Origin: Modestobacter sp. VKM Ac-2984
GTDB lineage: Bacteria > Actinomycetota > Actinomycetes > Mycobacteriales > Geodermatophilaceae
Direction of reading: 5' to 3'
Length of the DNA: 64,000 bases
Assembly: GCF_026967985.1 (NCBI RefSeq)
Contig: NZ_JAPVBJ010000003.1
Location: 247,101-311,100 of the forward strand
Shown: positions 1 through 64,000 of the stretch, one piece after another
Numbering within the stretch: position 1 is the first letter of the stretch
Layout of the letters: every line of letters starts with the position of its first letter
Program-made: the position numbers and the translations under genes
The notes under the pieces: generated by a model
What the model saw: only the letters and a program-made list of their open reading frames with translations
Database searches by the model: none
What the model was told of the DNA's origin: nothing

Positions 1-566
1 GCCCGGCCCAGCGGGTCCAGGGCGCTGGTCGGCTCGTCCAGCACCACGAACTCCGGCCGGCCCACCAGCGCGACCGCCAGCCCCAGCCGCTGCTGCATGC
101 CCTTGGAGAACCCGCCCACCCGGTCGTCACCCCGGCCGGACAGCCCGACGAGCGCCAGGCACTCCCGCTGTTCGGCGGCGGGCGCCCCGGCACCGGAGAG
201 CCGGGCGTGCAGCGCCAGCACCTCGGCCGCGGTCAGCCACGGCTGGTAGCGGAAGAGCTCCGGCAGGTAGCCGACCCGGGCGCGGGCGGCGGGGTCGGCC
301 GACCGCTGCCCGAGCAGCATCGCCTCGCCGGCGTCCGGGCGGACCAGCCCGAGCAGCATCTTGATCACGGTGGTCTTGCCCGCGCCGTTGGGCCCGAGCA
401 GCCCGACGATCTCGCCCCGGCCCACCTGCAGCGACACGTCCTCGACGGCCAGGTGCTTGCGGTACTGCTTGCGCAGCCCGGTGCACCAGGCCGCCGGTGC
501 CGGGGGCAGGCCGGCCACCAGGTCGGCGGCGGCCTGCACCCCGGCACCGCTGTCCACGGTGCTCAC
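1..566 (-). CDS. ABC transporter ATP-binding protein (3' end outside window)
   Basis: This is the nucleotide-binding subunit of an ABC exporter; the reading frame stays open to the window edge, so the C-terminus is missing. I chose the GTG at 566, two bases after the stop of the upstream anti-sigma gene. The visible part has a Walker A motif (GPNGAGKTT), a signature region (FSKGMQQR) and a Walker B motif (VVLDEPTSALDP). The ATPase follows an N-terminal extension of about 30 residues. It belongs to the DrrA/CcmA-type ATPases that pair with a separate membrane permease, which should lie beyond position 1. Tight spacing suggests one transcript with the sigma/anti-sigma genes. The substrate cannot be read from the sequence. 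Confidence 0.93.
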   Translation of the reverse strand, partial: MSTVDSGAGVQAAADLVAGLPPAPAAWCTGLRKQYRKHLAVEDVSLQVGRGEIVGLLGPNGAGKTTVIKMLLGLVRPDAGEAMLLGQRSADPAARARVGYLPELFRYQPWLTAAEVLALHARLSGAGAPAAEQRECLALVGLSGRGDDRVGGFSKGMQQRLGLAVALVGRPEFVVLDEPTSALDPLGR

Positions 567-568
567 GC

Positions 569-1669
569 TCAGTCCAGGTCCCGGGCGACCGACAGCAGCT
601 CGTCGGGGTCCAGGGAGCCGGCCACGGCGGTCACCACGCCGTCGGACACCCACACCACGGCCGCCATCGCGCCGTCCCGGCCGGTCAGCACCGTGGCCTC
701 GGCGCCGTCGACCTCCGCCGTCGAGCTGGTGGCCAGGTCGGCGGGGACGGGGATCGGCAGGGTCGAGCCGTCGGCGGTGAAGCCCCGCAGCTGCGCCGCG
801 ACGTCCTCGGGCAGGCCGGGCAGCGACAGCAGGTGGTCGCGCACCGTCTCGAACGGGACGCCGGAGGAGTACGCCGACGGCGCGACGGCGCGGCCCACGA
901 CGAGCGCGGGGAGCCCGCTCTCGGAGGACCAGACCTGGGCCACGCCCGGGCCGGCGACCAGCCGCACCGAGCTGCCGTCCAGCCCCGGCGGGGGCGGGGG
1001 CAGCGTCTCCCCGGCCGCGGCGGCGGCCTGCGCGGCGCGGTCGGCCGAGTAGGTGAAGGTGGCGCTGAGCTGGCCGCCCACCGAGATCGTCGGCTCGCCG
1101 GCGACGCCGCGGGGCAGGTCGGCCACCTCGGGCACGTCCAGGCCGGACTCCTCGGCGGCGGTGGCCGCATCGGGGACCTCGTGCACGTCCGGGTCGCCGG
1201 TGAGCTCGACGTCGCCGTACGCGCTCAGGTCGGGCAGCGCGACCAGGTCGCTGGTGGTGAGGCTGAGCGGGGCGACCTCCTCGGTGCGGAAGACCTGCAG
1301 CCAGTCGTTGGCGGCCGCGGTCCCGGCGCCGGCCAGGACGACGCCGAACGCGAGGACGGCGGCGGCCGGTCGCCGGAACAGGCGGGACCGGCTCGGGCGG
1401 ACCCGCTCGGGACGGGCAGCGGGCGCGGCAGCGGGCAGCGCGGCGGTCAGCCGCCGCCAGCCGGCGTCGACGTCGGTGCTGCCCGCGGCGGCCAGCGCGG
1501 TGCTGCCCTCGGCTGCCAGCGCGGTGCCGACGAGCTCGGCGTCCCGGCGGGTGGCGGCCAGCGCCGCCAGGCACTGCGGGCAGTCGGCGACGTGTGCGCG
1601 GTCGGGGTCGGGGACGCCGGCCGGCTCGTCGAGCAGGCGGCGCAGCGTGCCTTCAGTCGGATGACGCAT
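569..1669 (-). CDS. Membrane-anchored anti-sigma factor (zinc-finger-like N-terminus)
   Basis: The 366-residue protein starts with a short cytoplasmic domain carrying HVADCPQC, the H-x3-C-x2-C signature of zf-HC2 anti-sigma domains. One transmembrane helix follows (about residues 105-125, after an arginine-rich stretch), then a large extracytoplasmic part with alanine- and proline-rich segments. Its start overlaps the end of the ECF sigma gene by 17 bases, the usual arrangement for a sigma/anti-sigma pair in which the membrane protein holds the sigma factor until a signal arrives. The extracytoplasmic half has no family I recognise; it looks like a periplasmic sensor or lipoprotein-carrier-like domain. 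Which envelope signal it reads is unknown. Confidence 0.85.
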   Translation of the reverse strand: MRHPTEGTLRRLLDEPAGVPDPDRAHVADCPQCLAALAATRRDAELVGTALAAEGSTALAAAGSTDVDAGWRRLTAALPAAAPAARPERVRPSRSRLFRRPAAAVLAFGVVLAGAGTAAANDWLQVFRTEEVAPLSLTTSDLVALPDLSAYGDVELTGDPDVHEVPDAATAAEESGLDVPEVADLPRGVAGEPTISVGGQLSATFTYSADRAAQAAAAAGETLPPPPPGLDGSSVRLVAGPGVAQVWSSESGLPALVVGRAVAPSAYSSGVPFETVRDHLLSLPGLPEDVAAQLRGFTADGSTLPIPVPADLATSSTAEVDGAEATVLTGRDGAMAAVVWVSDGVVTAVAGSLDPDELLSVARDLD

Positions 1670-2171
1670 GACGGGTCAGCTCCTTGCGCAGTGCGGATTC
1701 GGCGCGTCGGACGGTGGTGCCGACGCTGCCGGGGGACATGTCGAGCGCCGCGGCGACCTCGGCGTAGCTGAGGCCGCTGTGCCGGAGCACGAGGGCGACG
1801 GCCTGCGTGCGGGGCAGTTCGCCCAGCGCGGCCCGGACGCGGCTGCGGTCCTCGCGGGTGAGCACCGCCTCGGCGACGTCGGGGGTGGTGACGTCGGCCG
1901 TGGCGGCCACGGTCTCCTCCCGGGACGCGCGGCGGCGCCCGGAGCGGATCAGGTTCAGTGCGGTGTGGACGGCGGCGACGCTCAGCCAGCCGGGCGCCTC
2001 GGCGGCCGGCACGGTGGATCGGCCGAACGCCAGGAAGACCTCCTGGGCGACGTCCTCGGCCTCGTCCCGCGAGCCGAGCACCCGGGCGGCCACGGCCACC
2101 ACCTGCGGGTAGTCGCGGCGGAACACCTCACCGAGGTCGGACCGCACGGCACCGTTCCCGGCACCCGCCAC
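1653..2171 (-). CDS. ECF RNA polymerase sigma factor (SigE family-like)
   Basis: Region 2 is visible as FRRDYPQVVAVAARVLG and the acidic DEAEDVAQEVFLAF helix. Region 4 contains LPRTQAVALVLRHSGLSYAEVAAALDMS, the helix-turn-helix that reads the -35 element. I chose the GTG at 2171 (172 residues, normal for the family) because GGAAGGG lies about ten bases upstream and the conserved domain begins just after it. An ATG at 2261 with a weaker TAAGGG site would add a poorly structured N-terminus. The anti-sigma gene overlaps its 3' end, and an ABC ATPase follows, so the cluster is probably autoregulated. The regulon cannot be deduced here. Confidence 0.88.
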   Translation of the reverse strand: MAGAGNGAVRSDLGEVFRRDYPQVVAVAARVLGSRDEAEDVAQEVFLAFGRSTVPAAEAPGWLSVAAVHTALNLIRSGRRRASREETVAATADVTTPDVAEAVLTREDRSRVRAALGELPRTQAVALVLRHSGLSYAEVAAALDMSPGSVGTTVRRAESALRKELTRHASSD

Positions 2172-2321
2172 CGTCCCGCCCTTCCTCCCGACCCGGCTCG
2201 CCGTGCGCCCGGGCACCGACAGCTGGAGCGCAGCCGGGGGTCCGTACCGAACGAGGTCCATGCCCTTACAGCACCGCCGGGGCCGCAGATGTGACACCCG
2301 GCGGCCATGAGCATGCCCGGT

Positions 2322-3638
2322 TCAGCCGGCGACCCAGCGGATCGGCAGGCGCTTCACCCCGCGCTGGAAGCTCGACCGGAGCAGCGCCGGCGGCCCGGCC
2401 GGCTCCAACACGCTGGTGCGGCGCAGCAGCTCGGCGAACAGCGACCGCATCTGCACCCGGGCCAGCTGGGCGCCCAGGCAGAAGTGCGGCCCGTGGCCGA
2501 AGGACAGCTGCGGGTTCGGTGCCCGGCGGACGTCGAAGCGGTCCGGCTCGGTGAACACCCGCTCGTCCCGGTTGGCCGAGGTGAACGAGACGACGACCTT
2601 GTCCCCGGCCTGCACCCGGGTGTCGCCGATCGTGACGTCGCGGGTCGCCGTCCGGCGGAAGACCATCACCGGTGTCCACCAGCGCAGCATCTCCTCGACC
2701 GCGCCGGGCAGCAGCCCCGGGTCGGCCCGCAGCTGGGCCAGCTCCTCGGGGTGGGACAGCAGCGCGATGAGCCCGCCGGGCAGCCCGTTGCGCAGCGTCT
2801 CATTGCCGGCCACCGCGAACAGCCAGAACATGTTCTCGAACTCGGCGTCACTGACCGGCGGGTCGTCCCCGTCGGTCTGGGCCAGCAGGATCGACATGAC
2901 GTCCCGGCCGGGTGCGCGGCGCTTCTCCTCGGCCAGCAGCCGCGCGTAGGCGTAGAGGTCCGGCATCCCGGCGCGGGTGCGCGGGTCGGGCAGCCGCCCG
3001 TCGGCGTCGGGCACCGGGCGCAGCGCCACCGCCTGCCGGGCCATGGCCGTGCCGCTGCTGGCGTCGAACGCCGCCGAGGAGGCGTAGTCGGGGTCCTGCC
3101 AGCCGATCACCCGGTTCGACCAGTCGAACATCAGCCAGCGGTCCTCCGCCGGGACCCCGAGCACGTCGGCCAGGGTGACCAGCGGCAGGTCGGCGGCGAC
3201 GTCCTTGGCGAAGTCGCACCGGCCTTCCCGGTCGGCGCCGATCATCCGGTCGACCAGTGTGGCCGCGGTGGCCTCGATCGAGGCGGTGAGCGCGGCCACC
3301 GCGCGCGGGGTGAACGACCGGGTCAGCAGGCGGCGCAGCCGGGAGTGGTCCGGCGGGTCCATGTTCAGCATCATCCGGCGGACCCAGGGCAGGTCCCCGG
3401 CGTCCTGGACCTGGGTGGCCCCGAGCCAGGAGGAGAAGGTGGCCGGGTCCTTCAGCACCTGCTCGACCTCGGCGTGCCGGAGGACCAGCCAGCAGCCGGG
3501 ACCGTCCGGCTCGTCGACCCAGGCGACCGGGCCTGCCGCGCGCAGCCGGGCCAGCTCCGCCAGCGGTGGGCCGGTCTCGTAGGTGGCCGGGTCGAGGAGC
3601 ACGCGGGTGTCCGCCGCCCGCGTCACCGGTGGGGTCAC
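2322..3638 (-). CDS. Cytochrome P450
   Basis: A 438-residue soluble class I bacterial P450. The haem-binding loop FGHGPHFCLG has its cysteine ligand at residue 387. The I-helix oxygen-activation motif reads AGNET and the K-helix ExxR motif reads EEMLR. It needs a ferredoxin and reductase, neither of which is nearby. The GTG start at 3638 overlaps the stop of the upstream alpha/beta hydrolase as GTGA, so the two are translationally coupled and may act on one substrate. The sequence style resembles the actinobacterial CYP107/CYP125-like hydroxylases broadly, but I cannot name a CYP subfamily or substrate. Confidence 0.93.
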   Translation of the reverse strand: MTPPVTRAADTRVLLDPATYETGPPLAELARLRAAGPVAWVDEPDGPGCWLVLRHAEVEQVLKDPATFSSWLGATQVQDAGDLPWVRRMMLNMDPPDHSRLRRLLTRSFTPRAVAALTASIEATAATLVDRMIGADREGRCDFAKDVAADLPLVTLADVLGVPAEDRWLMFDWSNRVIGWQDPDYASSAAFDASSGTAMARQAVALRPVPDADGRLPDPRTRAGMPDLYAYARLLAEEKRRAPGRDVMSILLAQTDGDDPPVSDAEFENMFWLFAVAGNETLRNGLPGGLIALLSHPEELAQLRADPGLLPGAVEEMLRWWTPVMVFRRTATRDVTIGDTRVQAGDKVVVSFTSANRDERVFTEPDRFDVRRAPNPQLSFGHGPHFCLGAQLARVQMRSLFAELLRRTSVLEPAGPPALLRSSFQRGVKRLPIRWVAG

Positions 3639-4393
3639 AGGTCGTCCAGGAAGCGCTCCACGGTGGTCAGCAGCGCCACGGGCGTCTCGTACATCGCGTA
3701 GTGGCCGGCGTTGGACAGCACCTCCAGCGAGGCGTTCGGGTACTGCTGCAGGAAGGTCTGCTCCATCACCGCGGCGCTCAGCGCCGGGTCGTGCTCGCCC
3801 ACCACCACGCGGACCGGGACCGGGTTGCCCTGCACCTCGGCGGAGAAGTCGGTGCCCGCCCAGGCGTCCAGGTACGCGCCGAAGGCCGCGGGGTCGGACT
3901 GGTCGAGCGAGAACCGCACCATGCGATCCAGCCAGGTGCGGCTCAGCCGGTTGCCGGTGGTCAGGTCGAGGATCGCGTAGCGGTTGCCCCGGTCGTCCGC
4001 GGCGCCGCGGAAGAGCTGCTCGGCCTGCTCGTCGAGGGGGACGCCGGTGGAGGGGACCGGGCTCACGCCGAGCAGCCCGTCGACCCGGCCGCCGGCGTCG
4101 ACGAGCACCCGCTGCATCGCGCTGCCGCCCATCGAGTGCCCGACCACGGCGAAGGAGGACCAGCCCTGGGCGTCGACGGCGGCGAGGGCGTCGGCGGAGA
4201 TCTCGGCGAGGGTGTGCTCTCCGGTGTCCCCGCGCCGGGCGCCGTAGCCGCGGTAGTCGAGGAACAGCCAGCTGTACCGGTCGCCGTCGACCAGGTCGGG
4301 GAGGTGGCCCCAGCCGGCCGCGGAGCCGAACCAGCCGTGCAGGGCCAGGACCTTCCGGGGGCCGGTGCCGATCACGAGGGGTGCGTTGGCCAT
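3635..4393 (-). CDS. Alpha/beta-fold hydrolase
   Basis: The protein shows the oxyanion-hole segment LHGWFGS, the nucleophile elbow GHSMGGS and a C-terminal NAGHYAMYE carrying the catalytic histidine. This is the standard serine-hydrolase triad of esterases, epoxide hydrolases and haloalkane dehalogenase relatives. The start was placed at the ATG at 4393; an in-frame ATG at 4429 would add twelve residues. It is coupled by a 4-base overlap to the cytochrome P450 downstream, suggesting sequential action on the same compound. No signal peptide is seen, so it should be cytoplasmic. The substrate is unknown. Confidence 0.85.
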   Translation of the reverse strand: MANAPLVIGTGPRKVLALHGWFGSAAGWGHLPDLVDGDRYSWLFLDYRGYGARRGDTGEHTLAEISADALAAVDAQGWSSFAVVGHSMGGSAMQRVLVDAGGRVDGLLGVSPVPSTGVPLDEQAEQLFRGAADDRGNRYAILDLTTGNRLSRTWLDRMVRFSLDQSDPAAFGAYLDAWAGTDFSAEVQGNPVPVRVVVGEHDPALSAAVMEQTFLQQYPNASLEVLSNAGHYAMYETPVALLTTVERFLDDL

Positions 4394-4441
4394 CCCGGGA
4401 GTGTCGTGGGCCACAGGCCGGCGGGGCAAGGGCCGCGCCGC

Positions 4442-5620
4442 TCAGTCGCGGGCCCGCCGCCGCAGCTCCAGCCACAGCCAGCCGGCCAGGGCGACCGGGA
4501 CGGCCAGGAACCCGGTCATGGCCGGCACCGTGCCGAACGTGGAGCCCAGCCAGGCCAGCAGCAGCGGGGTGCCGAACCCGGCGTAGGCGAAGGCGTAGAA
4601 GGCGCTGTTCATCGCACCGCGGGCCTGCGGAGGCGCCAGCCGGGCGGTGAGGGTCAGCCCGGCGGTGAGGCAGAGCCCGCCCGCCCCGCCGAGCAGCGCC
4701 GCCGCGGGCAGCAGCAGCGCCTCGGACTCCCCGACGATCGCCACGACGCCGAGCACGTGCCCGACCGCGGCGAGCACCATGCCCAGCGGCGCGGCGCCCC
4801 GTTCCGCCCGCCGGCCCAGCCGGGCGGCGACCGCGCTGGCGCCCAGCGCGAGCCCGGCGACCAGCCCGGCGTAGGCGACGCCGACCCCGTCGGGGACCAC
4901 GAGCAGCGGCAGCAGGGTCGCCGCGATCGTGGGGAAGGCGAACACCCCGACGGCGGTGGGCGCCAGCACCGCCCAGAAGGGGCGGCGGGCCTCCGGGGGC
5001 AGCCCCAGCGTCAGCAGCGGGCCGCCCTGCCGGGCCTGCACGGTCTCCGGCACGGTGACGAGCGCGCCCAGCCCGACGACCAGGACGGCGACGTGCACCA
5101 GGTACGGCAGCGTCGTCGGAGCCGGGCCGTACTGGGCGAGCAGCCCGCTCATCGCCGGCGCGACCGCGAAGCCCAGCGACGTCGACACCGCGCCCCGGGT
5201 GGCCGCCGACTGCTGGCCCTCCGGGCCGGCGAGCTCCTGCAGCCAGGCGTTGGCCACCGAGAACACCACCCCGGAGACGACGCCCTGCAGCAGCCGCCCG
5301 GCGTAGAGCAGCGGCAGGTGGTCGACGGCGGGCAGGAACAGCAGCGAGACCAGGCCGGCGAGCACAGCGAACGGCAGCACCAGGGCCCGCCGGCCGAACC
5401 GGTCCGAGGCGGGCCCGGACAGGGTCACCGCGGCGATGAGGCCGATGGCGTAGCAGCCGAAGACGGCGGTGACGTCGGCGTCGGAGAGGTCCAGCGTGCG
5501 CCGGTAGACCAGCAGCAGCGGCGTGGGGATGTTCGTGCCCAGGGCGACGGTGAACAGCCCGAAGGTGAGCGCGTCGAGCTTCCGCCGCGCCGGGTCCCGC
5601 TGGAGCGTGGCCGCCGGCAT
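4442..5620 (-). CDS. MFS transporter
   Basis: A 392-residue, roughly 12-helix major facilitator protein. The loop 2-3 motif appears as GPASDRFGRRALVLP, and a hydrophobic pattern of two six-helix halves is visible. It lies 48 bases upstream of the hydrolase/P450 pair on the same strand and may be cotranscribed, which would suggest uptake or export of the compound handled by those enzymes. Its upstream side is a divergent region with an unusual hairpin. Family similarity is to YcaD/arabinose-efflux-like MFS proteins; the cargo cannot be predicted. Confidence 0.88.
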   Translation of the reverse strand: MPAATLQRDPARRKLDALTFGLFTVALGTNIPTPLLLVYRRTLDLSDADVTAVFGCYAIGLIAAVTLSGPASDRFGRRALVLPFAVLAGLVSLLFLPAVDHLPLLYAGRLLQGVVSGVVFSVANAWLQELAGPEGQQSAATRGAVSTSLGFAVAPAMSGLLAQYGPAPTTLPYLVHVAVLVVGLGALVTVPETVQARQGGPLLTLGLPPEARRPFWAVLAPTAVGVFAFPTIAATLLPLLVVPDGVGVAYAGLVAGLALGASAVAARLGRRAERGAAPLGMVLAAVGHVLGVVAIVGESEALLLPAAALLGGAGGLCLTAGLTLTARLAPPQARGAMNSAFYAFAYAGFGTPLLLAWLGSTFGTVPAMTGFLAVPVALAGWLWLELRRRARD

Positions 5621-5772
5621 CCCCGGGACGCTACCGGCCGCCGGAGGCCTGCCTCGCCCGCGCCGTACCCGGGGTCAGCCGCTGCCGACGGCGATGGGAC
5701 ATGCGGAAGATCTCGGCGTGGGCCGGCACCATTGCGCTGCCCGCCGCCAGCGCCGGCAGCTGCGGGTCGTCC

Positions 5773-5823
5773 TTGTGCGCTGAGCGGGGTCTTCGGTCCG
5801 GCGAGACCCCGCTCAGCGCACAA
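5773..5823. repeat. Perfect 20-bp inverted repeat (hairpin) in divergent intergenic region
   Basis: Arms at 5773-5792 and 5804-5823 are exact reverse complements over 20 bases, separated by an 11-base loop. The flanking genes diverge from this region, so it is not a terminator for either of them, and no T-run follows. It may be a dispersed palindromic element, a cruciform or a binding site. I did not notice a second copy in the window. Confidence 0.8.
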
Positions 5824-5856
5824 CGCCGGTCAGCTGACCAGGACCGCCCTGGCGTG

Positions 5857-5893
5857 TCGATTGACAATCGATAGGCACCAATCGAGACTCGAT
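5857..5893 (+). promoter_or_regulatory. Promoter overlaid by two palindromic operator-like sites
   Basis: A consensus -35 TTGACA (5861-5866) is followed, 17 bases later, by GAGACT (5884-5889) at the -10 position, and the ATG of the flavoprotein gene lies six bases further, suggesting a leaderless message. Two palindromes are centred on the two hexamers: TCGATTG-A-CAATCGA (5857-5871) and ATCGAG-A-CTCGAT (5881-5893), with centres 23 bases apart. A repressor bound at both would block polymerase. The regulator is not identifiable. Confidence 0.6.
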
Positions 5894-5895
5894 CA

Positions 5896-7095
5896 ATGCC
5901 GACCCGACACCGCCCGGTCCGGCCGTTTCAGGTGACACCGCGAAGCTCCCCCGGACAGGGCGCCGGGGGGCTCGCGCCCACGGAGACGGCCGACGTGCTG
6001 GTCGTCGGCGCGGGCCTGGCCGGTCTGCACACCGCCACCCAGCTCGCCCGGCGCGGTCACGACGTGCTGCTCGCCGAGCGGCGACCGAGCCTCAGCGGCG
6101 CCATCCGCACGACCGGCATCTTCGTGCGCAAGACCCTCGACGACTTCCCGCTGCCGCCGGACCGGCTCGGGCCGCCGATCCGGCGGGTGGTGCTCTACCC
6201 GCCGTCGCTGCGCCGGCCGGTGACGCTGAACAGCGCCCGGGACGAGTACCGGGTGGGGGACATGGCCGGGCTGTACCTGGCCGCCGCCCGCGCCGCGACC
6301 GACGCCGGCGTGCGGCTGGCCCTGGCCACCCGGTACCGCGGTCGGGCGGCGGGCCACGCGCTGCTGACCGGCCCGGACGGCCCGGTGCGGGTGCGCGCCC
6401 GGTTCGTCGTCGGCGCCGACGGCGCCCGCTCGGCGGTCGCCCGGGACCTGGGGCTGGACCGCAACCGGCACCTGCTGGTCGGGGGGGAGGAGGTCTTCGC
6501 CGTGCCCGGCAGCGCTGAGCCACCGGCCTTCCACTGCGTGCTCGACCCCTCCCTGGCGCCCGGCTACCTGGCCTGGGTGGTCAACGACGGGCAGCACGCC
6601 CACGTGGGCGTGGCCGGGTACCCCGACCGCTTCCCCGACGGCCTGCGCCGGGCCGTGCAGCGGTTCGGCGCGCGGGCACCCGGGCTGTCCGGCGTGGTCC
6701 GGCCCGACGACGTCGAGCTGCGCGGGGGCCCCATCCCGGTCGGGGGCCTGCTGCGCCGGATCGGCTGCCCCGACGGGCTGCTCGTGGGCGACGCCGCGGG
6801 CGCTGTCTCCCCGCTCACCGCCGGCGGGCTCGACCCCTGCCTGCGGCTGTCCGAGCACGCCGCCGACGTGCTGGACGAGGCGCTGCGGACCGGGCGGCCC
6901 GGAGCGCTGGACCGGTACGACGGCGCGGCGCTGCGCCGCAGCTTCCGCGGGCGGCTGCTGCTGCGCCGGGGGCTGGCCCAAGTCCGCACCCCGGCCATGG
7001 CGGCCGCGGCGTTCACCGCGCTGCACACCCCGCTGGGCCGGGCCGTGGCGCGGCACGTCCTCTTCGGTGACCGGTCCTTCCCGGCCCCCGGCTGA
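5896..7095 (+). CDS. FAD-dependent oxidoreductase, geranylgeranyl reductase family
   Basis: The 399-residue protein has an N-terminal Rossmann dinucleotide-binding motif VVGAGLAG (glycines at residues 38, 40 and 43), an ADGARS segment in the middle (GADGARSAVAR), and the C-terminal FAD motif GDAAGAVSPLTAGG. These are the marks of the geranylgeranyl reductase / PHBH-like flavoproteins that reduce isoprenoid double bonds or hydroxylate small molecules. About 30 unstructured residues precede the FAD domain; a GTG at 5932 is an alternative start. There is no ribosome site before the ATG, consistent with leaderless translation from the palindrome-covered promoter. The substrate is unknown; a link to isoprenoid lipids or carotenoids is possible but unproven. 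Confidence 0.85.
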   Translation: MPTRHRPVRPFQVTPRSSPGQGAGGLAPTETADVLVVGAGLAGLHTATQLARRGHDVLLAERRPSLSGAIRTTGIFVRKTLDDFPLPPDRLGPPIRRVVLYPPSLRRPVTLNSARDEYRVGDMAGLYLAAARAATDAGVRLALATRYRGRAAGHALLTGPDGPVRVRARFVVGADGARSAVARDLGLDRNRHLLVGGEEVFAVPGSAEPPAFHCVLDPSLAPGYLAWVVNDGQHAHVGVAGYPDRFPDGLRRAVQRFGARAPGLSGVVRPDDVELRGGPIPVGGLLRRIGCPDGLLVGDAAGAVSPLTAGGLDPCLRLSEHAADVLDEALRTGRPGALDRYDGAALRRSFRGRLLLRRGLAQVRTPAMAAAAFTALHTPLGRAVARHVLFGDRSFPAPG

Positions 7096-7108
7096 GCAAC
7101 CCGGGTGG

Positions 7109-7816
7109 TCAGACGGCGACGGCGGTGACGAACACGCAGACGCCCTCGCCGTCCGCGGGGTGTGCCCGCAGCCCGACGAGCCGGAGCAGTGCGAGCTCCA
7201 CCCGGTGGACCAGGCGGCGGAGCCCGGAGTACTCCATCGAGCCGGCGGTCCGGACCTCCAGCTGGTCGAACCCGGCCTGCCGGACGTGCTCGACCAGCAT
7301 CCAGTCGGGGAGCAGCGTGATGTGCCCGGGCTGGTAGTAGTGCCCCGGCCCGAAGAACACCGGGGCGCCGCGCAGCACCGTCTTCAGCAGCGAGTGCGGG
7401 TGGGTGACGTTCGGGGTGCTGACCAGCAGACGGTCCCCTGCGCGCAGCATCGACCGGATCGACCGCAGCACCTGCCGCGGGTTCTCCACGTGCTCCAGCG
7501 TCTCGACGCAGACGACGAGGTCGAAGGGGCCCTGGGTCTCCTCGGTCAGCTCGGGGTGGTCCAGGTCCAGCCGCCTGATCCAGTCGTGCGGCGGCTCGAG
7601 GTCGGTCGGCACCACGTCGAAGCCGGCGTCCCTCAGCCGCATCGCCAGCGCACCGCACCCGGCCCCGACCTCCAGCACCCGCCCGCCGGCCGGGAGCGCG
7701 GCCTGCACCAGGGTCACCGCGTACTCGTGGACCCCTGGCGCGGCGTGCACGGAGTGGCCGGCGTAGGCCCGCACGCTCGCGGTCCGCTGGACGGTCTCTC
7801 GTTCGACCCGGGGCAC
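7109..7816 (-). CDS. Class I SAM-dependent methyltransferase
   Basis: The SAM-binding motif I reads VLEVGAGCGALA, followed by the acidic post-I position (VVPTDLEPP) and motif IV FDLVVCVETLEHVEN, typical of methyltransferase types 11/12/23. The GTG at 7816 gives 235 residues; no clear ribosome site supports it, so the start is approximate. It converges with the flavoprotein gene, 13 bases between stops. The target may be a small molecule or lipid headgroup; the sequence does not tell. Confidence 0.85.
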   Translation of the reverse strand: MPRVERETVQRTASVRAYAGHSVHAAPGVHEYAVTLVQAALPAGGRVLEVGAGCGALAMRLRDAGFDVVPTDLEPPHDWIRRLDLDHPELTEETQGPFDLVVCVETLEHVENPRQVLRSIRSMLRAGDRLLVSTPNVTHPHSLLKTVLRGAPVFFGPGHYYQPGHITLLPDWMLVEHVRQAGFDQLEVRTAGSMEYSGLRRLVHRVELALLRLVGLRAHPADGEGVCVFVTAVAV

Positions 7817-7933
7817 CGGGACAGGGTGACAGGACGCGGCCCGGACGGCGATCCGGAGACCCGGCCTCGCTCTGGCGGGGTCCCGCCCTGCCGTGCTGCC
7901 GCCCGCAGGACGCGCGGGCGATACGTTGGGCCC

Positions 7934-8497
7934 ATGTCGAACAGGTCGTCGCGAGACGTGCCCGGGAGCACCGTCCGCGAGCTGGGCCTGCCTGCCCGGG
8001 TGGTGGCCGCGCTGGACCGGGCGGGGGTCGACAGCGTCGCCGACCTGGCGGCGCTCACCCGCGCGGAGCTGTCCGGGATCGCCGGGCTGGGCCCGGGGTC
8101 GATCGCCGCGATCCGCGCCGTCGTGCCCGAACCGTCCACCGGCTCCGCCCGCGCCGTGCCGGACCAGCTCCCGCCCCCGCCCGAGCCGGTCGAGGAGGAG
8201 TCGCCGGACGCGCCGGCGATCCCGTCGTTCGACTCCCTGCGGGACCCGCGGCGGCGGACTGCGTTCGACCTGCTCGTCCCCGAACAGCCGGTGGCCCCGG
8301 CGCCTGCGCCGCCTCCCGTTGCCGCGCCGGCACCGGCCCCTGCACCGACCCCTGCACCGACCGGGCACGCGCCCACGGCCGAGTACGGCGACCTGCTGCG
8401 GTGGGGTGTCCACCTGGCCGCTGCGGCGGCGGTCGTCCCGCTGCGGGTGGCCCGGTGGTCGGTCCAGGCGTCCGTGCGCCGACTGCTCGGCGACTGA
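7934..8497 (+). CDS. Helix-hairpin-helix (RpoA C-terminal-like) protein
   Basis: Residues about 12-60 resemble the C-terminal domain of RNA polymerase alpha: VRELGLPARVVAALDRAGVD, then LAALTRAELSGIAGLGPGSI with its HhH turn. The rest is a proline/alanine-rich linker (about residues 65-140) and a short hydrophobic, arginine-containing tail. It lacks the alpha N-terminal dimerisation domain, so it is not RpoA. It may bind DNA or tether something near the membrane. A TACGTT -10-like hexamer ends seven bases before the ATG, which suggests a leaderless transcript. Function unknown. Confidence 0.7.
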   Translation: MSNRSSRDVPGSTVRELGLPARVVAALDRAGVDSVADLAALTRAELSGIAGLGPGSIAAIRAVVPEPSTGSARAVPDQLPPPPEPVEEESPDAPAIPSFDSLRDPRRRTAFDLLVPEQPVAPAPAPPPVAAPAPAPAPTPAPTGHAPTAEYGDLLRWGVHLAAAAAVVPLRVARWSVQASVRRLLGD

Positions 8498-8533
8498 CCG
8501 GCGCCCGACGCCGTCCGGTGGGAGCGCCGCGGC

Positions 8534-9544
8534 TCAGAACTGGAAGACGATGCGGGCGGGGACGTGCCCGGAGAGAACGTCGGCCATCGCCTCGTTGACC
8601 TCCTCGAGCTTGCGTTCGGTGGTGACGACCGTCGTGCGGCCGGCGGCGTGCAGGGCGAAGACGTCGGCGAGGTCGTTGCGGGTGCCGACGATCGAGCCGA
8701 TCACGGACTTGCCGGCGAGCACGGTGTCGAAGATCGGCAGCTGCATGGTCCCGTCGGCCGGCAGCGCGACGCAGACCAGCCGACCGCCGCGCCGCAGCGA
8801 CAGGTAGGCCTGGTCGAAGGAGGCCGGTGCGGCGGCGAGCGCGACGGCGACGTCGGCGCCACCGAGGGCCTGGATCGCGGCGACGGGGTCGGTGGTGGCC
8901 GCGTTGACCACCTCGTCGGCGCCGAGCTCGCGGGCCATCTGCAGCTTGTCGTCCTGGACGTCGACGGCGATGACGAAGCCGCCGGCGATCCGGGCGTACT
9001 GCAGGGCCAGGTGGCCCAGCCCGCCGATGCCGAAGACGGCGACGGTCTCGGCCGGCGCGACCCGGGCGACCTTGATCGCCTTTTAGGTGGTGACGCCGGC
9101 GCAGGTGAGGGGGGCGGCGTCGGTGCTGGAGACACCGTCGGGGACCGGCGTGGCGAAGTCGGCGGCGACGACGGCGTACTCGGCCAGGGCCCCGTCGACG
9201 GAGTAGCCGGAGTTCTGCTGGGACTCGCACAGGGTCTCCCAGCCGCCGATGCAGTGCCGGCACTCCCCGCAGGCCGACCCCAGCCAGGCGATCGCGACGC
9301 GGTCACCGATCGCCCGGGAGGTCACGCCCTCGCCCAGCTCCTCCACGACGCCGATGCCCTCGTGCCCGGGGGTGAACGGGGGAGTGGGCTTGACCGGCCA
9401 GTCGCCGCGCGCAGCGTGGATGTCGGTGTGGCACAGGCCGCTGGCCTCCATCCGGACCAGCACCTGACCTGGCCCCGGCCGGGGGACGGGCACGTCCCGG
9501 ACCTGGAGGGGGGCACCGAGCTCGGTGACGACGGCGGCCTTCAT
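8534..9544 (-). pseudogene. Zinc-dependent alcohol dehydrogenase interrupted by one in-frame stop
   Basis: The frame codes for a complete AdhP-like enzyme: catalytic-zinc region SGLCHTDIHAARGD, GHEGIG, the structural-zinc cysteines CGECRHCIGGWETLC, the coenzyme loop GIGGLGHLALQYA and the C-terminal ARIVF. At 9083-9085 codon 154 is TAA, within the conserved motif CAGVTT-stop-KAIKVA, where this family normally has tyrosine. The frame is otherwise open on both sides (same phase), so a single base change (TAC to TAA) explains it. Either the gene is a recent pseudogene or the base is a sequence error. The GC-rich start context with ATG at 9544 looks normal. Confidence 0.88.
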
Positions 9545-9742
9545 GGTGATCTCCGTTTCGATGACGGGAGTGTCGGCGTCGACGATCTCGGTGTCCAGTG
9601 CCGACCGGCAGGGGCCAACGTCCCAGGCAGGCAGGACGAGCGCCCCCTGTCCCCGGTCCCCGGGGCGCGGAGCCTGGAGGGTGCGGGCGGCGGCGCACCC
9701 GCCGCCGTCCGGCCCGACTCGTCGCACTGGAACGGAGCGCCC

Positions 9743-10417
9743 GTGGAGACCGTCGCCTACGTCGCCGTCGTCATCGCCCTCTGGGTCCTGGCCGGGCTCG
9801 CCGCCGTGGTGGTGCTGCTCGCCCGGCAGGGCTACCGCGACTGGGGGTGGTACCTGATGGGCGCCGTCCTGGGCCCGCTGTTCATCCCGATCGCCGCGGA
9901 GCGTGCCCGGCGGGACGTCGCGGTGCTGGAGCGCGGGGAGGGGAGCCCCCGGAACGAGGACCCGGACCGGCTGACCGTCGTCGTGGGCGTGGACGGCTCC
10001 ACCGAGTCGGACCAGGCGGTACGGGAGGCGGGGCGGCTGTTCGCCGGCGGTGGGGCGGCCTTCGTCCTGGTGAGCGTGCTCGACCCCGATGTGGCCGAGT
10101 TCCCGGACGACCCCCGGCGGCGGGCCGCACACGGCCTGCTCACCGACCGGGCGGGCTGGCTGCCCGAGGGTGCCGTGCTGGAGATCGGCTGCGGACAGCC
10201 CGCCCGGGTGCTGCAGGAGATCGCCCGGGCCGAAGCCGCCGACGTCCTCGTGCTCGGGCGCCGCGGACGCGGCTTCTCCCGCCGGCTGCTGGGCAGCGTC
10301 GCCGAGCGGCTGGCGCACGAGGCCGACGTCCCGGTGGTGTTCCCGCCCGCCGCCGCGGGCCACCAGCCCGTCGACCGGACCACCGGCCAGGCCGCGCGCC
10401 CGGTCCACCGGTCCTGA
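9743..10417 (+). CDS. Universal stress protein with N-terminal membrane helix
   Basis: The GTG at 9743 follows an AACGGAG site and gives 224 residues. Residues 1-50 form one or two hydrophobic helices (VIALWVLAGLAAVVVLLARQ and a following WYLMGAVLGPLFIPIA). A UspA domain follows, starting VVVGVDGSTESDQA and ending with the ATP-binding pattern GRRGRG-x8-GSV. The membrane anchor is unusual for USP proteins, which are mostly soluble. A 70-base scrap of its 5' part is duplicated at 11133-11202. The gene converges closely with the flavodoxin gene. Confidence 0.85.
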   Translation: METVAYVAVVIALWVLAGLAAVVVLLARQGYRDWGWYLMGAVLGPLFIPIAAERARRDVAVLERGEGSPRNEDPDRLTVVVGVDGSTESDQAVREAGRLFAGGGAAFVLVSVLDPDVAEFPDDPRRRAAHGLLTDRAGWLPEGAVLEIGCGQPARVLQEIARAEAADVLVLGRRGRGFSRRLLGSVAERLAHEADVPVVFPPAAAGHQPVDRTTGQAARPVHRS

Positions 10418-10428
10418 CGGAGCTGGCC

Positions 10429-10986
10429 TCAGGACGGCGGGGAGGGCGGCGCCGAGGAGCTCACCGCGCCGGCGAGCGCCTCGGCGATCTCCTCCGCCCA
10501 CGCCTGCGTGGCCGCCCAGTCGCGGAAGTCGCCGACCGGGGCGCGCAGCGCGGTCACCATGGCCAGCTCGCCGATCCCGAGCAGGGCCCGGTCCAGTCGC
10601 CCGGGCAGCACCCGGTGTCCACGGGCACCCACGGACGCGCCGATCGGCTCGGCGTCGTGCGGCTCGTCCGGTGGGAAGGGCGGTGCCCCGATCGGACCGC
10701 TGCTCAGCAGCCAGACCGGCCGGCCCCGCAGTGCGGTGGCGTGTTCGGCGGCGTAGTGCCGGGCGGGCTCCAGCCACCGGCCGGCGTAGACCGCACTGCC
10801 CAGCACGACGGCGTCGTAGGACGAGGGGTCGGGGCGGCGCTCCACCGGGACGGCGACCGCGCGGAGTCCGCAGCGACGACCGGCCGGTGACTCCTGCAGG
10901 TGCCGGACGACCGCGGCGGCGATCTCGGCGGTGGAGCCGTGCCGGCTCGCGACGGTCACTAGGACCCGCGGCGGGTGAGTGCTCAT
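10429..10986 (-). CDS. Flavodoxin domain protein (HemG-like)
   Basis: The 185-residue protein opens with VLVTVASRHGSTAEIA, the FMN phosphate-binding loop of flavodoxins and of menaquinone-dependent protoporphyrinogen oxidase HemG. A second flavin contact is suggested by YDAVVLGSAVYAGRW. The ATG at 10986 has a GAGAGGAA ribosome site. Flavodoxin-like proteins beside USP genes are common in actinobacteria, where they are usually annotated as redox or stress proteins. The exact electron partner is unknown. Confidence 0.85.
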   Translation of the reverse strand: MSTHPPRVLVTVASRHGSTAEIAAAVVRHLQESPAGRRCGLRAVAVPVERRPDPSSYDAVVLGSAVYAGRWLEPARHYAAEHATALRGRPVWLLSSGPIGAPPFPPDEPHDAEPIGASVGARGHRVLPGRLDRALLGIGELAMVTALRAPVGDFRDWAATQAWAEEIAEALAGAVSSSAPPSPPS

Positions 10987-11132
10987 CGTCGTTCCTCTCG
11001 GCAGCGGACCGGACGGGCGTGCTCCTGCGAGCGTCGGCGCACCGGGGCGGTGCGCGCCGGGGTCCCGGGTCCCGGCTGCCCAGGACCTTCGACCCGTGGC
11101 TGCGTCGGGGCGATCAGCCCGGGGGCCGGCTG

Positions 11133-11210
11133 GCCGGGCTCGCCGCCGTGGTGGTGTTGCTCGCGCGGCAGGTCTACCGCCACTGGGGGTGGCACCTGAT
11201 GGACGAGTGA
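11133..11210 (+). pseudogene. Duplicated scrap of the USP membrane-helix coding region
   Basis: Positions 11133-11202 match 9791-9860 at 65 of 70 bases. The copy keeps the frame (LAGLAAVVVLLARQ, then HWGWHLMDE and a stop at 11208-11210), but there is no start codon or ribosome site and no USP domain. It is a partial duplication of the gene at 9743, on the other side of the flavodoxin gene. Confidence 0.75.
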
Positions 11211-11376
11211 CCGGTGGTCGATCCGATGCGGCACGCCGCCCAAGGCAGACACGCGTAACGTCGAAGCTACCGACGGCGAGCAGCCGATGAGTCAAGCCTA
11301 CGGCTCGGGAAGCTTGGACTGGCTCTCTCGTCGGATGAACTCCCACCACGTCGTGGGATCTGGAGCGCGCGAACAC

Positions 11377-11826
11377 ATGGATGCACCACTCTGGTCGGAA
11401 CGAGCACTCCCGGATCCATTACGAGATCAACTACCGCCGTGGGCGTGGGACCTGCACCAGGCCGCCGACTTGACCCGCTCGCGATTGGACCTTCGAGCCA
11501 ATGTCCTGGGCGCGGGCGTGCCACCGGGTGACATCGCCGAGGACATCGAGTGTCTGCTGCTGGCCTACGAGGAACTCGCGTCCAATGGCTTCAGACACGG
11601 GCAGCCGCCGGTTCAGGCAGCGGTCACTGCCGCAGGCAACGGCTGGCTGATCGACGTCACCGACGCCGCGCCTGACCATGCGCCGATCCCGGCGGTGGAC
11701 CGGGATCCGGCCTTCGGTGGCCTCGGCCTGAGCCTCATCTCTCGGCTGTGCGGTGACTACGGCTGGTCGGTCACGGCAGACCGCAAGCACGTGTGGGCCT
11801 ACGTGAACGTGGACACCGCCGTCTGA
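11377..11826 (+). CDS. RsbW-like ATP-binding regulatory protein (HATPase_c_2)
   Basis: The protein has the GHKL N-box as LLAYEELASNGFRHG and the G1-type segment DVTDAAPD, then FGGLGLSLISRLCG as G2. This is the anti-sigma-factor serine kinase fold of RsbW/SpoIIAB and Streptomyces regulators. The ATG at 11377, preceded by GGAG, gives 149 residues, normal for the family; an ATG at 11287 would add 30 residues without a clear ribosome site. The next gene encodes a PP2C-type SpoIIE phosphatase, so the two could form a partner-switching pair, but no anti-sigma antagonist gene is seen here. Base composition just upstream is lower in GC than the surroundings. Confidence 0.78.
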   Translation: MDAPLWSERALPDPLRDQLPPWAWDLHQAADLTRSRLDLRANVLGAGVPPGDIAEDIECLLLAYEELASNGFRHGQPPVQAAVTAAGNGWLIDVTDAAPDHAPIPAVDRDPAFGGLGLSLISRLCGDYGWSVTADRKHVWAYVNVDTAV

Positions 11827-11828
11827 GG

Positions 11829-11862
11829 TCATGGACGGCGGGCTCAGCACCGCCGTCCATGA
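11829..11862 (+). terminator. Stem-loop after the RsbW-like gene
   Basis: A 13-bp perfect stem (11829-11841 with 11850-11862) and 8-base loop begins three bases after the stop codon. There is no T-run, as is common for actinobacterial terminators. Confidence 0.6.
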
Positions 11863-12089
11863 GGCCGGAACGCGTAACGGCCGCCACCCAGGACCACGGA
11901 GCTCTCGGCCAGCCCCCCCTGCTGACGTGCCTCCGATGCGGCGTCCTGGGATGACGGTGGGCCCTCCTGGAAACGCGGTCTGGTCTTCGGGCCTGCTGAC
12001 CGACGGTCCAGCGGCTTGATCGTGCCGGTAACATCAAAGGCCACTGGACGGGACGTCGGCTGATGGGTGTCCGCCCGCGAAGGGGACGC

Positions 12090-14681
12090 GTGACCGGCTC
12101 GCTGCCTCTGATCTCCTCCCTACCCGCGGAATCTGATCCGGCGTTCGAGCGGTTCGCCCGACTGGTCCGCCGGCAGCTGGGCGTGCCGGTCTCGCTGGTC
12201 ACGATGGTGTCGGCGCACGAGCAGGTGTTCCCCGGAGCGATCGGGCTGCCCGAACCCTGGCAGTCGACGCGATGCACTCCGCTGAGCCACTCGTTCTGCC
12301 AGCACGTGGTCCGATCGGGCGAGCCGCTGGTGATCGCCGACGCTCGCATCGACCCGCTGGTCGCGGACAACCTGGCGATCCCCGACCTCCACGTCATCGC
12401 CTACGCCGGGATCCCGCTGACCGACGCCGACGGTGTGGTCGTGGGGTCGTTGTGCGCCATCGACAGCGAGCCGCGTACGTGGACGGACGAGGACCTGGCA
12501 GTGCTCACCGACCTGGCCGGGGCGTGCAGCTCGGAGCTGCAGCTGCGCCAAGCCCAGCACCGCACCGCGGTGGCCGCGGCCGAGGCGCGGGAGCTCCGGG
12601 CGGAGCAGGACGCCGACCGGTCGGTGTGGACGCTGGCTCTGGACGCCGGTCAGGTGGGCACCTTCGCCTTGGACCTGGGTGACGGTGCACTGACCGTCGA
12701 CGACCGCCTGCTGGAGCTGTCGGGGATGGACCGGGCCTCCTTCTCCGGTCGCCCGGATGACGTCTACGCCCACGTCCACCCCGACGACGTCGATGACGTC
12801 GTCGCCCGGGTGCGGCACGTCATCGAGGCCGGCGGCACCTACGAAGCGGAGTACCGCATCGCCCTGGCCGAGGACTCGCACCGGTGGATCGCCGCCCGCG
12901 GCGAGGTGGTCGGTGACGACGGGGAGTCGGGTCGGCGGCTGGTCGGCGTGGTGCACGACAGCACCTCGACCCGCGAGCCGCAGGAGCGGGCGGCGCAGAT
13001 CGTGGACGAGATGGCTGTCGGGTTCATAGCACTGGACACCGACTGGGTGATGACCCACGTCAACCGTGAGGCCGAGCGCATCCTCGGCCTCCCGCGGTGG
13101 CAGATGCTCGGTCAGAACATGTGGGAGGTGTTCCCTGCCGGGGTGGGGAGCGTCTTCGATCGGAACTACCGGACCGCCGCGACCACCGGACAGCCGGTCG
13201 TCTTCGATGCCCACTACCCCAGACCTCTGAACATCTGGGTGGAGGTGAGAGCGGTGCCCAGCCCGTCGGGTCTGGTGCTGCACTTCGTCGACATCACCTC
13301 CCGCGTGGTGGCCCAGCAGCAGGCCGAGCAGGTGGCTGCCCGGGAGCAGCTGCTGTCCCGCATCACCGAGAACCTGTCGGCGACCCTGGACGGCGATGAG
13401 GCCGCGCAGCGGCTGGCGCAGCTGGTCGTCCCAGCGGTCGCCGACTGGTGCATCGTGACCAGCAGCGAGGACGACCGGGCCGCCGGCTCCCGTCGCGGGA
13501 TGCGCACGGCGGCGTGCTGGCACACCGACCCCGATCGTCGGGACACCACCTCCGCCTACGCCGAGGCGTGGCTGAGCTCGCTGGATGACGACTCCGTCCT
13601 CGTCCGCGCGCTGACCAGCGGGCAGATGCAGCTCGTCGACTCTGGCGCGACCGCGCAGGTGCTGCCGATGCTCACTGCCGGCCCGGCGCGTGACCTGCTC
13701 GCCGACCTGGCCCCCGAGGCCGTCGCCGTCCTGCCATTGCCCGGGCGCGACGGCCCGGTGGGGCTGCTCACCCTGGCCAACGGCACCGCCCGTGGCGCGT
13801 TCGCCCCCGAGGACCTGGTCACCGCGCGGAACATCGCCGACCGCGCCGGTCTGGTGCTGGACAACGCCCGGCTGTACCGGCAGCAGCGTGACGTGGCCGA
13901 GGGACTGCAGCGGTCCCTGCTCACCGCACCCCCGCAGCCCGACCACGGGCAGATCGTGGTGCGTTACGTGCCGGCTTCCCAGGCCGCGCAGGTCGGTGGG
14001 GACTTCTATGACGCGTTCCTCCAACCCGACGGGGCGGTGGTGCTCGCCATCGGGGACGTCGCCGGCCATGACACCGAAGCGGCGGCGGCGATGGGGCAGC
14101 TGCGCACCATCGTGCGCACCCTGGGCGCCCATGACCACGACGGACCTGCCACGGTGCTGAGCCAGGCCGACCAGGTGATGGAGACCCTGCAGTCACACAT
14201 CCTGGCCACCGCTGCGGTCGCCAGGCTGGAGCAGACGGACCAGGAACGGGCAGCCGGCACGACCCGGGTTCGCTGGTCCAACGCCGGGCATCCGCCACCG
14301 ATGGTGATCCATCCAGACGGGCGCGTGGAGACCCTGGCCCACGACCGCGCTGACCTGATGCTGGGCGTCGACCCGTCCACCGCGCGACGGGAGTCGCAGG
14401 TCGAGGTCGGGCGGGACAGCGTCCTCCTGCTGTACACCGACGGGCTGGTCGAGCGTCGAGACCAGGACCTCGACACCGGCACCGCACAGCTGCAGGCAGT
14501 CCTGGTCGAACTCGCCGGCTCAGACCTCGACGAGCTGTGCGACACGGTCCTCGCCCGCATGCTCCCGGGCACACCGGACGACGACGTGGCTCTCATCGCC
14601 GTCCGGCTGCACCCACAGGACCGGCCGCGGCCGGCCGAGGCCGGGCCGAAGCGGATCCCGCCCAACGTCCCCGCCGAGTGA
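12090..14681 (+). CDS. GAF-PAS-PAS-GAF sensor with SpoIIE PP2C phosphatase
   Basis: This is a multi-sensor phosphatase of about 860 residues. An N-terminal GAF domain (to about residue 165, with SFCQHVV and SLCAIDSEPR) is followed by PAS domains (HVHPDDVDDVV and later LGQNMWEVFP), a second GAF-like region and a C-terminal SpoIIE/PP2C domain. That catalytic domain shows the metal-binding GGDFYDAF, GDVAGHD and a final DDVALIAVR. Such proteins dephosphorylate anti-sigma antagonists in stress signalling. The GTG at 12090 has AAGGGGA upstream; an ATG at 12063 is possible. Its neighbour is an RsbW-like kinase. No transmembrane segment is seen, so it is a cytoplasmic sensor; PAS could bind a flavin or haem but no cofactor residue is clear. 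Confidence 0.92.
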   Translation: MTGSLPLISSLPAESDPAFERFARLVRRQLGVPVSLVTMVSAHEQVFPGAIGLPEPWQSTRCTPLSHSFCQHVVRSGEPLVIADARIDPLVADNLAIPDLHVIAYAGIPLTDADGVVVGSLCAIDSEPRTWTDEDLAVLTDLAGACSSELQLRQAQHRTAVAAAEARELRAEQDADRSVWTLALDAGQVGTFALDLGDGALTVDDRLLELSGMDRASFSGRPDDVYAHVHPDDVDDVVARVRHVIEAGGTYEAEYRIALAEDSHRWIAARGEVVGDDGESGRRLVGVVHDSTSTREPQERAAQIVDEMAVGFIALDTDWVMTHVNREAERILGLPRWQMLGQNMWEVFPAGVGSVFDRNYRTAATTGQPVVFDAHYPRPLNIWVEVRAVPSPSGLVLHFVDITSRVVAQQQAEQVAAREQLLSRITENLSATLDGDEAAQRLAQLVVPAVADWCIVTSSEDDRAAGSRRGMRTAACWHTDPDRRDTTSAYAEAWLSSLDDDSVLVRALTSGQMQLVDSGATAQVLPMLTAGPARDLLADLAPEAVAVLPLPGRDGPVGLLTLANGTARGAFAPEDLVTARNIADRAGLVLDNARLYRQQRDVAEGLQRSLLTAPPQPDHGQIVVRYVPASQAAQVGGDFYDAFLQPDGAVVLAIGDVAGHDTEAAAAMGQLRTIVRTLGAHDHDGPATVLSQADQVMETLQSHILATAAVARLEQTDQERAAGTTRVRWSNAGHPPPMVIHPDGRVETLAHDRADLMLGVDPSTARRESQVEVGRDSVLLLYTDGLVERRDQDLDTGTAQLQAVLVELAGSDLDELCDTVLARMLPGTPDDDVALIAVRLHPQDRPRPAEAGPKRIPPNVPAE

Positions 14682-14824
14682 CCCAGCCGCCTCGCGGCGT
14701 CAGGACCAGTGGGTGGTGCAGGGTGGCGGATCCGCGACGCCACTGATCAGTGCATCGGTGTCAGCGCGTGGAGTCGCGTTGCTCGGGATCTGCGGGGACG
14801 GCGTCGCATCGGGGGCCCCCGAGA

Positions 14825-15478
14825 TCACTGCGGTGTGGCGCTGCCTGGGTCGGTGTCGGAGCCGAGGACATCGGTGGGCATGCGCGCTGCCACCACGCCG
14901 GGGACGGTCCGGGCGAGGGTCTCGACGGTGGCCCGCTCGTCGTCGGTGTCCGGGGTGCCGCGGGACCGTCGGACGGTCGCGACGCCCTCGGCGACCTCCA
15001 CCGCCCAGCTGCCGGTCTCCTGCGTGTAGCTCTCCACCAGCCGGAGCAGGTCGGCCCGGACTTCCTCGTCCGGGCGGGCCAGCGGGCGCAGCAGGTCCCG
15101 GCGGCTGACGATGCCCGCCAGCCGTTCCCCGTCCAGCACCGGCACGCTGCGCAGCCGGGCGTCGACGAACAACCGCGCCACGTCGGACACGTCCGCGGTC
15201 ACCGGCACCGTGCGGACCGACGTCGTCATCACCCCGCGCACGAGCAGGGCCGGTGGCGCGTCGGGCACGGGCGACCGGCGGAGGTGGAGCCGGGGATCGG
15301 GCGGCAGCCGGTCCCGGAGGACGTCGGCCTCGGCGACGATCCCGATCACCGTGCCGCCGTCGTCGATCACCGGCACGGCGGCGAAGCCCCGTTCGGCCAT
15401 GACCTCGGCCGCGTACTTCGCCGAGGTGTCCGGCCCCACGGTCACCACCTCGTGTGTCATCACGTCCCTGACCTGCAC
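14825..15478 (-). CDS. CBS-domain pair protein with C-terminal BON domain
   Basis: Two CBS motifs are visible: VMTHEVVTVGPDTSAKYAAE with PVIDDGGTVIGIVAEADVLR, and VMTTSVRTVPVTADVSDVA with PVLDGERLAGIVSRRDLLR. The last 70 residues resemble a BON domain. CBS pairs bind adenine nucleotides and sense energy state; this CBS-BON layout is widespread in actinobacteria and linked to stress or dormancy. The 217-residue length is normal. The gene converges with the SpoIIE gene; the 143 bases between show no feature. Confidence 0.9.
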   Translation of the reverse strand: MQVRDVMTHEVVTVGPDTSAKYAAEVMAERGFAAVPVIDDGGTVIGIVAEADVLRDRLPPDPRLHLRRSPVPDAPPALLVRGVMTTSVRTVPVTADVSDVARLFVDARLRSVPVLDGERLAGIVSRRDLLRPLARPDEEVRADLLRLVESYTQETGSWAVEVAEGVATVRRSRGTPDTDDERATVETLARTVPGVVAARMPTDVLGSDTDPGSATPQ

Positions 15479-15611
15479 GGCTCCTCCAGTTCCCCAGCGG
15501 TGTCCTTCGGCGTTTCGTCCCCGACGGTAGAGCCGTCGGCGGCGTCCTGGCAGGGTCCTCGGGCCCGACCGGGACGTGCTCGCCCCGTTGCCGGGACTCC
15601 GCTCTGGCGCA

Positions 15612-15637
15612 GACAGGTGAAGTCTGCTTCACTTGTC
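15612..15637. promoter_or_regulatory. Inverted repeat, operator-like, upstream of the TerC gene
   Basis: GACAGGTGAAG (15612-15622) and CTTCACTTGTC (15627-15637) are reverse complements with one mismatch, spaced by TCTG. It lies about 135 bases before the TerC start, in the CBS/TerC divergent region. The winged-helix protein encoded just after TerC is a candidate binder. Confidence 0.45.
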
Positions 15638-15771
15638 CTCGTCGTGGAGGGGAGTACCCCAACGCCACCTCGTCGTCAGCACGGCCCTCGTGGCCCGGCG
15701 GGATGGAGCTCCTGGGCGGGTGTCCGGGAGCGGGGGAGACCTCCGGTCGCAACCTGACCGGAAGGTGCCCT

Positions 15772-16821
15772 GTGGACGTCCCCCTCTGGATCTGGCTCGC
15801 CGTGCTGGCGGTCATCCTCGTCATGCTCGCCGTCGACCTGTTCGCCCACCGGAACGCGCACGTGATCGGCGTGCGGGAGGCCGCCGGCTGGTCGGCCGTC
15901 TGGGTCGCGCTCGGCGTCGCGTTCGGCGCCGTCGTCTGGTGGCAGGCCGGCAGCGAGTACGGCCAGCAGTACTTCGCCGGCTACCTGATCGAGAAGTCCC
16001 TCGCCGTGGACAACGTGTTCGTCTGGGCGATCGTGCTGACGTACTTCGCCGTGCCGCGGGAGTACCAGCACCGGGTGCTGTTCCTCGGCGTCCTCGGTGC
16101 CCTGGTCTTCCGCGGGGTCTTCATCGCCGCCGGGTCGGTGCTCATCGCCAGCTTCAGTTGGGTCCTGTACCTGTTCGCGGCGTTCCTGCTGGTCACCGGG
16201 GTGCGGATGGCCCGGCAGCGCGACGAGCACCTGGACCCGGAGCGGTCGCGGGCGCTGCGCGCCTTCCGCCGGTTCGTGCCGATGACCGACGCCTACCACG
16301 GTCAGCGCCTGGTGGTGCGGGTCGCCGGCCGGCTCGTCGCCACGCCCCTGCTCGCCGTGCTGGTGGTCATCGAGGTCACCGACGTGGTCTTCGCGGTCGA
16401 CTCGATCCCGGCGATCTTCGCGGTCACCGACGAGCCGTTCCTGGTGTTCACCGCCAACGCCTTCGCCGTCCTCGGCCTGCGTGCGATGTACTTCCTGCTC
16501 GCCGACCTGATGCACCGGTTCGTGTACCTGAAGGCCGGGCTGGCGCTGGTGCTGGTCTGGGTCGGGGTCAAGATGATGCTGAAGGTCGACCTGTTCTACG
16601 TGCCGACGACGATCTCGCTGGCCGTCGTCGCCACGATCATCGGGGTCTCGGTCGTGGCCAGCCTGCGGGCGACGCGCGGACAGGGCCGGGCGCCGGTGGC
16701 CGCGGGTGCCGCAGCTCCCTTCCGGGTCGCCTCGGCCGAGGAGACCGCGGCGCTGGAGCCGACCTGGCGGCGGCAGCGGCAGCGGGTCGGGACGACGGGG
16801 GAGGGGCGCGACGAGCGATGA
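15772..16821 (+). CDS. TerC family integral membrane protein
   Basis: The 349-residue protein has about eight to nine membrane helices with the family signatures YLIEKSLAVDNVFVWA and EVTDVVFAVDSIPAIFAVT; acidic residues inside helices are typical. TerC/Alx proteins are involved in manganese export, metal loading of exported proteins, tellurite resistance or pH stress. The GTG at 15772 is preceded by GGAAGG; an ATG at 15703 lacks a comparable site. A winged-helix protein overlaps its 3' end, so local regulation is likely. Confidence 0.92.
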   Translation: MDVPLWIWLAVLAVILVMLAVDLFAHRNAHVIGVREAAGWSAVWVALGVAFGAVVWWQAGSEYGQQYFAGYLIEKSLAVDNVFVWAIVLTYFAVPREYQHRVLFLGVLGALVFRGVFIAAGSVLIASFSWVLYLFAAFLLVTGVRMARQRDEHLDPERSRALRAFRRFVPMTDAYHGQRLVVRVAGRLVATPLLAVLVVIEVTDVVFAVDSIPAIFAVTDEPFLVFTANAFAVLGLRAMYFLLADLMHRFVYLKAGLALVLVWVGVKMMLKVDLFYVPTTISLAVVATIIGVSVVASLRATRGQGRAPVAAGAAAPFRVASAEETAALEPTWRRQRQRVGTTGEGRDER

Positions 16822-17111
16822 CCGGTGAGCGACGGTGGACGTTCCTGACCAACCACGGGCACGTCCTGCTGGCCGTCGCCGGCGCCCCTGACCTGCGGGT
16901 CGCGGAGATCGCCGCGCAGGTGGGCATCTCGCCCCGTGCTGCTCTGGCGATCCTCCGCGACCTGGAGGACGACGGGTACGTCCTGCGGACGCGGGTCGGG
17001 CGGCGCACCCACTACGCCGTGCAGCCGCACCGGCCGTTCCGGCACCCCGCGACGGAGACGCACGAGGTGGACGAGCTGCTGGCGATCTTCGGTCGTCCCC
17101 CGCCGGGCTGA
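16818..17111 (+). CDS. Winged-helix DNA-binding protein (MarR/ArsR-like)
   Basis: A 97-residue protein whose core LRVAEIAAQVGISPRAALAI is a helix-turn-helix, followed by the wing YVLRTRVGRRTHYAV. The ATG overlaps the TerC stop (ATGA), so it is translated from the same message. Size and layout fit small actinobacterial transcriptional regulators. It may control the TerC operon through the inverted repeat at 15612-15637; this is an inference. Confidence 0.8.
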   Translation: MTGERRWTFLTNHGHVLLAVAGAPDLRVAEIAAQVGISPRAALAILRDLEDDGYVLRTRVGRRTHYAVQPHRPFRHPATETHEVDELLAIFGRPPPG

Positions 17112-17145
17112 CCCGGGGGAACGTCCCCGGCGGTGGCGCCGGACC

Positions 17146-17204
17146 GTGACGTGCACCACTCCGGACCCGTAGGCTGCCTGCATTCCTGACCGATCGGTCG
17201 GGAA
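17146..17204 (+). promoter_or_regulatory. Promoter with 22-bp palindromic TetR-type operator
   Basis: The palindrome at 17183-17204 is TTCCT-GACCGATCGGTC-GGGAA, perfect except for one mismatched pair, with the 12-bp core GACCGATCGGTC. Upstream are GTGACG (17146-17151) and TAGGCT (17170-17175), spaced 18 bases, plausible -35 and -10 elements. The operator would sit at the transcription start. The TetR regulator at 18472 is the obvious candidate to bind it. Confidence 0.65.
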
Positions 17205-17291
17205 CCACCGGGGAGGAGTGACCGGCGCCCGGGAGGCCCACCGAGCCCGCGCCGGACCGGCCGCACCGTCCCTGCTCAGAGAGGAGCACCC

Positions 17292-18416
17292 GTGCCCGTC
17301 ACCACCCGCGTCTCGCTCGTCCGCAAGGCCCCCGGCACCTACGAGACGGCCACCGTCGAGCTCGACGACCCACGTCAGGGCGAAGTGACGGTCAAGCTCG
17401 CCGCATCGGGCCTGTGCCACTCCGACGACCACGTCGCCACCGGGGACGTGCCGGTCGGGGTCTACCCCTACGTCGGTGGGCACGAGGGCGCCGGCGTCGT
17501 CACCGCGGTCGGGCCGAACACCCCCGGCTACGAGGTCGGTGACCACGTCGTCTTCTCGTTCCTGCCCGCCTGCGGGCACTGCGAGCCGTGCGCCCAGGGG
17601 CAGAGCAACCTCTGCGACCTCGGGGCCTCCCTGCTCACCGGTGCCCGGGCCGACGACCCGACCAGCTTCCGGATGAGCGAGGACGGCAACCCCGTCGGTC
17701 AGCAGTGCGGCATCTCCACCTTCAGCGAGTACACGACCGCCTCGGTCGACTCCGTGGTGAAGATCAGCAAGGACGTCCCGCTCAAGGCCGCCGCCCTGGT
17801 GGGCTGCGGGGTGCCCACCGGCTGGGGGTCGGCGGTCCGCTCGGCGAACATCAAGCCGGGGGCGACGGTGATCGTGATGGGCATCGGCGGCATCGGGGCG
17901 AACGCGCTGCAGGGGGCGGTGCACGCCGGGGCCAGCACGGTCATCGCCGTGGACCCGGCACCGTTCAAGCAGGAGAAGGCGAAGGAGTTCGGGGCCACGC
18001 ACGCCTTCGCCGGCATCGAGGAGGCGACCGAGTACGCCCGGTCCATCACCAACGGGCAGGGCGCCCACGCCGTCATCATCACCGTCGGCGTGGTGCAGGG
18101 GGAGCACGTGGCCCAGGCGCTGGCCGCGGTCCGCAAGGCCGGCACCGTCGTGCTGACCGGGCTCGGTGACGTCACCGCCACCGGCGCCCCGATCGCCCTG
18201 GGTGACCTCACGCTCATGCAGAAGCGGCTGCAGGGGTCGCTGTTCGGCGAGTCCAACCCGCGGCACGACATCCCGGCCCTGCTCCGGATGTACCAGGCCG
18301 GTCAGCTCAAGCTCGACGAGCTGGTCACCCGGGAGTACACGCTGGACCAGGTCGCCGAGGCCTACGAGGACATGCACGCCGGCAAGAACATCCGCGGCGT
18401 CATCGTCTTCGACTGA
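17292..18416 (+). CDS. NDMA-dependent zinc alcohol dehydrogenase
   Basis: A 374-residue medium-chain dehydrogenase with catalytic zinc region SGLCHSDDHVATGD, GHEGAG, the structural-zinc cysteines CGHCEPCAQGQSNLC and the coenzyme loop MGIGGIGANALQGA. Overall pattern and length match the Rxyl_3153 type enzymes that keep NAD tightly bound and, in vitro, turn over with N,N-dimethyl-4-nitrosoaniline; in the cell a mycofactocin-type electron carrier is expected. GTG start with GAGGAG upstream. The operator just before the gene and the convergent tetR suggest alcohol-responsive control. No mycofactocin genes are in the window. Confidence 0.92.
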   Translation: MPVTTRVSLVRKAPGTYETATVELDDPRQGEVTVKLAASGLCHSDDHVATGDVPVGVYPYVGGHEGAGVVTAVGPNTPGYEVGDHVVFSFLPACGHCEPCAQGQSNLCDLGASLLTGARADDPTSFRMSEDGNPVGQQCGISTFSEYTTASVDSVVKISKDVPLKAAALVGCGVPTGWGSAVRSANIKPGATVIVMGIGGIGANALQGAVHAGASTVIAVDPAPFKQEKAKEFGATHAFAGIEEATEYARSITNGQGAHAVIITVGVVQGEHVAQALAAVRKAGTVVLTGLGDVTATGAPIALGDLTLMQKRLQGSLFGESNPRHDIPALLRMYQAGQLKLDELVTREYTLDQVAEAYEDMHAGKNIRGVIVFD

Positions 18417-18425
18417 CCGCACCGT

Positions 18426-18470
18426 CCGCCGACGCCCCAGCACCCTGCGCGGGTGCTGGGGCGTCGGCGG
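18426..18470. terminator. Bidirectional terminator hairpin between convergent genes
   Basis: A perfect 20-bp stem (18426-18445 with 18451-18470) with a 5-base loop lies between the stops of the alcohol dehydrogenase and tetR genes. Its position and symmetry suit termination of both transcripts. Confidence 0.85.
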
Positions 18471-18471
18471 C

Positions 18472-19074
18472 TCAGGAGGACGCCGGGCGGCCGATGGTGG
18501 TGAGGAAGTCCTCGAGGAGGGCCGTCTGGCGTTCGGGGGTGTTGTGGCGGGGGGAGAAGCAGGCGTTGATCTGCAACCCCATGGTCATGGCGAGCACCGC
18601 GTCGACGATCAGGTCGTGCGGGCGGCCCGGTGCCAGCTCGCCGGCGACCTGGGCCTGGCCCAGGTACATCCGCATCTCCGCGCGCCAGGTCTCCATGGCG
18701 CTGTCGTAGAACTCCACGAGCTCCGGCTGGCCGGCGGCGTAGTCCCAGAAGCCGATGACCACCCGGGCCTCCGCGAGCCGGACCTCGTCCAGCGGCATGA
18801 TCTCCAGGCACAGCAGCCGGAACGCGGTGAGCCCGCCGCGGTCCCCGATCGCGGCGCGGGCCCGCTCGTTGGTGGCGTCGAAGGCCCGCTGGAACGCCGC
18901 CCGCAGCACGGCGTCCTTGTCGGGGAAGTACCGGGCCAGGGCGCCGTTGGCGTACCCCGCCTCCGCGGCCAGCTCCCGCATGGTGACCGCGATGAAGCCC
19001 TTGCGGACGATCAGTGACCACACCGCCTCGATGATCTCGGTGCGGCGGGCGGCGTGGTCGACGATCTTGGGCAC
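18472..19074 (-). CDS. TetR family transcriptional regulator
   Basis: The 200-residue protein has an N-terminal TetR helix-turn-helix: RTEIIEAVWSLIVRKGF, then VTMRELAAEAGYANGALARYF and the DKDAVLRAAFQ helix. The C-terminal ligand domain is of the BetI/AcrR-like type. It is the last gene of a run that begins with the copper amine oxidase; the gap to the preceding gene is 25 bases. Likely targets are the palindrome at 17183 and its own operon promoter. An aldehyde, amine or alcohol ligand is plausible from context only. Confidence 0.9.
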   Translation of the reverse strand: MPKIVDHAARRTEIIEAVWSLIVRKGFIAVTMRELAAEAGYANGALARYFPDKDAVLRAAFQRAFDATNERARAAIGDRGGLTAFRLLCLEIMPLDEVRLAEARVVIGFWDYAAGQPELVEFYDSAMETWRAEMRMYLGQAQVAGELAPGRPHDLIVDAVLAMTMGLQINACFSPRHNTPERQTALLEDFLTTIGRPASS

Positions 19075-19099
19075 GGGGCTCCTCGGCAGACGGGGGTGC

Positions 19100-19636
19100 T
19101 CAGACGAGCATCGCGGTCATCCCCGACAGCATCACCAGCCCCCCGGTGAACCGCAGGGCACCCAGCGCCCGACCGGCGCGACGAGGTCGCTCCGGGACGG
19201 CGTCGTCCCGGTCGGCGCGGTGGTCGTGCGGCCCGCCCTCGCGGGTGGCGTGCCGCACGACGAGCCAGACCACCAGGACGGCGACGGCATAGGGGAGCGT
19301 GCCCTCGGCGCCGGTGTGGTGCCCGCCGTGGGCGCCGCCCGCCGCCGTCCCGCCGCCGACACCGGCGAGCGCGATGAGCGCGGCCATCGCCACGGTGTCG
19401 ACCGCCCCGGACCAGCGGGCGGCCGGCGTCCGGACGCGGCACAGCTGCCAGGCCAGGAGCGCCGCCAGCGCGAGCAGTGCCACCGGCTCGCCCAGCGGGC
19501 GGGCGGCGGGCAGCCAGGCCACCACCATCGCCACCAGCCCCAGGGCGTGCGGCACCCACAGTGGCGGCCGGTGCGGGAAGTGCCCGACCATCGCCAGCCC
19601 GGCGCCCGCGCCGCAGACCAGCAGATGAGCGGTCAC
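19100..19636 (-). CDS. Multi-helix membrane protein of unknown function
   Basis: A 178-residue protein with about five hydrophobic helices and a histidine/glycine-rich loop in the middle (GGAHGGHHTGAEG). It resembles the small actinobacterial DUF5134-type membrane proteins, which often contain His-rich loops and may handle copper; I am not certain of this match. It lies three bases after the permease gene and 25 bases before tetR. Copper supply for the neighbouring copper amine oxidase is an attractive but unproven idea. Confidence 0.7.
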   Translation of the reverse strand: MTAHLLVCGAGAGLAMVGHFPHRPPLWVPHALGLVAMVVAWLPAARPLGEPVALLALAALLAWQLCRVRTPAARWSGAVDTVAMAALIALAGVGGGTAAGGAHGGHHTGAEGTLPYAVAVLVVWLVVRHATREGGPHDHRADRDDAVPERPRRAGRALGALRFTGGLVMLSGMTAMLV

Positions 19637-19639
19637 CGC

Positions 19640-21211
19640 TCAGCCCACGACGTCGCGCAGCGCCGGGCGCTGGTCGGCGTTCCGGGAGAGCACCGCGCCG
19701 ACCACCAATCCGATCAGGAACAGCACGAAGGGCAGCAGCACCAGCGTCCAGCCGGTGGCACTGAGCTGCCAGGCCGTCACGGCCGGGTCGACGCCCTCGG
19801 GGACGGTGCCGGCCAGCAGGCCGAACCGGCCGATCAGCAGGTAGAGCCCGGTGGCCAGGCCGAGGGCGGCCAGCACCGGTGCGGCCAGCGTGGACCACCA
19901 GTGGCCCCCGCGCGCCGTCCCGCGGAAGTGCACCAGGACGGCCAGGCAGACGAGGATCTCCACCAGCACGACGGAGATGACCGCCATCCCGGAGGACCAG
20001 TAGAAGAGGTTGAGCACCGGGTCCAGGCCGGCCAGGGCGAAGACCACGATGACCGCGCCGGTGAGGACGCTGGTCACGATCGCCCCGATGCCGGGGGCGC
20101 CGTGCCGGTTGGTGCTCTGCAGCGCCCCGGGGAAGACCCCGGCCCGGCCGAGGGAGAAGAAGTAGCGGGCGCTGCAGTTCTGGAAGGCCAGCAGCCCGGC
20201 GAACAGGCTGGAGAGCACCAGCCAGCTCATCACCGTGGCCAGCCAGTCGCCGACGTAGGTGGCGGCGACGGAGAACAGCACTGCCGCCGGGTCGGCCAGC
20301 GGCACGCCGTCCACCGAGGACTCCTCGAGCACCCGGGCGACGACGTCGTCGGTGCCCAGTCCGCTCACCACGGCCCAGGAGGCCGCGGCGAAGATGACGG
20401 TGATCAGCCCGACCGCGGCATAGGTGGCCCGCGGCACGGTGCGCTCGGGGTCCTTGCTCTCCTCGCCGTAGATCGCGGTGGCCTCGAAGCCGATGTAGGA
20501 GGCGAAGGCGAAGGCCAGCGCGATGCCGGCCGAGCCGGCCAGGCCGCCGACGAAGACGTTCTGCGGGGCGAAGGACTCGACCAGGTTAGCCCCGTCGGGG
20601 CCGCCGCCTTCCAGCATGACGGCGACGGCGACGACGGCCAGGCTGAGCAGCTCCAGGACCATGAGCGTGCCGAGGACCTTGGCGCCGACGTCGACGCTGA
20701 CCACCGAGAGGGCGAGCACCAGCGCCCAGGCGGCGAGCGTCCACAGCCACCAGGGGGCGTCGATGCCGAAGGTGGCGTCCATCTGCCCGGCCATCAGACC
20801 GCCGAAGAACCCGTAGACCGCCAGCTGGATGGTCAGGTAGGCGAACACGGAGACGAACGCCGAGCCGACGCCGGCGGACAGGCCCAGGCCGCGGCCGACG
20901 TAGGCGAAGAACGCGCCGGTGTTGGTCACCACCCGGCTCATCGCCGAGAAGGCGGAGGCGAACACCATGAGGACGATCCCGACGGCGACGTAGGCGCCCG
21001 GGGCGCCGGCGCCGTTGCCGGCCGCGATGGCCACCGGCACGGCGCCGGTCATGCCGACCAGCGGGGCCGCGGCGGCGACGACGAAGAAGACGATGCCGAG
21101 GACGCCGAGCCGGCCGGACTTCAGCTGCTCGCCGTCGCTGCGCCGGCCGGCCGGATCGCCGGGGGAGGTCAGCGCGGTCGCGCCGGTCGAGGTGGTCGGG
21201 CGCTCACTCAC
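19640..21211 (-). CDS. APC family amino acid/amine permease
   Basis: A 523-residue transporter with about twelve helices. The first helix carries the APC pattern [15 protein letters not shown], and [11 protein letters not shown] is the typical helix-6 region. Its start overlaps the 3' end of the copper amine oxidase gene by 8 bases, so the two are coupled. The pairing suggests uptake of an amine (tyramine, phenylethylamine, histamine-like) that the oxidase then deaminates. Confidence 0.92.
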
Positions 21212-23165
21212 CGGAGGCCTCCGTGGTCGAGCAGGAGGCGGCGCCGCCCGCGCAGTGCGCGGAGGTCGAGGCCGGCACGTCGAGGGTGGGGTTGCGGTCG
21301 AAGAAGCCGAACGGCTTGAGCCGGAACCCGGTGTAGTCCACCGGCATGATCGGCCAGTCCTCCGGCCGGGGGACGTGGGTGAGCCCGAAGGTGTGCCACA
21401 CCACCAGGTCCTGGCCGTCGATGTCGCGGTCGGCGGCGGCGTACTCGGGCAGCCCGGAGCCCCCGCTGTGCTGGTTGACGAAGTCCCCGGCCGAGTAGCG
21501 CTCGGCGGGGTCGTAGCGGGTCACCCACAGGTGCCGGGTGGCGAACGCCGCCCGCCGGGCGATCGAGGACCCCGGGTCCGACAGCAGGGTCGGCAGCCCC
21601 TCCGGGTACAGGGCGTACCCGACCGGCTGGCCGACGTGGTTGAGCCGCTCGGGGTTGACGATGTGCCAGACCCGGTCGGTGGCCGGGGAGGCGTCGCGCT
21701 GGGCCGCGGACTCGGTGGCCAGGGTGGTGCAGGAGGTGGTGAACGCGTTGCCGCGCTGGTTGTCCGGCCCCATCGGCACCCGGACGACCTCGACCTCGTC
21801 GACCCGGTTGGCGACGCCGTCGACCGTCATGTCCAGGCGGGCGCTGAACAGGTGCTGGTGCAGCGGGGCGCCCAGCCCCGGGGCGATCTGCGAGGCGTAC
21901 GGGTACTCGCCGCCGTCGTGGGCGGAGGTGAAGACGACGCCGGTGGCCTTGGCCTCGAACTCGATGGTGCCGTCGAGGTAGAGGTACCAGTAGAAGCCGT
22001 AGTCGTAGTTGCCCACGGTGGTGAAGAAGGAGACCACCAGCCGCCGCTGCCGACGGGTCTGCTGGGAGCCGCTCCACAGGTCGGTGTGCTTCCAGAGGAT
22101 CCCGTAGTCCTCCTCGTGGATGCAGACCGCGTTGGGCAGCGTGCGCGGGTTGCCCTGCTCGTCGGCGATGACGGCGTCCAGGTAGGTGATGTCGCCGAGG
22201 CAGTCGCAGCCGAGCTCGAGGGCGTTGGCGTAGCGGCCGACCAGGTACTCGCCGGTGTCGAAGTAGTTCTGCCAGGAGCGCACCGGGTTGGGGTCGGCGT
22301 AGGGGACGACCATCTCGGCGATCGAGGCGCGGTAGACGATCGGCCGCACGCCGGTGCCCTCGTCGAACCCGATCTGGTGCAGCACGAGGCCCTCGCGGGT
22401 GTCGAAGCCGACCCGCAGCGACCACTTCTCCCAGGTGAGCACGTTGCCGTCCAGGGTCAGGGTCGACCCCTCGGGCTGGGTGATCTCGATCGGCTTCTGG
22501 GTGGTCCGCGGCGGGCCGCTGACCGCCGGGTCGTCGTAGTTGCCCGAGCCGGTGGGCACCGGGACGGCGCCGGTGTCGATGACCTGGTCGACGACCCGGT
22601 TGATCGTGTCGACGTAGGCGACCAGCCCGTCGATCGGGTGCGCCCAGGCGGAGTCCGTCGGCGTCTCCTGCAGGAAGGCCAGTCCGCGCAGCACCCGGCG
22701 CCCCGCCTCGTCCGGGTACTCCTCGTAGGCGCCGGCCGACAACGGGGCCACCCGGACCTGGGCGACGTCCAGGTCCCGGGCGGCCAGGGCGGCCAGCCAC
22801 CGCTCGTCGGTGGCCAGCAGCTGCTCGACGAGCTCGAACTCCTCGTCGAGCACCGGGAGCTGACCGGAGGTGGCGGTGTCCAGCTCGACCGCCGTGACGA
22901 CCTCACCGGCGGTGGCGTCGACCACGACGTCCCGGGAGACCTGCGAGGCCAGGTCCAGCAGCAGCACCCGGAAGCGCCGGCTGACCGGCTGCCCGGGGCG
23001 GTGTGCCAGCACCTCGGTCTTCGGTGGCTCCTGGAGGCCGACGTAGACGAAGCGGGTGCTGTCGACGACCAGACCGGCCGCGGTGGTGATCCGCCGGACC
23101 TCCTCGATCTCCGCGGCCTGGACGGGGTCCAGGGGATGGGTCAGCTGTAGCTGGGTGGTGGTCAT
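21204..23165 (-). CDS. Copper amine oxidase (primary-amine oxidase, TPQ cofactor)
   Basis: The 653-residue enzyme oxidises primary amines to aldehyde, ammonia and hydrogen peroxide. The cofactor tyrosine, which becomes topaquinone, is Tyr387 in GNYDYGF. Copper ligands are His436 and His438 ([11 protein letters not shown]) and a third His in the C-terminal [12 protein letters not shown] region. A catalytic aspartate is seen in VPYADPNP. Length and spacing match Arthrobacter-type enzymes. No signal peptide is present, so it is cytoplasmic. The operon continues with an APC permease, a membrane protein and TetR. Confidence 0.95.
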
Positions 23166-23185
23166 GGCTGCACCTCGGAACGTCT

Positions 23186-23202
23186 ACGAATGTTGACGAA
23201 TG
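23186..23202 (-). promoter_or_regulatory. Direct repeat upstream of the amine oxidase operon
   Basis: CATTCGT occurs twice on the minus strand at a 10-base interval (23202-23196 and 23192-23186), i.e. one helical turn apart, about 20 bases before the amine oxidase ATG. It may be a regulator site or chance. Confidence 0.35.
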
Positions 23203-23328
23203 CGGGTGCGCGGCGAAGGGGTCGTCCGCGCGGTGTGGCGGACAGAGTGCCCCACGTCACGTTTCAACGGAAGACCCTCGTGTGACGTTCAGGTCAATTC
23301 TCCTGGGGGAGGTGTGGCCCGCGGGCGG

Positions 23329-23976
23329 TCAGGCGCCGTCCGGCCGGTGGGCGCGCGGTGTCCGGGGCATCGGCGCGTTCCAGCCGAAACGGACGCCGAG
23401 CATCCGGACGGTGAAGCAGACGGCCGCCGCGCCGACGGCCGCGGCCACCCCGTAGACGTCGAGCTGGACGGCCACCACGGTGACGGCCGCGCCGATCAGT
23501 GCCGGGATCGCGTACAGGCCGCTGCGGAAGACGGACGGGACCTGCCCGATCAGGACGTCGCGCAGCGTGCCCCCACCCACCCCGGTGAGCGCGCCGAGCA
23601 GCACCGCCTGTGTCGGGCCCAGCCCGAGGGCGAGGGCCTTGCTCGCGCCGGTGACCGCGAACAGGCTCAGCCCCGCGGCGTCGAGCACCGTGATCGGGGT
23701 GGTCAGCCGGTCCAGCCCGGGCCCGAAGACGAAGGCGACCAGCCCGCCGCCGGCGGCCACCGCGAGGTAGCGCCAGTCGCTGAACGTCGCCGGCGGCAGG
23801 GCGCCGAGCAGGACGTCGCGGATGATCCCGCCGCCGAGGGCGGTGGTCATCCCCAGCGTGATGACGCCGACGATGTCCAGCCGGGTCACCCGCAGCGCGG
23901 TGAGCGCACCGTTGAGCGCGAAGGCGAACGTGCCGACGAGGTCGAGCGTGAGCAGCAGTGTCGCCTCGGTGCTCAC
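23329..23976 (-). CDS. TRIC-type channel family protein (UPF0126)
   Basis: The 215-residue protein has seven predicted helices in two related halves, each with the glycine-rich hallmark: GGGIIRDVLLG in the first and GGGTLRDVLIG in the second, preceded by FAFALNGALTA and LFAVTGASKAL. Bacterial members form trimeric cation channels or transport glycine in some species. The gene stands alone, divergent from the AraC gene. Substrate not predictable. Confidence 0.9.
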   Translation of the reverse strand: MSTEATLLLTLDLVGTFAFALNGALTALRVTRLDIVGVITLGMTTALGGGIIRDVLLGALPPATFSDWRYLAVAAGGGLVAFVFGPGLDRLTTPITVLDAAGLSLFAVTGASKALALGLGPTQAVLLGALTGVGGGTLRDVLIGQVPSVFRSGLYAIPALIGAAVTVVAVQLDVYGVAAAVGAAAVCFTVRMLGVRFGWNAPMPRTPRAHRPDGA

Positions 23977-24107
23977 CGGTCGGTTCTACCAGCGCGGTGC
24001 CCGGCCCCCGGCGACGGCGGGGGCACTGCGGCCCGACAGGCCTCGCGCGAGCGGGGCGCGCCCCTGCGCTCGCGCACGTGACCGGTGGACCCGTATCGGA
24101 GCAGCGC

Positions 24108-24532
24108 GTGAGCGACCTGGTGCTGCTGCGCCGGGTGCGGGACCGGATCGACCGCGAGTACGCACAGCCGCTGGACGTCGCCGCGCTCGCCCGTGGGGTG
24201 CACGTGTCGGCCGGGCACCTGAGCCGGGAGTTCAAGCGGGCCTACGGGGAGTCGCCCTACGCCTACCTCATGACCCGGCGGATCGAGCGCGCGATGACGC
24301 TGCTGCGACGGGGCGACCTGAGCGTGACCGACGTCTGCTTCGCCGTCGGCTGCGGTTCGCTGGGCACGTTCAGCACCCGTTTCACCGAACTCGTCGGGAT
24401 GCCGCCCAGCGTCTACCGGGAGCGGGCCGCCCAGGGGAGCGCGGAGATCCCACCGTGCCTGGCCGAGCAGGTGACCAGACCGGTCAGGAATCGAGAAGCC
24501 CGGACGTCCGTGCCGCCCCTGGCGTGGCCGAC

Positions 24533-24536
<4 letters not shown>
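24108..24536 (+). CDS. AraC family transcriptional regulator (short)
   Basis: A 142-residue protein that is almost entirely the AraC DNA-binding domain: first HTH VAALARGVHVSAGHLSREF and second HTH SVTDVCFAVGCGSLGTFSTRF. It lacks an N-terminal ligand domain. The GTG at 24108 follows GGAG at a good distance. Its stop overlaps the start of a VOC-family gene as ATGA. This AraC-VOC pair recurs in actinobacteria, suggesting the regulator controls its partner. Confidence 0.9.
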
Positions 24537-24943
<407 letters not shown>

Positions 24944-25077
24944 CCCGGCGGGCCCGGACCGGCTCGTGCCCCCCGTCGGTCGGCGTGGTGGTCGAGCGGG
25001 CCGGGCTCCGCCGCCTACCCGGTTCGAGGGAGCCGGTCCTTGGTGGGACCGGCGGCGACGGGCACACTCCCGACGTG

Positions 25078-26652
25078 ATGCACGACGGCCAGGCGACCAC
25101 CGGACCCGACACCGACCCCGGCCTCGGCCTCCCCGCTCTGGGTGACGAAGGGGCGGTCCCGCCGCAGGCAGCTGTGGCGATGCTGGTCCCCGGGGAGACC
25201 TGCTGGCGGATCGAGCGGGCCGACCGCTTCGCCGTCTTCGTCGACGCGGCCGAGTACTTCGCCACCCTCAAGCGTGCCGTGCTGCGCGCCGAGCGACGGG
25301 TGCTGTTCATCGGCTGGGACTTCGACCCGCGCATCCGGCTGGACCCGCTCGCCGGGGGCCGGCCGAAGGACGACCGGCTCGGCGCCGTGCTGGAACGGGC
25401 GGTGGAGCAGAACCCGCAGCTGGAGATCGGCGTCCTCCAGTGGGACCTCGGCATGCTCCGCGCGCTCGGCCGGGGGCTGCAGCCGATCGTGCTGCTGGAC
25501 CGGCGCACCTCCGACCGCCTCACCCTCGCCATCGACACGCACCACCCGGTCGGCGGTGCACACCACCAGAAGATCGTGGTCATCGACGACTGCCTGGCCT
25601 TCACCGGCGGCATCGACGTCACCGCCGACCGGTGGGACACCCCCGACCACGCCGACGTCAACCCGCACCGGCTCTCCCCGGCCCCGGGCCGGGTCGAGGG
25701 CCGGCCGGCCGGGCCGTGGCACGACGCGACCAGCATGCTGACCGGGCCCGCTGCCCGCGCCGTCGCCGAGCTCGCCCGCATGCGGTGGGAGAGCGGCACC
25801 GGGGAGCGACTGGAGCCGCTGTCCGAGGAGCGGGCGTGCTGGCCCGAGGAGGTCGAGCCGCTCCTCACCGACGTCGACGTCGCCATCGCCCGCACCCGGC
25901 CCGAGCACGACGGCGCGGAACTGGTGCACGAGATCGAGCTGCTGTGGCTCGCCGGCATCGCCGCGGCTCGACGGTCGATCTACGTGGAGAGCCAGTACTT
26001 CGCCAACCGCCGGATCGCCGAGGCGATCGCCGAGCGGCTGCGTGAGCCCGACGGCCCGGAGGTCGTCGTGCTCAACCCGTGGACCGCCGACGGCTGGCTG
26101 TCGGAGAAGGCGATGGGCACCGCGCGCGCCCTGGCGCTGGAGATCGTCCGCGAGGCCGACGTCCACGACCGGTTCCGGCTCTACTCGCCGGTGACCGAGC
26201 AGCGCGAGCAGATCTACGTGCACGCCAAGGTGGCCGTCATCGACGACCGGCTGCTGCGCCTGGGCTCCAGCAACCTGAACAACCGGTCGATGGGCCTGGA
26301 CACCGAGTGCGACCTGGCGATCGAGGCGGTGGAGGGCCGGCCGGGCGCCGACCAGGTGGCCGCGACCATCCTCGCCTTCCGCGACCGGCTGCTCGCCGAG
26401 CACCTCGGGTGCACGCCGGACGACGTCTCCGCCGCCGTCACCGACGCCGGCTCGCTGGTGCAGGGCATCGAGCGGCTGCGCCGGCCGACCGGTCGTTCCG
26501 TGGTGCCCTTCGAGCCGCCCGAGCTCGGACCGGTCGACCGGGCGCTCGCCGAGTCCGAGGTGCTGGACCGCGAGAAGACCCCGAACCGCTGGCGCCGGGT
26601 CGAGCGGTGGTTCGCCCGCGGCCGGCGACCGCGCAACCGGGCCCGCTCCTGA
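25078..26652 (+). CDS. Phospholipase D family phosphatidyltransferase
   Basis: About 524 residues with two HKD catalytic motifs: GAHHQKIVVIDDCLAFTGG and VHAKVAVIDDRLLRLGSSN, each followed by the family's asparagine/serine pattern. Between them lie YVESQYFANRRIAE and related core segments. It belongs to the PLD superfamily of phospholipases and cardiolipin synthases; without N-terminal membrane helices, the phospholipase D type is more likely. The ATG at 25078 was chosen; a GTG three bases earlier and an ATG at 24985 are alternatives. No signal peptide is seen. Confidence 0.9.
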   Translation: MHDGQATTGPDTDPGLGLPALGDEGAVPPQAAVAMLVPGETCWRIERADRFAVFVDAAEYFATLKRAVLRAERRVLFIGWDFDPRIRLDPLAGGRPKDDRLGAVLERAVEQNPQLEIGVLQWDLGMLRALGRGLQPIVLLDRRTSDRLTLAIDTHHPVGGAHHQKIVVIDDCLAFTGGIDVTADRWDTPDHADVNPHRLSPAPGRVEGRPAGPWHDATSMLTGPAARAVAELARMRWESGTGERLEPLSEERACWPEEVEPLLTDVDVAIARTRPEHDGAELVHEIELLWLAGIAAARRSIYVESQYFANRRIAEAIAERLREPDGPEVVVLNPWTADGWLSEKAMGTARALALEIVREADVHDRFRLYSPVTEQREQIYVHAKVAVIDDRLLRLGSSNLNNRSMGLDTECDLAIEAVEGRPGADQVAATILAFRDRLLAEHLGCTPDDVSAAVTDAGSLVQGIERLRRPTGRSVVPFEPPELGPVDRALAESEVLDREKTPNRWRRVERWFARGRRPRNRARS

Positions 26653-26741
26653 CCCCGCGGTCGGCGTGCGGGCCGGCCCGCACATGGAACGCACAGGTGC
26701 GGGGTACCACCTGCTCCAACCGACCCGGAGGAGGAACCGAC

Positions 26742-26825
26742 ATGGGCATCGTGTCCGGACTGATCAAGGCCAACCTGCTCAAGCGACTGCTCAGCCGCCT
26801 GACCGGCCGCCGTCGCACGAACTGA
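26742..26825 (+). CDS. 27-residue basic amphipathic peptide
   Basis: A tiny gene with a strong GGAGGAGGAA ribosome site eight bases before its ATG. The peptide is a likely amphipathic helix: hydrophobic IVSGLIKANLLKRLL followed by the basic RLTGRRR. It is followed by a perfect stem-loop (26875-26907). Good translation signals and a terminator support a real gene. No family is recognised; membrane association, a toxin-like peptide or a regulatory partner are all possible. Confidence 0.55.
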   Translation: MGIVSGLIKANLLKRLLSRLTGRRRTN

Positions 26826-26874
26826 GCCACCCGACCGGCGCTGCCGGTCAGCCGGTGCCCTCGCGCACCGGACG

Positions 26875-26907
26875 CCAGCCCCCACGGCAGCACGCCGTGG
26901 GGGCTGG
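26875..26907 (+). terminator. Stem-loop downstream of the small peptide gene
   Basis: A perfect 14-bp stem (26875-26888 with 26894-26907) with loop AGCAC lies 49 bases after the peptide stop codon. It probably ends the transcript from the phospholipase D gene or the peptide gene. Confidence 0.7.
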
Positions 26908-27042
26908 TCCGTGTCTGTGGGTCGCAGTCTCAGGGGACATGGGGCGGCCGAGGTCGACCCATGCGTGCGGGGACGGCGTCCGCGCGGCCCTTGGCACGCG
27001 GCGCGGGACGGCGGATCATCCGTCGTAGCGGCGGGAGGTGCG

Positions 27043-27432
27043 GTGACCCAGTCCCCGGATCCGGGTGGAGCTCCGCCGGGGTCTCCTCGTGATGCCGGTG
27101 CAGCGGCAGGTCGTGGACGAGCTCGTCCCGGCGGCGGCAGAGCACCGCGTCCTGGTGAACGTGGGCCGGCCTACCGGCTGCTGGAGACCCTGGACTCCCG
27201 TGAGCACGCCACCGCGGGCCTGCCCGGCGACGTCGCCGACGGGTCCGGCCACGTGGTCCAGGTCGGCCGGACCCGCGGCGTGGTGCGGGCGACCGGCGCA
27301 CCGTTCGACGTGCCCGAGGTGCACGTCTCCACCGTCTTCGGCGGCCGGGTGCACCGCTTCGAGGCCTACCTGGACACCGCGGCCATGCTGGCGGCGCTGG
27401 TCGCCCCGGCCCCCGTCCCCGCCGGAACGTGA
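27043..27432 (+). CDS. Hypothetical protein with SnoaL-like C-terminus (possible remnant)
   Basis: The GTG at 27043 follows GGGAGGTG and gives 129 residues. The first half is glycine/arginine/proline-rich and unconvincing. The second half (EVHVSTVFGGRVHRFEAYLD) resembles the last strands of SnoaL/NTF2-like proteins. The missing first strands suggest a frameshifted or truncated gene. I see no matching first half in the other frames. Confidence 0.35.
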   Translation: MTQSPDPGGAPPGSPRDAGAAAGRGRARPGGGRAPRPGERGPAYRLLETLDSREHATAGLPGDVADGSGHVVQVGRTRGVVRATGAPFDVPEVHVSTVFGGRVHRFEAYLDTAAMLAALVAPAPVPAGT

Positions 27433-27484
27433 GCGGTGCCGGTGCGGTCGTCGAGCACCCCTCCTCCGGCAGCTGTGCGTCGCC

Positions 27485-28210
27485 TCAGAGCGGCGGGCGA
27501 CGGACGTCGGCGCCGGTCGGGGTGGGCGCAGCGGTCGGAGAGGGCAGCGGGGGCATCGCCGGCGGGGCGGTGAGCTCCTGGTAGGCGGCGGTGTGCGCGC
27601 GCAGCGCGGTGACCGCCTCGGCGACGTCGGCCGTCGTCCGGCTGGTCGGCGCGACGGCCCGCTCCGCCTGGAGCACCGCGTCGCAGACGTCGGCGACCGT
27701 CTCCAGGTACGCCCGCGCCTCTGGCGCCGGGTCGTCGCGGCCGGCCGGCTCGGGGTCCAGGGCCCGCTGCCGCAGGCGCTGCTCGAGCCGGCTGCCCTCG
27801 GCCGCCAGCGAGGGGAGCAGGTCCGGCACCTCGCCGAGGTGCGCCCCGGCGGCCTGGGCAGCGGCCACCTGGCGGCGCAGCCGGTCCCGGGCGCGGGCGA
27901 CCTCGAGCTGGAGCTCCGCGGCCGTGCGCCGCTCGCCCGGCGGCAGGCGGCGGGCAGCGACGACGGTGGCACCCTGCACGCCGAGCTCGCGGCCGCGCGA
28001 GGCGAGTTCCCGGCTCCGGGCCACCAGGGGGCTGCGCCGCACCCGTCGGACGACCAGCCACCCGGCGAGCAGGGCCATCAGCAGCACGGTCACGAACACG
28101 CCACCGAGGACGGCGAGCACCGTGCTGTCCAGGGAGAGCAGCCACGACAGCTCGTCGTCGGCCCGCACGTCCAGTCCGCCGGCAGGGCCGGTCGGCAGCG
28201 GGGTGGTCAT
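27485..28210 (-). CDS. Single-pass membrane protein with coiled-coil cytoplasmic domain
   Basis: A 241-residue protein: short N-terminus, one transmembrane helix (about residues 25-50, VFVTVLLMALLAGWLVV) followed by a positive stop-transfer RRVRRS, then long helical segments rich in Ala, Arg, Glu and Leu consistent with coiled coil, and a Pro/Thr tail. GGAG ribosome site before the ATG at 28210. It diverges from the GAF-ANTAR gene. No family recognised; a scaffold or envelope role is a guess. Confidence 0.75.
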   Translation of the reverse strand: MTTPLPTGPAGGLDVRADDELSWLLSLDSTVLAVLGGVFVTVLLMALLAGWLVVRRVRRSPLVARSRELASRGRELGVQGATVVAARRLPPGERRTAAELQLEVARARDRLRRQVAAAQAAGAHLGEVPDLLPSLAAEGSRLEQRLRQRALDPEPAGRDDPAPEARAYLETVADVCDAVLQAERAVAPTSRTTADVAEAVTALRAHTAAYQELTAPPAMPPLPSPTAAPTPTGADVRRPPL

Positions 28211-28478
28211 GGTGCTCCTCGGGGGGACGCTGGGCCCGTCGTCCAGACGACGATCGGCTGCCGGGCCAACGTCCCGGCGGCCTCCAGCGGTTCCCCGGCC
28301 GTGCCAGGGCCTCCCGACGACGGCTGACCGGACACCGGCAGGCAGACCGAGCCGCCGTGCGGTGGCTGGTGCCGGTGCGGCCGCTCGGTTTGCCCCCTGG
28401 GGGTGCGGGCACGGTCCCAGGAACGGTGGGAGCCGGCGGGTGTGGTGGCATGCCCGAGGGGACGGGAGGGGACGCGGG

Positions 28479-29219
28479 ATGGACTTCGCCGAGCGGTTCG
28501 ACGAGGCGCTGGCCGCCGAACTGCCCGACCGCAACGGTGACCTGGACCACCTGCCGATGCGACTCGCCCGCGCCGCCGCGGCAGTGCTGGAGGTGGACGG
28601 AGCCGGGTTGGGCGTCCACGGTCGCCCGCACCAGCGGACACCGCTGGCGGCCAGCGATGCGACCGCGGCGCTGGTGGAGGAGCTGCAGTTCACCATGGGC
28701 GCCGGCCCGTGTCTGCAGGCCGTGGAGCGCGGTGCCCCGGTGCGGGCCGTGGAGGCGCGCCTGGTGAGCGAGTGGCCGGCGTTCCACGACCAGTTGGTCG
28801 CCCGCACCCCCATCCGCAGCATGCTGGCCCTGCCCCTCCCCGGTTCGCTGACGGGGTTGGGCTGCCTCTCCCTGTACTGGACCGACCCGCTCGGTGCGGC
28901 CACCGCAGCAGAGTGCACGGCCGGCCGGGTCGCTGCCCTCATCGCCCAGCGGTTGGGGGAGGCCGCCGCGTGGGATCCGTGGTTGCCCGCCGAGGTCCCG
29001 GATGCGCGGGACACGCCGGAGGCGCGCCGCCGGGGCCGGCTGTGGATGGCAGTCGGCATGGTCATGCTGGGGCAACGGCTGGAGGCCACGGACGCCTTGG
29101 CGCTGCTGCGAGCCCATGCCTTCGCCGGCGACCGGACGGTCGACGACCTGGCGGATGACCTCGTGGAGCGACGTGTCCACCCCGACTGCCTGGCCGGTGA
29201 CGACCCCATCGGCTCGTGA
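28479..29219 (+). CDS. GAF-ANTAR domain transcription antiterminator
   Basis: The first about 165 residues form a GAF domain (LQFTMGAGPCLQAVERG, RSMLALPLP). The C-terminal about 55 residues are an ANTAR RNA-binding domain, with RRRGRLWMAVGMVML and TDALALLRAHAFAGDRTVDD. ANTAR proteins bind two-hairpin RNA and prevent termination. ATG at 28479 with GGGAGGGG upstream. It is the gene immediately upstream of the sodium-pump-type rhodopsin (154-base gap, same strand), so control of rhodopsin expression through the leader is conceivable but not shown. Confidence 0.9.
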   Translation: MDFAERFDEALAAELPDRNGDLDHLPMRLARAAAAVLEVDGAGLGVHGRPHQRTPLAASDATAALVEELQFTMGAGPCLQAVERGAPVRAVEARLVSEWPAFHDQLVARTPIRSMLALPLPGSLTGLGCLSLYWTDPLGAATAAECTAGRVAALIAQRLGEAAAWDPWLPAEVPDARDTPEARRRGRLWMAVGMVMLGQRLEATDALALLRAHAFAGDRTVDDLADDLVERRVHPDCLAGDDPIGS

Positions 29220-29373
29220 GCGTTCCTCGAGCTCAGGGCGGAGCGGTTCGGGGGCCGGTCGTCGGGCCACGTCCTGGGCTGCCGATCGCCGCATCCGAGG
29301 TGTGGCGGGCGGGCGAAGAGCCAGGTGTTCGTGATCGAGCAGAGGCACGAGGCCGCGATCCCCCAGGAGACCC

Positions 29374-30213
29374 GTGAACATCGAGAACACCTTCACCTAC
29401 GACTTCTTCCAGTACACGATCGTGTCCCACGTCTTCACCGTCGGCTACGCCGCCATGGCCGCCGGACTGGTGTACTTCGTCCTGACCAGCAAGAACTCCC
29501 TGCCCAGGTACCAGCTGTCCTCGACCCTGTCCGCGGTCGTGATGGTGTCGGCGTTCCTGGAGCTGCTGGTCATCTCCCAGAAGTGGGAGAGCGCCTTCCG
29601 TTGGGACGGCGCGGCGTTCAGCCAGGCGGACGCGCTGTTCTCCAACGGCTACCGGTACATGAACTGGTCGATCGACGTCCCGGTGCTGCTCCTGCAGATG
29701 CTGATCGTGCTCGGGGTGACCGGCGCCGCCTTCCGCCGCGGCTGGATCGTGTTCACCGTCGCCGGGCTGGGGATGGTCTACACCGGCTACGTCGGCCAGT
29801 TCTACGAGGTCGAGCGCAGCGCGCCCTTCTGGATCTGGGGATCGATCAGCACGGTCTTCTTCCTGGTCATCCTGGCGCTGGTCCACCGCACCGTGTACGG
29901 CAACGTCGGCCGGCTCCCCGCTGAGGTTCGCCCGCTGGTCAAGGCCGTGTGGTGGCTGCTGCTGGTCTCCTGGATGCTCTACCCCGGCGCCTACCTGATG
30001 CCGGCGATCTGGGACTCCGCCGACGGCGTGGTCGCCCGGCAGATCACCTACACCGTCGCCGACGTCACCTCCAAGGTGGTCTACGGGATCCTGCTGGCGG
30101 TCATCGCCCGCAAGGTCAGCAAGCACGAGGGCCACGACGAGGCCATCGCCTCCGACGTCACCATGCCCCGCGGTGGCATCACCGAGGTGGCTGCTCCCGG
30201 TCGAGCCGCCTGA
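29374..30213 (+). CDS. Microbial rhodopsin, sodium-pump type (NDQ motif)
   Basis: The 279-residue protein is a seven-helix type I rhodopsin. Helix C reads RYMNWSIDVPVLLLQ, placing Asn97, Asp101 and Gln108 at the three diagnostic positions: the NDQ motif of light-driven sodium pumps such as Krokinobacter KR2 (Asn112, Asp116, Gln123). Helix G carries Asp230 and the retinal Schiff-base Lys234 (ADVTSK). KR2 hallmarks are kept: His19 (SHVFTVGY), Glu145 (GQFYEV), Arg222 (VARQ) and SWMLYPGAYLMP. At the cytoplasmic entrance it differs: Ser50 and Ala242 replace KR2 Asn61 and Gly263. GTG start with AGGAGA site. Sodium pumping would drive sodium-coupled transport in light. No retinal synthesis gene is nearby. 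Confidence 0.95.
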   Translation: MNIENTFTYDFFQYTIVSHVFTVGYAAMAAGLVYFVLTSKNSLPRYQLSSTLSAVVMVSAFLELLVISQKWESAFRWDGAAFSQADALFSNGYRYMNWSIDVPVLLLQMLIVLGVTGAAFRRGWIVFTVAGLGMVYTGYVGQFYEVERSAPFWIWGSISTVFFLVILALVHRTVYGNVGRLPAEVRPLVKAVWWLLLVSWMLYPGAYLMPAIWDSADGVVARQITYTVADVTSKVVYGILLAVIARKVSKHEGHDEAIASDVTMPRGGITEVAAPGRAA

Positions 30214-30519
30214 TCCGGAGGACGGCGTCCTGACGGCGGACGCACGCCGCGGTCGACCACCTGGTCCCGGACCGGGTGGCCGGCCGCCGGGGCGGAGGCC
30301 GCGGCTCGGGGTGCTCATCGGCCACGCCGCCACGGCCCCGATGGCGCTGGGCGCCCTCCTCGTGGCGCCGGTGGCGGGCCGACGACCCGCCGGGCGACAC
30401 ACCGGCCGGCGCCCGAGTTCGAGCCGGACTCCCCAGCTGTCTCCCCGTGACACCCCACGTGTTCACCGGCCGGGCCGAGTCTGGAGGTCCCGATGGACCG
30501 AGCACAGGAGGACCACCTC
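30214..30519. other. 306-base gap after the rhodopsin gene
   Basis: No convincing gene. A short hydrophobic reading stretch near 30310-30370 has no ribosome site or family match. No perfect terminator hairpin was found. Confidence 0.5.
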
Positions 30520-31035
30520 ATGACCGGACCGACGAACACGACCAAGCAGGCCGCGGCCGCGAAGAACCAGCCCGCCGCCCCCGACACCGACGAGCGGACG
30601 GCGCCGGAGCTGCTCACGGGGTCCGACGGCGAGGTCCACGAGCTGGCCCGGACCCAGGAGGAGGTGGCCCAGCGCGCCCGGCAACTGGTCGCCGGCGAGC
30701 TCGTGCGTTCCGCCTCCGGCGGCACCGAGGAGCGCCGGCAGGCCGACCGGGTGCTCGAGCAGGCGCGCGCCGGCCTGCTCGCGGAGCTGCGTGACCAGGA
30801 GCAGGAGCGCGCCCGGCAGCAGCTGCAGGAAGCCGCCCGCAGTGGCGAGGACGCCGTCGCCGGCGTCGTCCAGAGCATCACGACCATCGTCCGCGGCATC
30901 GTGCCCGCGGCGCTGGTCCGCCCCGAGGACGTCATCGAGGCGACGTTCGCCCTCGCCGACCAAGGGCTGCGGATGAGCCGCCGGCTGGCCCTCACCACGA
31001 CCAGCAGCGTGCGCAGCCTGTCGTCGTCGGTCTGA
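30520..31035 (+). CDS. Helical, charge-rich protein of unknown function
   Basis: 171 residues; ATG with an AGGAGG site. The N-terminus is disordered (Thr, Lys, Ala, Pro). The middle (ARTQEEVAQRARQLVAGELV, EQARAGLLAELRDQEQERAR) is strongly helical and likely coiled coil. A more hydrophobic stretch (AVAGVVQSITTIVRGIVPAAL) follows. It resembles phasin- or gas-vesicle-accessory-like helical proteins in composition only. It lies downstream of the rhodopsin on the same strand. Confidence 0.7.
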   Translation: MTGPTNTTKQAAAAKNQPAAPDTDERTAPELLTGSDGEVHELARTQEEVAQRARQLVAGELVRSASGGTEERRQADRVLEQARAGLLAELRDQEQERARQQLQEAARSGEDAVAGVVQSITTIVRGIVPAALVRPEDVIEATFALADQGLRMSRRLALTTTSSVRSLSSSV

Positions 31036-31104
31036 CGCCGGACCGGCGGGCGGCGGCCGGGGACGGAGCACCCGCCCGCCGCCCGTGTCCGGCCCCCGGG
31101 TGGC

Positions 31105-31749
31105 TCAGGAGCGCGCGCAGCGGTCGCGCAGCACGGGCACGCCGGGGCCAGTCAGCTCCTCGCAGAACGCCGCCCGTCCGGCCAGGGCCATCGTCAGCGC
31201 CAGGGTCGTGCCGGTGACCAGCGGGCCGGCACCCGCGGCGAAGGGCCCGTCGTCGGCCTCCAGGCGCAGGCCGTCGGCGGCGGTGCGACTGTTCACGGCG
31301 AAGTCCCGGGCGGCGTAGAAGCGGGCGACCTCGGTGACCACGGGCACCGGGGGCCGGCCGGGCAGGCCGAGTGGGCGGCGGACGTCCTGCGCGTGGACGA
31401 CGACCTCGCCGAGCCAGGCGGCGGTGTGCCCGCTGGGGGCGGTGGTGCTCTCACCGACCGTGCGGAAGCGCTGCAGCGTCTCGGCGGGCGTGCCGCCGCG
31501 GTGCTCGGCCAGGCGGCGGTCGTTGTGCACGTCGGCGTCGAAGCGCGCGCCGATCATGCTCACCAGCCAGCGCGCCCGCCCGGTGCTGGCAGCGGCGCTC
31601 AGGTGGGCCACGACCTCCTCGACGCTCCACCGCCCGCACAGCGACGGCTCGGCCCACTGCGTCTCGTCCAACTCGGCCAGGTCGCCGGCCAGGGCGGCGC
31701 GTTCGGCGTGGGCGGCTGCCCACAGGGCCTGCCGGGTGGTGTCGGGCAC
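31105..31749 (-). CDS. Maleylpyruvate isomerase / mycothiol-dependent (DinB-fold) family protein
   Basis: The 214-residue protein has the MDMPI N-terminal domain signature: LCGRWSVEEVVAHLSAAAS with the conserved histidine, and later GEVVVHAQDVRRPLG with the second histidine of the metal site. These proteins use the DinB four-helix fold, often binding zinc and mycothiol. The exact reaction is unknown. It converges with the helical protein and is divergent from the gamma-glutamyltransferase. Confidence 0.85.
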   Translation of the reverse strand: MPDTTRQALWAAAHAERAALAGDLAELDETQWAEPSLCGRWSVEEVVAHLSAAASTGRARWLVSMIGARFDADVHNDRRLAEHRGGTPAETLQRFRTVGESTTAPSGHTAAWLGEVVVHAQDVRRPLGLPGRPPVPVVTEVARFYAARDFAVNSRTAADGLRLEADDGPFAAGAGPLVTGTTLALTMALAGRAAFCEELTGPGVPVLRDRCARS

Positions 31750-31943
31750 GAGGGCCTCCAGTCGGATCGGTCGCGGTCAGCTCTTCGACTCGGTGGCTGC
31801 GCGGAACTCATCGCTCATCGCAGTGCCGCGCTCGCCGGCGTGTCCTGTGCGATCCGGGGCCGGGGCTCGCCGATGGGGTGGCGCGAGGAGCTCCGGAGGT
31901 GTCCGATGTGTCCCTGCGCATCGATGACGCCCGAGGAGTCTCC

Positions 31944-33803
31944 ATGTCGCGTCCACGCACCACCCTGGTCGCTCTGACCGCGCTGACCGCCGGCGCCCTC
32001 GCGGCCGCGGGGCCGGCCAGCGCAATCCCGCCCGAGCTCGTGACGGAGAAGCGGGCACTGGCGGTCGGGACCGGGGGTGCGGTCGCCACCGTCGACGCCG
32101 ACGCCACCCGGGTGGGCCTGGCGGTGCTGGCCGCCGGCGGGAACGCCGCGGACGCCGCCGTGGCCACGGCCGCCGCGCTGGGCGTGACCGAGCCCTACTC
32201 GGCCGGGGTCGGTGGTGGCGGGTTCTTCCTCTACTTCGACGCCGACACCGGGGTGGTCACCACGATCGACGGCCGGGAGACCGCGCCGCTCGCGATGGGT
32301 GCCGACGCCTTCCTCGACGAGGCAGGTGAACCCCTCCCGTTCGCCGAGGCGGTGCAGAGCGGGCTGTCGGTGGGCACGCCGGGGACACCGCGCACCTGGG
32401 AGACGGCGCTGGAGGAGTTCGGCACCTGGTCGCTGTCGGAGGCGCTGCAGGGCGCGATCCGGCTGGCCGACGAGGGCTTCGTCGTCGACGAGACGTTCCA
32501 GCAGCAGACCGCGGAGAACGAGGAGAAGTTCCGCCGCTTCGAACCGACCGCCGAGCTGTTCCTGCCGAACGGCGCCCTGCCCGAGGTGGGCTCCACCTTC
32601 GCCAACCCCGACCTGGCCGAGACCTACCGCCTCCTGGCGGAGCAGGGCGTGGACCCGTTCTACGACGGCGAGCTGGCCGAGGACGTCGTGCAGACGGTGC
32701 AGGACCCGCCCGAGGCAGCCGGCGCGGCGGAGGTCCGGCCGGGTCTGCTCGAGGCGGTCGACCTCGCGCTGTACGACGCCCCGCTGCGCGAGCCCACCCG
32801 GATCGACTACCGGGGGCTCGAGGTCTACGGCATGGCCCCGCCGTCCAGCGGCGGCTCGACCGTCGCGGAGGCGCTGAACATCCTGGAGCGGTACCCGCTC
32901 GGCTCGCTGCCCCCCGTGCCGGTGCTGCACCACTACCTCGAGGCCAGCGCGTTGGCCTTCGCCGACCGCAACGCCTACGTCGGGGACCCGGCGTACAGCC
33001 AGGTGCCGCTCGCCGAGCTGCTCTCGGACGGCTTCGCCGGCGAGCGGGCGTGCGCGATCGACCCGGCGGTGGCCCTGGCGAAGCCGACGACCGCCGGGGA
33101 CCCGGACGGCGAGTACGGCCCGTGCCCGGTGGAGGGGGAGCCCACGGTCGCGGAGGGCCCCGAGGGCCCGTCCACCACGCACCTCACGGTCGGCGATGCC
33201 GAGGGCAACATCGCCAGCTACACGCTGACCATCGAGCAGACCGGCGGCAGCGGGATCACGGTGCCCGGCCGCGGGTTCATCCTGAACAACGAGCTCACCG
33301 ACTTCACCTTCGCCGCGGCCGATCCCACCCAGCCCGAGCCGAACCTGCCGGCCCCGGGCAAGCGGCCGCGCAGCAGCATGGCGCCGACGATCGTGCTGCA
33401 CGCCGGCGAACCGGTGCTCGGCCTCGGCTCGCCGGGCGGCAGCACGATCATCACGACGGTGCTGCAGACCCTGGTGAACCGCATCGACCGCAACATGGAC
33501 CTCGCCGAGGCGATCGCCGCCCCCCGGGCGAGCCAGCGGAACACCACCGCGGTGAGCGCGGAACCGACGTTCATCGAGGCCTACGGGGCGCCCCTCGCCG
33601 CCCTCGGGCACGAGTTCACCGTCGTGGAGGAGCTCGGTGCGGCCACCGGCATCGAGTACCTGCCGGGTGGGCTGATGCTGGCCGCTGCGGAGGTGGAACG
33701 GCGCGGCGGGGGCAGTGCGGGCGTGGTGCACGACGTCCTCGGCCGTCCGGACGGACCCCGCACCGACGACCCCGGCCTCGCCCCCCGGCGCGGGGACGGA
33801 TGA
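31944..33803 (+). CDS. ggt: Gamma-glutamyltransferase, secreted
   Basis: A 619-residue Ntn-hydrolase precursor that cleaves or transfers the gamma-glutamyl group of glutathione-like peptides. A signal peptide is clear (residues 1 to about 28, ending GPASA). The self-processing nucleophile is Thr411 in PSTTHLTVGD, which becomes the N-terminus of the small subunit. The substrate loop GSPGGSTIIT and RSSMAPTIV are also typical. The ATG at 31944 has CGAGGAG upstream. As actinobacteria make mycothiol rather than glutathione, it probably recycles environmental gamma-glutamyl peptides. Confidence 0.93.
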   Translation: MSRPRTTLVALTALTAGALAAAGPASAIPPELVTEKRALAVGTGGAVATVDADATRVGLAVLAAGGNAADAAVATAAALGVTEPYSAGVGGGGFFLYFDADTGVVTTIDGRETAPLAMGADAFLDEAGEPLPFAEAVQSGLSVGTPGTPRTWETALEEFGTWSLSEALQGAIRLADEGFVVDETFQQQTAENEEKFRRFEPTAELFLPNGALPEVGSTFANPDLAETYRLLAEQGVDPFYDGELAEDVVQTVQDPPEAAGAAEVRPGLLEAVDLALYDAPLREPTRIDYRGLEVYGMAPPSSGGSTVAEALNILERYPLGSLPPVPVLHHYLEASALAFADRNAYVGDPAYSQVPLAELLSDGFAGERACAIDPAVALAKPTTAGDPDGEYGPCPVEGEPTVAEGPEGPSTTHLTVGDAEGNIASYTLTIEQTGGSGITVPGRGFILNNELTDFTFAAADPTQPEPNLPAPGKRPRSSMAPTIVLHAGEPVLGLGSPGGSTIITTVLQTLVNRIDRNMDLAEAIAAPRASQRNTTAVSAEPTFIEAYGAPLAALGHEFTVVEELGAATGIEYLPGGLMLAAAEVERRGGGSAGVVHDVLGRPDGPRTDDPGLAPRRGDG

Positions 33804-33840
33804 CGGCCGGCCGGCCGGCCGAGACGACAGGAGGACCGCT

Positions 33841-33996
33841 GTGACCAACCCCGATGCACCGGACACCGACCAGCCGGATGCCGACCCGGCACCGGAGAAG
33901 GGCGCGCCCGGCGTGGAGATGGGTCTGTCGGAGGAGGCCGGCGGCACCTTCGAACCCGAGGAGGACCCGGACGACGCCGACGGTCCGCCCGCCTGA
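33841..33996 (+). CDS. Small acidic protein (51 residues)
   Basis: The GTG follows CAGGAGG. The product is strongly acidic and Pro/Asp/Glu-rich (TFEPEEDPDDADGPPA at its end), with no cysteine and little hydrophobicity, so it is probably disordered. It lies 37 bases after the ggt stop and may share its message. No family recognised. Confidence 0.6.
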   Translation: MTNPDAPDTDQPDADPAPEKGAPGVEMGLSEEAGGTFEPEEDPDDADGPPA

Positions 33997-34007
33997 CCTG
34001 ACCCGAC

Positions 34008-34808
34008 CTACGAGGCGTCCCGGCGCAGCAGTGACCAGCCGCCGGCCACCATCGCCGCGGCGGACCAGCCGACCAGCAGCGCCGCCGCGTGGGCCGCCGT
34101 CATGTCCGGCTCACCCAGCAGCGTCCAGACGGCGCCCGTGCCCGGCAGCACCTCACCGAGGTCGGCCATCCACGCCACGCCGAACCCGGGCAGCAGGGCG
34201 GGGAGGACCAGCTGGAGCAGGAAGACCGTGGCCAGTGCGCCCGCCGTGCTGCGCAGCAGCAGGCCGACCCCGACGGCCAGCACGCTGCCGGCGACCAGCA
34301 CGGCCGCGACCCCGCCCAGGCTGCCGGCCAGCTCGGCGGCCGACAGGGTCAGCTCGGGTGCGATGAGCCAGGCGGCGACGTCGGCGACCAGTGCGAGGAG
34401 CACCCCGGCCACCGTGGCGACGACGACCGGCACGGCGACCCGTGCGGCCAGCAGCACCCCGCGGCGCGGCGTCCACTGCAGGGTCGGGCCGATCGATCCG
34501 CTGGCGTGCTCCTGCGTGACGGCGATCAAGGCGAGCACCAGCAGCCCGAACTGGCCGAGCAGCACGCCGAACTCGCCGGCGAACGTCGCCGGCAGGGCCG
34601 CCGACGGGGCGCCCGGTCCGGCCGCCTCGTCGAAGGCGGCGGTCACGCCGATGCCCACGACGGTCACCGCGGCGGCGAGCAGGCACCACCACGTCGACCG
34701 CACCGTGCGCAGCCGCAGCCACTCGGCGCCGGCGGTGCGGGCGAGGAGGGATGGGGTCCCCGGCTCGGGGCCCGCCGCCGCCCGGTCGGCGGCCTGCGCG
34801 GCGGTCAT
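34008..34808 (-). CDS. ABC transporter permease (ABC-2 type)
   Basis: 266 residues with six hydrophobic segments and the family's early loop EWLRLRTVRSTWW followed by QEHASGSIGPTLQWTPRR between helices 2 and 3, as in ABC-2 exporters. The start overlaps the stop of the ATPase gene (ATGA). It forms the membrane channel for that ATPase. Exported compound unknown; such pairs beside NarL-type two-component genes often export antibiotics or lipids. Confidence 0.9.
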   Translation of the reverse strand: MTAAQAADRAAAGPEPGTPSLLARTAGAEWLRLRTVRSTWWCLLAAAVTVVGIGVTAAFDEAAGPGAPSAALPATFAGEFGVLLGQFGLLVLALIAVTQEHASGSIGPTLQWTPRRGVLLAARVAVPVVVATVAGVLLALVADVAAWLIAPELTLSAAELAGSLGGVAAVLVAGSVLAVGVGLLLRSTAGALATVFLLQLVLPALLPGFGVAWMADLGEVLPGTGAVWTLLGEPDMTAAHAAALLVGWSAAAMVAGGWSLLRRDAS

Positions 34809-35770
34809 CGCCGCACCAGCTCGGCCGGCTCGGGGGCACTGGCGACCCGGTACTGGACTGTGTCGCCGGTGAGGTCGAGGTAGACCTCCTCGAGCGAGGA
34901 GTGCTCCTCGGTCAGCCGGTGCACCGCCACGCCGAGCTCGAGTGCGACGTCGCCGACGGTCTCGGCCGTCGCGCCCTCGACCAGCAGGTCGCCGTCGTCG
35001 GTCGGGTGCACCTGCAGCCGACGGCGCCGCAGGGCGCCGGCGAGGTCGCGGGGGGAGGGGGTCCGGACCCGGACCTGCCGCTGCGCGTCCTCCCGGCGCA
35101 TCACCTCCTGCATCGAGGCGTCGGCGATCAGCCGGCCGCGGCCGATGATCACCAGGTGGTCGGCCGTCTGCTCCATCTCGCTCATCAGGTGGCTGGACAG
35201 CAGGACGGTCCTGCCCTCGTCGGCCAGCCCACGCACCAGCTGGCGGACCCACCGGACGCCGTCGAGGTCCAGGCCGTTCATCGGCTCGTCGAACAGCAGG
35301 ACGGCGGGGTCCCCGATCAGCGCGGTGGCGATGCCGAGCCGCTGGCGCATGCCGAGGGAGTAGCCGCGCACCCGCCGCCGGGCTGCCGGGCCCAGCCCCA
35401 CCTGGTCGATGACGTCGTCCACCCGGCGCAGCGGGATGCCGTGCGTGCGGGCGGCCACCCGCAGGTGGTCGCGGCCGCTGCGCCCGGGGTGCACCGCGCC
35501 GGCGTCGAGCAGCGCACCGGCGACCCGGAGCGGCTCGGACAGCTCGGCGAAGCGGCGGCCGGTCACCAGCGCGGAGCCGGCGGTGGGCCGGTCGAGGCCG
35601 AGGACCATGCGCATCGTCGTGGACTTGCCTGCGCCGTTCGGACCGAGGAAGCCGGTCACCTTGCCCGGCTGGACGTCGAAGGTCAGGTCGTCGACGGCCC
35701 GGACGGTGCCGGCACCGCGCAGCCTGGACCTGGTGCCGTACTCCTTGGTGAGGCCGCGCACCTGGATCAT
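34805..35770 (-). CDS. ABC transporter ATP-binding protein (DrrA/BcrA type)
   Basis: 321 residues with Walker A GPNGAGKSTTM, signature YSLGMRQRL, Walker B AVLLFDEPMNGLD and the H-loop LLSSHLMSEME. A C-terminal domain follows, typical of drug-exporting ATPases. Coupled to the ABC-2 permease. The two-component kinase gene starts on the opposite strand 190 bases away, so the exporter is a likely target of that system. Confidence 0.95.
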   Translation of the reverse strand: MIQVRGLTKEYGTRSRLRGAGTVRAVDDLTFDVQPGKVTGFLGPNGAGKSTTMRMVLGLDRPTAGSALVTGRRFAELSEPLRVAGALLDAGAVHPGRSGRDHLRVAARTHGIPLRRVDDVIDQVGLGPAARRRVRGYSLGMRQRLGIATALIGDPAVLLFDEPMNGLDLDGVRWVRQLVRGLADEGRTVLLSSHLMSEMEQTADHLVIIGRGRLIADASMQEVMRREDAQRQVRVRTPSPRDLAGALRRRRLQVHPTDDGDLLVEGATAETVGDVALELGVAVHRLTEEHSSLEEVYLDLTGDTVQYRVASAPEPAELVRR

Positions 35771-35959
35771 GCTCGCGGCCCGTCGGGGGCGTGACGGCGT
35801 CGCCGCCACGGGAGGGGTGCAGTCATGACACCGAGCGTGTCGGGCCGGCCGGCCCGGGCGGATCACCCCGCGGTGCCGACCGGGGTCCCCCGCGTGGGGG
35901 AGGGGAGCGGGGCGCCGGAGGGGGAGTCGCCGGGCGCGGTGGTGGGCCAGGATCGAGCC

Positions 35960-37240
35960 GTGCCCCCGACGACCTCCCCGCACTCGGCGGCCGGGACCGC
36001 CGCCCGGCTGCGGGCGCTTCTGGTCGCCGCCCGCCCGGGGTGGCGCGGCCGGGCCCTGTACGCGCTGGCGAGCGTGCCCCTGGGAGTGCTGTTCCTGGCC
36101 CTGTACCTGGGGCTCATCGGTTCGGTGGTGGCCCTGGTCTACGGCGTCGGCGTGCTGCTCATCCTGCTGGTGCTGGCGGTGACCCGCGGACTGGCCGGCA
36201 TGGAGCGCCGGCTGGCCCGCCGCCTGCTCGGGGTCGACATCCCCGAGGCGGAGCGGGTCCGCGACCAGCGCGGCGTCGTCCGCAAGCTCCGACGGCTGGT
36301 CCTCGCGCCCGACACCTGGCGTGCCCTGGGCTGGCTGGGCGCACGTCTGCTCTTCGGCGTCGCCACGTCCGCCGCCCTGCTCTTCGGTGCCGCGCTCTTC
36401 GTCACGCTCGGCTGGGACGTCGAGTGGAACCCGCTCAACGCACTCCCGCTGCTCGCGCTGATGGTCGCCGACGTCGTCCTCACCCTGGCCGTGGTCGACC
36501 TGCTGGTGCGGCTGTCGGCATCCGTGGCGCCCCGCCTGCTCGGCACCGCGCCCGAACAGCGGATCGCCGTGCTGCAGCAGCGCACCCGCCGACTGGCCGA
36601 CCGGAACAAGCTGGCCCGCGACCTGCACGACACCATCGGCCACGCGCTGACCGCCAGCCTGCTGCAGGCCACCGCCGCCCGCCGGACGCTGACCCCGGCC
36701 GGCGACCGGCCGCTGCAGCCGGACTTCGCCCGGCAGGCGCTCGGGCACATCGAGACCAACACCCGGGCCGCGCTCGCGGAGCTCGACCGGGTGCTCACCG
36801 TGCTCCGGGCAGAGGACGGGGGCCGGGACCCCGTCCCGTTCGCCGCGCCGTCGCTCGACGACCTCGAGGACCTGCTCGCCGGCCTCCGCGACGGCGGCCT
36901 CCCCGTCGCGCTCGTGGTCGACGGCGACGTCGACGACGTGCCCGCCGAGCTCCAGGAGCTCGCCTACCGGGTGGTCCAGGAGGGGACGACGAACGTGCTG
37001 CGGCACGCGGGCACGCCGTTGACGGTCGCCCAGGTCGTCCGCAGCGAGGGCGCCCTCGCCGTCCGGGTGTGCAACGAGGGGGTCACCCAGCTCGACGGCC
37101 GCCCGGGCCCCGGCGGCGGCCGCGGGCTGGCCGGCCTCCGGGAACGGGCGGTCGCCGCCGGCGGGACGCTCAGCGCCGAGCACACCCCCTCGGGCGGGTT
37201 CGACCTGTGCGTCACCCTGCCACTGTCGGGCGCCGCGTGA
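35960..37240 (+). CDS. Sensor histidine kinase (NarL/DesK class)
   Basis: About 426 residues. Two membrane regions (four hydrophobic helices) precede the HisKA_3 dimerisation domain with the phospho-acceptor His223 in LARDLHDTIGHALTAS. The HATPase has NVLRHAG as N-box and GGGRGLAGLRER as G-box. I chose the GTG at 35960; an ATG at 35825 would add 45 disordered residues and leave only 54 bases for the divergent promoters. The response regulator is coupled downstream (GTGA). The input signal is probably at the membrane. Confidence 0.9.
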   Translation: MPPTTSPHSAAGTAARLRALLVAARPGWRGRALYALASVPLGVLFLALYLGLIGSVVALVYGVGVLLILLVLAVTRGLAGMERRLARRLLGVDIPEAERVRDQRGVVRKLRRLVLAPDTWRALGWLGARLLFGVATSAALLFGAALFVTLGWDVEWNPLNALPLLALMVADVVLTLAVVDLLVRLSASVAPRLLGTAPEQRIAVLQQRTRRLADRNKLARDLHDTIGHALTASLLQATAARRTLTPAGDRPLQPDFARQALGHIETNTRAALAELDRVLTVLRAEDGGRDPVPFAAPSLDDLEDLLAGLRDGGLPVALVVDGDVDDVPAELQELAYRVVQEGTTNVLRHAGTPLTVAQVVRSEGALAVRVCNEGVTQLDGRPGPGGGRGLAGLRERAVAAGGTLSAEHTPSGGFDLCVTLPLSGAA

Positions 37241-37887
37241 GCGCCGTGCGGCTGCTGCTCGTGGACGACGACGTGCTCGTCCGCTCCGGGCTGCGGGTCA
37301 TCCTGGAGAGCGAGCCGGACATGACCGTGGTGGGCGACGCCGGCACCGGACGGGAGGCGCTGACCGTCGCGGCCGACACCGACCCGGACGTCGTCCTCAT
37401 GGACGTCCGGATGCCCGACATGGACGGCATCGCGGCGACCGCGGAGCTGGTCGCCCGGGACGCGCAGCGCCCCCGCGTGCTGGTCCTGACCACGTTCGAG
37501 GACGACGACTACCTGTTCCGCTCGCTGCAGGCCGGGGCGAGCGGCTTCGCGCTGAAGCGGTCGGACCCGGAGGAGCTCGTCGACGCCATCCGGGTCGTCG
37601 CCCGGGGGACGTCGCTGGTGCTCCCGGACCTGACCCGGCGGCTGATCGCCTCGCACGCGCCGTCCCGTGCGCGGGGGCCGGCCGCCCTGCCGGAGCTGAC
37701 CGGCCGCGAGGCCGACGTGCTGCGGCTGGTGGCGGGCGGGCTGTCCAACGCCGAGATCGCCACCGAACTGTTCCTCAGCCGCGAGACGGTGAAGACCCAC
37801 GTCAGCAGCGTGCTGCTCAAGCTCCGGGCGCGGGACCGCACCCAGGCGGTGATCGCCGCCTACGAGAGCGGCTTCATGACCGGCTGA
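37237..37887 (+). CDS. NarL/LuxR family response regulator
   Basis: 216 residues. The receiver domain has the acidic pair VDDD, the phospho-acceptor Asp56 in VVLMDVRMPDMDG, and a conserved threonine and lysine (LTTFEDD, ALKRS). The C-terminal LuxR HTH is LTGREADVLRLVAGGLSNAE and SRETVKTHVSSVLLKL. The GTG start overlaps the kinase stop. It probably controls the divergent ABC exporter. Confidence 0.95.
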   Translation: MSAVRLLLVDDDVLVRSGLRVILESEPDMTVVGDAGTGREALTVAADTDPDVVLMDVRMPDMDGIAATAELVARDAQRPRVLVLTTFEDDDYLFRSLQAGASGFALKRSDPEELVDAIRVVARGTSLVLPDLTRRLIASHAPSRARGPAALPELTGREADVLRLVAGGLSNAEIATELFLSRETVKTHVSSVLLKLRARDRTQAVIAAYESGFMTG

Positions 37888-38079
37888 TCACCGCCGGCCC
37901 CCGGTCCCGACCGCGGCGTCCGGTCGCGGTGGTCATGGAGTGCCGTGAGGCGCCCATGATGGCCGCTCCAGGCGTACGGTCGCACCCAGCCAGCGACGCT
38001 CCAGAACAGCGGGCCCGGGGTCAGGCTCCATCGGTTGAGCCTTGCCGGTGGGGCCGCCGGGCTCGAACGCCCGCGCGGG

Positions 38080-38865
38080 TCAGGTGGCCAGCGAGCCGGC
38101 GAAGACCTGCCAGGCGAGCACGCTCTTGGCGACCAGGCTCAGCACCAGGTAGGCCTTCTCGCCGTGGGCGTAGCTGCGCCACGGGCCGATCTCGCGGTAC
38201 TGCAGCCACTGGTTGACCGCGAAGCTCATGAAGAAGACGAACAGCGACACGAAGATCCCGATGACGAACCCCGGGAGCTGGGCGGCGCCGACGATGTTGG
38301 CGGTGATCGCCACCCAGGGCGCGGCCCCGGCGATGCACCCGAACCAGAAGGGCAGCATCGTCGTCCGGGTGCGGCCGGGCGGGTTCATCCGCTCCTGCAG
38401 CCAGCCGAACAGGATCATCGCGACGTTCGCGCCGGCGATGCCGATCAGTGCGCTCAGCCCGGTGATGCCGGTGTAGGTGCAGATCAGCAGCACCATGATG
38501 GTGGAGCTGATCGAGTACTCCGACCAGCGGAACCGGTTGATGCCGCGGCGCAGGTCGGTCTCGTACCGCCGGCGGAGCACGGTGCCGGTCAGCAGGTGGT
38601 CCACCGCGGCCAGCCCGAGGAAGACCGCGATGGCCGCCCCCACACCGATGTCGACCAGGGGCTCCGGCGCCGGCACCGCCGTCCCGGGCGGACCGGCCGG
38701 GAAGGACGTCGTCACGGTGATGGCAAAGCTGCTGGCCAGCAGCAGGACGGCGACGGCCTGGGCGGCGTGCAGCACGGTCAGCGCCAGGTTCCAGCGCCGG
38801 AGGCCGGCCAGGCGGGCGTCGTCCACCCCGGTCGCGACCGGTCTTGGACTGTCGGGCTCGCTCAC
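38080..38865 (-). CDS. Heliorhodopsin
   Basis: The 261-residue protein belongs to the inverted-topology rhodopsin family. Diagnostic features: helix C RWSEYSISSTIMV with the counterion Glu116 (Glu107 of 48C12), helix G SLVAKSVLAWQVFAG with the retinal lysine at about residue 247, and LFGWLQE plus LPFWFGCIAGAAPW, which are near-invariant in heliorhodopsins. Two polar-pocket histidines, His33 and His90, match His23 and His80 of 48C12. Heliorhodopsins do not pump ions; they have slow photocycles and are proposed light sensors or enzyme regulators. The GTG at 38865 has AGGAGG upstream; an ATG at 38922 would add 19 residues. Solitary on its strand, between a two-component pair and a lysozyme-like gene. 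Confidence 0.96.
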   Translation of the reverse strand: MSEPDSPRPVATGVDDARLAGLRRWNLALTVLHAAQAVAVLLLASSFAITVTTSFPAGPPGTAVPAPEPLVDIGVGAAIAVFLGLAAVDHLLTGTVLRRRYETDLRRGINRFRWSEYSISSTIMVLLICTYTGITGLSALIGIAGANVAMILFGWLQERMNPPGRTRTTMLPFWFGCIAGAAPWVAITANIVGAAQLPGFVIGIFVSLFVFFMSFAVNQWLQYREIGPWRSYAHGEKAYLVLSLVAKSVLAWQVFAGSLAT

Positions 38866-38919
38866 GACGACCTCCTGGTACGGGGGAGGACCGGACGGCG
38901 GTCCGCACGGTGGCCTCAC

Positions 38920-38935
38920 CATCAGTCTCCTGATG
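38920..38935. promoter_or_regulatory. Palindrome upstream of the heliorhodopsin gene
   Basis: CATCAG (38920-38925), TCTC, CTGATG (38930-38935): a perfect 6-bp inverted repeat 55-70 bases before the GTG start. On the minus strand a TACCGT -10-like hexamer (38945-38940) lies directly before it, so the palindrome could sit at the transcription start. No good -35 was found. Confidence 0.35.
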
Positions 38936-39056
38936 CTCGACGGTAGCGCGCCGGCCAGGGCGAGGAGGGCAGGCTCCCGGCGGCGCGCGCGGATGGGGAC
39001 CTTGTCGACGACCCGCTCGTTGGTCAGTTGTCACAGCGGGCGAGCGGAGGAGGACG

Positions 39057-39674
39057 ATGGCGTCCGGACCACGTCGGGGTGGACTGTCGACGTGGGGGCC
39101 GCGCGGATGGCTGGCGGTGGTGCTCGCCGCAGGGATGGTGGCAGCCGTCCTGGTCGTGCTGACCCGCCAGGCGGGCGAGGAGCTGCCGCGGTCGGCGGAG
39201 TGCGCCGTGGCCGAGGCCGGGGTGCGGGTGGACGCCGCAGCTGTGCCGTCCGGTCCGGTCGCCGGCTACCGAGGCGACCAACTGGCGAACGCGGCCGCGA
39301 TCGTGAACGCCGGCCAGGCCTTGGGCCTGGACACCTGCGCCCAGACGATCGGGGTCATGACCGCGATGGGGGAGTCCTCGTTGCGGGTCCTCGACCGTGG
39401 CGATGCCGTCGGCCCGGACTCGCGCGGGTTGTTCCAGCAGCGGGACAACGGGGCCTGGGGCTCGTACGCCGACCGGATGGACCCCACCACGAGTGCGACC
39501 AACTTCTTCCGTGCCCTGCAGGAGGTGCCGGACTGGCACGCGCTCCCACCGACGATCGCCGCGCACCGCACCCAGCGCAACGCCGACCCGTACCACTACG
39601 AGCGGTACTGGCCCGCCGCCGTCGAGGTGGTCACCGCCCTCGCCGGCCGGCCGGTCACGGGGATCCGCCCCTGA
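39057..39674 (+). CDS. Lysozyme-like membrane-anchored protein
   Basis: 205 residues with a strong GGAGGAGGA ribosome site. An N-terminal transmembrane or signal-anchor helix (about 18-37) leads to an extracellular domain. The core MTAMGESSLRVLDRGD carries a glutamate in the place of the lysozyme-like catalytic acid, then DSRGLFQQRDNGAWG and YYERYWPAAVEVV-like end sequence. This pattern is common to actinobacterial lytic transglycosylase-like proteins. It probably acts on cell-wall peptidoglycan. Confidence 0.8.
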   Translation: MASGPRRGGLSTWGPRGWLAVVLAAGMVAAVLVVLTRQAGEELPRSAECAVAEAGVRVDAAAVPSGPVAGYRGDQLANAAAIVNAGQALGLDTCAQTIGVMTAMGESSLRVLDRGDAVGPDSRGLFQQRDNGAWGSYADRMDPTTSATNFFRALQEVPDWHALPPTIAAHRTQRNADPYHYERYWPAAVEVVTALAGRPVTGIRP

Positions 39675-39795
39675 CGTCCCCGATCGACCGGGACTCCGGG
39701 AGAGCCGGGGACGGCGGCATCGGCGAGCCCGTGGTGACGTGACCCGGCGGGCAGTCGGGCAGCGCCGTCGTGCGGTCGCTGGCAGGGTGGTCGGC

Positions 39796-40704
39796 ATGGT
39801 CACGTCCTCTCCCGTCGTCGTGGTGACCGGTGCCAACGGGCTGGTGGGCACCGCGGTGTGCCGGGCGCTCGTCGAGCGGTCGGCGCGGGTGCGCGCGGTC
39901 GTCCGCCGGGCCGGCGGCGCGCCCGTGCTCGACGGGGTCACCGAGCTCGTCGGGGACTTCGCCGACGAGGAGCTCGCCCGCGAGGTGACCCAGGGCGCTG
40001 ACGCGGTCGTCACGACGGTCCACCCGATGGGCTCGTCCCGAGAGGTCCAGCACCGGGTGGGCGTCGAGGGCACGCCGGTCATCGCCCGGGCGGCGCGGGA
40101 CGCCGGCGTCGCCCGGCTCGTGCACATGTCCACGGCCGGGGTCTACGACCGTTCGGCCGGCGTCGGGGACGTGGCCGAGGACGGCGAGCTCCTGCCCGAG
40201 GGCAGCGGCGACTACCCGGACACCAAGCGGGCCACCGACGCGGCGCTGGAGCAGGTCGGCGGGCTCACGACCGTGCTGGTCCGCCCACCGGCGATCATGG
40301 GCGCCGGCGACACGTCTGTCTGGAACACGCTGCGACCGCAGGCGATGCGCGACGGAGATCGCCGGGCGAACCCGGCGAAGACGTTCGCGTGGGTGCACGT
40401 GGACGACCTGGCGGCCTTGATCGCGGACCTCGCCACGGGCGCCGTCGCGACCGCCGACGACCCGGGTCCTGGCCCCGTGGCCGGGGGCACGACGCCGGTC
40501 GTCGTCGCGGGTGAGCCGGCGACGTGGCACGACTACCTCGGCACGGTGACCGACGCGTGGGGGATCGCACCCGAGTGGACCGACGAACCGGTCTGGACCG
40601 GACAGCTGCGCACCGACCGTGCGCGGGCCTGGGGCTGGGCGCCGCGGGTGGGCCTGGAGCAGGCCATGGACGAGCTGCGGCGGGGGCTCCTGCCCCGCGC
40701 ATGA
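39796..40704 (+). CDS. NAD(P)-binding epimerase/dehydratase-like protein
   Basis: 302 residues of extended short-chain dehydrogenase type. The nucleotide-binding motif VVTGANGLVGTAV is at the N-terminus. LVHMSTAGVYD and a YPDTK motif supply the Ser/Tyr/Lys catalytic set. C-terminal part WAPRVGLEQAMDELR is typical of the family. Substrates range from nucleotide sugars to steroids; none can be assigned here. Confidence 0.88.
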   Translation: MVTSSPVVVVTGANGLVGTAVCRALVERSARVRAVVRRAGGAPVLDGVTELVGDFADEELAREVTQGADAVVTTVHPMGSSREVQHRVGVEGTPVIARAARDAGVARLVHMSTAGVYDRSAGVGDVAEDGELLPEGSGDYPDTKRATDAALEQVGGLTTVLVRPPAIMGAGDTSVWNTLRPQAMRDGDRRANPAKTFAWVHVDDLAALIADLATGAVATADDPGPGPVAGGTTPVVVAGEPATWHDYLGTVTDAWGIAPEWTDEPVWTGQLRTDRARAWGWAPRVGLEQAMDELRRGLLPRA

Positions 40705-40883
40705 CGGTCCTGCGGTTCCCCGAGACCCCCGGGACAGCGGCCAGGTCGGCGTCGCCCACCCCGGTCGCGAACCGGCAGCCGCTGCCGCGGGGTGCTCGGC
40801 CGCCGCGCCGGCCCACAGAGCTGGAGACCTCGAACAGGGTCCGGCGACCCTGCCGCTGCGCCCTGCCGTGGGGGATGCTCGGG

Positions 40884-40919
40884 CGGTCGGCTCCACGGTC
40901 GGCTCCGCGGTCGGCTCCG
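40884..40919. repeat. Three-copy 12-bp tandem repeat
   Basis: CGGTCGGCTCC(A/G) occurs three times in a row at 40884, 40896 and 40908, in the non-coding space between the epimerase-like and 59-residue genes. The copy number could vary between strains. Confidence 0.7.
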
Positions 40920-40977
40920 TCGCGAGCGGCGCCTCCGCCGACCAGGACCACCTCCTCCCCACCTGATCCGAGGACCC

Positions 40978-41157
40978 ATGACCAGCTCAGCACCGCGATC
41001 GGCCGACACCGAGCGCCTGGACGTGCACAACGCGAGCATCGACTCGTCGGCCGCGGACGCCGGCCACTGCGGCATGACGGACCTGCACACCGGTCGCGTC
41101 TGCCAGGAGCCACAGGACCACGCCGGGAGCTGCGTCTTCGTCGCGCCGTCCTCCTGA
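40978..41157 (+). CDS. Small cysteine-containing protein (59 residues)
   Basis: The second half contains GHCGMTDLHTGRVCQ and HAGSC: three cysteines and three histidines in a spacing that could bind zinc. The N-terminus is unstructured. GAGG ribosome site before the ATG. Small HTGRVC-type proteins occur in actinobacteria without a known function. Confidence 0.6.
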   Translation: MTSSAPRSADTERLDVHNASIDSSAADAGHCGMTDLHTGRVCQEPQDHAGSCVFVAPSS

Positions 41158-41179
41158 CCGGCTGCCGCGGCGCACGCTC

Positions 41180-41220
41180 GGCCGGTCGGTGCTCGAGGGG
41201 GACACCCTCACCGACCGGCC
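41180..41220. terminator. Bidirectional terminator hairpin
   Basis: A 12-bp stem (41180-41191 with 41209-41220) with a smaller inner hairpin (GAGGG/CCCTC) lies between the convergent 59-residue protein and deacetylase genes. Confidence 0.7.
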
Positions 41221-41228
41221 CCGCCGGA

Positions 41229-42122
41229 TCAGCGGGGCCCGCCACCGCCACGGGGTGAGCGGCTCAGGAAGTCGTCGGCGATCTGGTCGAAGGTCGCCCA
41301 GCGGACGCCGTCGTGACCGTTGATGTGCTCGATGAGCCGTTCCAGCATGAGCAGCACCTGCGGGCGTCCGGAGACGTCCGGGTGGATGGTCATGGTGAAG
41401 GCCGCCTGGTCCATCTCCCGGTGGACCCAGTCGAACTGGTCCCGCCACATCTGCTCGATGTCCCGCGGGTTCACGAACCCGTGGCTGTTGGGGCTGGACT
41501 TCACGAACATCATCGGCGGCAGGTCGTCGAGGTACCAGTTGGCCGGGATCTCGACCAGGTCGGTCTCCTCCCCGCGGACCAGCGGCTCCATCCAGCTCTC
41601 CGCCGACGCCGAGTAGTCGATCTTCGTCCAGGAATCGCCGACCCGGACGTGGTAGGGCTCGAAGTCCCGGTGCATCAGCGAGTGGTCGTACTTGATGCCG
41701 CGCTCGAGCAGCAGCTCGTTGGTGACGCCGCTGAACTCCCACCACGGAGCCACGTAGCCGGTGGGACGGCGCCCGGTCTTCTCCTCGATCAGCTCGATGC
41801 AGCGGTCGAGCACCGCCTGCTCCTGCTCGCGGCTCATCGCGATCGGGTTCTCGTGGCTGTAGCCGTGCACGCCGATCTCGTGCCCGGCTGCGACGCAGGC
41901 GTCGAACTGCTCCGGGAACGTCTCGATCGAGTGCCCCGGCCAGAAGAACGTCTGGGTCAGGCCGTACCGCCGGAACAGCTCCAGGATGCGCGGGACACCG
42001 ACCTCACCGGCGAACACACCCCGGGAGATGTCGTCGGGGGAGTCCTCCCCGCCGTACGAGCCCAGCCAGCCGCCGACGGCGTCGATGTCGACGCCGAAGG
42101 CCACGAGGATCTCCTTGCTCAT
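41229..42122 (-). CDS. Polysaccharide deacetylase family protein, PuuE/allantoinase-like
   Basis: 297 residues, beginning with [16 protein letters not shown] and containing [23 protein letters not shown] and [16 protein letters not shown], which mark the NodB-fold subgroup including the ureide-active PuuE-type enzymes. Chitin/peptidoglycan deacetylation is less likely because there is no signal peptide. ATG at 42122 lies ten bases from AAGGAG; a GTG at 42131 is possible. The asparaginase gene is 49 bases upstream on the same strand: both may break down nitrogen compounds. Confidence 0.88.
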
Positions 42123-42171
42123 CGTCGTCACGCTCCTTCACACAGGTCGGCCCCGGACCGGGGCGGTGGGG

Positions 42172-43140
42172 TCAGACGGCGAGGTGCTGGGCCAGCACCC
42201 GCTGCGGGTCGTCGGGGGCGAGGGCGAGCGCTGCGGCCAGGAGCAGCCGGCCCTGCCACGGGCTGAGATCACCGGCGAACACGGCACCGCCCCGGGCCAG
42301 CCGGGCACCTCCGGCGGCGTAGACGGGCGCGACGGGACCGGCGGGCACCCGGGAGCAGACCAGGACGGGGACCCCGCGGGCGACGAGGTGCTCGGTGGCT
42401 TCCGCGATCGCCGGGGGGACGTTCCCCGCGCCGAGCGCCTGCAGGACCAGCCCGGCGGCGCCGGCGGTGACCGCGGCGTGCAGCAACGACGCGTCCGCAC
42501 CGAGGTGGCAGGCCACGACGTCGACGCGGGGCAGCTCCGCCCGCAGGTCGAGCGGGAGGGGCGCCGGTCGCGCGGTCCTGCCCAGCGGCAGCACCGACTC
42601 GCCGGCCAGCCGGATCGCCGGCCCGCGCCCGGGCGCCCCGAACGCACCGCTGCGCAGGGTGTCTGTCTTGCGCACCCCGCGGGCGGCGAAGGCGAGGCCG
42701 TCGAAGCAGACCAGCACCCCGAGGTCCCGGGCGGCGGGTGCGGAGGCGACCCGCAGGGCGTCGGCGAGGTTGTGCGGACCATCGGGGGCCGGGCTGTCGA
42801 ACGGGCGTTGCGCGCCGGTGAAGACGATCGGGCGCGGGTCGTCGTGGACCAGGTCGGCGAGGTACGCGGACTCCTCCATGGTGTCCGTGCCGTGGGTGAC
42901 GACGACGCCGTCCACGCCGTCGGCGAGGCAGCGGCGGGCCGCTGCCACCAGGCTCTGCGCGTCCGACGTCGTCAGGGCGAAGCTGGCGACGGTGCCGAGG
43001 TCGCTGGTCGTCACGGTCACCCCCGCCGGGGCGTGGGCGGTGGCGAGCAGCTCGGCGGCGGGGGTGACCGCCGCGAGCCCGTGCGGCCCCTGTCGGCTGG
43101 CGATGGTGCCGCCCGTGGCGAGCAGGTGCACCCGTCCCAT
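42172..43140 (-). CDS. L-asparaginase
   Basis: 322 residues of the bacterial type I/II asparaginase family. The first catalytic threonine is in LLATGGTIAS, and the second with its aspartate-lysine partner region in VVTHGTDTMEES. LQALGAGNVPP is the C-terminal signature. GGAGG site before the ATG at 43140. No signal peptide, so a cytoplasmic enzyme hydrolysing asparagine (or a similar amide) to aspartate and ammonia. Upstream partner of the PuuE-like gene. Confidence 0.93.
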   Translation of the reverse strand: MGRVHLLATGGTIASRQGPHGLAAVTPAAELLATAHAPAGVTVTTSDLGTVASFALTTSDAQSLVAAARRCLADGVDGVVVTHGTDTMEESAYLADLVHDDPRPIVFTGAQRPFDSPAPDGPHNLADALRVASAPAARDLGVLVCFDGLAFAARGVRKTDTLRSGAFGAPGRGPAIRLAGESVLPLGRTARPAPLPLDLRAELPRVDVVACHLGADASLLHAAVTAGAAGLVLQALGAGNVPPAIAEATEHLVARGVPVLVCSRVPAGPVAPVYAAGGARLARGGAVFAGDLSPWQGRLLLAAALALAPDDPQRVLAQHLAV

Positions 43141-43235
43141 GCGACCTCCGTCCGGGCCTGGTGCCGGCCCCGGGGCGACGACGTGTCCCACGGTCCTCCG
43201 TCCACCGCCGGTCGGCGACCGGAGGTGCCCCGGCC

Positions 43236-43352
43236 TCCTTCGCCCTGACCTCGCTCACCTGCTTGTGCCTGGGTGCCCTCAGCGGCGTCGCGGTGGACCG
43301 CTACGGCCCTCGGCGGGTGCTGCTCGTGGGTGCCGTCGCCCTGGGCGCCGGT
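43236..43352 (+). pseudogene. Fragment of an MFS transporter
   Basis: A 39-residue stretch reading LGALSGVAVDRYGPRRVLLV has the loop 2-3 motif of the major facilitator family and flanking hydrophobic helices. There is no start codon or further transmembrane sequence, so it is a remnant. Confidence 0.6.
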
Positions 43353-43431
43353 CAGGACCAGGTCATCGGCGGGCCACGGGCCCTGGTGGGGCGGGGGCCG
43401 GCGGAGGACCATCAGTCCATGACGGTGCCCC

Positions 43432-43486
43432 GGACGGCCCAGCGGACCGGCGTCCCGGTCGTGTTCCCGCCGCAGGACCGACCGGC
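43432..43486 (+). pseudogene. Possible C-terminal scrap of a universal stress protein
   Basis: A short stretch reading TGVPVVFPPQDRP matches the end of USP domains (the USP at 9743 has ADVPVVFPPA). It lies directly before an intact USP gene. Short, so uncertain. Confidence 0.35.
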
Positions 43487-43552
43487 CCGGGACGCCGAGC
43501 AGGACACCGCCGGGCCAGGTGCCGAACGGTGTTGCCGGATCGAGGAGGTGGC

Positions 43553-44167
43553 GTGGTGTACGACGAGGAGGTGAGCCTCTACGCCGACGTGGCTCCGGCC
43601 GAACCCGAGGTCATGCGTGGTCCCCGGGTGGTGGCAGCCGTCGACGGGTCAGGGGGCTCGAAGGCAGCACTGAGGTTCGCACTCGAGGACGCAGCACGGC
43701 GTGGCGTGCCGGTCGAGGCCGTGATCGCCTACCGACCGCCTGAGTTGTGGGTGGACTACGACGGGATCGGCTCGCCCGAGGAACGACGACTGCACGACAC
43801 GCTACGCAGCCAGGGCGAGGAGACGGTCCGCGCCGCGATCGACGAGGCCGCCCGCGAGTTCGACGGTCCGCTGCCCGAGGTGCAAGTCCGCGCTTCGCTG
43901 GGTTCGCCGGCAGACGCGCTCATCCGCGAGTCGCAGGGCGCGGACCTGCTGGTCGTGGGCAGCCGCGGTCACGGCGGCTTCCACACCATGCTGCTCGGCT
44001 CGACGAGCATGCAGTGCGCGATGCACGCCGCCTGCCCGGTCACCGTGGTCCATTCCACCGAGGCCCACAGCCACCGGTTGCGTCTGCACCGCGAGCGACA
44101 GGACCAGCGGCCCGGTGAGCGGCGAGGCCGGGCCGACGCGTCGTCGGAGGCGGAGCCGCCGGGCTGA
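43553..44167 (+). CDS. Universal stress protein
   Basis: 204 residues, GTG start after GAGGAGG. One UspA domain: VVAAVDGSGGSKAALRFA at the start and ATP-binding pattern GSRGHGG-x7-GSTS near the end (LLVVGSRGHGGFHTMLLGST). A charged C-terminal tail of about 30 residues is extra. It probably binds ATP and acts in stress physiology. It is soluble, unlike the USP at 9743. Confidence 0.9.
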   Translation: MVYDEEVSLYADVAPAEPEVMRGPRVVAAVDGSGGSKAALRFALEDAARRGVPVEAVIAYRPPELWVDYDGIGSPEERRLHDTLRSQGEETVRAAIDEAAREFDGPLPEVQVRASLGSPADALIRESQGADLLVVGSRGHGGFHTMLLGSTSMQCAMHAACPVTVVHSTEAHSHRLRLHRERQDQRPGERRGRADASSEAEPPG

Positions 44168-44286
44168 GAGCGCATCACCGGCCGGGTGCACCCGTGGCCG
44201 GAGCACGCGAGACGATGGGCGTGCGCAGGCTGGTCCCACTGGGCGCGCCGGCGGGTACGGTCGGACCCCCGTCGAAGGGCCGGCCG

Positions 44287-44556
44287 ATGCCCGTCTTCAT
44301 GATCGAGCGCAGGTACGCCGACGACCTGGAACTCAGCGTCGACGAGGTGGACGGCGTCAACCGGATCAACGCCGATGAGGGCGTCGAGTGGCTGTACTCC
44401 TTCCTGTCCGCCGACAAGCGCAAGACGTACTGCCTCTACGAGGCCCCCTCGGCCGAGGCGATCCGGCGCGCCGCCGTCCGCGCCGGGCTGCCGGCCGACG
44501 TCATCGTCGAGATGACGGCGATGGTGCGGCCCGACGGCACGACCGCGCCGCTGTGA
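44287..44556 (+). CDS. DUF4242-family small protein
   Basis: 89 residues with the pattern MPVFMIERRYAD, VNRINADEGVEWLYSFLSADK and YCLYEAPSAEAIRRAA, the ferredoxin-like DUF4242 (SCO4226-like, nickel-binding reported for one member). Start ATG at 44287. No ribosome site is obvious. Probably a small metal- or ligand-binding protein. Confidence 0.85.
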   Translation: MPVFMIERRYADDLELSVDEVDGVNRINADEGVEWLYSFLSADKRKTYCLYEAPSAEAIRRAAVRAGLPADVIVEMTAMVRPDGTTAPL

Positions 44557-44574
44557 CTGCCTGCCTCTGCGTCC

Positions 44575-47466
44575 CTACCGCTGGTCGAGCAGCCCGTGGG
44601 CGGCGGCGTACATGGCCGCCTGGGTCCGGTTCCCGGAGTGGGTCTTCGCCAGGATGCTGCGCACGTGGTTGGCAGCGGTGTTCTCGCTGATGACCAGGCG
44701 CTGGGCGATCTCCCGGTTGAGCAGGCCCTCGCCGAGCAGTCGGAGCACCTCGGTCTCCCGTGGTGTCAGGCCGCCGGGACCTCGCGTCGGTCCTGGTGAC
44801 CCCGGCACGCCGAGGGGCCGCAGCGCCCGGCGGAGCGCGAGGGGGCCGGCCAGCTGCCGGGCCCGTCCGACCAGCTCCTCCAGCTGCCGGGGGCTCGCGC
44901 CGGTCCGGCGGCCGTGCACCACCAGCGCCACGAGGGTGTGCACCTCGTGCACGGTCGCGGCCATCCGGACGTCCATCTCCAGCGCCGAGGCCAGCAGGTC
45001 CGCCGCTCCCGCCTCGCCCAGCAACGAGTCCACGGCACCGAGGTAGCGGTCGGCGCTGCCGAACACGGCGACGAACTGACCGGCGACGAGGTTGGTGCCG
45101 GTGTACTCGGCCAGCATCGGCCGCAGCGTCCGCGCGGCGGCCTCGTCCGCCAGGAAGAGCGCCGCCTCGGTCGCGTAGACCAGGACGCAGGGCCACTGGG
45201 CGGAGTCCTGGTGCCGGGTCAGGCGGTCGTCGAGCAGCCAGGCGAGCAGGCGTGCCGCGGGCCGGGCCAGCTCCAGCTCCGTGTAGAGGGCCAGCAGGCC
45301 TGGCGCCCAGTGGTCCTCCGGGCGCTCGTCGCCGGTGATCAGCGCGCGCACCTGCTCGACGGCCCCGCTCTCCCTCCGGACCATGTAGCTCTGCACCGCG
45401 CAGGGGCCCTCGGTGTCGTCGCTGCCGAACGAGGTGCCCAGTTCCAGCAGGAGGTCGCAGGTGCGCTGCGCCGCGGTGAGGTCCCCGGCGACGAACTGCC
45501 GCGCATAGCTCATGCACCCGGCCATGTAGTCGAAGAAGGTCTGCCCCGTGGCCCGGGCCATCCGGATCAGGTCGTCATGGGCTTCCGCGAGGGCGACCGG
45601 CTCGCCCTGCAGGTAGGAGATCACCCCTCGGTAGTAGGCCGCCGGGCCCAGGTGCCCCATCGCCCCGGTCCGGTGGGCCAGCCGGGACAGCTCCCCGGCG
45701 CGGTCGAACTTGTCCGGTGCGTCCTCCGGGCGCAGCCCGTTCCAGAGGCTGGCCTGCAGCGCGTCGGCGAGCAGCTCGTCGTCCCCGTGCGCCCGGGCCA
45801 GCGCGATCGCCCGCCGGCCGAGGGAACCGGCCTGCTCCGTGGCGCCGGTGAACGCCAGGGCCCGGCCGAGACTGGCCAGGCCGCGGACGTAGCCGGGGTC
45901 GGCAGGGTCCGGCTGGACCCCGGCCAGGGCGTCGGAAAGCAGCTGCACCGCTCGGTGCCCGGGCAGGCCGGGCCGCCAGGAGGCGTCCTCGAAGAGAACG
46001 GCACCGGTCAGCCGTGCGTCGGCGTCCACCGCATGGACGGCCACCTCTTCGGCGAGGGCCCGGGCGCGGGCGAAGTCCCCGGCCAGGAGGTGGCTGTCGG
46101 CGGCCGCCAGCACCAGCCCGCTGCGTTCGGGACCGTGGTCGACGAGGCCGGCGGCCTGCTCGAACCAGCCCGCGGCGTCCTCGTGGGCCAGGCTCCGCGC
46201 GGCCGCCCGGGCGGCCGCGGTGAGGTACTGCACCGCCTTCCCGGCGTGGCCGAGGGCCTGCGACTGCGCGTAGTGGAAGGCCAGCTGCTGGGTCCGCCGC
46301 TCCGAACCCGGCGCCGTGCACTCGACCGCACGCGCGACCGCTGCGTGCAGGTTGAGCCGGCGGGAGGCCGGCATCAGGTCCAGCACGGCCTGGCGGGACA
46401 GCGCGTGCGGGAACCGGAGGACGTCGTCCGTCGGGGGCACGGGCTCGAGCAGTCCGAACGCGACGGCCTGGTCCAGCGCCGCCAGCGTGGTCTCCCGGCC
46501 CCACTCCGCTGCCGCGAGGACCGTCGCGACACCGACGTCCTCGCCCACGACGGCGGCCAGCTCGACGGTCTGGCGCTCGGGCGCCGTCAGCTGCTCCAGC
46601 CGGTCGAGGATCGTGTCGCGGACCGAGGCCGGCGCCTTCCGTGCCGCCATGCCGGGGAGGAGGCCGCCCCGCGCGGAGTGGTCGCGCACCAGCTCGCGGA
46701 GGAAGAACGGGTTCCCGCCGGTCTGGTCCCGCAGCACCGTGGCGGCCCGCCGTGCCGCGCGCGGGGAGAGCCGGCCTTCCGCCACCAGGTACTGGGCGAT
46801 GTCCTCGGCGGCCAGGCCGGCCAGGTCCAGCCGGCGGACCCCGTCGAGCCGGTGCAGCTGCGCGATGGTGCGGAGCAGGCCGGCGGAGCGGTCCGGCGCC
46901 GTCGTGCGGTGGGTGGCCAGCACGAGCACCGGGCAGTCCGCCGTCCGCTCGACGAGGTGGGAGAGCAGCTGCAGCGCGGACGGTCCGGCCCAGTGCAGGT
47001 CCTCCAGTGCCAGGACCAGCGGCTGGCGGGCGGTGACGTCGCAGACCGCGTCCACCGCCGCGTCGTACAGCGTCCGCCGGTGCGCGTGGGAGGGGACGTC
47101 GGCGTCGTCCGGCGGGCTCCGCCCGGCCAGGGTCGACAGCCGCTCGTCGTGGCGCGGTTCGGTCCGGGTGCCCAGCAGCGCCTCGAGCGGTGCACCGAAG
47201 GGCTGGTACGGCGGCCCGAACTCCGCCGCGCACGTGCCGACCAGGACGGCTGCCCCGTGTCCGTGCAGCGTCGTGGCCACCTCGGCCAGCAACCGGGACT
47301 TGCCGGCACCCGGCTCCCCACCCACGAAGACCACCTGCCGGCTCCCCGCACGGACCGCCGACCAGACCTCCTCGAAGGCGCTGAGCTCGGCCCACCGGCC
47401 GACGAAGGGCGGGCGCGCGGGGGCTGACCAGCGCGCCGGGAGCGGTGGTGGCGCCCAGCCGGACAC
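44575..47466 (-). CDS. LAL-type LuxR transcriptional regulator with AAA ATPase
   Basis: A 963-residue large ATP-binding LuxR regulator. After a short N-terminus comes [11 protein letters not shown], Walker [12 protein letters not shown] (about residues 49-59) and Walker [16 protein letters not shown] long tetratricopeptide-like helical middle follows. The C-terminal LuxR HTH is [20 protein letters not shown] with [15 protein letters not shown]. It diverges from the FAD oxidase/cupin pair, its likely target. Repeated TGACCA elements lie in the shared promoter region. Confidence 0.95.
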
Positions 47467-47502
47467 GGAGCCGACGCTAGCCCTGCCCGGTCTCGGCGTC
47501 GA

Positions 47503-47555
47503 TGACCAGAACTGACCATGCGCGGCCGGCGGACACAGTCACGCACATCTGGTCA
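47503..47555. promoter_or_regulatory. TGACCA repeats in the divergent LAL / FAD-oxidase promoter region
   Basis: TGACCA occurs at 47503-47508 and 47513-47518 (one helical turn apart) and inverted as TGGTCA at 47550-47555. The outer pair extends to a 9-base inverted repeat (ATGACCAGA, 47502-47510; TCTGGTCAT, 47549-47557). A plausible binding site for the LAL regulator. Confidence 0.45.
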
Positions 47556-47638
47556 TGTGCGCCCCGGCCCGCCGCTCCTAGCGTCGGGTGCACACCGCGG
47601 ATCCGCGGCGCACCGGCATCCAGCCCCGAGGGGGAGCC

Positions 47639-49009
47639 ATGGCCGTGCCAGCACTCGACAGCCTGACGACACAGGTGGACGGACGCGTCGTCCGGCCGGG
47701 GGACGAGGCCTACGAGGAGGCCCGGCACGTCTACAACGCGATGATCGACGCGCACCCCGCGGCGGTGGTCCGCTGCATGGGCACCGCCGACGTGGTGGCG
47801 ACCGTGCGCTGCGCGGCCGAGAGCGGCAGTCCGCTGGCCGTGCGCGGTGGGGGCCACAGCGTGCCCGGCTTCGGCACGGCGGACGACGCCGTCGTGGCGG
47901 ACCTGTCGGGCATGCAGGCGGTGGACGTCGACGACGAGATGCGCACGGCCACCGTCGGGGGCGGCGCCACCTGGGGCCGGTTCAACGACGTCACCGCCGC
48001 GCACGGCCTGGCGACGACCGGCGGGATCGTCTCCACGACCGGCGTCGGCGGCCTGACCCTCGGCGGCGGCATCGGCTACCTGGCCCGCGGCTACGGCCTC
48101 TCCTGCGACAACCTGCTCTCGGCCGAGGTGGTGACCGCCGACGGGACGGTCGTGACCGCGAGCGCGTCGGAGCACCCCGACCTGTTCTGGGCGCTCCAGG
48201 GCGGTGGCGGGAACTTCGGTGTGGTCACCCGGTTCACCTTCCGGCTGCACCCGGTGACCACCGTCCTCGGCGGGCCGATGTTCTTCGAGCTGGCCGACGG
48301 GCCGGCGGTCCTGGCCCATTTCCGGGACTTCATCCGGACGGCGCCGCGGGAGTACGGCGGCTTCCCGGCCTTCCAGATCGCGCCGCCGTTGCCGTTCGTG
48401 CCGGAGGACCGGGTGGGGGAGCCGTTCGTCGCCGTCGTGTCCTGCTGGACCGGCTCCGCGGCGGAGGGGGAGCAGGTCCTCGACGGTCTCCGGCAGGTCG
48501 CCCGTCCGGTGGCCGAGCACGTCGGCCCGATGGCCTACGCCGCGCTGAACAGTGCTTTCGACGGGCTGGTGCCGCCGGGGCTGCAGCACCACTGGAAGGC
48601 CGCCTTCGTCCGCGAGCTGACCGACGACGCGATCGCCGCGCACATGGAGCACGGGCCGAAGGTGCCCACCGTGAACTCCACCGTGCACCTCTACCCGATC
48701 AACGGCGCCGTCCACGACGTGGCGGCCGACGCCACGGCGTTCGGGCACCGCGACGCCTCGTTCGCGCCGGTGATCGCCGGCATGTGGCCCGATCCCGCGG
48801 ACAACGAGCGCAACACCGCCTGGGTCCGCGAGTACCACGCGGCGATCGCGCCGCACTCCGAGGAGGGCGGCTACGTCAACTTCGCCTCGGCCGACGACCA
48901 GTCGCGTGCCGGTGCCAACTACGGCGCCAACCACGCGCGCCTGCGGGAGGTGAAGCGGCGCTACGACCCCGACAACCTGTTCCACCTGAACCAGAACATC
49001 CAGCCCTGA
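47639..49009 (+). CDS. FAD-binding oxidoreductase (BBE-type)
   Basis: 456 residues with the PCMH/FAD domain RGGGHSVPGFGTADDAVVAD, whose histidine can carry covalent FAD, and GGLTLGGGIGYLARGYGLSCDN. The C-terminal berberine-bridge segment YDPDNLFHLNQNI is clear. Family members oxidise sugars, alkaloids or polyketides. GGGGGAG site before the ATG. A cupin gene follows in the same direction. Likely regulated by the divergent LAL protein. Confidence 0.93.
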   Translation: MAVPALDSLTTQVDGRVVRPGDEAYEEARHVYNAMIDAHPAAVVRCMGTADVVATVRCAAESGSPLAVRGGGHSVPGFGTADDAVVADLSGMQAVDVDDEMRTATVGGGATWGRFNDVTAAHGLATTGGIVSTTGVGGLTLGGGIGYLARGYGLSCDNLLSAEVVTADGTVVTASASEHPDLFWALQGGGGNFGVVTRFTFRLHPVTTVLGGPMFFELADGPAVLAHFRDFIRTAPREYGGFPAFQIAPPLPFVPEDRVGEPFVAVVSCWTGSAAEGEQVLDGLRQVARPVAEHVGPMAYAALNSAFDGLVPPGLQHHWKAAFVRELTDDAIAAHMEHGPKVPTVNSTVHLYPINGAVHDVAADATAFGHRDASFAPVIAGMWPDPADNERNTAWVREYHAAIAPHSEEGGYVNFASADDQSRAGANYGANHARLREVKRRYDPDNLFHLNQNIQP

Positions 49010-49047
49010 CCCGGTGCCCGCCGCGGCACCCGAACCGAGGAGACGAC

Positions 49048-49413
49048 ATGCGCGTCATCGACCGCACGGACCTGCCCATGGCGATCCAGGGCGGAGGCGT
49101 GGAGTTCCGGACCGACCGGGCCGGGGAGAACAGCATCGCCTGGGTCCGGCTGCCGGCCGGAGCAGACCTCCGGCCGGGTCTGGCCGGCCTCCCGGGCGAT
49201 CTCTGCCCCTGCCCGCACTGGGGGTACATGATCTCCGGCCGACTGGTCATGCACACCGCGGACGGCGACTCGACCTACGAGGCAGGGCAGGCCTTCTACT
49301 GGGCACCCGGGCACGCACCGGAGGCGCTCGAGGACTGCGAGTACCTCGACGTGTCGCCGACCAGCGAGCTCGAGGAGGTCGTCCGCCACCTGCAGGGCGG
49401 TCAGTCGGCGTAG
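49048..49413 (+). CDS. Cupin-like protein
   Basis: 121 residues with the cupin pattern CPCPHWGYMISGRLVMHTADG and the second motif YEAGQAFYWAPGHAPEA. Metal ligands are fewer than in the classic motif (one His in the first and one in the second). GAGGAGA site before the ATG. Follows the FAD oxidase by 38 bases, so it may bind or process its product. Confidence 0.82.
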   Translation: MRVIDRTDLPMAIQGGGVEFRTDRAGENSIAWVRLPAGADLRPGLAGLPGDLCPCPHWGYMISGRLVMHTADGDSTYEAGQAFYWAPGHAPEALEDCEYLDVSPTSELEEVVRHLQGGQSA

Positions 49414-49595
49414 AGCTCGTCGACCACCGCCTTGGCGAGTTCGACGGCGGGGTCGGTGCCGTTGGGTGCGGGTGCGATGGAGGCACCGTCCTCGACCCCG
49501 AGGTCGTGTGCCTCCTGGTCGCCCGCGCTCGGGGGCAGCACGATGCGCTCGACCGGCTGACCCCGCGCCAGCACCAGGTGCTGGCAGCTCGCGCG

Positions 49596-50336
49596 TCAGC
49601 CGACCTGGGAGGCTGCGGAGCGGATCGCGTCCGCGAGGTCGCGGGGACGGCTCCACATGGGCCAGTGCCCGGTGGGGAGGTCGATGACTTCGAGCTGCTC
49701 GAGGTCGGCGACCTCGGCGAACACGGGGTGTCCGGCGCGGGCCAGCTCCAGCACCTGCGCGCTCGGGATCGAGCAGCACACGAGCGTGGTCGGGACGCTC
49801 CGGCGGGCGTCGTTCGTGAGCTGCACGGGCTGGCGGAGCACGGGACGGGGCTCAGGGACGGCCCTGGCCCGGAAGCGCTCGAGGACCTCCGGGCTCAGGC
49901 CCTCGAGGCTGGCCTGCTCCCCGAGGACGTCGAAGGGCGGCAGCGGCAGCTCCTGCGGTGCGCCCGGCACGTCCGGAGCGAGGGCACCTCCCGGCGCCAC
50001 CGGCCCGGAGTCGACCCACACCACCCGGTGGACGAGCTCGGGGTGCCGGTCCAGGACGAGGCTGACCGGGGCGTTGGCCCCACTGTGAGCGACGAGCACC
50101 GCAGGCTGGTCCTCGCTGACGCCGGCCCGTGCCATGACCTGCTCGATCGCCGCTGCTTGGTCGTCGAGGGTCTTGGACGAACGTTCGGGATCCTGCTCGT
50201 CCAGTCCGGGGAGCGTCATCGGGATCGCCGGCCAGTCGTCGGCTGTCAGGTGTTCCAGCACCTCGTCCCATGCCCAGGCGCCCAGCCAGTGGCCGGCGAT
50301 CAGGATGGTGGTCGGGCTGCTCGTCGTCGTGGTCAT
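49596..50336 (-). CDS. Alpha/beta hydrolase (esterase-like)
   Basis: 246 residues with LIAGHWLGAWAWD for the oxyanion region, nucleophile elbow VAHSGANAP (Ser in the place of GHSxG) and PTGHWPMWS with the catalytic His. This short form resembles the plant-like methyl esterase/hydroxynitrile lyase group. Divergent from the WYL/HTH regulator (73-base gap), a typical regulator-enzyme pair. Confidence 0.87.
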   Translation of the reverse strand: MTTTTSSPTTILIAGHWLGAWAWDEVLEHLTADDWPAIPMTLPGLDEQDPERSSKTLDDQAAAIEQVMARAGVSEDQPAVLVAHSGANAPVSLVLDRHPELVHRVVWVDSGPVAPGGALAPDVPGAPQELPLPPFDVLGEQASLEGLSPEVLERFRARAVPEPRPVLRQPVQLTNDARRSVPTTLVCCSIPSAQVLELARAGHPVFAEVADLEQLEVIDLPTGHWPMWSRPRDLADAIRSAASQVG

Positions 50337-50409
50337 GCCCCGATGCTCCGGGGCCGTCTGGACAGCTGTGTGTCACCATCTCTGTCATGGTCTTCGTGAC
50401 GTCAGGACG

Positions 50410-51108
50410 GTGAAGCGAGCGGAACGGCTCCACGCACTGTCCGAGATGCTGCGCCGCAACGGCGCGCGAGGATGCACCGCCGAGCGGCTGGCGACCGAGT
50501 TCGACGTGTCCGTGCGAACGGTCAAGAGAGACCTGGCTGCGCTGGAGAACAGCGGCGCGCCGATCTGGTCACGTCCCGGACCCGGCGGTGGCTACGGATG
50601 GACCACGGGCAGGTCCCTGCCGCCCGTCAGTCTCTCCCCGGCCCAGGCAGTGGCGCTCCTGGCGGCTGTCTCCGCTGCCCCCGACGCCCCCTACAGCGAT
50701 CTGGCCTCAGCCGCCGTGCAGAAGATCGTGGACGTCCTCGATCCCCTGACCCGAGCGAAGGCCGACGAGCTGGCGCACCGGGTCTGGGTCAACGCGCCAC
50801 CGTCCAGATCGCGCGCCGTCAGGTCGGCGCTGGAAGCGGCGATGGCCGAGCAACGAGTGGTCCGGATCCGCTACACCTCGCGCGAGGGCACCACGACCAC
50901 CCGCGACGTCGAACCGGTGTTGTTCGCCTCCACGAACGGCCAGTGGCACCTGGTCGGCTGGTGCCGGCTGCGCGACGCCATGCGGTGGTTCACCCTGTCC
51001 CGCATCGAGCAGGCCAGCACGACCACGATCGCCTGCGACGGCCACACGATCGACGAGGTCGGGACACCCCCGGCGAACGCCAGACCCGTACACGGCCGCA
51101 GCGACTGA
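50410..51108 (+). CDS. HTH-WYL family transcriptional regulator
   Basis: 232 residues. N-terminal DeoR-like HTH_11: RLHALSEMLRRNG with AERLATEFDVSVRTVKRDLAAL, then GGGYGWTTG. C-terminal WYL domain begins about residue 130 (MAEQRVVRIRYTSREG, WHLVGWCRLRDAMRWFTLSRI). WYL domains bind ligands such as nucleotides. Start GTG at 50410. Probably controls the divergent hydrolase. Confidence 0.9.
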   Translation: MKRAERLHALSEMLRRNGARGCTAERLATEFDVSVRTVKRDLAALENSGAPIWSRPGPGGGYGWTTGRSLPPVSLSPAQAVALLAAVSAAPDAPYSDLASAAVQKIVDVLDPLTRAKADELAHRVWVNAPPSRSRAVRSALEAAMAEQRVVRIRYTSREGTTTTRDVEPVLFASTNGQWHLVGWCRLRDAMRWFTLSRIEQASTTTIACDGHTIDEVGTPPANARPVHGRSD

Positions 51109-51130
51109 GCCACTCGATCGACGTGTCCGG

Positions 51131-51826
51131 TCAGTGCACCTGGGGGACGGCGGGGGAGGCCGGGGCCGGGCCGGCGAGGGTGGGGTCCGCGGCGAGGACC
51201 CGCCCGTGCAGCCGCCGCAGCTCACAGCCCGGCTCGAGACCGAGTTCGTCGAGCAGCAGCCCGCGGATCTCGGAGTAGCTGCGCAGCGCCTCCTCCGCCC
51301 GGCCCAGGCGGTGCTGAGCGAGCATCCGCAACGCCCAGAGCCGCTCGCGCAGCGGCGTGTCCGCCAGACCCGGGCCCACGGCGAGCAGTGCCCGCGCGGG
51401 CGAGCCGGCGCGGAGGAGGGCCTCGGTGAGCAGTTCGCGCAGCTGGTCGCGGACCTCGGTCAGCCGGGCCACCGAGGCGACGGCCCACGCCTCGTCCGCG
51501 AAGCCGGCGTACGGGCGGCCACGCCACAGGTCCAGCGCCTCCTCCGCCGTCCGGGCTGCCCCGCCCGCCCGGCCGTCGGCGAGCAGCGCGCGGGTGGCCT
51601 CGGCGGACGCGGTGAACCGCGCCGAGTCGATGCTCGCGGCCCCGGGCACCAGCCGGTACCCGCCGCGGTCGTGGCGGAGGACCGCCGACGGTGAGCCGCG
51701 GTCGCGGTGCGGTTCCAGGACCTTGCGCAGCCGCCAGATGTGCGAGTCCAGGGTCGACGGCGACCGGGCCGGGGCCACCGGGAGCAGCGCCTCGACGAGC
51801 CCCGCCGCACGGAGCACCGCCACCAC
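51131..51826 (-). CDS. SARP/BTAD-type regulator with truncated N-terminus
   Basis: 231 residues. The C-terminal about 150 residues are a bacterial transcriptional activator domain (RVYSEIRG-type helices; EEALDLWRGRPYAGFADEAW). Before it only the last part of the winged helix is present (DSHIWRLRKVLEPHRD). A normal SARP has about 40 more residues for the DNA-binding helix and first strands. The upstream sequence has no in-frame extension with a good start. It may be a decayed regulator or use a different partner for DNA binding. Confidence 0.7.
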   Translation of the reverse strand: MVAVLRAAGLVEALLPVAPARSPSTLDSHIWRLRKVLEPHRDRGSPSAVLRHDRGGYRLVPGAASIDSARFTASAEATRALLADGRAGGAARTAEEALDLWRGRPYAGFADEAWAVASVARLTEVRDQLRELLTEALLRAGSPARALLAVGPGLADTPLRERLWALRMLAQHRLGRAEEALRSYSEIRGLLLDELGLEPGCELRRLHGRVLAADPTLAGPAPASPAVPQVH

Positions 51827-51984
51827 GGCGGCGGCCAGGCCGAAGGAGATCCCCCACGAGGCGCGCGCGCCGGCCGGCGTCCTCGCGGAACAGGCGCAGG
51901 TCGATCTCGTGAGCCGCCGGCGCCGGCCCCGGACGGGACCAGCGCCGGCGGCCGACGGATGGACGAGGCCCCCTCAGGGCCGGG

Positions 51985-52698
51985 TCAGCGCAGCACGCCG
52001 CACGCCGCAGGATCGGTCGCCTCGGCCGGCAGCGAGGGGTCGAGCTCGCTGGCGCCTGCGGAGGCGAAGTCGTACCGGCCGTTGTGGTTGTAGTCCACGC
52101 CGTGGATCACGACGACGCCCTCCCCGTCCCGGATGGCGTCGGCGATCTGCTTGGCAGTGCCGGTCCCGCCTGCCCCCGGGTAGCCGGTTCCGGCGACGTC
52201 GGTGAACTCGATCTTGTCCCGGCTGTAGTGCAGGGCGCCGTCCGTCGAGACCGGGAAGCGGCTCACCGCCAGCGCCGATGCCGGGCTCGTGTCGCCCGTC
52301 GTGGTCAGGGAGACGACGATCGGGCCGTACGCCGGCAAGCCGTCGACGGTGCTGAGCCGCGAGGTCCCGGCCTCCCCGCGGGTGTTGGTGGCATCGGCCA
52401 GGGTCGGGCACTCGTTGCGAGCGTCATCGCCGTAGTGGATGTGCATGGCATGCGGCGCGTCCGGGCTCAGGCCGTGGGCCTGGACCTCGATCGAGCGGAT
52501 CAGCTGGTTCCGCACGACCGCGCTTGCGGTGCCCGTGGCGCCCGAGTCGTTGAGCTCGTGGAGCGAGGCGTCGAGCTGCACCGTCTTGGCCTGCCCGGGC
52601 GGGCTCGACGGGTGGGCGCTGGCGGCCGGGAGGCCGAGCAGCATGCTGCCCCCGAGCAGCCCGGCGGTGGTGGCGGTGATGAGCAGTCGCTGGTTCAT
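51985..52698 (-). CDS. Secreted CHRD-domain protein
   Basis: 237 residues with a signal peptide (about residues 1-27, LLGLPAASA). The CHRD-like body has HAMHIHYGDDA and VVVIHGVDYNHNGRYDF, with paired histidines that could bind a metal. CHRD domains occur in many exported bacterial proteins; some are superoxide-dismutase-like. Here it is an extracytoplasmic protein of unknown function. A 270-base region separates it from the divergent DUF2252 gene. Confidence 0.8.
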   Translation of the reverse strand: MNQRLLITATTAGLLGGSMLLGLPAASAHPSSPPGQAKTVQLDASLHELNDSGATGTASAVVRNQLIRSIEVQAHGLSPDAPHAMHIHYGDDARNECPTLADATNTRGEAGTSRLSTVDGLPAYGPIVVSLTTTGDTSPASALAVSRFPVSTDGALHYSRDKIEFTDVAGTGYPGAGGTGTAKQIADAIRDGEGVVVIHGVDYNHNGRYDFASAGASELDPSLPAEATDPAACGVLR

Positions 52699-52968
52699 GA
52701 GGAGCTCCCTGGTGGTGGTGTGGTGCTACAGGGCGTTCGCAGACCGGACTGCTGCGGATGGGAGAAATGTGACGCAGATCGCAGGGCGGTGACCCTGTCG
52801 GCGCGTTGCACCTCTGCGTGATGAGACGCGGACGGGAATGGTGGCCGAGGTGGGTGCGGCCGGCCGGCACGGTCGCCCGACTCCGTCCGGTGGCCCTGAC
52901 GGTCGTCAGGACGGGTAGGAGGATGCACCGAGGGCCGAGCACGGCCCGTCGAGTGTCTGGGGTGGCCG

Positions 52969-54390
52969 GTGGACGGTGGACGAGAGAACGGGCACGTCGT
53001 GCTCACGGCAGCCGACGGCGAGGGCTACGGCTCGCTGCGTCGTCGCGCCACACCCCGCGCGGAGCGGTACGCCCTGGGGCGGTCGTTGCGCAAGCAGGTG
53101 CCCCGCTCCGCGCTCGGGCAGTGGACGGCTCCGCTCGACCGGCCCGACGTCGTCGACCAGGTCCGGGCCTCCCACCTGGGGCGGGTGGAGCGGCTCGTCC
53201 CCGTGCGGGTGGCCCGGATGGCCGCCTCCCCCTACGGCTTCCTGCGGGGCACGGCGGTGGTGATGGCCGCAGACCTCGCCGGTCTCCCGGCCACCGGGAT
53301 CCGGCCGGTTATCTGCGGGGACGCCCACCTGGGCAACTTCGGCTTCTACGCCTCCCCGGAGCGCGACCTGGTCATCGACCTCAACGACTTCGACGAGGCG
53401 CACCCGGGCGGCTGGGAGTGGGACCTCCGCCGGCTGGCGGCGAGCGTCTGGGTGGCCGGCCGGCAGAACTCGGCCACCGAGGAGCAGTGCGAGGACGCGG
53501 TGGCGTCGATGGCGCGCCGTTACCGGGAGCACGTGCGTCGACTGGCCGGGGAGCCGTTGCTGGCGCGGTCGTTCGAGCGGTTGGACGTCACCGGGCTGCA
53601 CACCACGGTGGGGGAGGAGTCGCTGCAGAAGGAGATCGAGCGCGCCGCGCGGCGGGCCCGCAAGCGGGTGAGCGACCGGGCGCTGCCCCGGTTCACCGAG
53701 GAGCGGGAGGAGGGACGGCGGATCGTCGAGGAGCCCCCGTTGATCACCCGGCTCGACCAGGACGAGGTCGCCGCGGTGGCCGACGGGCTGGACGGCTACG
53801 TCGACACGCTGCCGTCCCACTGGCGACGGGTGCTCAGCGGCTACACGCTCGTCGACGTCGCCCACAAGGTCGTCGGGGTGGGCAGCGTGGGGCTGCGCGC
53901 CTACGTGGCGCTGTGCGAGGGGAGCAGCCCCGACGACGTGGTGTTCCTGCAGCTGAAGCAGGCCCGCCGGTCGGTCGTGGCCGAGCACGTCCACGGCGAG
54001 TCGGCCTGGCACGCCCACCAGGGGCAGCGGGTCGTGGAGTACCAGCAGGCGCTGCAGACGGTCAGCGACCCGCTGCTGGGCTGGACGACGATCGGGTCGC
54101 GGCAGTACTACGTCCGCCAGTTCAGGAACATGAAGGGCACCATCGCGATCGACTCCCTCGACGCCGCCGCGCTGAGCGACTACGCGGGGGTCTGCGGCCG
54201 GCTGCTGGCCAAGGGGCACGCCCGGACCAGCGGCGCGTCGATGATCGCCGGCTACCTGGGCAAGTCCGACAAGGTCGACGTGGCGCTGTGCCGGTTCGCC
54301 CGCGCCTACGCCGACCAGACGGAGCGGGACCACGAGACGCTCGTCCAGGCGGTCGCCCACGGGGCCCTGCCCACCGAGCCGGGGGCATGA
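52969..54390 (+). CDS. DUF2252 family protein
   Basis: 473 residues of a family with a protein-kinase-like fold. Seen: CGDAHLGNFGFYASPERDLV and VIDLNDFDEAHPGGWEWDL, corresponding to the catalytic-loop and metal-binding regions, and ALCEGSSPDDVVFLQLK. The GTG at 52969 has only a weak GGGGTGG site. DUF2252 proteins are widespread in actinobacteria; substrate unknown. Confidence 0.9.
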   Translation: MDGGRENGHVVLTAADGEGYGSLRRRATPRAERYALGRSLRKQVPRSALGQWTAPLDRPDVVDQVRASHLGRVERLVPVRVARMAASPYGFLRGTAVVMAADLAGLPATGIRPVICGDAHLGNFGFYASPERDLVIDLNDFDEAHPGGWEWDLRRLAASVWVAGRQNSATEEQCEDAVASMARRYREHVRRLAGEPLLARSFERLDVTGLHTTVGEESLQKEIERAARRARKRVSDRALPRFTEEREEGRRIVEEPPLITRLDQDEVAAVADGLDGYVDTLPSHWRRVLSGYTLVDVAHKVVGVGSVGLRAYVALCEGSSPDDVVFLQLKQARRSVVAEHVHGESAWHAHQGQRVVEYQQALQTVSDPLLGWTTIGSRQYYVRQFRNMKGTIAIDSLDAAALSDYAGVCGRLLAKGHARTSGASMIAGYLGKSDKVDVALCRFARAYADQTERDHETLVQAVAHGALPTEPGA

Positions 54391-54493
54391 CCGCAGGCAC
54401 CAGCAGAGAAGGGGCTGAGCGGTGGAACCGCCGGTGCGGGTGACGCGTTGACCACGGGACACAGTCGGACACCGTTGGACACCGGAGGCTCCC

Positions 54494-55227
54494 GTGTCCC
54501 ATCGCCGCATCCGCCACCTCCTGCTCGTCCTCGTGACCGTCGTGGCCACGGTGGCGGCTGTCGCCCTCCTCGATCGCCCGCAGGCCGTTCGAGCCGCACC
54601 CGCGGAGCCCCCGCCCGGCGCCGCTGTGCAGGTCGAGGGGGTCGGCACGGCCACGGGCGCACCCGACGTCCTGCGGGTCACCGTCGGCGTCGAGGCGACT
54701 GCCGAGACGGTGCAGGAGGCCCTCGACCAGGCGGACGCCGCGGTGCTGCGCATCTTCGAGGCGCTGCGCGCCCAGGAGGTGCCCGAGCGCGATGTCCAGA
54801 CGGTGAGCTTGTCCATCGACCAGGCCTACGCCGAGGACCGGCGGGAACCGACCGGGTACACAGCGCGGCAGGACCTCGCGGTCACACTGCGCGACGTCCA
54901 GGAGGCAGGGGGACGATCGGGGCGCTGGTGGACGCCGGCGGTGACGCTGCTCGACTGCGGGGTGTCTCCTACGCGCTCGAGGACGACGCGGGCCTGGAAG
55001 CGGAGGCCCGGGCGGAGGCCCTGGCCGTCGCCCGGCAGAAGGCCGAGCAGTACGCGGAACTGACGGGCCGGGAACTCGGCGAGGTCGTGGAGATCCGGGA
55101 GCAGGTGTCGTCGCCCGGTCCCATGCCGTTCGCGGGCGCCGACGCGGCGGTGGCCGAGGCGGTGCCGCTGGCTCCCGGGTCGTCGACCGTGGCGGTCACG
55201 GCTCAGGTCCGCTGGTCGCTGCGCTGA
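54494..55227 (+). pseudogene. SIMPL-domain (DUF541) protein with a frameshift
   Basis: Two overlapping frames together give one SIMPL protein. The first (from 54494) has an N-terminal signal/anchor helix and VQVEGVGTATGAPDVLRVTV, and runs to LRDVQEAG. The second continues with IGALVDAGGDAARLRGVSYALED and ends at 55227 (AEQYAELTGRELGEVVEI). The break is in the G-run at 54908-54912, where one more G would restore the frame. Either a real mutation or a sequencing homopolymer error. Confidence 0.85.
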
Positions 55228-55308
55228 CCGGCCCCTGGAACGGGCCTGGCCAGGACGACGTCGGCGAGAGGGAGGCATGGTGCGCCGGTGCGGCGTCCAG
55301 CACGTCGG

Positions 55309-56079
55309 TCAGGAGAACGTGGCGGAGGTGATGCGGGCCCGGAAGAACTCTCCTTCGGCGGCCCGGTCCGTGCCCCACCACCAGCCGGCGCGCAGCGCCG
55401 ACGGGAGGGTGATGCCACCGAAGGTCGCCTCGGCCTCGACGGCGACGCCGAAGGGGTGGCGGCCGTACGGGGCACCGCCCGGGTTGCCCCAGCGCTGCAG
55501 GACGGCCTCCCGCAGGCGTCCGTCGGCGCCGATGCGGAGCGTGGTGCGCTCGTCCGATCCGGCCAGTCGCCAGCACATGACGGTCGTGTCGGGCTCGTCA
55601 CCCGCCGTCCAGTCGGCGTGCCGGAAGACCGTCGGCAGGAGGACCGCTTCCCCCGCCAGTCGGCCGGCGGCGCTCCGGGACACGTCCGGGCCGCTGGAAG
55701 ACAGCACCGGCACCACACCGAGCAACCGCCACCGCATCTCCCCGGTGGTCCCGCTGTACCGGTCGTAGCCGGTCACCGGCAGGCCGGCGACCCGCGCCTG
55801 CGCCGCCCAGATGAACCCCGACGGCGGGGTGAGCACCTGCCGGGCGGTGAACGGCCGCCAGCTGCCCAGCCGGATCTGCCCCTCCATGCGCAGCTCGACG
55901 GCCTCCCACAGCGGCGTGCCCGGAGCGATGGCATGACCGAGCCAGCGGCGGGCCGGTTCCGGGAGCCCGGCGAGCATCCCGGGGTCGAAGACCTCTGTCG
56001 CCGCCCTCCCGATGGACAGTCGGTCCCACTCCTCCCGGACGCGCCGGGCGGCGGCCGGCACCTGCCGGGCGTCCCTCAC
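55309..56079 (-). CDS. DUF6544-family protein
   Basis: 256 residues with TPPSGFIWAAQARVAGLPVTG, GYDRYSGTTGEMRWRLLGVVPV and DVSRSAAGRLAGEAVLLPT, the conserved core of DUF6544/DUF6920 proteins. The GTG at 56079 overlaps the stop of the short upstream gene. Function unknown. Confidence 0.82.
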   Translation of the reverse strand: MRDARQVPAAARRVREEWDRLSIGRAATEVFDPGMLAGLPEPARRWLGHAIAPGTPLWEAVELRMEGQIRLGSWRPFTARQVLTPPSGFIWAAQARVAGLPVTGYDRYSGTTGEMRWRLLGVVPVLSSSGPDVSRSAAGRLAGEAVLLPTVFRHADWTAGDEPDTTVMCWRLAGSDERTTLRIGADGRLREAVLQRWGNPGGAPYGRHPFGVAVEAEATFGGITLPSALRAGWWWGTDRAAEGEFFRARITSATFS

Positions 56080-56300
56080 CGGATGGCCGCCCGGCGGTCG
56101 CGGCGGCCCCAGCGGAACCAGGCGAGCGGGCCGACCCAGTTCACGGCGATCAGCAGCGCCCAGCGCAGCTTGCTGCCGGTGACCTGCTCGGCGGGGCTGG
56201 TGGCGAGGTCCGCCCACGCCGACGCGGTGACGGCGGCCTCCAGCGCCTGCATGCGCTCGTCGAGCGCCGCCGTGGGACCGGGTGTCGTCGAGCCGTTCAT
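56076..56300 (-). CDS. Small protein with PLDc_N-like membrane segment
   Basis: 74 residues. The C-terminal half (KLRWALLIAVNWVGPLAWF, then WGRRDRR) matches the short PLDc_N / phospholipase-D N-terminal hydrophobic motif, giving one or two membrane-inserted helices. Overlaps the DUF6544 start. Function unknown. Confidence 0.72.
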   Translation of the reverse strand: MNGSTTPGPTAALDERMQALEAAVTASAWADLATSPAEQVTGSKLRWALLIAVNWVGPLAWFRWGRRDRRAAIR

Positions 56301-56605
56301 CGAACCTCCGTCGGGTCGTCGTGACCCGAGCCTCCGCAGGCCCCGGCGTGCCCGCGCGGGTCAGCGGTCCTGCCGGCCGGGGACCAACGGCCCGATCGCC
56401 GTCGGCACCGCAGCGGGGAGCTCCGCGTCGGGCGCCCCAGGTCGGGCGGCCCCCGGCCCCGTCGGCGGTGGCCGTCACCGTGCACCGACCGTCCGTCCAT
56501 CGGCGGCCCGGACAGGGACCAAGGGCCGTGTGCGGACGGTCGGATCCGCAGGAGAGTCGAACCGGGCGCGGGCCCTCGCGTCCGGACGGCGACGGAGGAG
56601 GACCG
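56301..56605. other. 305-base divergent intergenic region
   Basis: The region separates the PLDc_N-like gene from the 96-residue repeat protein. Nothing convincing is seen beyond a GAGGAGGA ribosome site at its end. Confidence 0.5.
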
Positions 56606-56896
56606 ATGAGGACCAGGAGGACGGCGAGGAGTGCACCGTGCCCGAGGTCGGTGTCCGTGCAGGGGGTGGCGGTGCGGCGGGTGGCGACCGGCGCCGGGGC
56701 AGCGGGTGCGCTGGCGGTCGGGTCGTTCGCACTTGGCGCGCTGGCGGTGGGCGCACTGACGATCGGACTGGTCCGGGTCGGGCGGCTGACGGTGCGGCGC
56801 GCCGACATCGGCGACCTGCGGGTGGCCCGGCTGGAGATCGGGGAGCTGGTGCGCCCCGCGGCAGCGGAGCACGGCTCGGCGGAGGTGCAGTGGTGA
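56606..56896 (+). CDS. Small repetitive protein with beta-helix-like pattern
   Basis: 96 residues after an ATG with GAGGAGGA. From about residue 33 the sequence repeats A-x-G-x-x pentads (GALAVGSFALGALAVGALTI and so on), with alternating small and branched residues, like short left-handed beta-helix or pentapeptide-type folds. Its stop overlaps the next start (GTGA). Confidence 0.6.
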   Translation: MRTRRTARSAPCPRSVSVQGVAVRRVATGAGAAGALAVGSFALGALAVGALTIGLVRVGRLTVRRADIGDLRVARLEIGELVRPAAAEHGSAEVQW

Positions 56897-57042
56897 CCGG
56901 GGACGCCGGTGCGATGCGCGCCACCGGTTCCGGGATGGGCGTCCGGGTGGACGTCCCGTTCGCGGACGCCGTCGAACGCACCCGGGCCGCGCAGGCTCGG
57001 GACCGGCTCCGGGCAGCCCTGCACACGGTCGCCGCGGGCTGA
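56893..57042 (+). CDS. Stub similar to the N-terminus of DUF302 proteins
   Basis: 49 residues. VRVDVPFADAVERTRAA matches the first strand and helix of DUF302, but the protein ends before the rest of the domain (normally about 130 residues). GTGA overlap with the preceding gene. Probably a truncated remnant. Confidence 0.5.
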   Translation: MTGDAGAMRATGSGMGVRVDVPFADAVERTRAAQARDRLRAALHTVAAG

Positions 57043-57099
57043 TCCCGGCCAGCCCCGCCCGGCTTCCCGAGTCGCGGGGCTGCGCGGGATCCTGGAATC

Positions 57100-57747
57100 G
57101 TGCCCTCCGCTCCCGCTGCTGTCCACCATCCCGTCTTCGCCCGGGTCTTCGGCCGGCTGGCCGCGGCGGGGGAGCGGTCCGGGCTGGCCGAGGTCCGGAG
57201 CAGGGTGCTCGCCGACGTGGCCGGCCGGGTGCTGGAGGTCGGAGCGGGGTCCGGGGTCAACTTCGCGCACTACCCGCCCGCGGTCACCGAGGTGGTCGCC
57301 GTCGAGCCGGAGCGGTACCTGCGCGGACTGGCAGAGCAGGCGGCTGGACGAGCGGCCGCGCCGGTCCGCGTGGTCGACGGCATGGCGGAGGCGCTGCCCG
57401 CCGGCGACGGCGAGTTCGACACCGCCGTCAGCACGCTGGTCCTGTGCAGCGTGGCCGACCAGGCGCGCGCGTTGTCGGAGCTGCACCGAGTGCTGCGCCC
57501 CGGCGGGCGGCTGGTCTTCTGGGAGCACGTCCGGGCCGAGCGGCCGCCGCTGACGGTCGTGCAGGACGCCCTCGACCGCACCGTGTGGCCGCTGTTCGCC
57601 GGCGGGTGCCACGTCGGACGCGACACCGCCGCGGAGATCACCGCGGCCGGCTTCGCCGTGGAGCACATGGAGCGCTGCCGCATGCCCGACACCCGGGTGC
57701 CCCTGCCCATGGCGCCGCACGTCATCGGCACGGCCCGGCGGGAGTAG
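57100..57747 (+). CDS. Class I SAM-dependent methyltransferase
   Basis: 215 residues, GTG start. Motif I VLEVGAGSGVNFAHY, motif II VAVEPERYLR, and motif IV FDTAVSTLVLCSVADQ. LHRVLRPGGRLVFWEHVRAE is motif post-IV. Resembles METTL7/ubiquinone-type small-molecule methyltransferases. Substrate unknown. Confidence 0.88.
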   Translation: MPSAPAAVHHPVFARVFGRLAAAGERSGLAEVRSRVLADVAGRVLEVGAGSGVNFAHYPPAVTEVVAVEPERYLRGLAEQAAGRAAAPVRVVDGMAEALPAGDGEFDTAVSTLVLCSVADQARALSELHRVLRPGGRLVFWEHVRAERPPLTVVQDALDRTVWPLFAGGCHVGRDTAAEITAAGFAVEHMERCRMPDTRVPLPMAPHVIGTARRE

Positions 57748-57775
57748 CCGGCCTGCTGGCGGGACCAGCGGCGGG

Positions 57776-57810
57776 GGAGGCGGCGCCGTGCCGAGCGCGG
57801 CGCCGCCTCC
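57776..57810. terminator. Bidirectional terminator hairpin
   Basis: A perfect 13-bp stem (57776-57788 with 57798-57810), 9-base loop, between the convergent methyltransferase and amidohydrolase genes. Confidence 0.75.
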
Positions 57811-57829
57811 GCCTACCCGTCGCAGTACC

Positions 57830-59728
57830 TCATGCGCGGCCGCTGGGCTGCCGGGACATCAGCTCCTCGTTGGCGCGGCAGCAGCACCCGGCGCCCTTCG
57901 TGCTGCACGCCACCGACGACTGGTGCCGGTAGGCGGCGACCTTCGCGGCGCCGGCCTGCGCGGCCGGCGCCGTCGACGTGGTGGCGTCGTACACCACCTG
58001 GCCGCCGAGCACCGTGCCGATGACCTGGTGCCCGGTGATCTCCTCCGCGGTCCTCGCCTGGAGGAGGTCGCCGTCGAGGACCGTCACGTCGCCGGCGAAG
58101 CCGGGCCGTAGCTGCCCCTTCCAGCGCTCGGCGTGGTCCTGCCAGGCCGGGGTGCAGGTGTAGGAGCGCAACGCCTCCTCGATCGTGATGGCCTGGTCGA
58201 TGCCGCCCACCTTGCCGTCGAAGCCCAGGCGGGTGACCGCGCCGGCGACACCGATGAGCCAGTCGGGGGTCACCACAGCAGCGTCGGACGCGCTCGACGC
58301 CTTGACGCCGGCGTCGAGGGCCGACCGGAAGGGCCACTGGTAGTCGACGCGCTCCGGGCCGATGGTGGAGTCGAAGAAGCGGCTGTAGACCTGCTTGATC
58401 GTCGGGTTGAAGCTGACCCCGATGTCGTTCGCGGCCATCAGCTCCAGCGTCCCCAGCGGCGTGAGGTCGCCATGGATGACGTAGTGGCGCAGCGCGTTGG
58501 TCCTCGTGGCGAGGTACCCCGCGACGACCGCGTCGATGGCCGCGTCCCCGGTGGCGTGGGTGCCGACCTGGAAGCCGTTCGCCGCGGCGACCGCGATGAT
58601 GGCCCGCAGGGACTCCAGGCGCTCGGCGTCGTCCTCCCCGGCGCTGAGCAGGTGGCCGTTGCGCCCGTCGAGGAACGGTTCGTACAGCCACGAGGTCGCG
58701 GCGTCGGTGGGCACGCCGTCCGCGATCACCTTGACCTCGCCGACCCGCAGCATGCGCGGGTCGACGTCGCGCGTCGACGTGAGGCCGCTCAGGGTCTCCT
58801 GGAGCGCGGCGGCCGTCTGGCCCGCCCGGAGCATGAGGTTGAACCGCAGCTTCAGCGAGCCGTCCCTGATCTTGCCGCGGTAGAGCTCCACCTGGTCGAG
58901 GCCGACGCCCGGGTCCGTGACGCTGGTGATGCCCAGCGAGTGCAGGACCGAGGCGGCGAACTCCATCGCCTCGGAGATCTCGGCCGGCGTGTACGGGGGG
59001 ACGGCGGCGGCCACGAGACCGCTGGCGGACTCGCGGAAGATGCCGGTGGGCTCACCGGCGGCGTCCTTCTCGATGGTGCCGCCGGAGGGCGTGGGGGTGT
59101 CCCGCGTGATGCCCGCGAGCTGCATCGCCTTGGAGTTGGCGGCCAGCGCGTGGTGGGAGATGTCGGACATGTAGACCGGGTGGTCGCCGGACACGGCATC
59201 GAGGACGTCGCGGGTCGGCAGCCGGTCCAGCCGGGTGCCGTCCCACCCGCTGGCCCGGATCCACGAGTCCGGCGTCGGTGCCTCGGCGACGGCCTGCGCG
59301 ATGACCGCCGCGATCTCTGCGACCGTCGGCTTGGCGACGTCGTAGCTGTAGATCTTCGGGCCCGCGAAGCCGAAGTTGCTCGCCTCGAAGCCGAACCCGT
59401 TGAAGTGGAGGTGGCCGTCGTTGATGCCCGGCAGGACCGTGCCCCCGGCGGCGTCGACCACGTTCGTGCCGCGGTGCACGAGCCTGGCCATCTCCCGGTT
59501 GCTGCCGACCGCGACGATGAGCCCGTCCTTCATCGCCACCGCCTCGGCGCAGTCGCGCCCGCGGTGCATGGTCAGGACCTTGCCGTTCATGACCACGGTG
59601 TCCGCTCCCCGACGGGACCGGGGACCGGCGTGTGCCGCGGTCGGGCTCGCGACGGCGAAGCCCGTTGCTGCGGCGACGCTGGCGGCGACCTTGAGTGCGC
59701 TGCGGCGGCTGATCTGGTGTTCGTCCAT
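57830..59728 (-). CDS. Tat-exported amidohydrolase (YtcJ-like)
   Basis: 632 residues. The N-terminus carries a twin-arginine signal (SRRSALKVAASVAAATGF). The amidohydrolase family-3 core shows the metal motif NDGHLHFNGF, later THATGDAAIDAVV and a final SDAAVVTPDW. It ends in an unusual cysteine-rich tail (ACSTKGAGCCCRANEEL) not typical for the family. Divergent from an AraC regulator (189-base gap), which probably controls it. Probably hydrolyses amide or cyclic amide compounds outside the cytoplasm. Confidence 0.92.
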   Translation of the reverse strand: MDEHQISRRSALKVAASVAAATGFAVASPTAAHAGPRSRRGADTVVMNGKVLTMHRGRDCAEAVAMKDGLIVAVGSNREMARLVHRGTNVVDAAGGTVLPGINDGHLHFNGFGFEASNFGFAGPKIYSYDVAKPTVAEIAAVIAQAVAEAPTPDSWIRASGWDGTRLDRLPTRDVLDAVSGDHPVYMSDISHHALAANSKAMQLAGITRDTPTPSGGTIEKDAAGEPTGIFRESASGLVAAAVPPYTPAEISEAMEFAASVLHSLGITSVTDPGVGLDQVELYRGKIRDGSLKLRFNLMLRAGQTAAALQETLSGLTSTRDVDPRMLRVGEVKVIADGVPTDAATSWLYEPFLDGRNGHLLSAGEDDAERLESLRAIIAVAAANGFQVGTHATGDAAIDAVVAGYLATRTNALRHYVIHGDLTPLGTLELMAANDIGVSFNPTIKQVYSRFFDSTIGPERVDYQWPFRSALDAGVKASSASDAAVVTPDWLIGVAGAVTRLGFDGKVGGIDQAITIEEALRSYTCTPAWQDHAERWKGQLRPGFAGDVTVLDGDLLQARTAEEITGHQVIGTVLGGQVVYDATTSTAPAAQAGAAKVAAYRHQSSVACSTKGAGCCCRANEELMSRQPSGRA

Positions 59729-59917
59729 GGATCGCTCTCATCCGTCGAGTCGGCCGATGTGCCTCGTGCGCCAACTGCGATCCCGATCGAGCGGCTAGGT
59801 TCGCGCTTGCGAGGTGTCCAAGTTCATACGGGGGAGAGCCGTCCCCGGGATCAGACCGTGCCGCCCCGGACGAGGGCAGTGCCGCCGGGGTCAAGGTCGC
59901 TGGGGGTCATCGACAGC

Positions 59918-60892
59918 ATGGACCGAGGACGACGACCGGTGCGGGTGCTCGAGGGCTACCTCGACTCCCGCCGGGGAGACCACCGAGCACGCGACGCCGT
60001 CGTCGTGCAGTGCGACACCGACGTCCGGGTCGCGCGGCAGTGGCGGATGCGGGACGTCGACTGCTGTCTGCTCGAGGGGGGCGTCATCGACGTGGCGCCG
60101 TACCGGCCCGAGCCGGTCGCGGCGGTCGTCGCCGAGAACCCCGGGTTCGTCTTCGGCTACGTCGTCGCCGGGGCGATGCGGGTCACCCAGGACCGTCGGG
60201 CGGTGGAGCTGGGGAGCGGGCAGGTCGCCCTGTACGACGGGGTGACCCCGTTCGCCCTGCACTCGGAGGCGCCGCACCGGTACCTGGTGGCGCACGTCCG
60301 CGACCAGGCACTGCGCATCCGCCGGGACGACCGCGACGCGCTCGTGGCTCGCGACCTGTCGGCCTTCGCCGGCGCCGTCGCCCTGGGCGCCCTGCTCGCG
60401 ACGATGGTCGATGCGGACCGGCCTCCGCCGCCGGCGGCCGGTCAGCACCTGGGCGACGCCGTGCTCGCGTGCCTGGCCGCGATCGTCGCCGAGTCCCGGG
60501 GCACGGCGGTCGGAGAACGGTCCACGATGCTGTTCAGCGAGCTCACGGACTGGCTGGACGTCCGGCTGGCCGACCACCTGCTGACGACCGAGGCCCTGGC
60601 AGCCGAGCACTTCCTGTCGACCCGCTACATCCGGAAGCTCTTCGCCGACCACGGGACGACGGTCACGGGGTACGTCCGGACCAGGCGGCTCGAACGCATC
60701 CGCGAGGAGCTGCTGCACCCGAGGAACGCCGACGTCCCCGTGTCGACCATCGCGGTGCGGTGGGGCTTCCGGGACCCGAGCGTGTTCTCCCGGGCGTTCG
60801 CCCGGGAGTTCGGGCAGGCTCCGCAGAGCTTCCGCAGGACGGCGTTCCAGCACGGCCAGGCCCCTCCGTCGACGGGGCACCGGCGGTCCTGA
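59918..60892 (+). CDS. AraC family transcriptional regulator
   Basis: 324 residues. N-terminal AraC-binding-like domain (residues up to about 200; VAPYRPEPVAAVVAENP, GDAVLACLAAIVA). C-terminal HTH: EALAAEHFLSTRYIRKLFADHG with VSTIAVRWGFRDPSVFSRAFARE. Divergent from the amidohydrolase gene. Confidence 0.9.
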   Translation: MDRGRRPVRVLEGYLDSRRGDHRARDAVVVQCDTDVRVARQWRMRDVDCCLLEGGVIDVAPYRPEPVAAVVAENPGFVFGYVVAGAMRVTQDRRAVELGSGQVALYDGVTPFALHSEAPHRYLVAHVRDQALRIRRDDRDALVARDLSAFAGAVALGALLATMVDADRPPPPAAGQHLGDAVLACLAAIVAESRGTAVGERSTMLFSELTDWLDVRLADHLLTTEALAAEHFLSTRYIRKLFADHGTTVTGYVRTRRLERIREELLHPRNADVPVSTIAVRWGFRDPSVFSRAFAREFGQAPQSFRRTAFQHGQAPPSTGHRRS

Positions 60893-60914
60893 CCCGACCC
60901 GGGCGTGCGCGGGG

Positions 60915-61634
60915 CTACCGGGTCGAACTGCTCGAGGCGTTGCGGCGGGAGAGGAGGTGCCCGCTCAGGAGCACGACCGCGAAGACGCCGATCACGACCA
61001 GCGTGGTCGCCCCCGACCACGGCAGCGTGCTCCCCGGCCCCTCGTCGCTCGTCGCCATGGTGGTGTCCGTCGACGTGTCGGAGCCGCCCGTGGTCCCGGA
61101 CCCGGCCGGTGTCTCGGAGGCCGCCGGTGTCTCGGAGCCGGCCGCCGGCGTCTCCGAGCTCGTCGGCGTCTCGGCGAGGGACCGGAGCTGTTCGGTCAGC
61201 GTGACGACCGCCTGGGTCCAGTCCCGCGCCGCCAGGTCCGGCCCCACCTCACTGGCCAGCGCGGCGTCGACGTCGGCCACGGGCAGCGGGAACCCCTCGG
61301 CCACCCACCACCCGTAGTCGTAGGTGCCCCCTCCGACGGCCACGGCGAGGAGGAGGTCCGAGTCACCGAGTCCGGACAGCTCGGCGGTCCGTCGAGCCCA
61401 CTCACCGGCCGGCACGGCGTCGAAGTCGGAGACGAAGACGGTGTGGAGACCGATGTCGCGTTCGGCCTCCAGCCGGTCCACGGCCTGCTGGAGGACCTGT
61501 CGACCGGCGGCGCCGATCACGACGCTGTCATCCGTGAGCTGACCCGACACCTGCCTCGGCGGGCCGGCCGACGCCGGCCCGGCAGCGAGGAGGACGAGCA
61601 CCAGTGCACCGAGGACCATCCATGTCCTGCGCAT
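60915..61634 (-). CDS. TPM-domain protein, exported and membrane-anchored
   Basis: 239 residues. Signal peptide (MVLGALVLVLLAAGPASA). The TPM domain contains DIGLHTVFVSDF, LSGLGDSDLLLAVAVGGGTYDYGWWV-like sequence. A Ser/Thr/Glu-rich linker (four related SETPA-type repeats) and a C-terminal transmembrane helix (LVVIGVFAVVLLSGHLL) follow. TPM domains bind metals or act in photosystem repair in plants; here an envelope protein. ATG at 61634. Confidence 0.85.
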   Translation of the reverse strand: MRRTWMVLGALVLVLLAAGPASAGPPRQVSGQLTDDSVVIGAAGRQVLQQAVDRLEAERDIGLHTVFVSDFDAVPAGEWARRTAELSGLGDSDLLLAVAVGGGTYDYGWWVAEGFPLPVADVDAALASEVGPDLAARDWTQAVVTLTEQLRSLAETPTSSETPAAGSETPAASETPAGSGTTGGSDTSTDTTMATSDEGPGSTLPWSGATTLVVIGVFAVVLLSGHLLSRRNASSSSTR

Positions 61635-61959
61635 CCCACCATCTCCAAGGTCCATCGAGGCCGAGCTCCCGTCGGAGCGGCACGTCCAGTCAACGTGAAA
61701 GCCGATCACGGGTCGGTCGACCCGTGCAGGGTTCGGCGTGGCCGCCGCTCCCGGATGGGTCGGGCCCTCACCGGACCGTTCCCGTACAGGGGACGTCCGG
61801 GGACGGGACGTGGATCGGCCGGATCGGACATCCATCGGGTGACCGCGCTGCGAACGCCCTTGTGCGAGGGACGACGACTCGGTCATGGCACCGGGTCGGG
61901 GACGCCCAGCCAGGTGCGGAGAGTGAGCAGATGTCGTCACGTGACAGCGGGACCAGCCG

Positions 61960-63321
61960 GTGAGCGCCGAACCGGAGACCGCACCGTCCCCGCCGCAGAG
62001 GTCGGGATCGACGGTGACCGCGGCGCCGGCTGTGCGGGAGTCCGTCGGCGGCGTCCCGGGGCTCCCGCACGCGTGCGACCCGGTCCCGGCGGGCGACGTC
62101 TCCGGGACGCCGTCGAGCATCGCGGAGTCGCTGCGGTCGACGCCCCGACTGGTCGGCATCGACGCTGCCCGTGGCCTCGCCCTGATCGGGATGATCGCGG
62201 TGCACCAGTTCGCAGCGACCGATGCGGACGGGACGGCGTCCCTGGCCTGGACCCTGGCGGCAGGCAAGTCGGCGGCGCTGTTCGCCCTGCTGGCCGGGGT
62301 CGGCATCGCCTTCACCAGCGGTGGCCGCCGGCGACGGCCGACCGGACGGACGTGGACGGCCCAGGCGGCGTCGCTGCTGGTGCGCGCCCTGATCATCGGC
62401 GCGGTGGGGCTGGCCCTCGGCCACCTGGTCCCGACGGACTCGGCCGGGGTGATCCTCCCGTACTACGCCGTCCTGTTCGTGCTGGCCGTCCCGCTGCTGT
62501 CCCTGTCCAGCCGTGCCCTGGTGGTGCTGGCGACGGTGATCGTGCTCGCCGTGCCCGTCCTCAGCCATCTGCTCCGAGCCGGCACCGCACCGGTGGTCGT
62601 CCCCAACATGACCGTCACCGACCTGGTCGACCACCCACTGCAGGTGCTGATCGAGCTCACTGTCACCGGTCAGTACCCGGCGCTGGCGTGGCTGGCCTAC
62701 CTGTGCGTCGGGCTCGCCGTCGGTCGCGTTGCGCTCTCCAGCCGGGCAGTCGTGGGGGCGGTGATCCTGGCCGGTGGCGCACTGGTCGCCGCCGCGATGG
62801 CCGTGTCCTGGCTGCTGCTCGACGTGTTCGGCGGTCGCGCGCGGCTCGATCAGGTGGCCCTGCAGTCGATGACGCCGCAGGAGTACGCCGACGTCACGAC
62901 GTCCGGGTGGAACGGGACGACGCCGACGGACACCGGCTGGTGGCTGGCCACGATGGCGCCGCACTCCGGCACGTCGCTGGACCTCACGTACACGATCGGC
63001 GTCGCGCTGGTGGTGCTCGGGGCGTGCATCCTGCTCGGGCGCATGACGACCACGCTGCTGCGGCCGCTGGCCGCAGCGGGGAGCATGACGCTGACCCTCT
63101 ACTGCATGCACCTGGTGATGCTCAGCGCGCCCGCCGTCCCCGGTGGGCCGACCGGCTTCCTGGTGCAGCTCGCGGTCGTGGTGGGGTTCGCCCTCCTCTG
63201 GAGCCGCGCCCACGTCCGAGGCCCGTTCGAGGAGATCGTCGCCGAGGCCGCCGGCGCCGTCCGCAGGAAGGTCCTGGACGCGCCGGCGGCGAGACACCGT
63301 GGCGCCCACCGCAAGGGCTGA
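61960..63321 (+). CDS. DUF418-like / heparan-alpha-glucosaminide acetyltransferase-type membrane protein
   Basis: 453 residues with an N-terminal disordered part (about 65 residues), then about ten membrane helices. GIDAARGLALIGMIAVHQF and LFALLAGVGIAF are the family's first signatures. The C-terminal part has LTLYCMHLVML. Probably an acyltransferase-type membrane enzyme acting on envelope sugars; substrate unknown. Confidence 0.85.
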   Translation: MSAEPETAPSPPQRSGSTVTAAPAVRESVGGVPGLPHACDPVPAGDVSGTPSSIAESLRSTPRLVGIDAARGLALIGMIAVHQFAATDADGTASLAWTLAAGKSAALFALLAGVGIAFTSGGRRRRPTGRTWTAQAASLLVRALIIGAVGLALGHLVPTDSAGVILPYYAVLFVLAVPLLSLSSRALVVLATVIVLAVPVLSHLLRAGTAPVVVPNMTVTDLVDHPLQVLIELTVTGQYPALAWLAYLCVGLAVGRVALSSRAVVGAVILAGGALVAAAMAVSWLLLDVFGGRARLDQVALQSMTPQEYADVTTSGWNGTTPTDTGWWLATMAPHSGTSLDLTYTIGVALVVLGACILLGRMTTTLLRPLAAAGSMTLTLYCMHLVMLSAPAVPGGPTGFLVQLAVVVGFALLWSRAHVRGPFEEIVAEAAGAVRRKVLDAPAARHRGAHRKG

Positions 63322-63362
63322 GCCCGGGGTGACGGGTCTCGTGTCACGGACCTCCCGGTGCC

Positions 63363-63536
63363 TCAGGCGCTCTCGTCCGCCTCGGCGGACACGACGGCGT
63401 CCTCTCGACTGCGGAACGGCCCTGCGGTGCGGCCGTCCGCGCGGCGGGTCCACCGGTAGCCGTCCGGGGTCTGCTCGATGAGGTAGCCGTCCGGGTCGGC
63501 GGGGCCGTGGCCCGGGCGCTCGTACGGGTCGGTCAT
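63363..63536 (-). CDS. Small hydrophilic protein (57 residues)
   Basis: A small acidic/basic protein (YLIEQTPDGYRWTRRADGRTAG). The ATG overlaps the stop of the upstream gene (ATGA). No family recognised; translational coupling supports it as a real gene. Confidence 0.6.
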   Translation of the reverse strand: MTDPYERPGHGPADPDGYLIEQTPDGYRWTRRADGRTAGPFRSREDAVVSAEADESA

Positions 63537-64000
63537 GACAACACCACGTCCCGGAAACGGACCCCGGCGAATGCGCTGCCGAGGTGGACGACGGGCACGG
63601 GTCGGCAGGTGGCGTCCGCCACCGTCAGCGTCTGGCCGGCGGTGTCCGTGCGGGTGAAGGTCAGTTCCGAAGCGGTGACGGTGATCCGCAGCTGGACGTA
63701 CGTGCCCGGCAGCGGCGCCGTTCCCCCCGTCGAGGACGCCAGCGTGGTGGCGACGCCGTCGACCACCCGCTGGACGTCCAGGCTGCCGTCTCCCCGCACG
63801 GTGAAGAGGTAGCCGTTGACGCCGGGCGATGACCGGGACGACGGTCGATACGGGTGGTCGTCGGTGCTCAGGAGCACGGACCCACCGCTCCTGCGGCACG
63901 TCCCGTCCACCCGCACGTCGAGGTGCAGCGTGAACACCGCCGGGTCCAGCGGTGCGAGGAAGCCCATGAGCGTGGAGTGGACGGTGTCGGAGACGTCGAG
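63533..64000 (-). CDS. C-terminal part of a larger protein (5' end outside window)
   Basis: The frame is open to the window edge. The visible 155 residues are beta-rich (LHLDVRVDGTCRR, VQLRITVTASELTFTRTDTAG) and resemble a carbohydrate-binding or concanavalin-like module with two cysteines. The catalytic part, if any, is outside. Coupled to the 57-residue gene. Confidence 0.6.
   Translation of the reverse strand, partial: LDVSDTVHSTLMGFLAPLDPAVFTLHLDVRVDGTCRRSGGSVLLSTDDHPYRPSSRSSPGVNGYLFTVRGDGSLDVQRVVDGVATTLASSTGGTAPLPGTYVQLRITVTASELTFTRTDTAGQTLTVADATCRPVPVVHLGSAFAGVRFRDVVLS

Follow-up and report, generated by a model that had tools for sequence, protein, structure and literature searches.

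The promoter of a FAD oxidoreductase gene of Modestobacter sp. VKM Ac-2984, located in the 64,000-nucleotide stretch of DNA that was analysed (hereafter the window), is, on comparative sequence evidence, a real, conserved twin-operator promoter. We found the same box, i.e., two operators overlying a promoter of fixed geometry, ahead of related genes in many Actinomycetota, where it co-occurs with a gene pair encoding a DUF2975 membrane protein and a small helix-turn-helix (HTH) protein of the HTH_26 type, and a second copy precedes such a pair in the same genome. Very probably, the window promoter belongs to a small regulon governed by this DUF2975-HTH_26 module, in which the HTH protein would repress its own operon and, in trans, the reductase gene.

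From these observations we infer the following mechanism. Dimers of the HTH_26 protein would bind to the two operators, which are expected to lie on the same helix face because they are spaced by 21 bp. Operator 1 would cover the -35 and operator 2 the -10 and the start point of a leaderless promoter; since the operators overlie all three elements, the bound protein would act by keeping RNA polymerase out, at the window reductase as well as at its own operon. The DUF2975 protein would be the likely signal input, lifting repression on a membrane or envelope cue, as it contains hydrophobic segments and is encoded together with the repressor; its role as a sensor is a guess. In many relatives the reductase, an exporter and the regulator belong to one operon behind one box; in the lineage of the window the reductase is located separately and has a box to itself.

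The original prediction described two perfect palindromes centred on the -35 and -10 hexamers of a leaderless promoter. When the window was re-read, the palindrome arms, their centres, the hexamers, the 17-base spacer and the six bases separating the -10 from the ATG were all correct to the base (Table 1). The proposed layout, a dimer bound twice, also retains its leaderless arrangement, its paired operators at a distance of two helical turns and a position that suits repression; what had to be revised is the left operator, which is better centred on 5866 than on 5864, so that the operators are 21 and not 23 bp apart. The perfect palindromes did not hold as a definition of the site. Among 54 distinct related boxes the left palindrome is perfect in two and the right one in three, and both are perfect in a single box, that of the window; their joint perfection seems largely an accident of the window. 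In an ungapped score that counts 22 positions of two 15-bp operators placed at a distance of 21 bp, the window operator pair reaches 21/22.

Table 1. Features of the window promoter region (window coordinates) and of the candidate regulator locus (contig C16 of the same genome, G000)
Feature	Position	Strand	Remarks
MFS transporter gene, divergent	4442..5620	-	PF07690
Hairpin	5773-5823		Between MFS gene and box
Left perfect palindrome TCGATTGACAATCGA	5857-5871		7-bp arms, centre A 5864; overlaps operator 1, shifted by 2 bp
Predicted operator 1 GATTGACAATCGATA	5859..5873	+	[TG]AT[CT]GA-N3-TCGATA, centre 5866
-35 hexamer TTGACA	5861-5866	+	Inside operator 1
Predicted operator 2 AATCGAGACTCGATC	5880..5894	+	Same motif, centre 5887; last base one before start codon
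Right perfect palindrome ATCGAGACTCGAT	5881-5893		6-bp arms, centre A 5887 = operator 2 centre
-10 hexamer GAGACT	5884-5889	+	GAnAnT type; inside operator 2
FAD oxidoreductase gene, geranylgeranyl-reductase-like	5896..7095	+	399 aa, probably leaderless; Pfam FAD_binding_3
DUF2975-HTH_26 gene pair	G000:C16:192.8-193.6 kb		PF11188, PF13443; behind second own-genome box
HTH gene of the pair	G000:C16:193372-193608		81 aa

Taken alone, the palindrome pair of the window is close to chance and not clearly above it: pairs of perfect odd palindromes (arms of at least 7 and at least 6, centres 13-30 apart) numbered two in the window, whereas 40 first-order Markov sequences averaged 0.43 such pairs and had two at most. 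These weak window statistics, together with the joint perfection in 1/54 boxes, are what would speak for mere chance symmetry over an ordinary promoter, a reading that we regard as extremely improbable and that, as a sole explanation, conflicts with what the comparison of genomes shows. With up to two mismatches allowed, the box TTGACnnTCGATnG-N8-CGAnnnTCGAT was present in 56 of 112 family genomes and its reversed-pattern control in none of the 112, while a wider pattern that admits either of the promoter types described below (one mismatch) matched 76 of the 394 genomes of the class, with a single control match seen.

Within the genome of the window, the scan at up to two mismatches returned two boxes, ahead of the window reductase and ahead of the regulator on contig C16, and no control match. 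The genome-wide search suggested by the original prediction thus brought up a second box, located in front of a DUF2975-HTH pair, and at the stringency used the genome would hold a two-site predicted regulon. Recovery of the second box depends on the query. The class pattern (one mismatch) detected only the window site in this genome, and the perfect-palindrome query TCGATTGNCAATCGA, which was set aside, yielded at up to two mismatches the site in the window plus three poor matches; both missed the regulator box. A looser scan (up to three mismatches) recovered it along with one control match, and also matched a site that looks unrelated, CCGCTTGACGATCCATAG, in four copies, each about 70 bases or less from a contig end.

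The claim that the regulator is not in the neighbourhood was right as far as the surroundings of the window gene are concerned; a DUF2975-HTH_26 pair, however, is encoded behind the second box. The window box is located on contig C15 at 253 kb of 584 kb and the regulator box on C16 at 193 kb of 384 kb, and since both sit well inside their contigs, the two loci are truly apart. The HTH gene was the single match in this genome at E ≤1 (85% identical) when the HTH protein of a related operon was used as a query. Its product matches PF13443 (Cro/C1 HTH_26) with E 3e-21 and 75.9 bits (cut-off 22), and its start codon overlaps the stop codon of the DUF2975 gene, the product of which is hydrophobic, with three or more hydrophobic stretches. 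The regulator box reads TTGACT-17-GATCGT-6-ATG and precedes the DUF2975 gene, 0.5 kb upstream of the HTH gene; the spacing between its -35, -10 and ATG is the same as in the window, and its operator pair scores only 18/22. The sole NCBIfam match of the HTH protein was VanU (NF000090), with 25.8 and 24.6 bits, which is below the curated cut-off of 150 for VanU proper. In the PDB, it matched only 3tyr (E 0.0029), which we take to be the structure of VanUg. With good confidence, the regulator missing from the window can be named as the putative repressor of this module, its HTH protein. At two loci whose HTH proteins are 57 and 53% identical to it (L119, L120), two ATCGANNNTCGAT words were found upstream, 35 bp apart instead of 21.

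We found that the box is mostly positioned ahead of genes for a DUF2975 membrane protein and a small Cro/C1-type HTH_26 regulator, often followed by those for an ABC exporter and the reductase. The family scan listed 68 distinct places (70 rows, two of which repeat a place on the opposite strand), of which 13 are within the genus and 55 outside it. Among the 39 extra-genus sites that were read, the box precedes a DUF2975-HTH pair in 32, the reductase alone in two (G101 and G102, whose DUF2975-HTH boxes are counted among the 32) and a small membrane protein in five. Similarly, 27 of the 30 class sites read, which are part of the list, adjoin DUF2975-HTH, two precede the reductase alone (the window and L209) and one lies by neither; at L184 the genes and the matching box are on different strands. 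Palindromes with short half-sites are common to many regulator families, and the box could in principle be bound by another factor, e.g., of the PadR, ArsR or TetR type, and merely travel with the operon. We consider this unlikely, as 27/30 class sites adjoin the module, some of them without a reductase in the 3-kb stretch, and both loci carry a box in the split genomes read. A PadR-type operator was also tried and rejected: in the passages of the repressor paper examined, the word CTATCGA occurs only in cloning primers.

The five sites with a small membrane protein (L151, L152, L153, L154 and L155, about 1 kb in) belong to five genomes of two other genera (g2, g4). By eye, the box precedes there a conserved two-helix protein of about 55 aa with the core GEADDSPGLQGLGVLL (GEGDDSPGLQGIGLLM in L151), and at L153 and L155 a frame of 13-15 codons lies between the two, opened by the ATG past the box. 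The protein is a possible further member of the predicted regulon in those genera. We do not claim it as a further target for the window: within the genus, it is absent from the window's own genome and present in 4/23 genomes, at four loci devoid of a box (best operator-pair scores 11-15 of 22).

The window reductase is related to the geranylgeranyl reductase family TIGR02032 without belonging to it under that model, since it scores 119 bits (E 3.1e-34) where the curated cut-off is 158.8. Its nearest PDB structure is 3oz2, a digeranylgeranylglycerophospholipid reductase (E 2e-22), and its nearest named orthologue is that of Modestobacter caceresii (91% identical). Of 80 relatives found, 65 were tested and 15 dropped (L065-L069, L072-L081; other phyla or cut-off matches). 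Conservation upstream of orthologues, which the original prediction called for, was indeed observed: operator-pair scores, based on a consensus derived partly from the same loci, are bimodal, with 46/65 loci at 17/22 or more and 19 at 14 or less, and the reversed-sequence control does not exceed 15. All 37 loci with an HTH gene upstream of the reductase score at least 17. The other nine high scorers comprise seven with the reductase right behind the box (L002, L010, L011, L021, L022, L028, L031), one in which the exporter comes first (L035) and one weak case (L039). M. caceresii and Micromonospora sp. RP3T carry the same words ahead of the reductase, Streptomyces a variant form, and the reductase ATG is found at the identical place past the box in L002, L105, L106 and L010. 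At most other boxed loci, the box lies 0.7-2.6 kb upstream and heads an operon of the order DUF2975 - HTH_26 - (ABC ATPase - permease) - reductase. The best operator pair of L038 is in a shifted register. The 19 loci missing the box belong mostly to Nonomuraea and Micromonosporaceae. By eye, many box-less loci of Nonomuraea, Dactylosporangium and their kin (L048-L064, except for L054) share a different conserved stretch upstream, GTGGAGGTAnCGGGCGG...TAGCGTCG...ATGCAGACAGTGGA, which may be a leaderless promoter as well, under a separate regulator.

The reductase and the HTH gene tend to occur in the same genomes. Within the genus sample of 23 genomes, all seven with the reductase possess the HTH gene (at least 85% identical), and of the 16 without the reductase three have an HTH relative (75, 57, and 53%). 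Two of the seven encode reductase and regulator in one cluster behind a single box; in the other five, the genes are located on different contigs with a box at each, so that the same operators recur at a second promoter in trans, as for the window. Separate boxed loci were also found in G101, G102, Micromonospora sp. RP3T and four Streptomyces genomes, and in the six genomes of L010, L011, L021, L022, L028 and L039, where a reductase box stands apart, an HTH gene with its own box is present elsewhere (6/6). Cellulomonas (L039) combines a poor B-like box (17/22) at the reductase with an A-type box at the HTH gene (types described below), and its HTH match contains one in-frame TGA. A quick reductase tree of 71 rows (40 of 68 inner branches open; L209 not included) comprised 13 rows with a box attached without an adjacent regulator, 38 linked, 18 box-less and two other. 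When the rows were scored as split or linked, leaving out L039, L035 and the 18 box-less ones, the split state required four changes, two of them forced by well-supported branches; some of the four could be re-joinings.

In the boxes of the window type (A-type), a leaderless layout of TTGAC, 17 bp, GAnnnT, 6-7 nt and ATG/GTG is seen in 52/54 cases, and because of this it represents a property of the family and not of the window gene alone. The first ATG or GTG follows 2-3 nt past the box in 52/54 (ATG 43, GTG 9), and with a start codon 6-7 nt past the -10 a ribosome-binding site would not fit. Column conservation has to be read as partly circular, since TTGAC, TCGAT, G, CGA and TCGAT were set by the search pattern: the -35 columns T, T, G, A and C (54, 51, 54, 54 and 51 of 54 boxes) are pattern-fixed at up to two mismatches, as is GAnnnT 17 bp past TTGAC. 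Columns free of the pattern include C at -3 (51/54), A at -1 (48/54) and A at +12 (43/54), as well as the start codon. Position 4 of the -10, likewise not fixed by the pattern, is A in 31/54 and nevertheless coincides with the centre of operator 2. In 51/54 A-type boxes one half-site has C changed to T, which yields the -35 TTGAC, so that the same bases serve as operator and as -35.

Symmetry cannot separate the two possible centres of the left operator, as the mean pairing in A-type boxes is 0.63 for 5864 and 0.63 for 5866. We prefer 5866 because in the promoters of Streptomyces and Georgenia (B-type) operator 1 is typically CTATCGANNNTCGATAG in that register. Operator 2 of the B-type is likewise 21 bp from operator 1. 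The B-type promoter words, TTGCCN-17-TAGNTT by eye, are placed about 12 bp further upstream relative to the operators, and a ribosome-binding-site-like stretch precedes the gene.

These placings bear on the direction of regulation. The same operators and regulator might also work the other way, with HTH_26 activating, or repressing its own promoter and activating the reductase. We hold activation to be improbable. The operators overlie the -35, -10 and start instead of the stretch upstream of the -35, the -35 is near consensus, and even in the shifted Streptomyces-type promoter they still overlie the spacer, -10 and start; as both placings leave the operators over the promoter, repression fits better. 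In the passages considered, VanUG represses both of its promoters (PMC4405338).

The divergent MFS gene is separated from the box by about 235 bp in the window (5621-5856), by a long gap in L106 as well and, by eye, by about 30 bp in L002 and L105. In the latter two, it has a leaderless-looking TAGCGT-7-ATG of its own, the -35 of which would fall near operator 1; where the intergenic region is short, as in these relatives, it is a possible second predicted target of the box. In the window, the gap contains a long, near-perfect hairpin (DNA fold -28.8 kcal/mol, z -7.5). Hairpin-like palindromes occur at a few further sites of the genome, two of them on contig C20 and a partial one on C3, and the hairpin looks like a small repeated palindromic element.

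Dimers of lambda CI occupy neighbouring operators overlying a -35 and -10. The proposed system resembles it in the use of dimers on two adjacent operators over a promoter and differs in protein family, spacing and switch logic. The closest studied relative of the predicted regulator appears to be VanUG of the Enterococcus faecalis vanG operon, a small regulator described as repressing its own promoter and a second one, with a footprint of two adjacent 14-bp imperfect palindromes that overlaps the -35 and reaches +10 at higher concentration (PMC4405338). Paired adjacent palindromes over the -35, at the regulator's own promoter and at a second one, are common to both systems, here as read from sequence alone. 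Unlike the window system, VanUG works beside a two-component system, targets a resistance operon and has a start codon 22 bp past the transcription start, whereas the window layout is leaderless; the passages considered mention no DUF2975 partner (PMC4405338). Two palindromes over the regulator's own promoter, the arrangement of the VanUG kind, were found here ahead of the DUF2975-HTH pair in the own genome and next to such a pair at 27/30 class sites read.

We take yozG and yoaS to be neighbours and YoaS to be a DUF2975 protein. An Xre gene beside a YoaS-like membrane protein was noted as a recurrent pair by Makarova et al., who set such pairs aside from toxin-antitoxin systems on the ground that type II systems were not known to include a membrane component, and whose reply to a reviewer leaves Xre-membrane pairs open (PMC2701414). 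We likewise do not retain a toxin-antitoxin reading of DUF2975-Xre. The YozG/YoaS pair is like DUF2975-HTH_26 in joining an Xre-family gene to a membrane protein gene and unlike it in that the passages considered give no operator or target (PMC2701414). The boxes described here come from Actinomycetota, the sole group pattern-searched. The cppC-cppD genes of the pentaminomycin cluster of S. cacaoi, also an actinobacterium, encode a DUF2975 protein followed by an HTH protein, the same order as in the C16 module, and no function or operator is given for them in the source table (PMC7827011). The passages considered of PMC4326333 and PMC12565409 contained nothing on a DUF2975-HTH system, and no description of an operator or of a DUF2975 function was found in the open-licence literature searched.

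The DUF2975 protein and its HTH partner are thus recurrent in Actinomycetota and almost absent from the open-licence literature searched, in which 2 of 5.39 million papers contain the word DUF2975, the one passage considered merely listing it. This family now has a predicted operator, a promoter geometry and a first set of putative targets, and the predictions can be tested with a single purified protein of 81 aa. In several lineages the genes of the operon are found at separate loci, each with an operator pair, and the occurrence of two kinds of promoter over the same conserved operators represents promoter turnover under a fixed regulator. As a tentative and rather speculative picture, DUF2975-HTH_26 may be a widespread two-part membrane sensor-repressor of Actinomycetota, in which DUF2975 would read the membrane or isoprenoid/lipid state and release its HTH partner from a fixed twin operator that controls an ABC exporter together with a FAD reductase acting on lipids or isoprenoids. 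Breakup of the operon would copy the operator with each piece, so that the regulon would grow by fission, and the promoter would slide (A-type, B-type) on an unchanging operator pair.

Follow-up and report, generated by a model that had tools for sequence, protein, structure and literature searches.

A predicted Subgroup 2 sodium-pumping rhodopsin beside the remnant of a blh gene in the desert actinobacterium Modestobacter sp. VKM Ac-2984

An NDQ-type rhodopsin gene and its surroundings

The genome of Modestobacter sp. VKM Ac-2984, a strain that stems from a salt crust of the Kyzylkum Desert (4.56 Mb on 21 scaffolds; PMC10190537), comprises 4,557,465 bases on 21 contigs. We analyzed a 64-kb stretch of it (hereafter the window; 74% G+C) that carries a gene for an NDQ rhodopsin, which we refer to as NaR, and directly downstream the remains of a blh gene. 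The following features, all on the plus strand, were assigned in window coordinates.

29365..29369, +: AGGAG, resembling a ribosome-binding site, a few bases 5' of the GTG start (read from the sequence)
29374..30213, +: NDQ rhodopsin (NaR) gene, GTG start, 279 amino acids, Subgroup 2 by Glu63 (PF01036, PDB matches, residue map, tree and AlphaFold2 model)
29560..29562, +: codon of Glu63, position of the additional Schiff-base counterion (ErNaR E64, KR2 L74; alignment)
29662..29697, +: codons of the helix C NDQ motif, Asn97 (29662-29664), Asp101 (29674-29676) and Gln108 (29695-29697), aligned to KR2 N112/D116/Q123
30061..30075, +: Asp230 (second counterion) to Lys234 (retinal-binding lysine), aligned to KR2 D251/K255
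30214..30252, +: former blh start region with the spacer kept, CTG in place of the relatives' GTG start, then the join left where about 134 bp were deleted (blastn; comparison with the related locus L004)
30241..30380, +: 140-bp remnant of blh (beta-carotene 15,15'-dioxygenase; blastn to positions 9011-9151 of locus L003, 89% identity, E 2e-49, inside the 326-amino-acid Blh reading frame L003:8857-9834)

The NaR reading frame, which closes with a stop codon at 30211-30213, is intact, and its match to the Pfam family Bac_rhodopsin (PF01036; E 5.9e-37) lies far beyond chance. Its closest relatives of solved structure are sodium pumps, namely IaNaR (8jh0; 1e-70), ErNaR (8qle; 2e-68) and KR2 (4xtl; 3e-63), while the chloride pumps with an NTQ motif in the PDB gave E values of 1e-58 or weaker and the Gloeobacter/xanthorhodopsin group of proton pumps values of 1e-34 or weaker. 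A 239-amino-acid reading frame at 28500-29216 adjoins NaR upstream and has a weak, below-cut-off match to the GAF domain; we did not count it as a conserved light-sensing partner, the matching stretch being located about 4 kb or more from NaR in the related loci L005 and L006.

Active-site residues and assignment to Subgroup 2

In the alignment with KR2, NaR carries the full signature of the sodium pumps: R94, N97, D101, Q108, D230 and K234 correspond to KR2 R109, N112, D116, Q123, D251 and K255, and H19, E145 and R222 to KR2 H30, E160 and R243. A first-pass annotation of this DNA had read both the helix C and counterion/lysine residues and the retention of the three further KR2 residues from the letters alone, and the alignment bears this out; its proposal of a sodium-pump-type NDQ rhodopsin in a genome of the Geodermatophilaceae agrees with both the motif and the tree described below, the genus being Modestobacter. 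Its description of NaR as a plain match to KR2, however, fails, and the most informative departure from KR2, Glu63 at the position of KR2 Leu74, was absent from it. This residue is unchanged in all 25 aligned sequences.

NDQ rhodopsins have been divided according to the residue at KR2 Leu74 into Subgroup 1, with Leu or Ile (represented by KR2), and Subgroup 2, with Glu (represented by ErNaR), a second trait of Subgroup 2 being the loss of KR2 Asp102 (Podoliak and colleagues, PMC11006869). The extra Glu of ErNaR serves as an additional counterion of the Schiff base, and sodium pumping by ErNaR persists to a pH as low as 5 (PMC11006869). In NaR, the equivalent of KR2 Asp102 is Ala87, so that a residue of the interprotomer sodium site is replaced. 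Judged by Glu63 and by the missing Asp102 equivalent, the Modestobacter protein belongs to the ErNaR-like Subgroup 2, and by analogy to ErNaR, sodium pumping with little dependence on pH would be expected of it.

ErNaR from Erythrobacter sp. HL-111 (PDB 8qle, 9tbd; Subgroup 2) shares with NaR the RNDQDK set, the extra Glu (E64, corresponding to E63) and the absence of KR2 Asp102, and it is also the best match in fold; the two proteins are 47% identical, and the loop near Glu145 contains an insert of eight residues in ErNaR that NaR lacks. The host of NaR, unlike that of ErNaR, is an actinobacterium. KR2 from Krokinobacter eikastus (PDB 4xtl, 6xyt; Subgroup 1), likewise 47% identical, has all nine of the aligned residues listed above in common with NaR but differs from it by the exchanges Leu74 to Glu63, Asp102 to Ala87, Asn61 to Ser50 and Gly263 to Ala242, and the BC loop of NaR is four residues shorter than that of KR2. 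IaNaR (Subgroup 1), the top-scoring PDB entry with 53% identity, in contrast to NaR has Leu at the position of Glu63 and Asp at that of KR2 Asp102. The NaR proteins of Modestobacter sp. VKM Ac-2985, Ac-2982 and Ac-2977, M. caceresii, Blastococcus sp. VKM Ac-2987 and B. capsensis (loci L003-L008) are 86-97% identical to that of VKM Ac-2984 and contain the same active-site set.

It has to be considered that NaR might act mainly as an outward proton pump during low-sodium phases of its habitat, with sodium as one possible cargo, given that pumps of the KR2 type transport H+ if no Na+ is present (see the review PMC9728251). With the Glu-bearing ErNaR, however, proton currents at pH 5 are negligible even if sodium is lacking (PMC11006869), and NaR has the same Glu; we therefore judge a predominantly proton-pumping role to be very unlikely.

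Phylogenetic placement and predicted fold

In the phylogenetic tree, NaR groups with proteins from Modestobacter, Blastococcus, Pseudokineococcus and the Micromonosporaceae (support 100/99). The Glu-bearing group, which comprises NaR together with cyanobacterial, acidimicrobial and Erythrobacter proteins, received a support of 93/91, just under the starred level; KR2 and IaNaR are sister to it, and KR2, IaNaR, ErNaR and NaR are held together with 97/90. The placement among the NDQ pumps thus matches what the first-pass annotation had anticipated. Trees in which NaR was forced to join the DTE proton pumps or the NTQ chloride pump were both rejected by AU tests (p-AU 0.029 and 0.002, respectively). 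The residues lead to the same result: a proton pump of the xanthorhodopsin/actinorhodopsin type carries its Asp acceptor and Glu donor in helix C at the positions where NaR has Asn97 and Gln108, and an NTQ chloride pump is expected to have Thr at the position of KR2 Asp116, which is Asp101 in NaR.

An AlphaFold2 model of the NaR monomer (pLDDT 89) has ErNaR as its top fold match (TM 0.88-0.90). The fold comparison by itself does not separate sodium from chloride pumps because NTQ pumps score TM values of 0.89-0.96 as well. The closeness of the general fold to the NTQ chloride pumps is what could be cited for NaR being a member of a chloride- or proton-pump clade that converged on the NDQ letters; the tree, the AU tests and the many other NaR-specific positions that match leave such a convergence next to no chance. 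We conclude that NaR is a real NDQ rhodopsin and very probably a sodium pump.

Decay of the linked blh gene

Blh (PF15461), a beta-carotene 15,15'-dioxygenase, makes retinal. Eight other genomes of the Geodermatophilaceae bear NaR, and in seven of them a blh gene is located directly 3' of NaR and starts within about 20 nt of it. In VKM Ac-2985 (L003), the likely GTG start of blh lies about 17 nt past the NaR stop codon, and the Blh reading frame matches PF15461 at 3.6e-43. We searched the window for an intact blh gene and found only the 140-bp remnant. Two blastn segments define the junction, window positions 30100-30252 corresponding to L003 8727-8877 and positions 30241-30380 to L003 9011-9151. 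The gene has lost about 134 bp close to its start as well as about 700 bp from its body, and the joins show short overlaps. VKM Ac-2984 differs in this from the strains of loci L003-L008, in all of which an intact blh directly follows NaR. We found no description of the loss of a NaR-linked blh gene in the available literature, and it is this loss that constitutes the new part of our findings. Two rhodopsin-blh pairs stand in a row in VKM Ac-2985 (L003:4480-9834), a DTE rhodopsin with its blh being followed by NaR with its own. In the Micromonosporaceae, a Blh gene is found within about 2 kb upstream of NaR on the opposite strand.

When NaR was compared with each of its two nearest sisters, dN was 0.011 and dS 0.111, and the resulting dN/dS of about 0.10 shows that the gene is under constraint overall, though not for certain since the loss of blh, because a pairwise dN/dS spans the time before as well as after that event. 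One could view NaR as an intact-looking but idle relic that obtains little or no retinal after the loss of its linked blh and is on its way to becoming a pseudogene. The reduction of this blh by two deletions is in keeping with such a course, as is the 99% complete genome of another Modestobacter strain (G093), which retains NaR while no Blh match was detected anywhere in it. However, the NaR reading frame of VKM Ac-2984 is intact with all active-site residues in place, its low dN/dS relative to the sisters stands against a blh remnant that has drifted to 89% identity, and the genome contains a second, intact Blh gene. We consequently regard an idle NaR in VKM Ac-2984 as unlikely. Some strains could nevertheless have ceased to use NaR, given the broken linked blh and the Blh-less genome G093, and the latter is the stronger case of a decoupling of NaR and Blh. 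The NaR gene of G093 (L082, G093:C1:1493396-1494232, minus strand) resides in a different neighborhood.

An unlinked Blh gene beside a second rhodopsin

The only intact Blh gene of the VKM Ac-2984 genome is present on contig C2 (50965-51753), directly after a gene for a second rhodopsin (C2:49814-50530), and the two genes form a common locus (G000:C2:49814-51753; L069 7755-9775). The second rhodopsin, which carries a DTE motif and has Phe where KR2 has Trp215, is closest among proteins of solved structure to the cryorhodopsins CryoR1 and CryoR2 (E 2e-70). The genome further contains a phytoene synthase gene adjoined by two genes with lycopene-cyclase domains (CrtYc/CrtYd-like) and an amine-oxidase-family reading frame of the carotenoid-desaturase type, which together indicate that beta-carotene could be produced by this strain. 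For lycopene cyclases of the CrtY type (PF05834), all matches were short and confined to the beginning of the model; what the genome does contain is the two-gene CrtYc/d type.

Since the linked blh is reduced, NaR is constrained and the other Blh gene has been kept beside the DTE rhodopsin, the retinal for NaR probably comes from this unlinked locus. The simplest reading is that both rhodopsins share the retinal supplied by the C2 locus.

Proposed function of NaR

Taken as a whole, we infer with considerable confidence that NaR is a light-driven, outward NDQ sodium pump of Subgroup 2 whose linked blh has decayed and whose retinal is most likely provided by the unlinked Blh. By analogy to KR2 and ErNaR, retinal would be bound to Lys234, and its isomerization by light would be followed by the movement of the Schiff base proton to the counterion pair Asp101/Glu63. 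Na+ would then enter by way of Gln108 and the Schiff base in the direction of Asn97 and Asp230, and would be released to the outside via Arg94, Glu145 and Arg222. Glu63 would be expected to provide for a counterion complex that works over a wide pH range and to favor Na+ over H+. With the decay of the cognate Blh, once the immediate downstream neighbor, retinal would most likely be derived from the unlinked Blh beside the DTE rhodopsin, which may in turn be fed by the carotenoid genes of the genome. Somewhat more guardedly, we favor the wider picture of a desert actinobacterium in which a sodium pump of the ErNaR type operates after the decay of its own gene for retinal formation, and in which an NDQ rhodopsin and a cryorhodopsin-related DTE rhodopsin share a single, unlinked source of retinal.

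Cultivable strains from saline desert crusts that possess a Subgroup 2 pump would make light-driven sodium export testable on land, in natural hosts that have a linked gene for retinal formation as well as in others that lack it. The intact and broken NaR-blh pairs of close relatives offer a natural comparison for asking if the pump depends on a Blh of its own.

Distribution of NaR and its relatives

The subgroup to which NaR belongs had been defined before, and the relatives that we found show that NaR is not the sole case in its family or phylum. Tarlachkov et al. (2020) reportedly had NDQ among the rhodopsin types of the Geodermatophilaceae. Eleven rhodopsin-bearing genomes of the family were announced in a report that cites this study (PMC10190537). 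NDQ rhodopsins with 86-100% identity are present in nine of 115 Geodermatophilaceae genomes, VKM Ac-2984 included, and relatives also occur in one Pseudokineococcus and five Micromonosporaceae; more distant ones are common in metagenome-assembled genomes (MAGs) of the Acidimicrobiia and present in cyanobacteria. The extension of the range of NDQ rhodopsins that had been proposed from the sequence is thus not new, at least eight other genomes of the family and many Acidimicrobiia MAGs having such relatives and the rhodopsins of the family having been published (PMC10190537).

Among 395 sampled genomes of the class, no NaR was found at E 1e-50 other than that of VKM Ac-2984 itself; its distribution is therefore patchy, as expected for a mobile gene. 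The window genes near NaR had no match in the regions that flank NaR in Blastococcus, Pseudokineococcus and the Micromonosporaceae, except for a single isolated one in each of two Micromonosporaceae loci. In the tree, the NaR of the Pseudokineococcus MAG (Kineosporiaceae; L009:8001-8831) is nested among those of the Geodermatophilaceae, and no blh was detected within 8 kb of its gene; a transfer is likely in this case.

Two further kinds of rhodopsins were encountered. Four other Actinomycetota (L072-L075; genomes G286, G413, G440 and G458) have NDQ rhodopsins in which Leu occupies the position of KR2 Leu74 and His that of KR2 Asn106; in the tree, these branch outside the group formed by the chloride pump together with the classical NaR proteins. 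A member of the Geodermatophilaceae from another genus encodes an NTQ-motif rhodopsin (L044; G063:C1:3512059-3512832, minus strand; RYVNWFVTVPVLLVQ) whose nearest solved relatives are flavobacterial chloride pumps (E 2e-41) and which may itself be a chloride pump.
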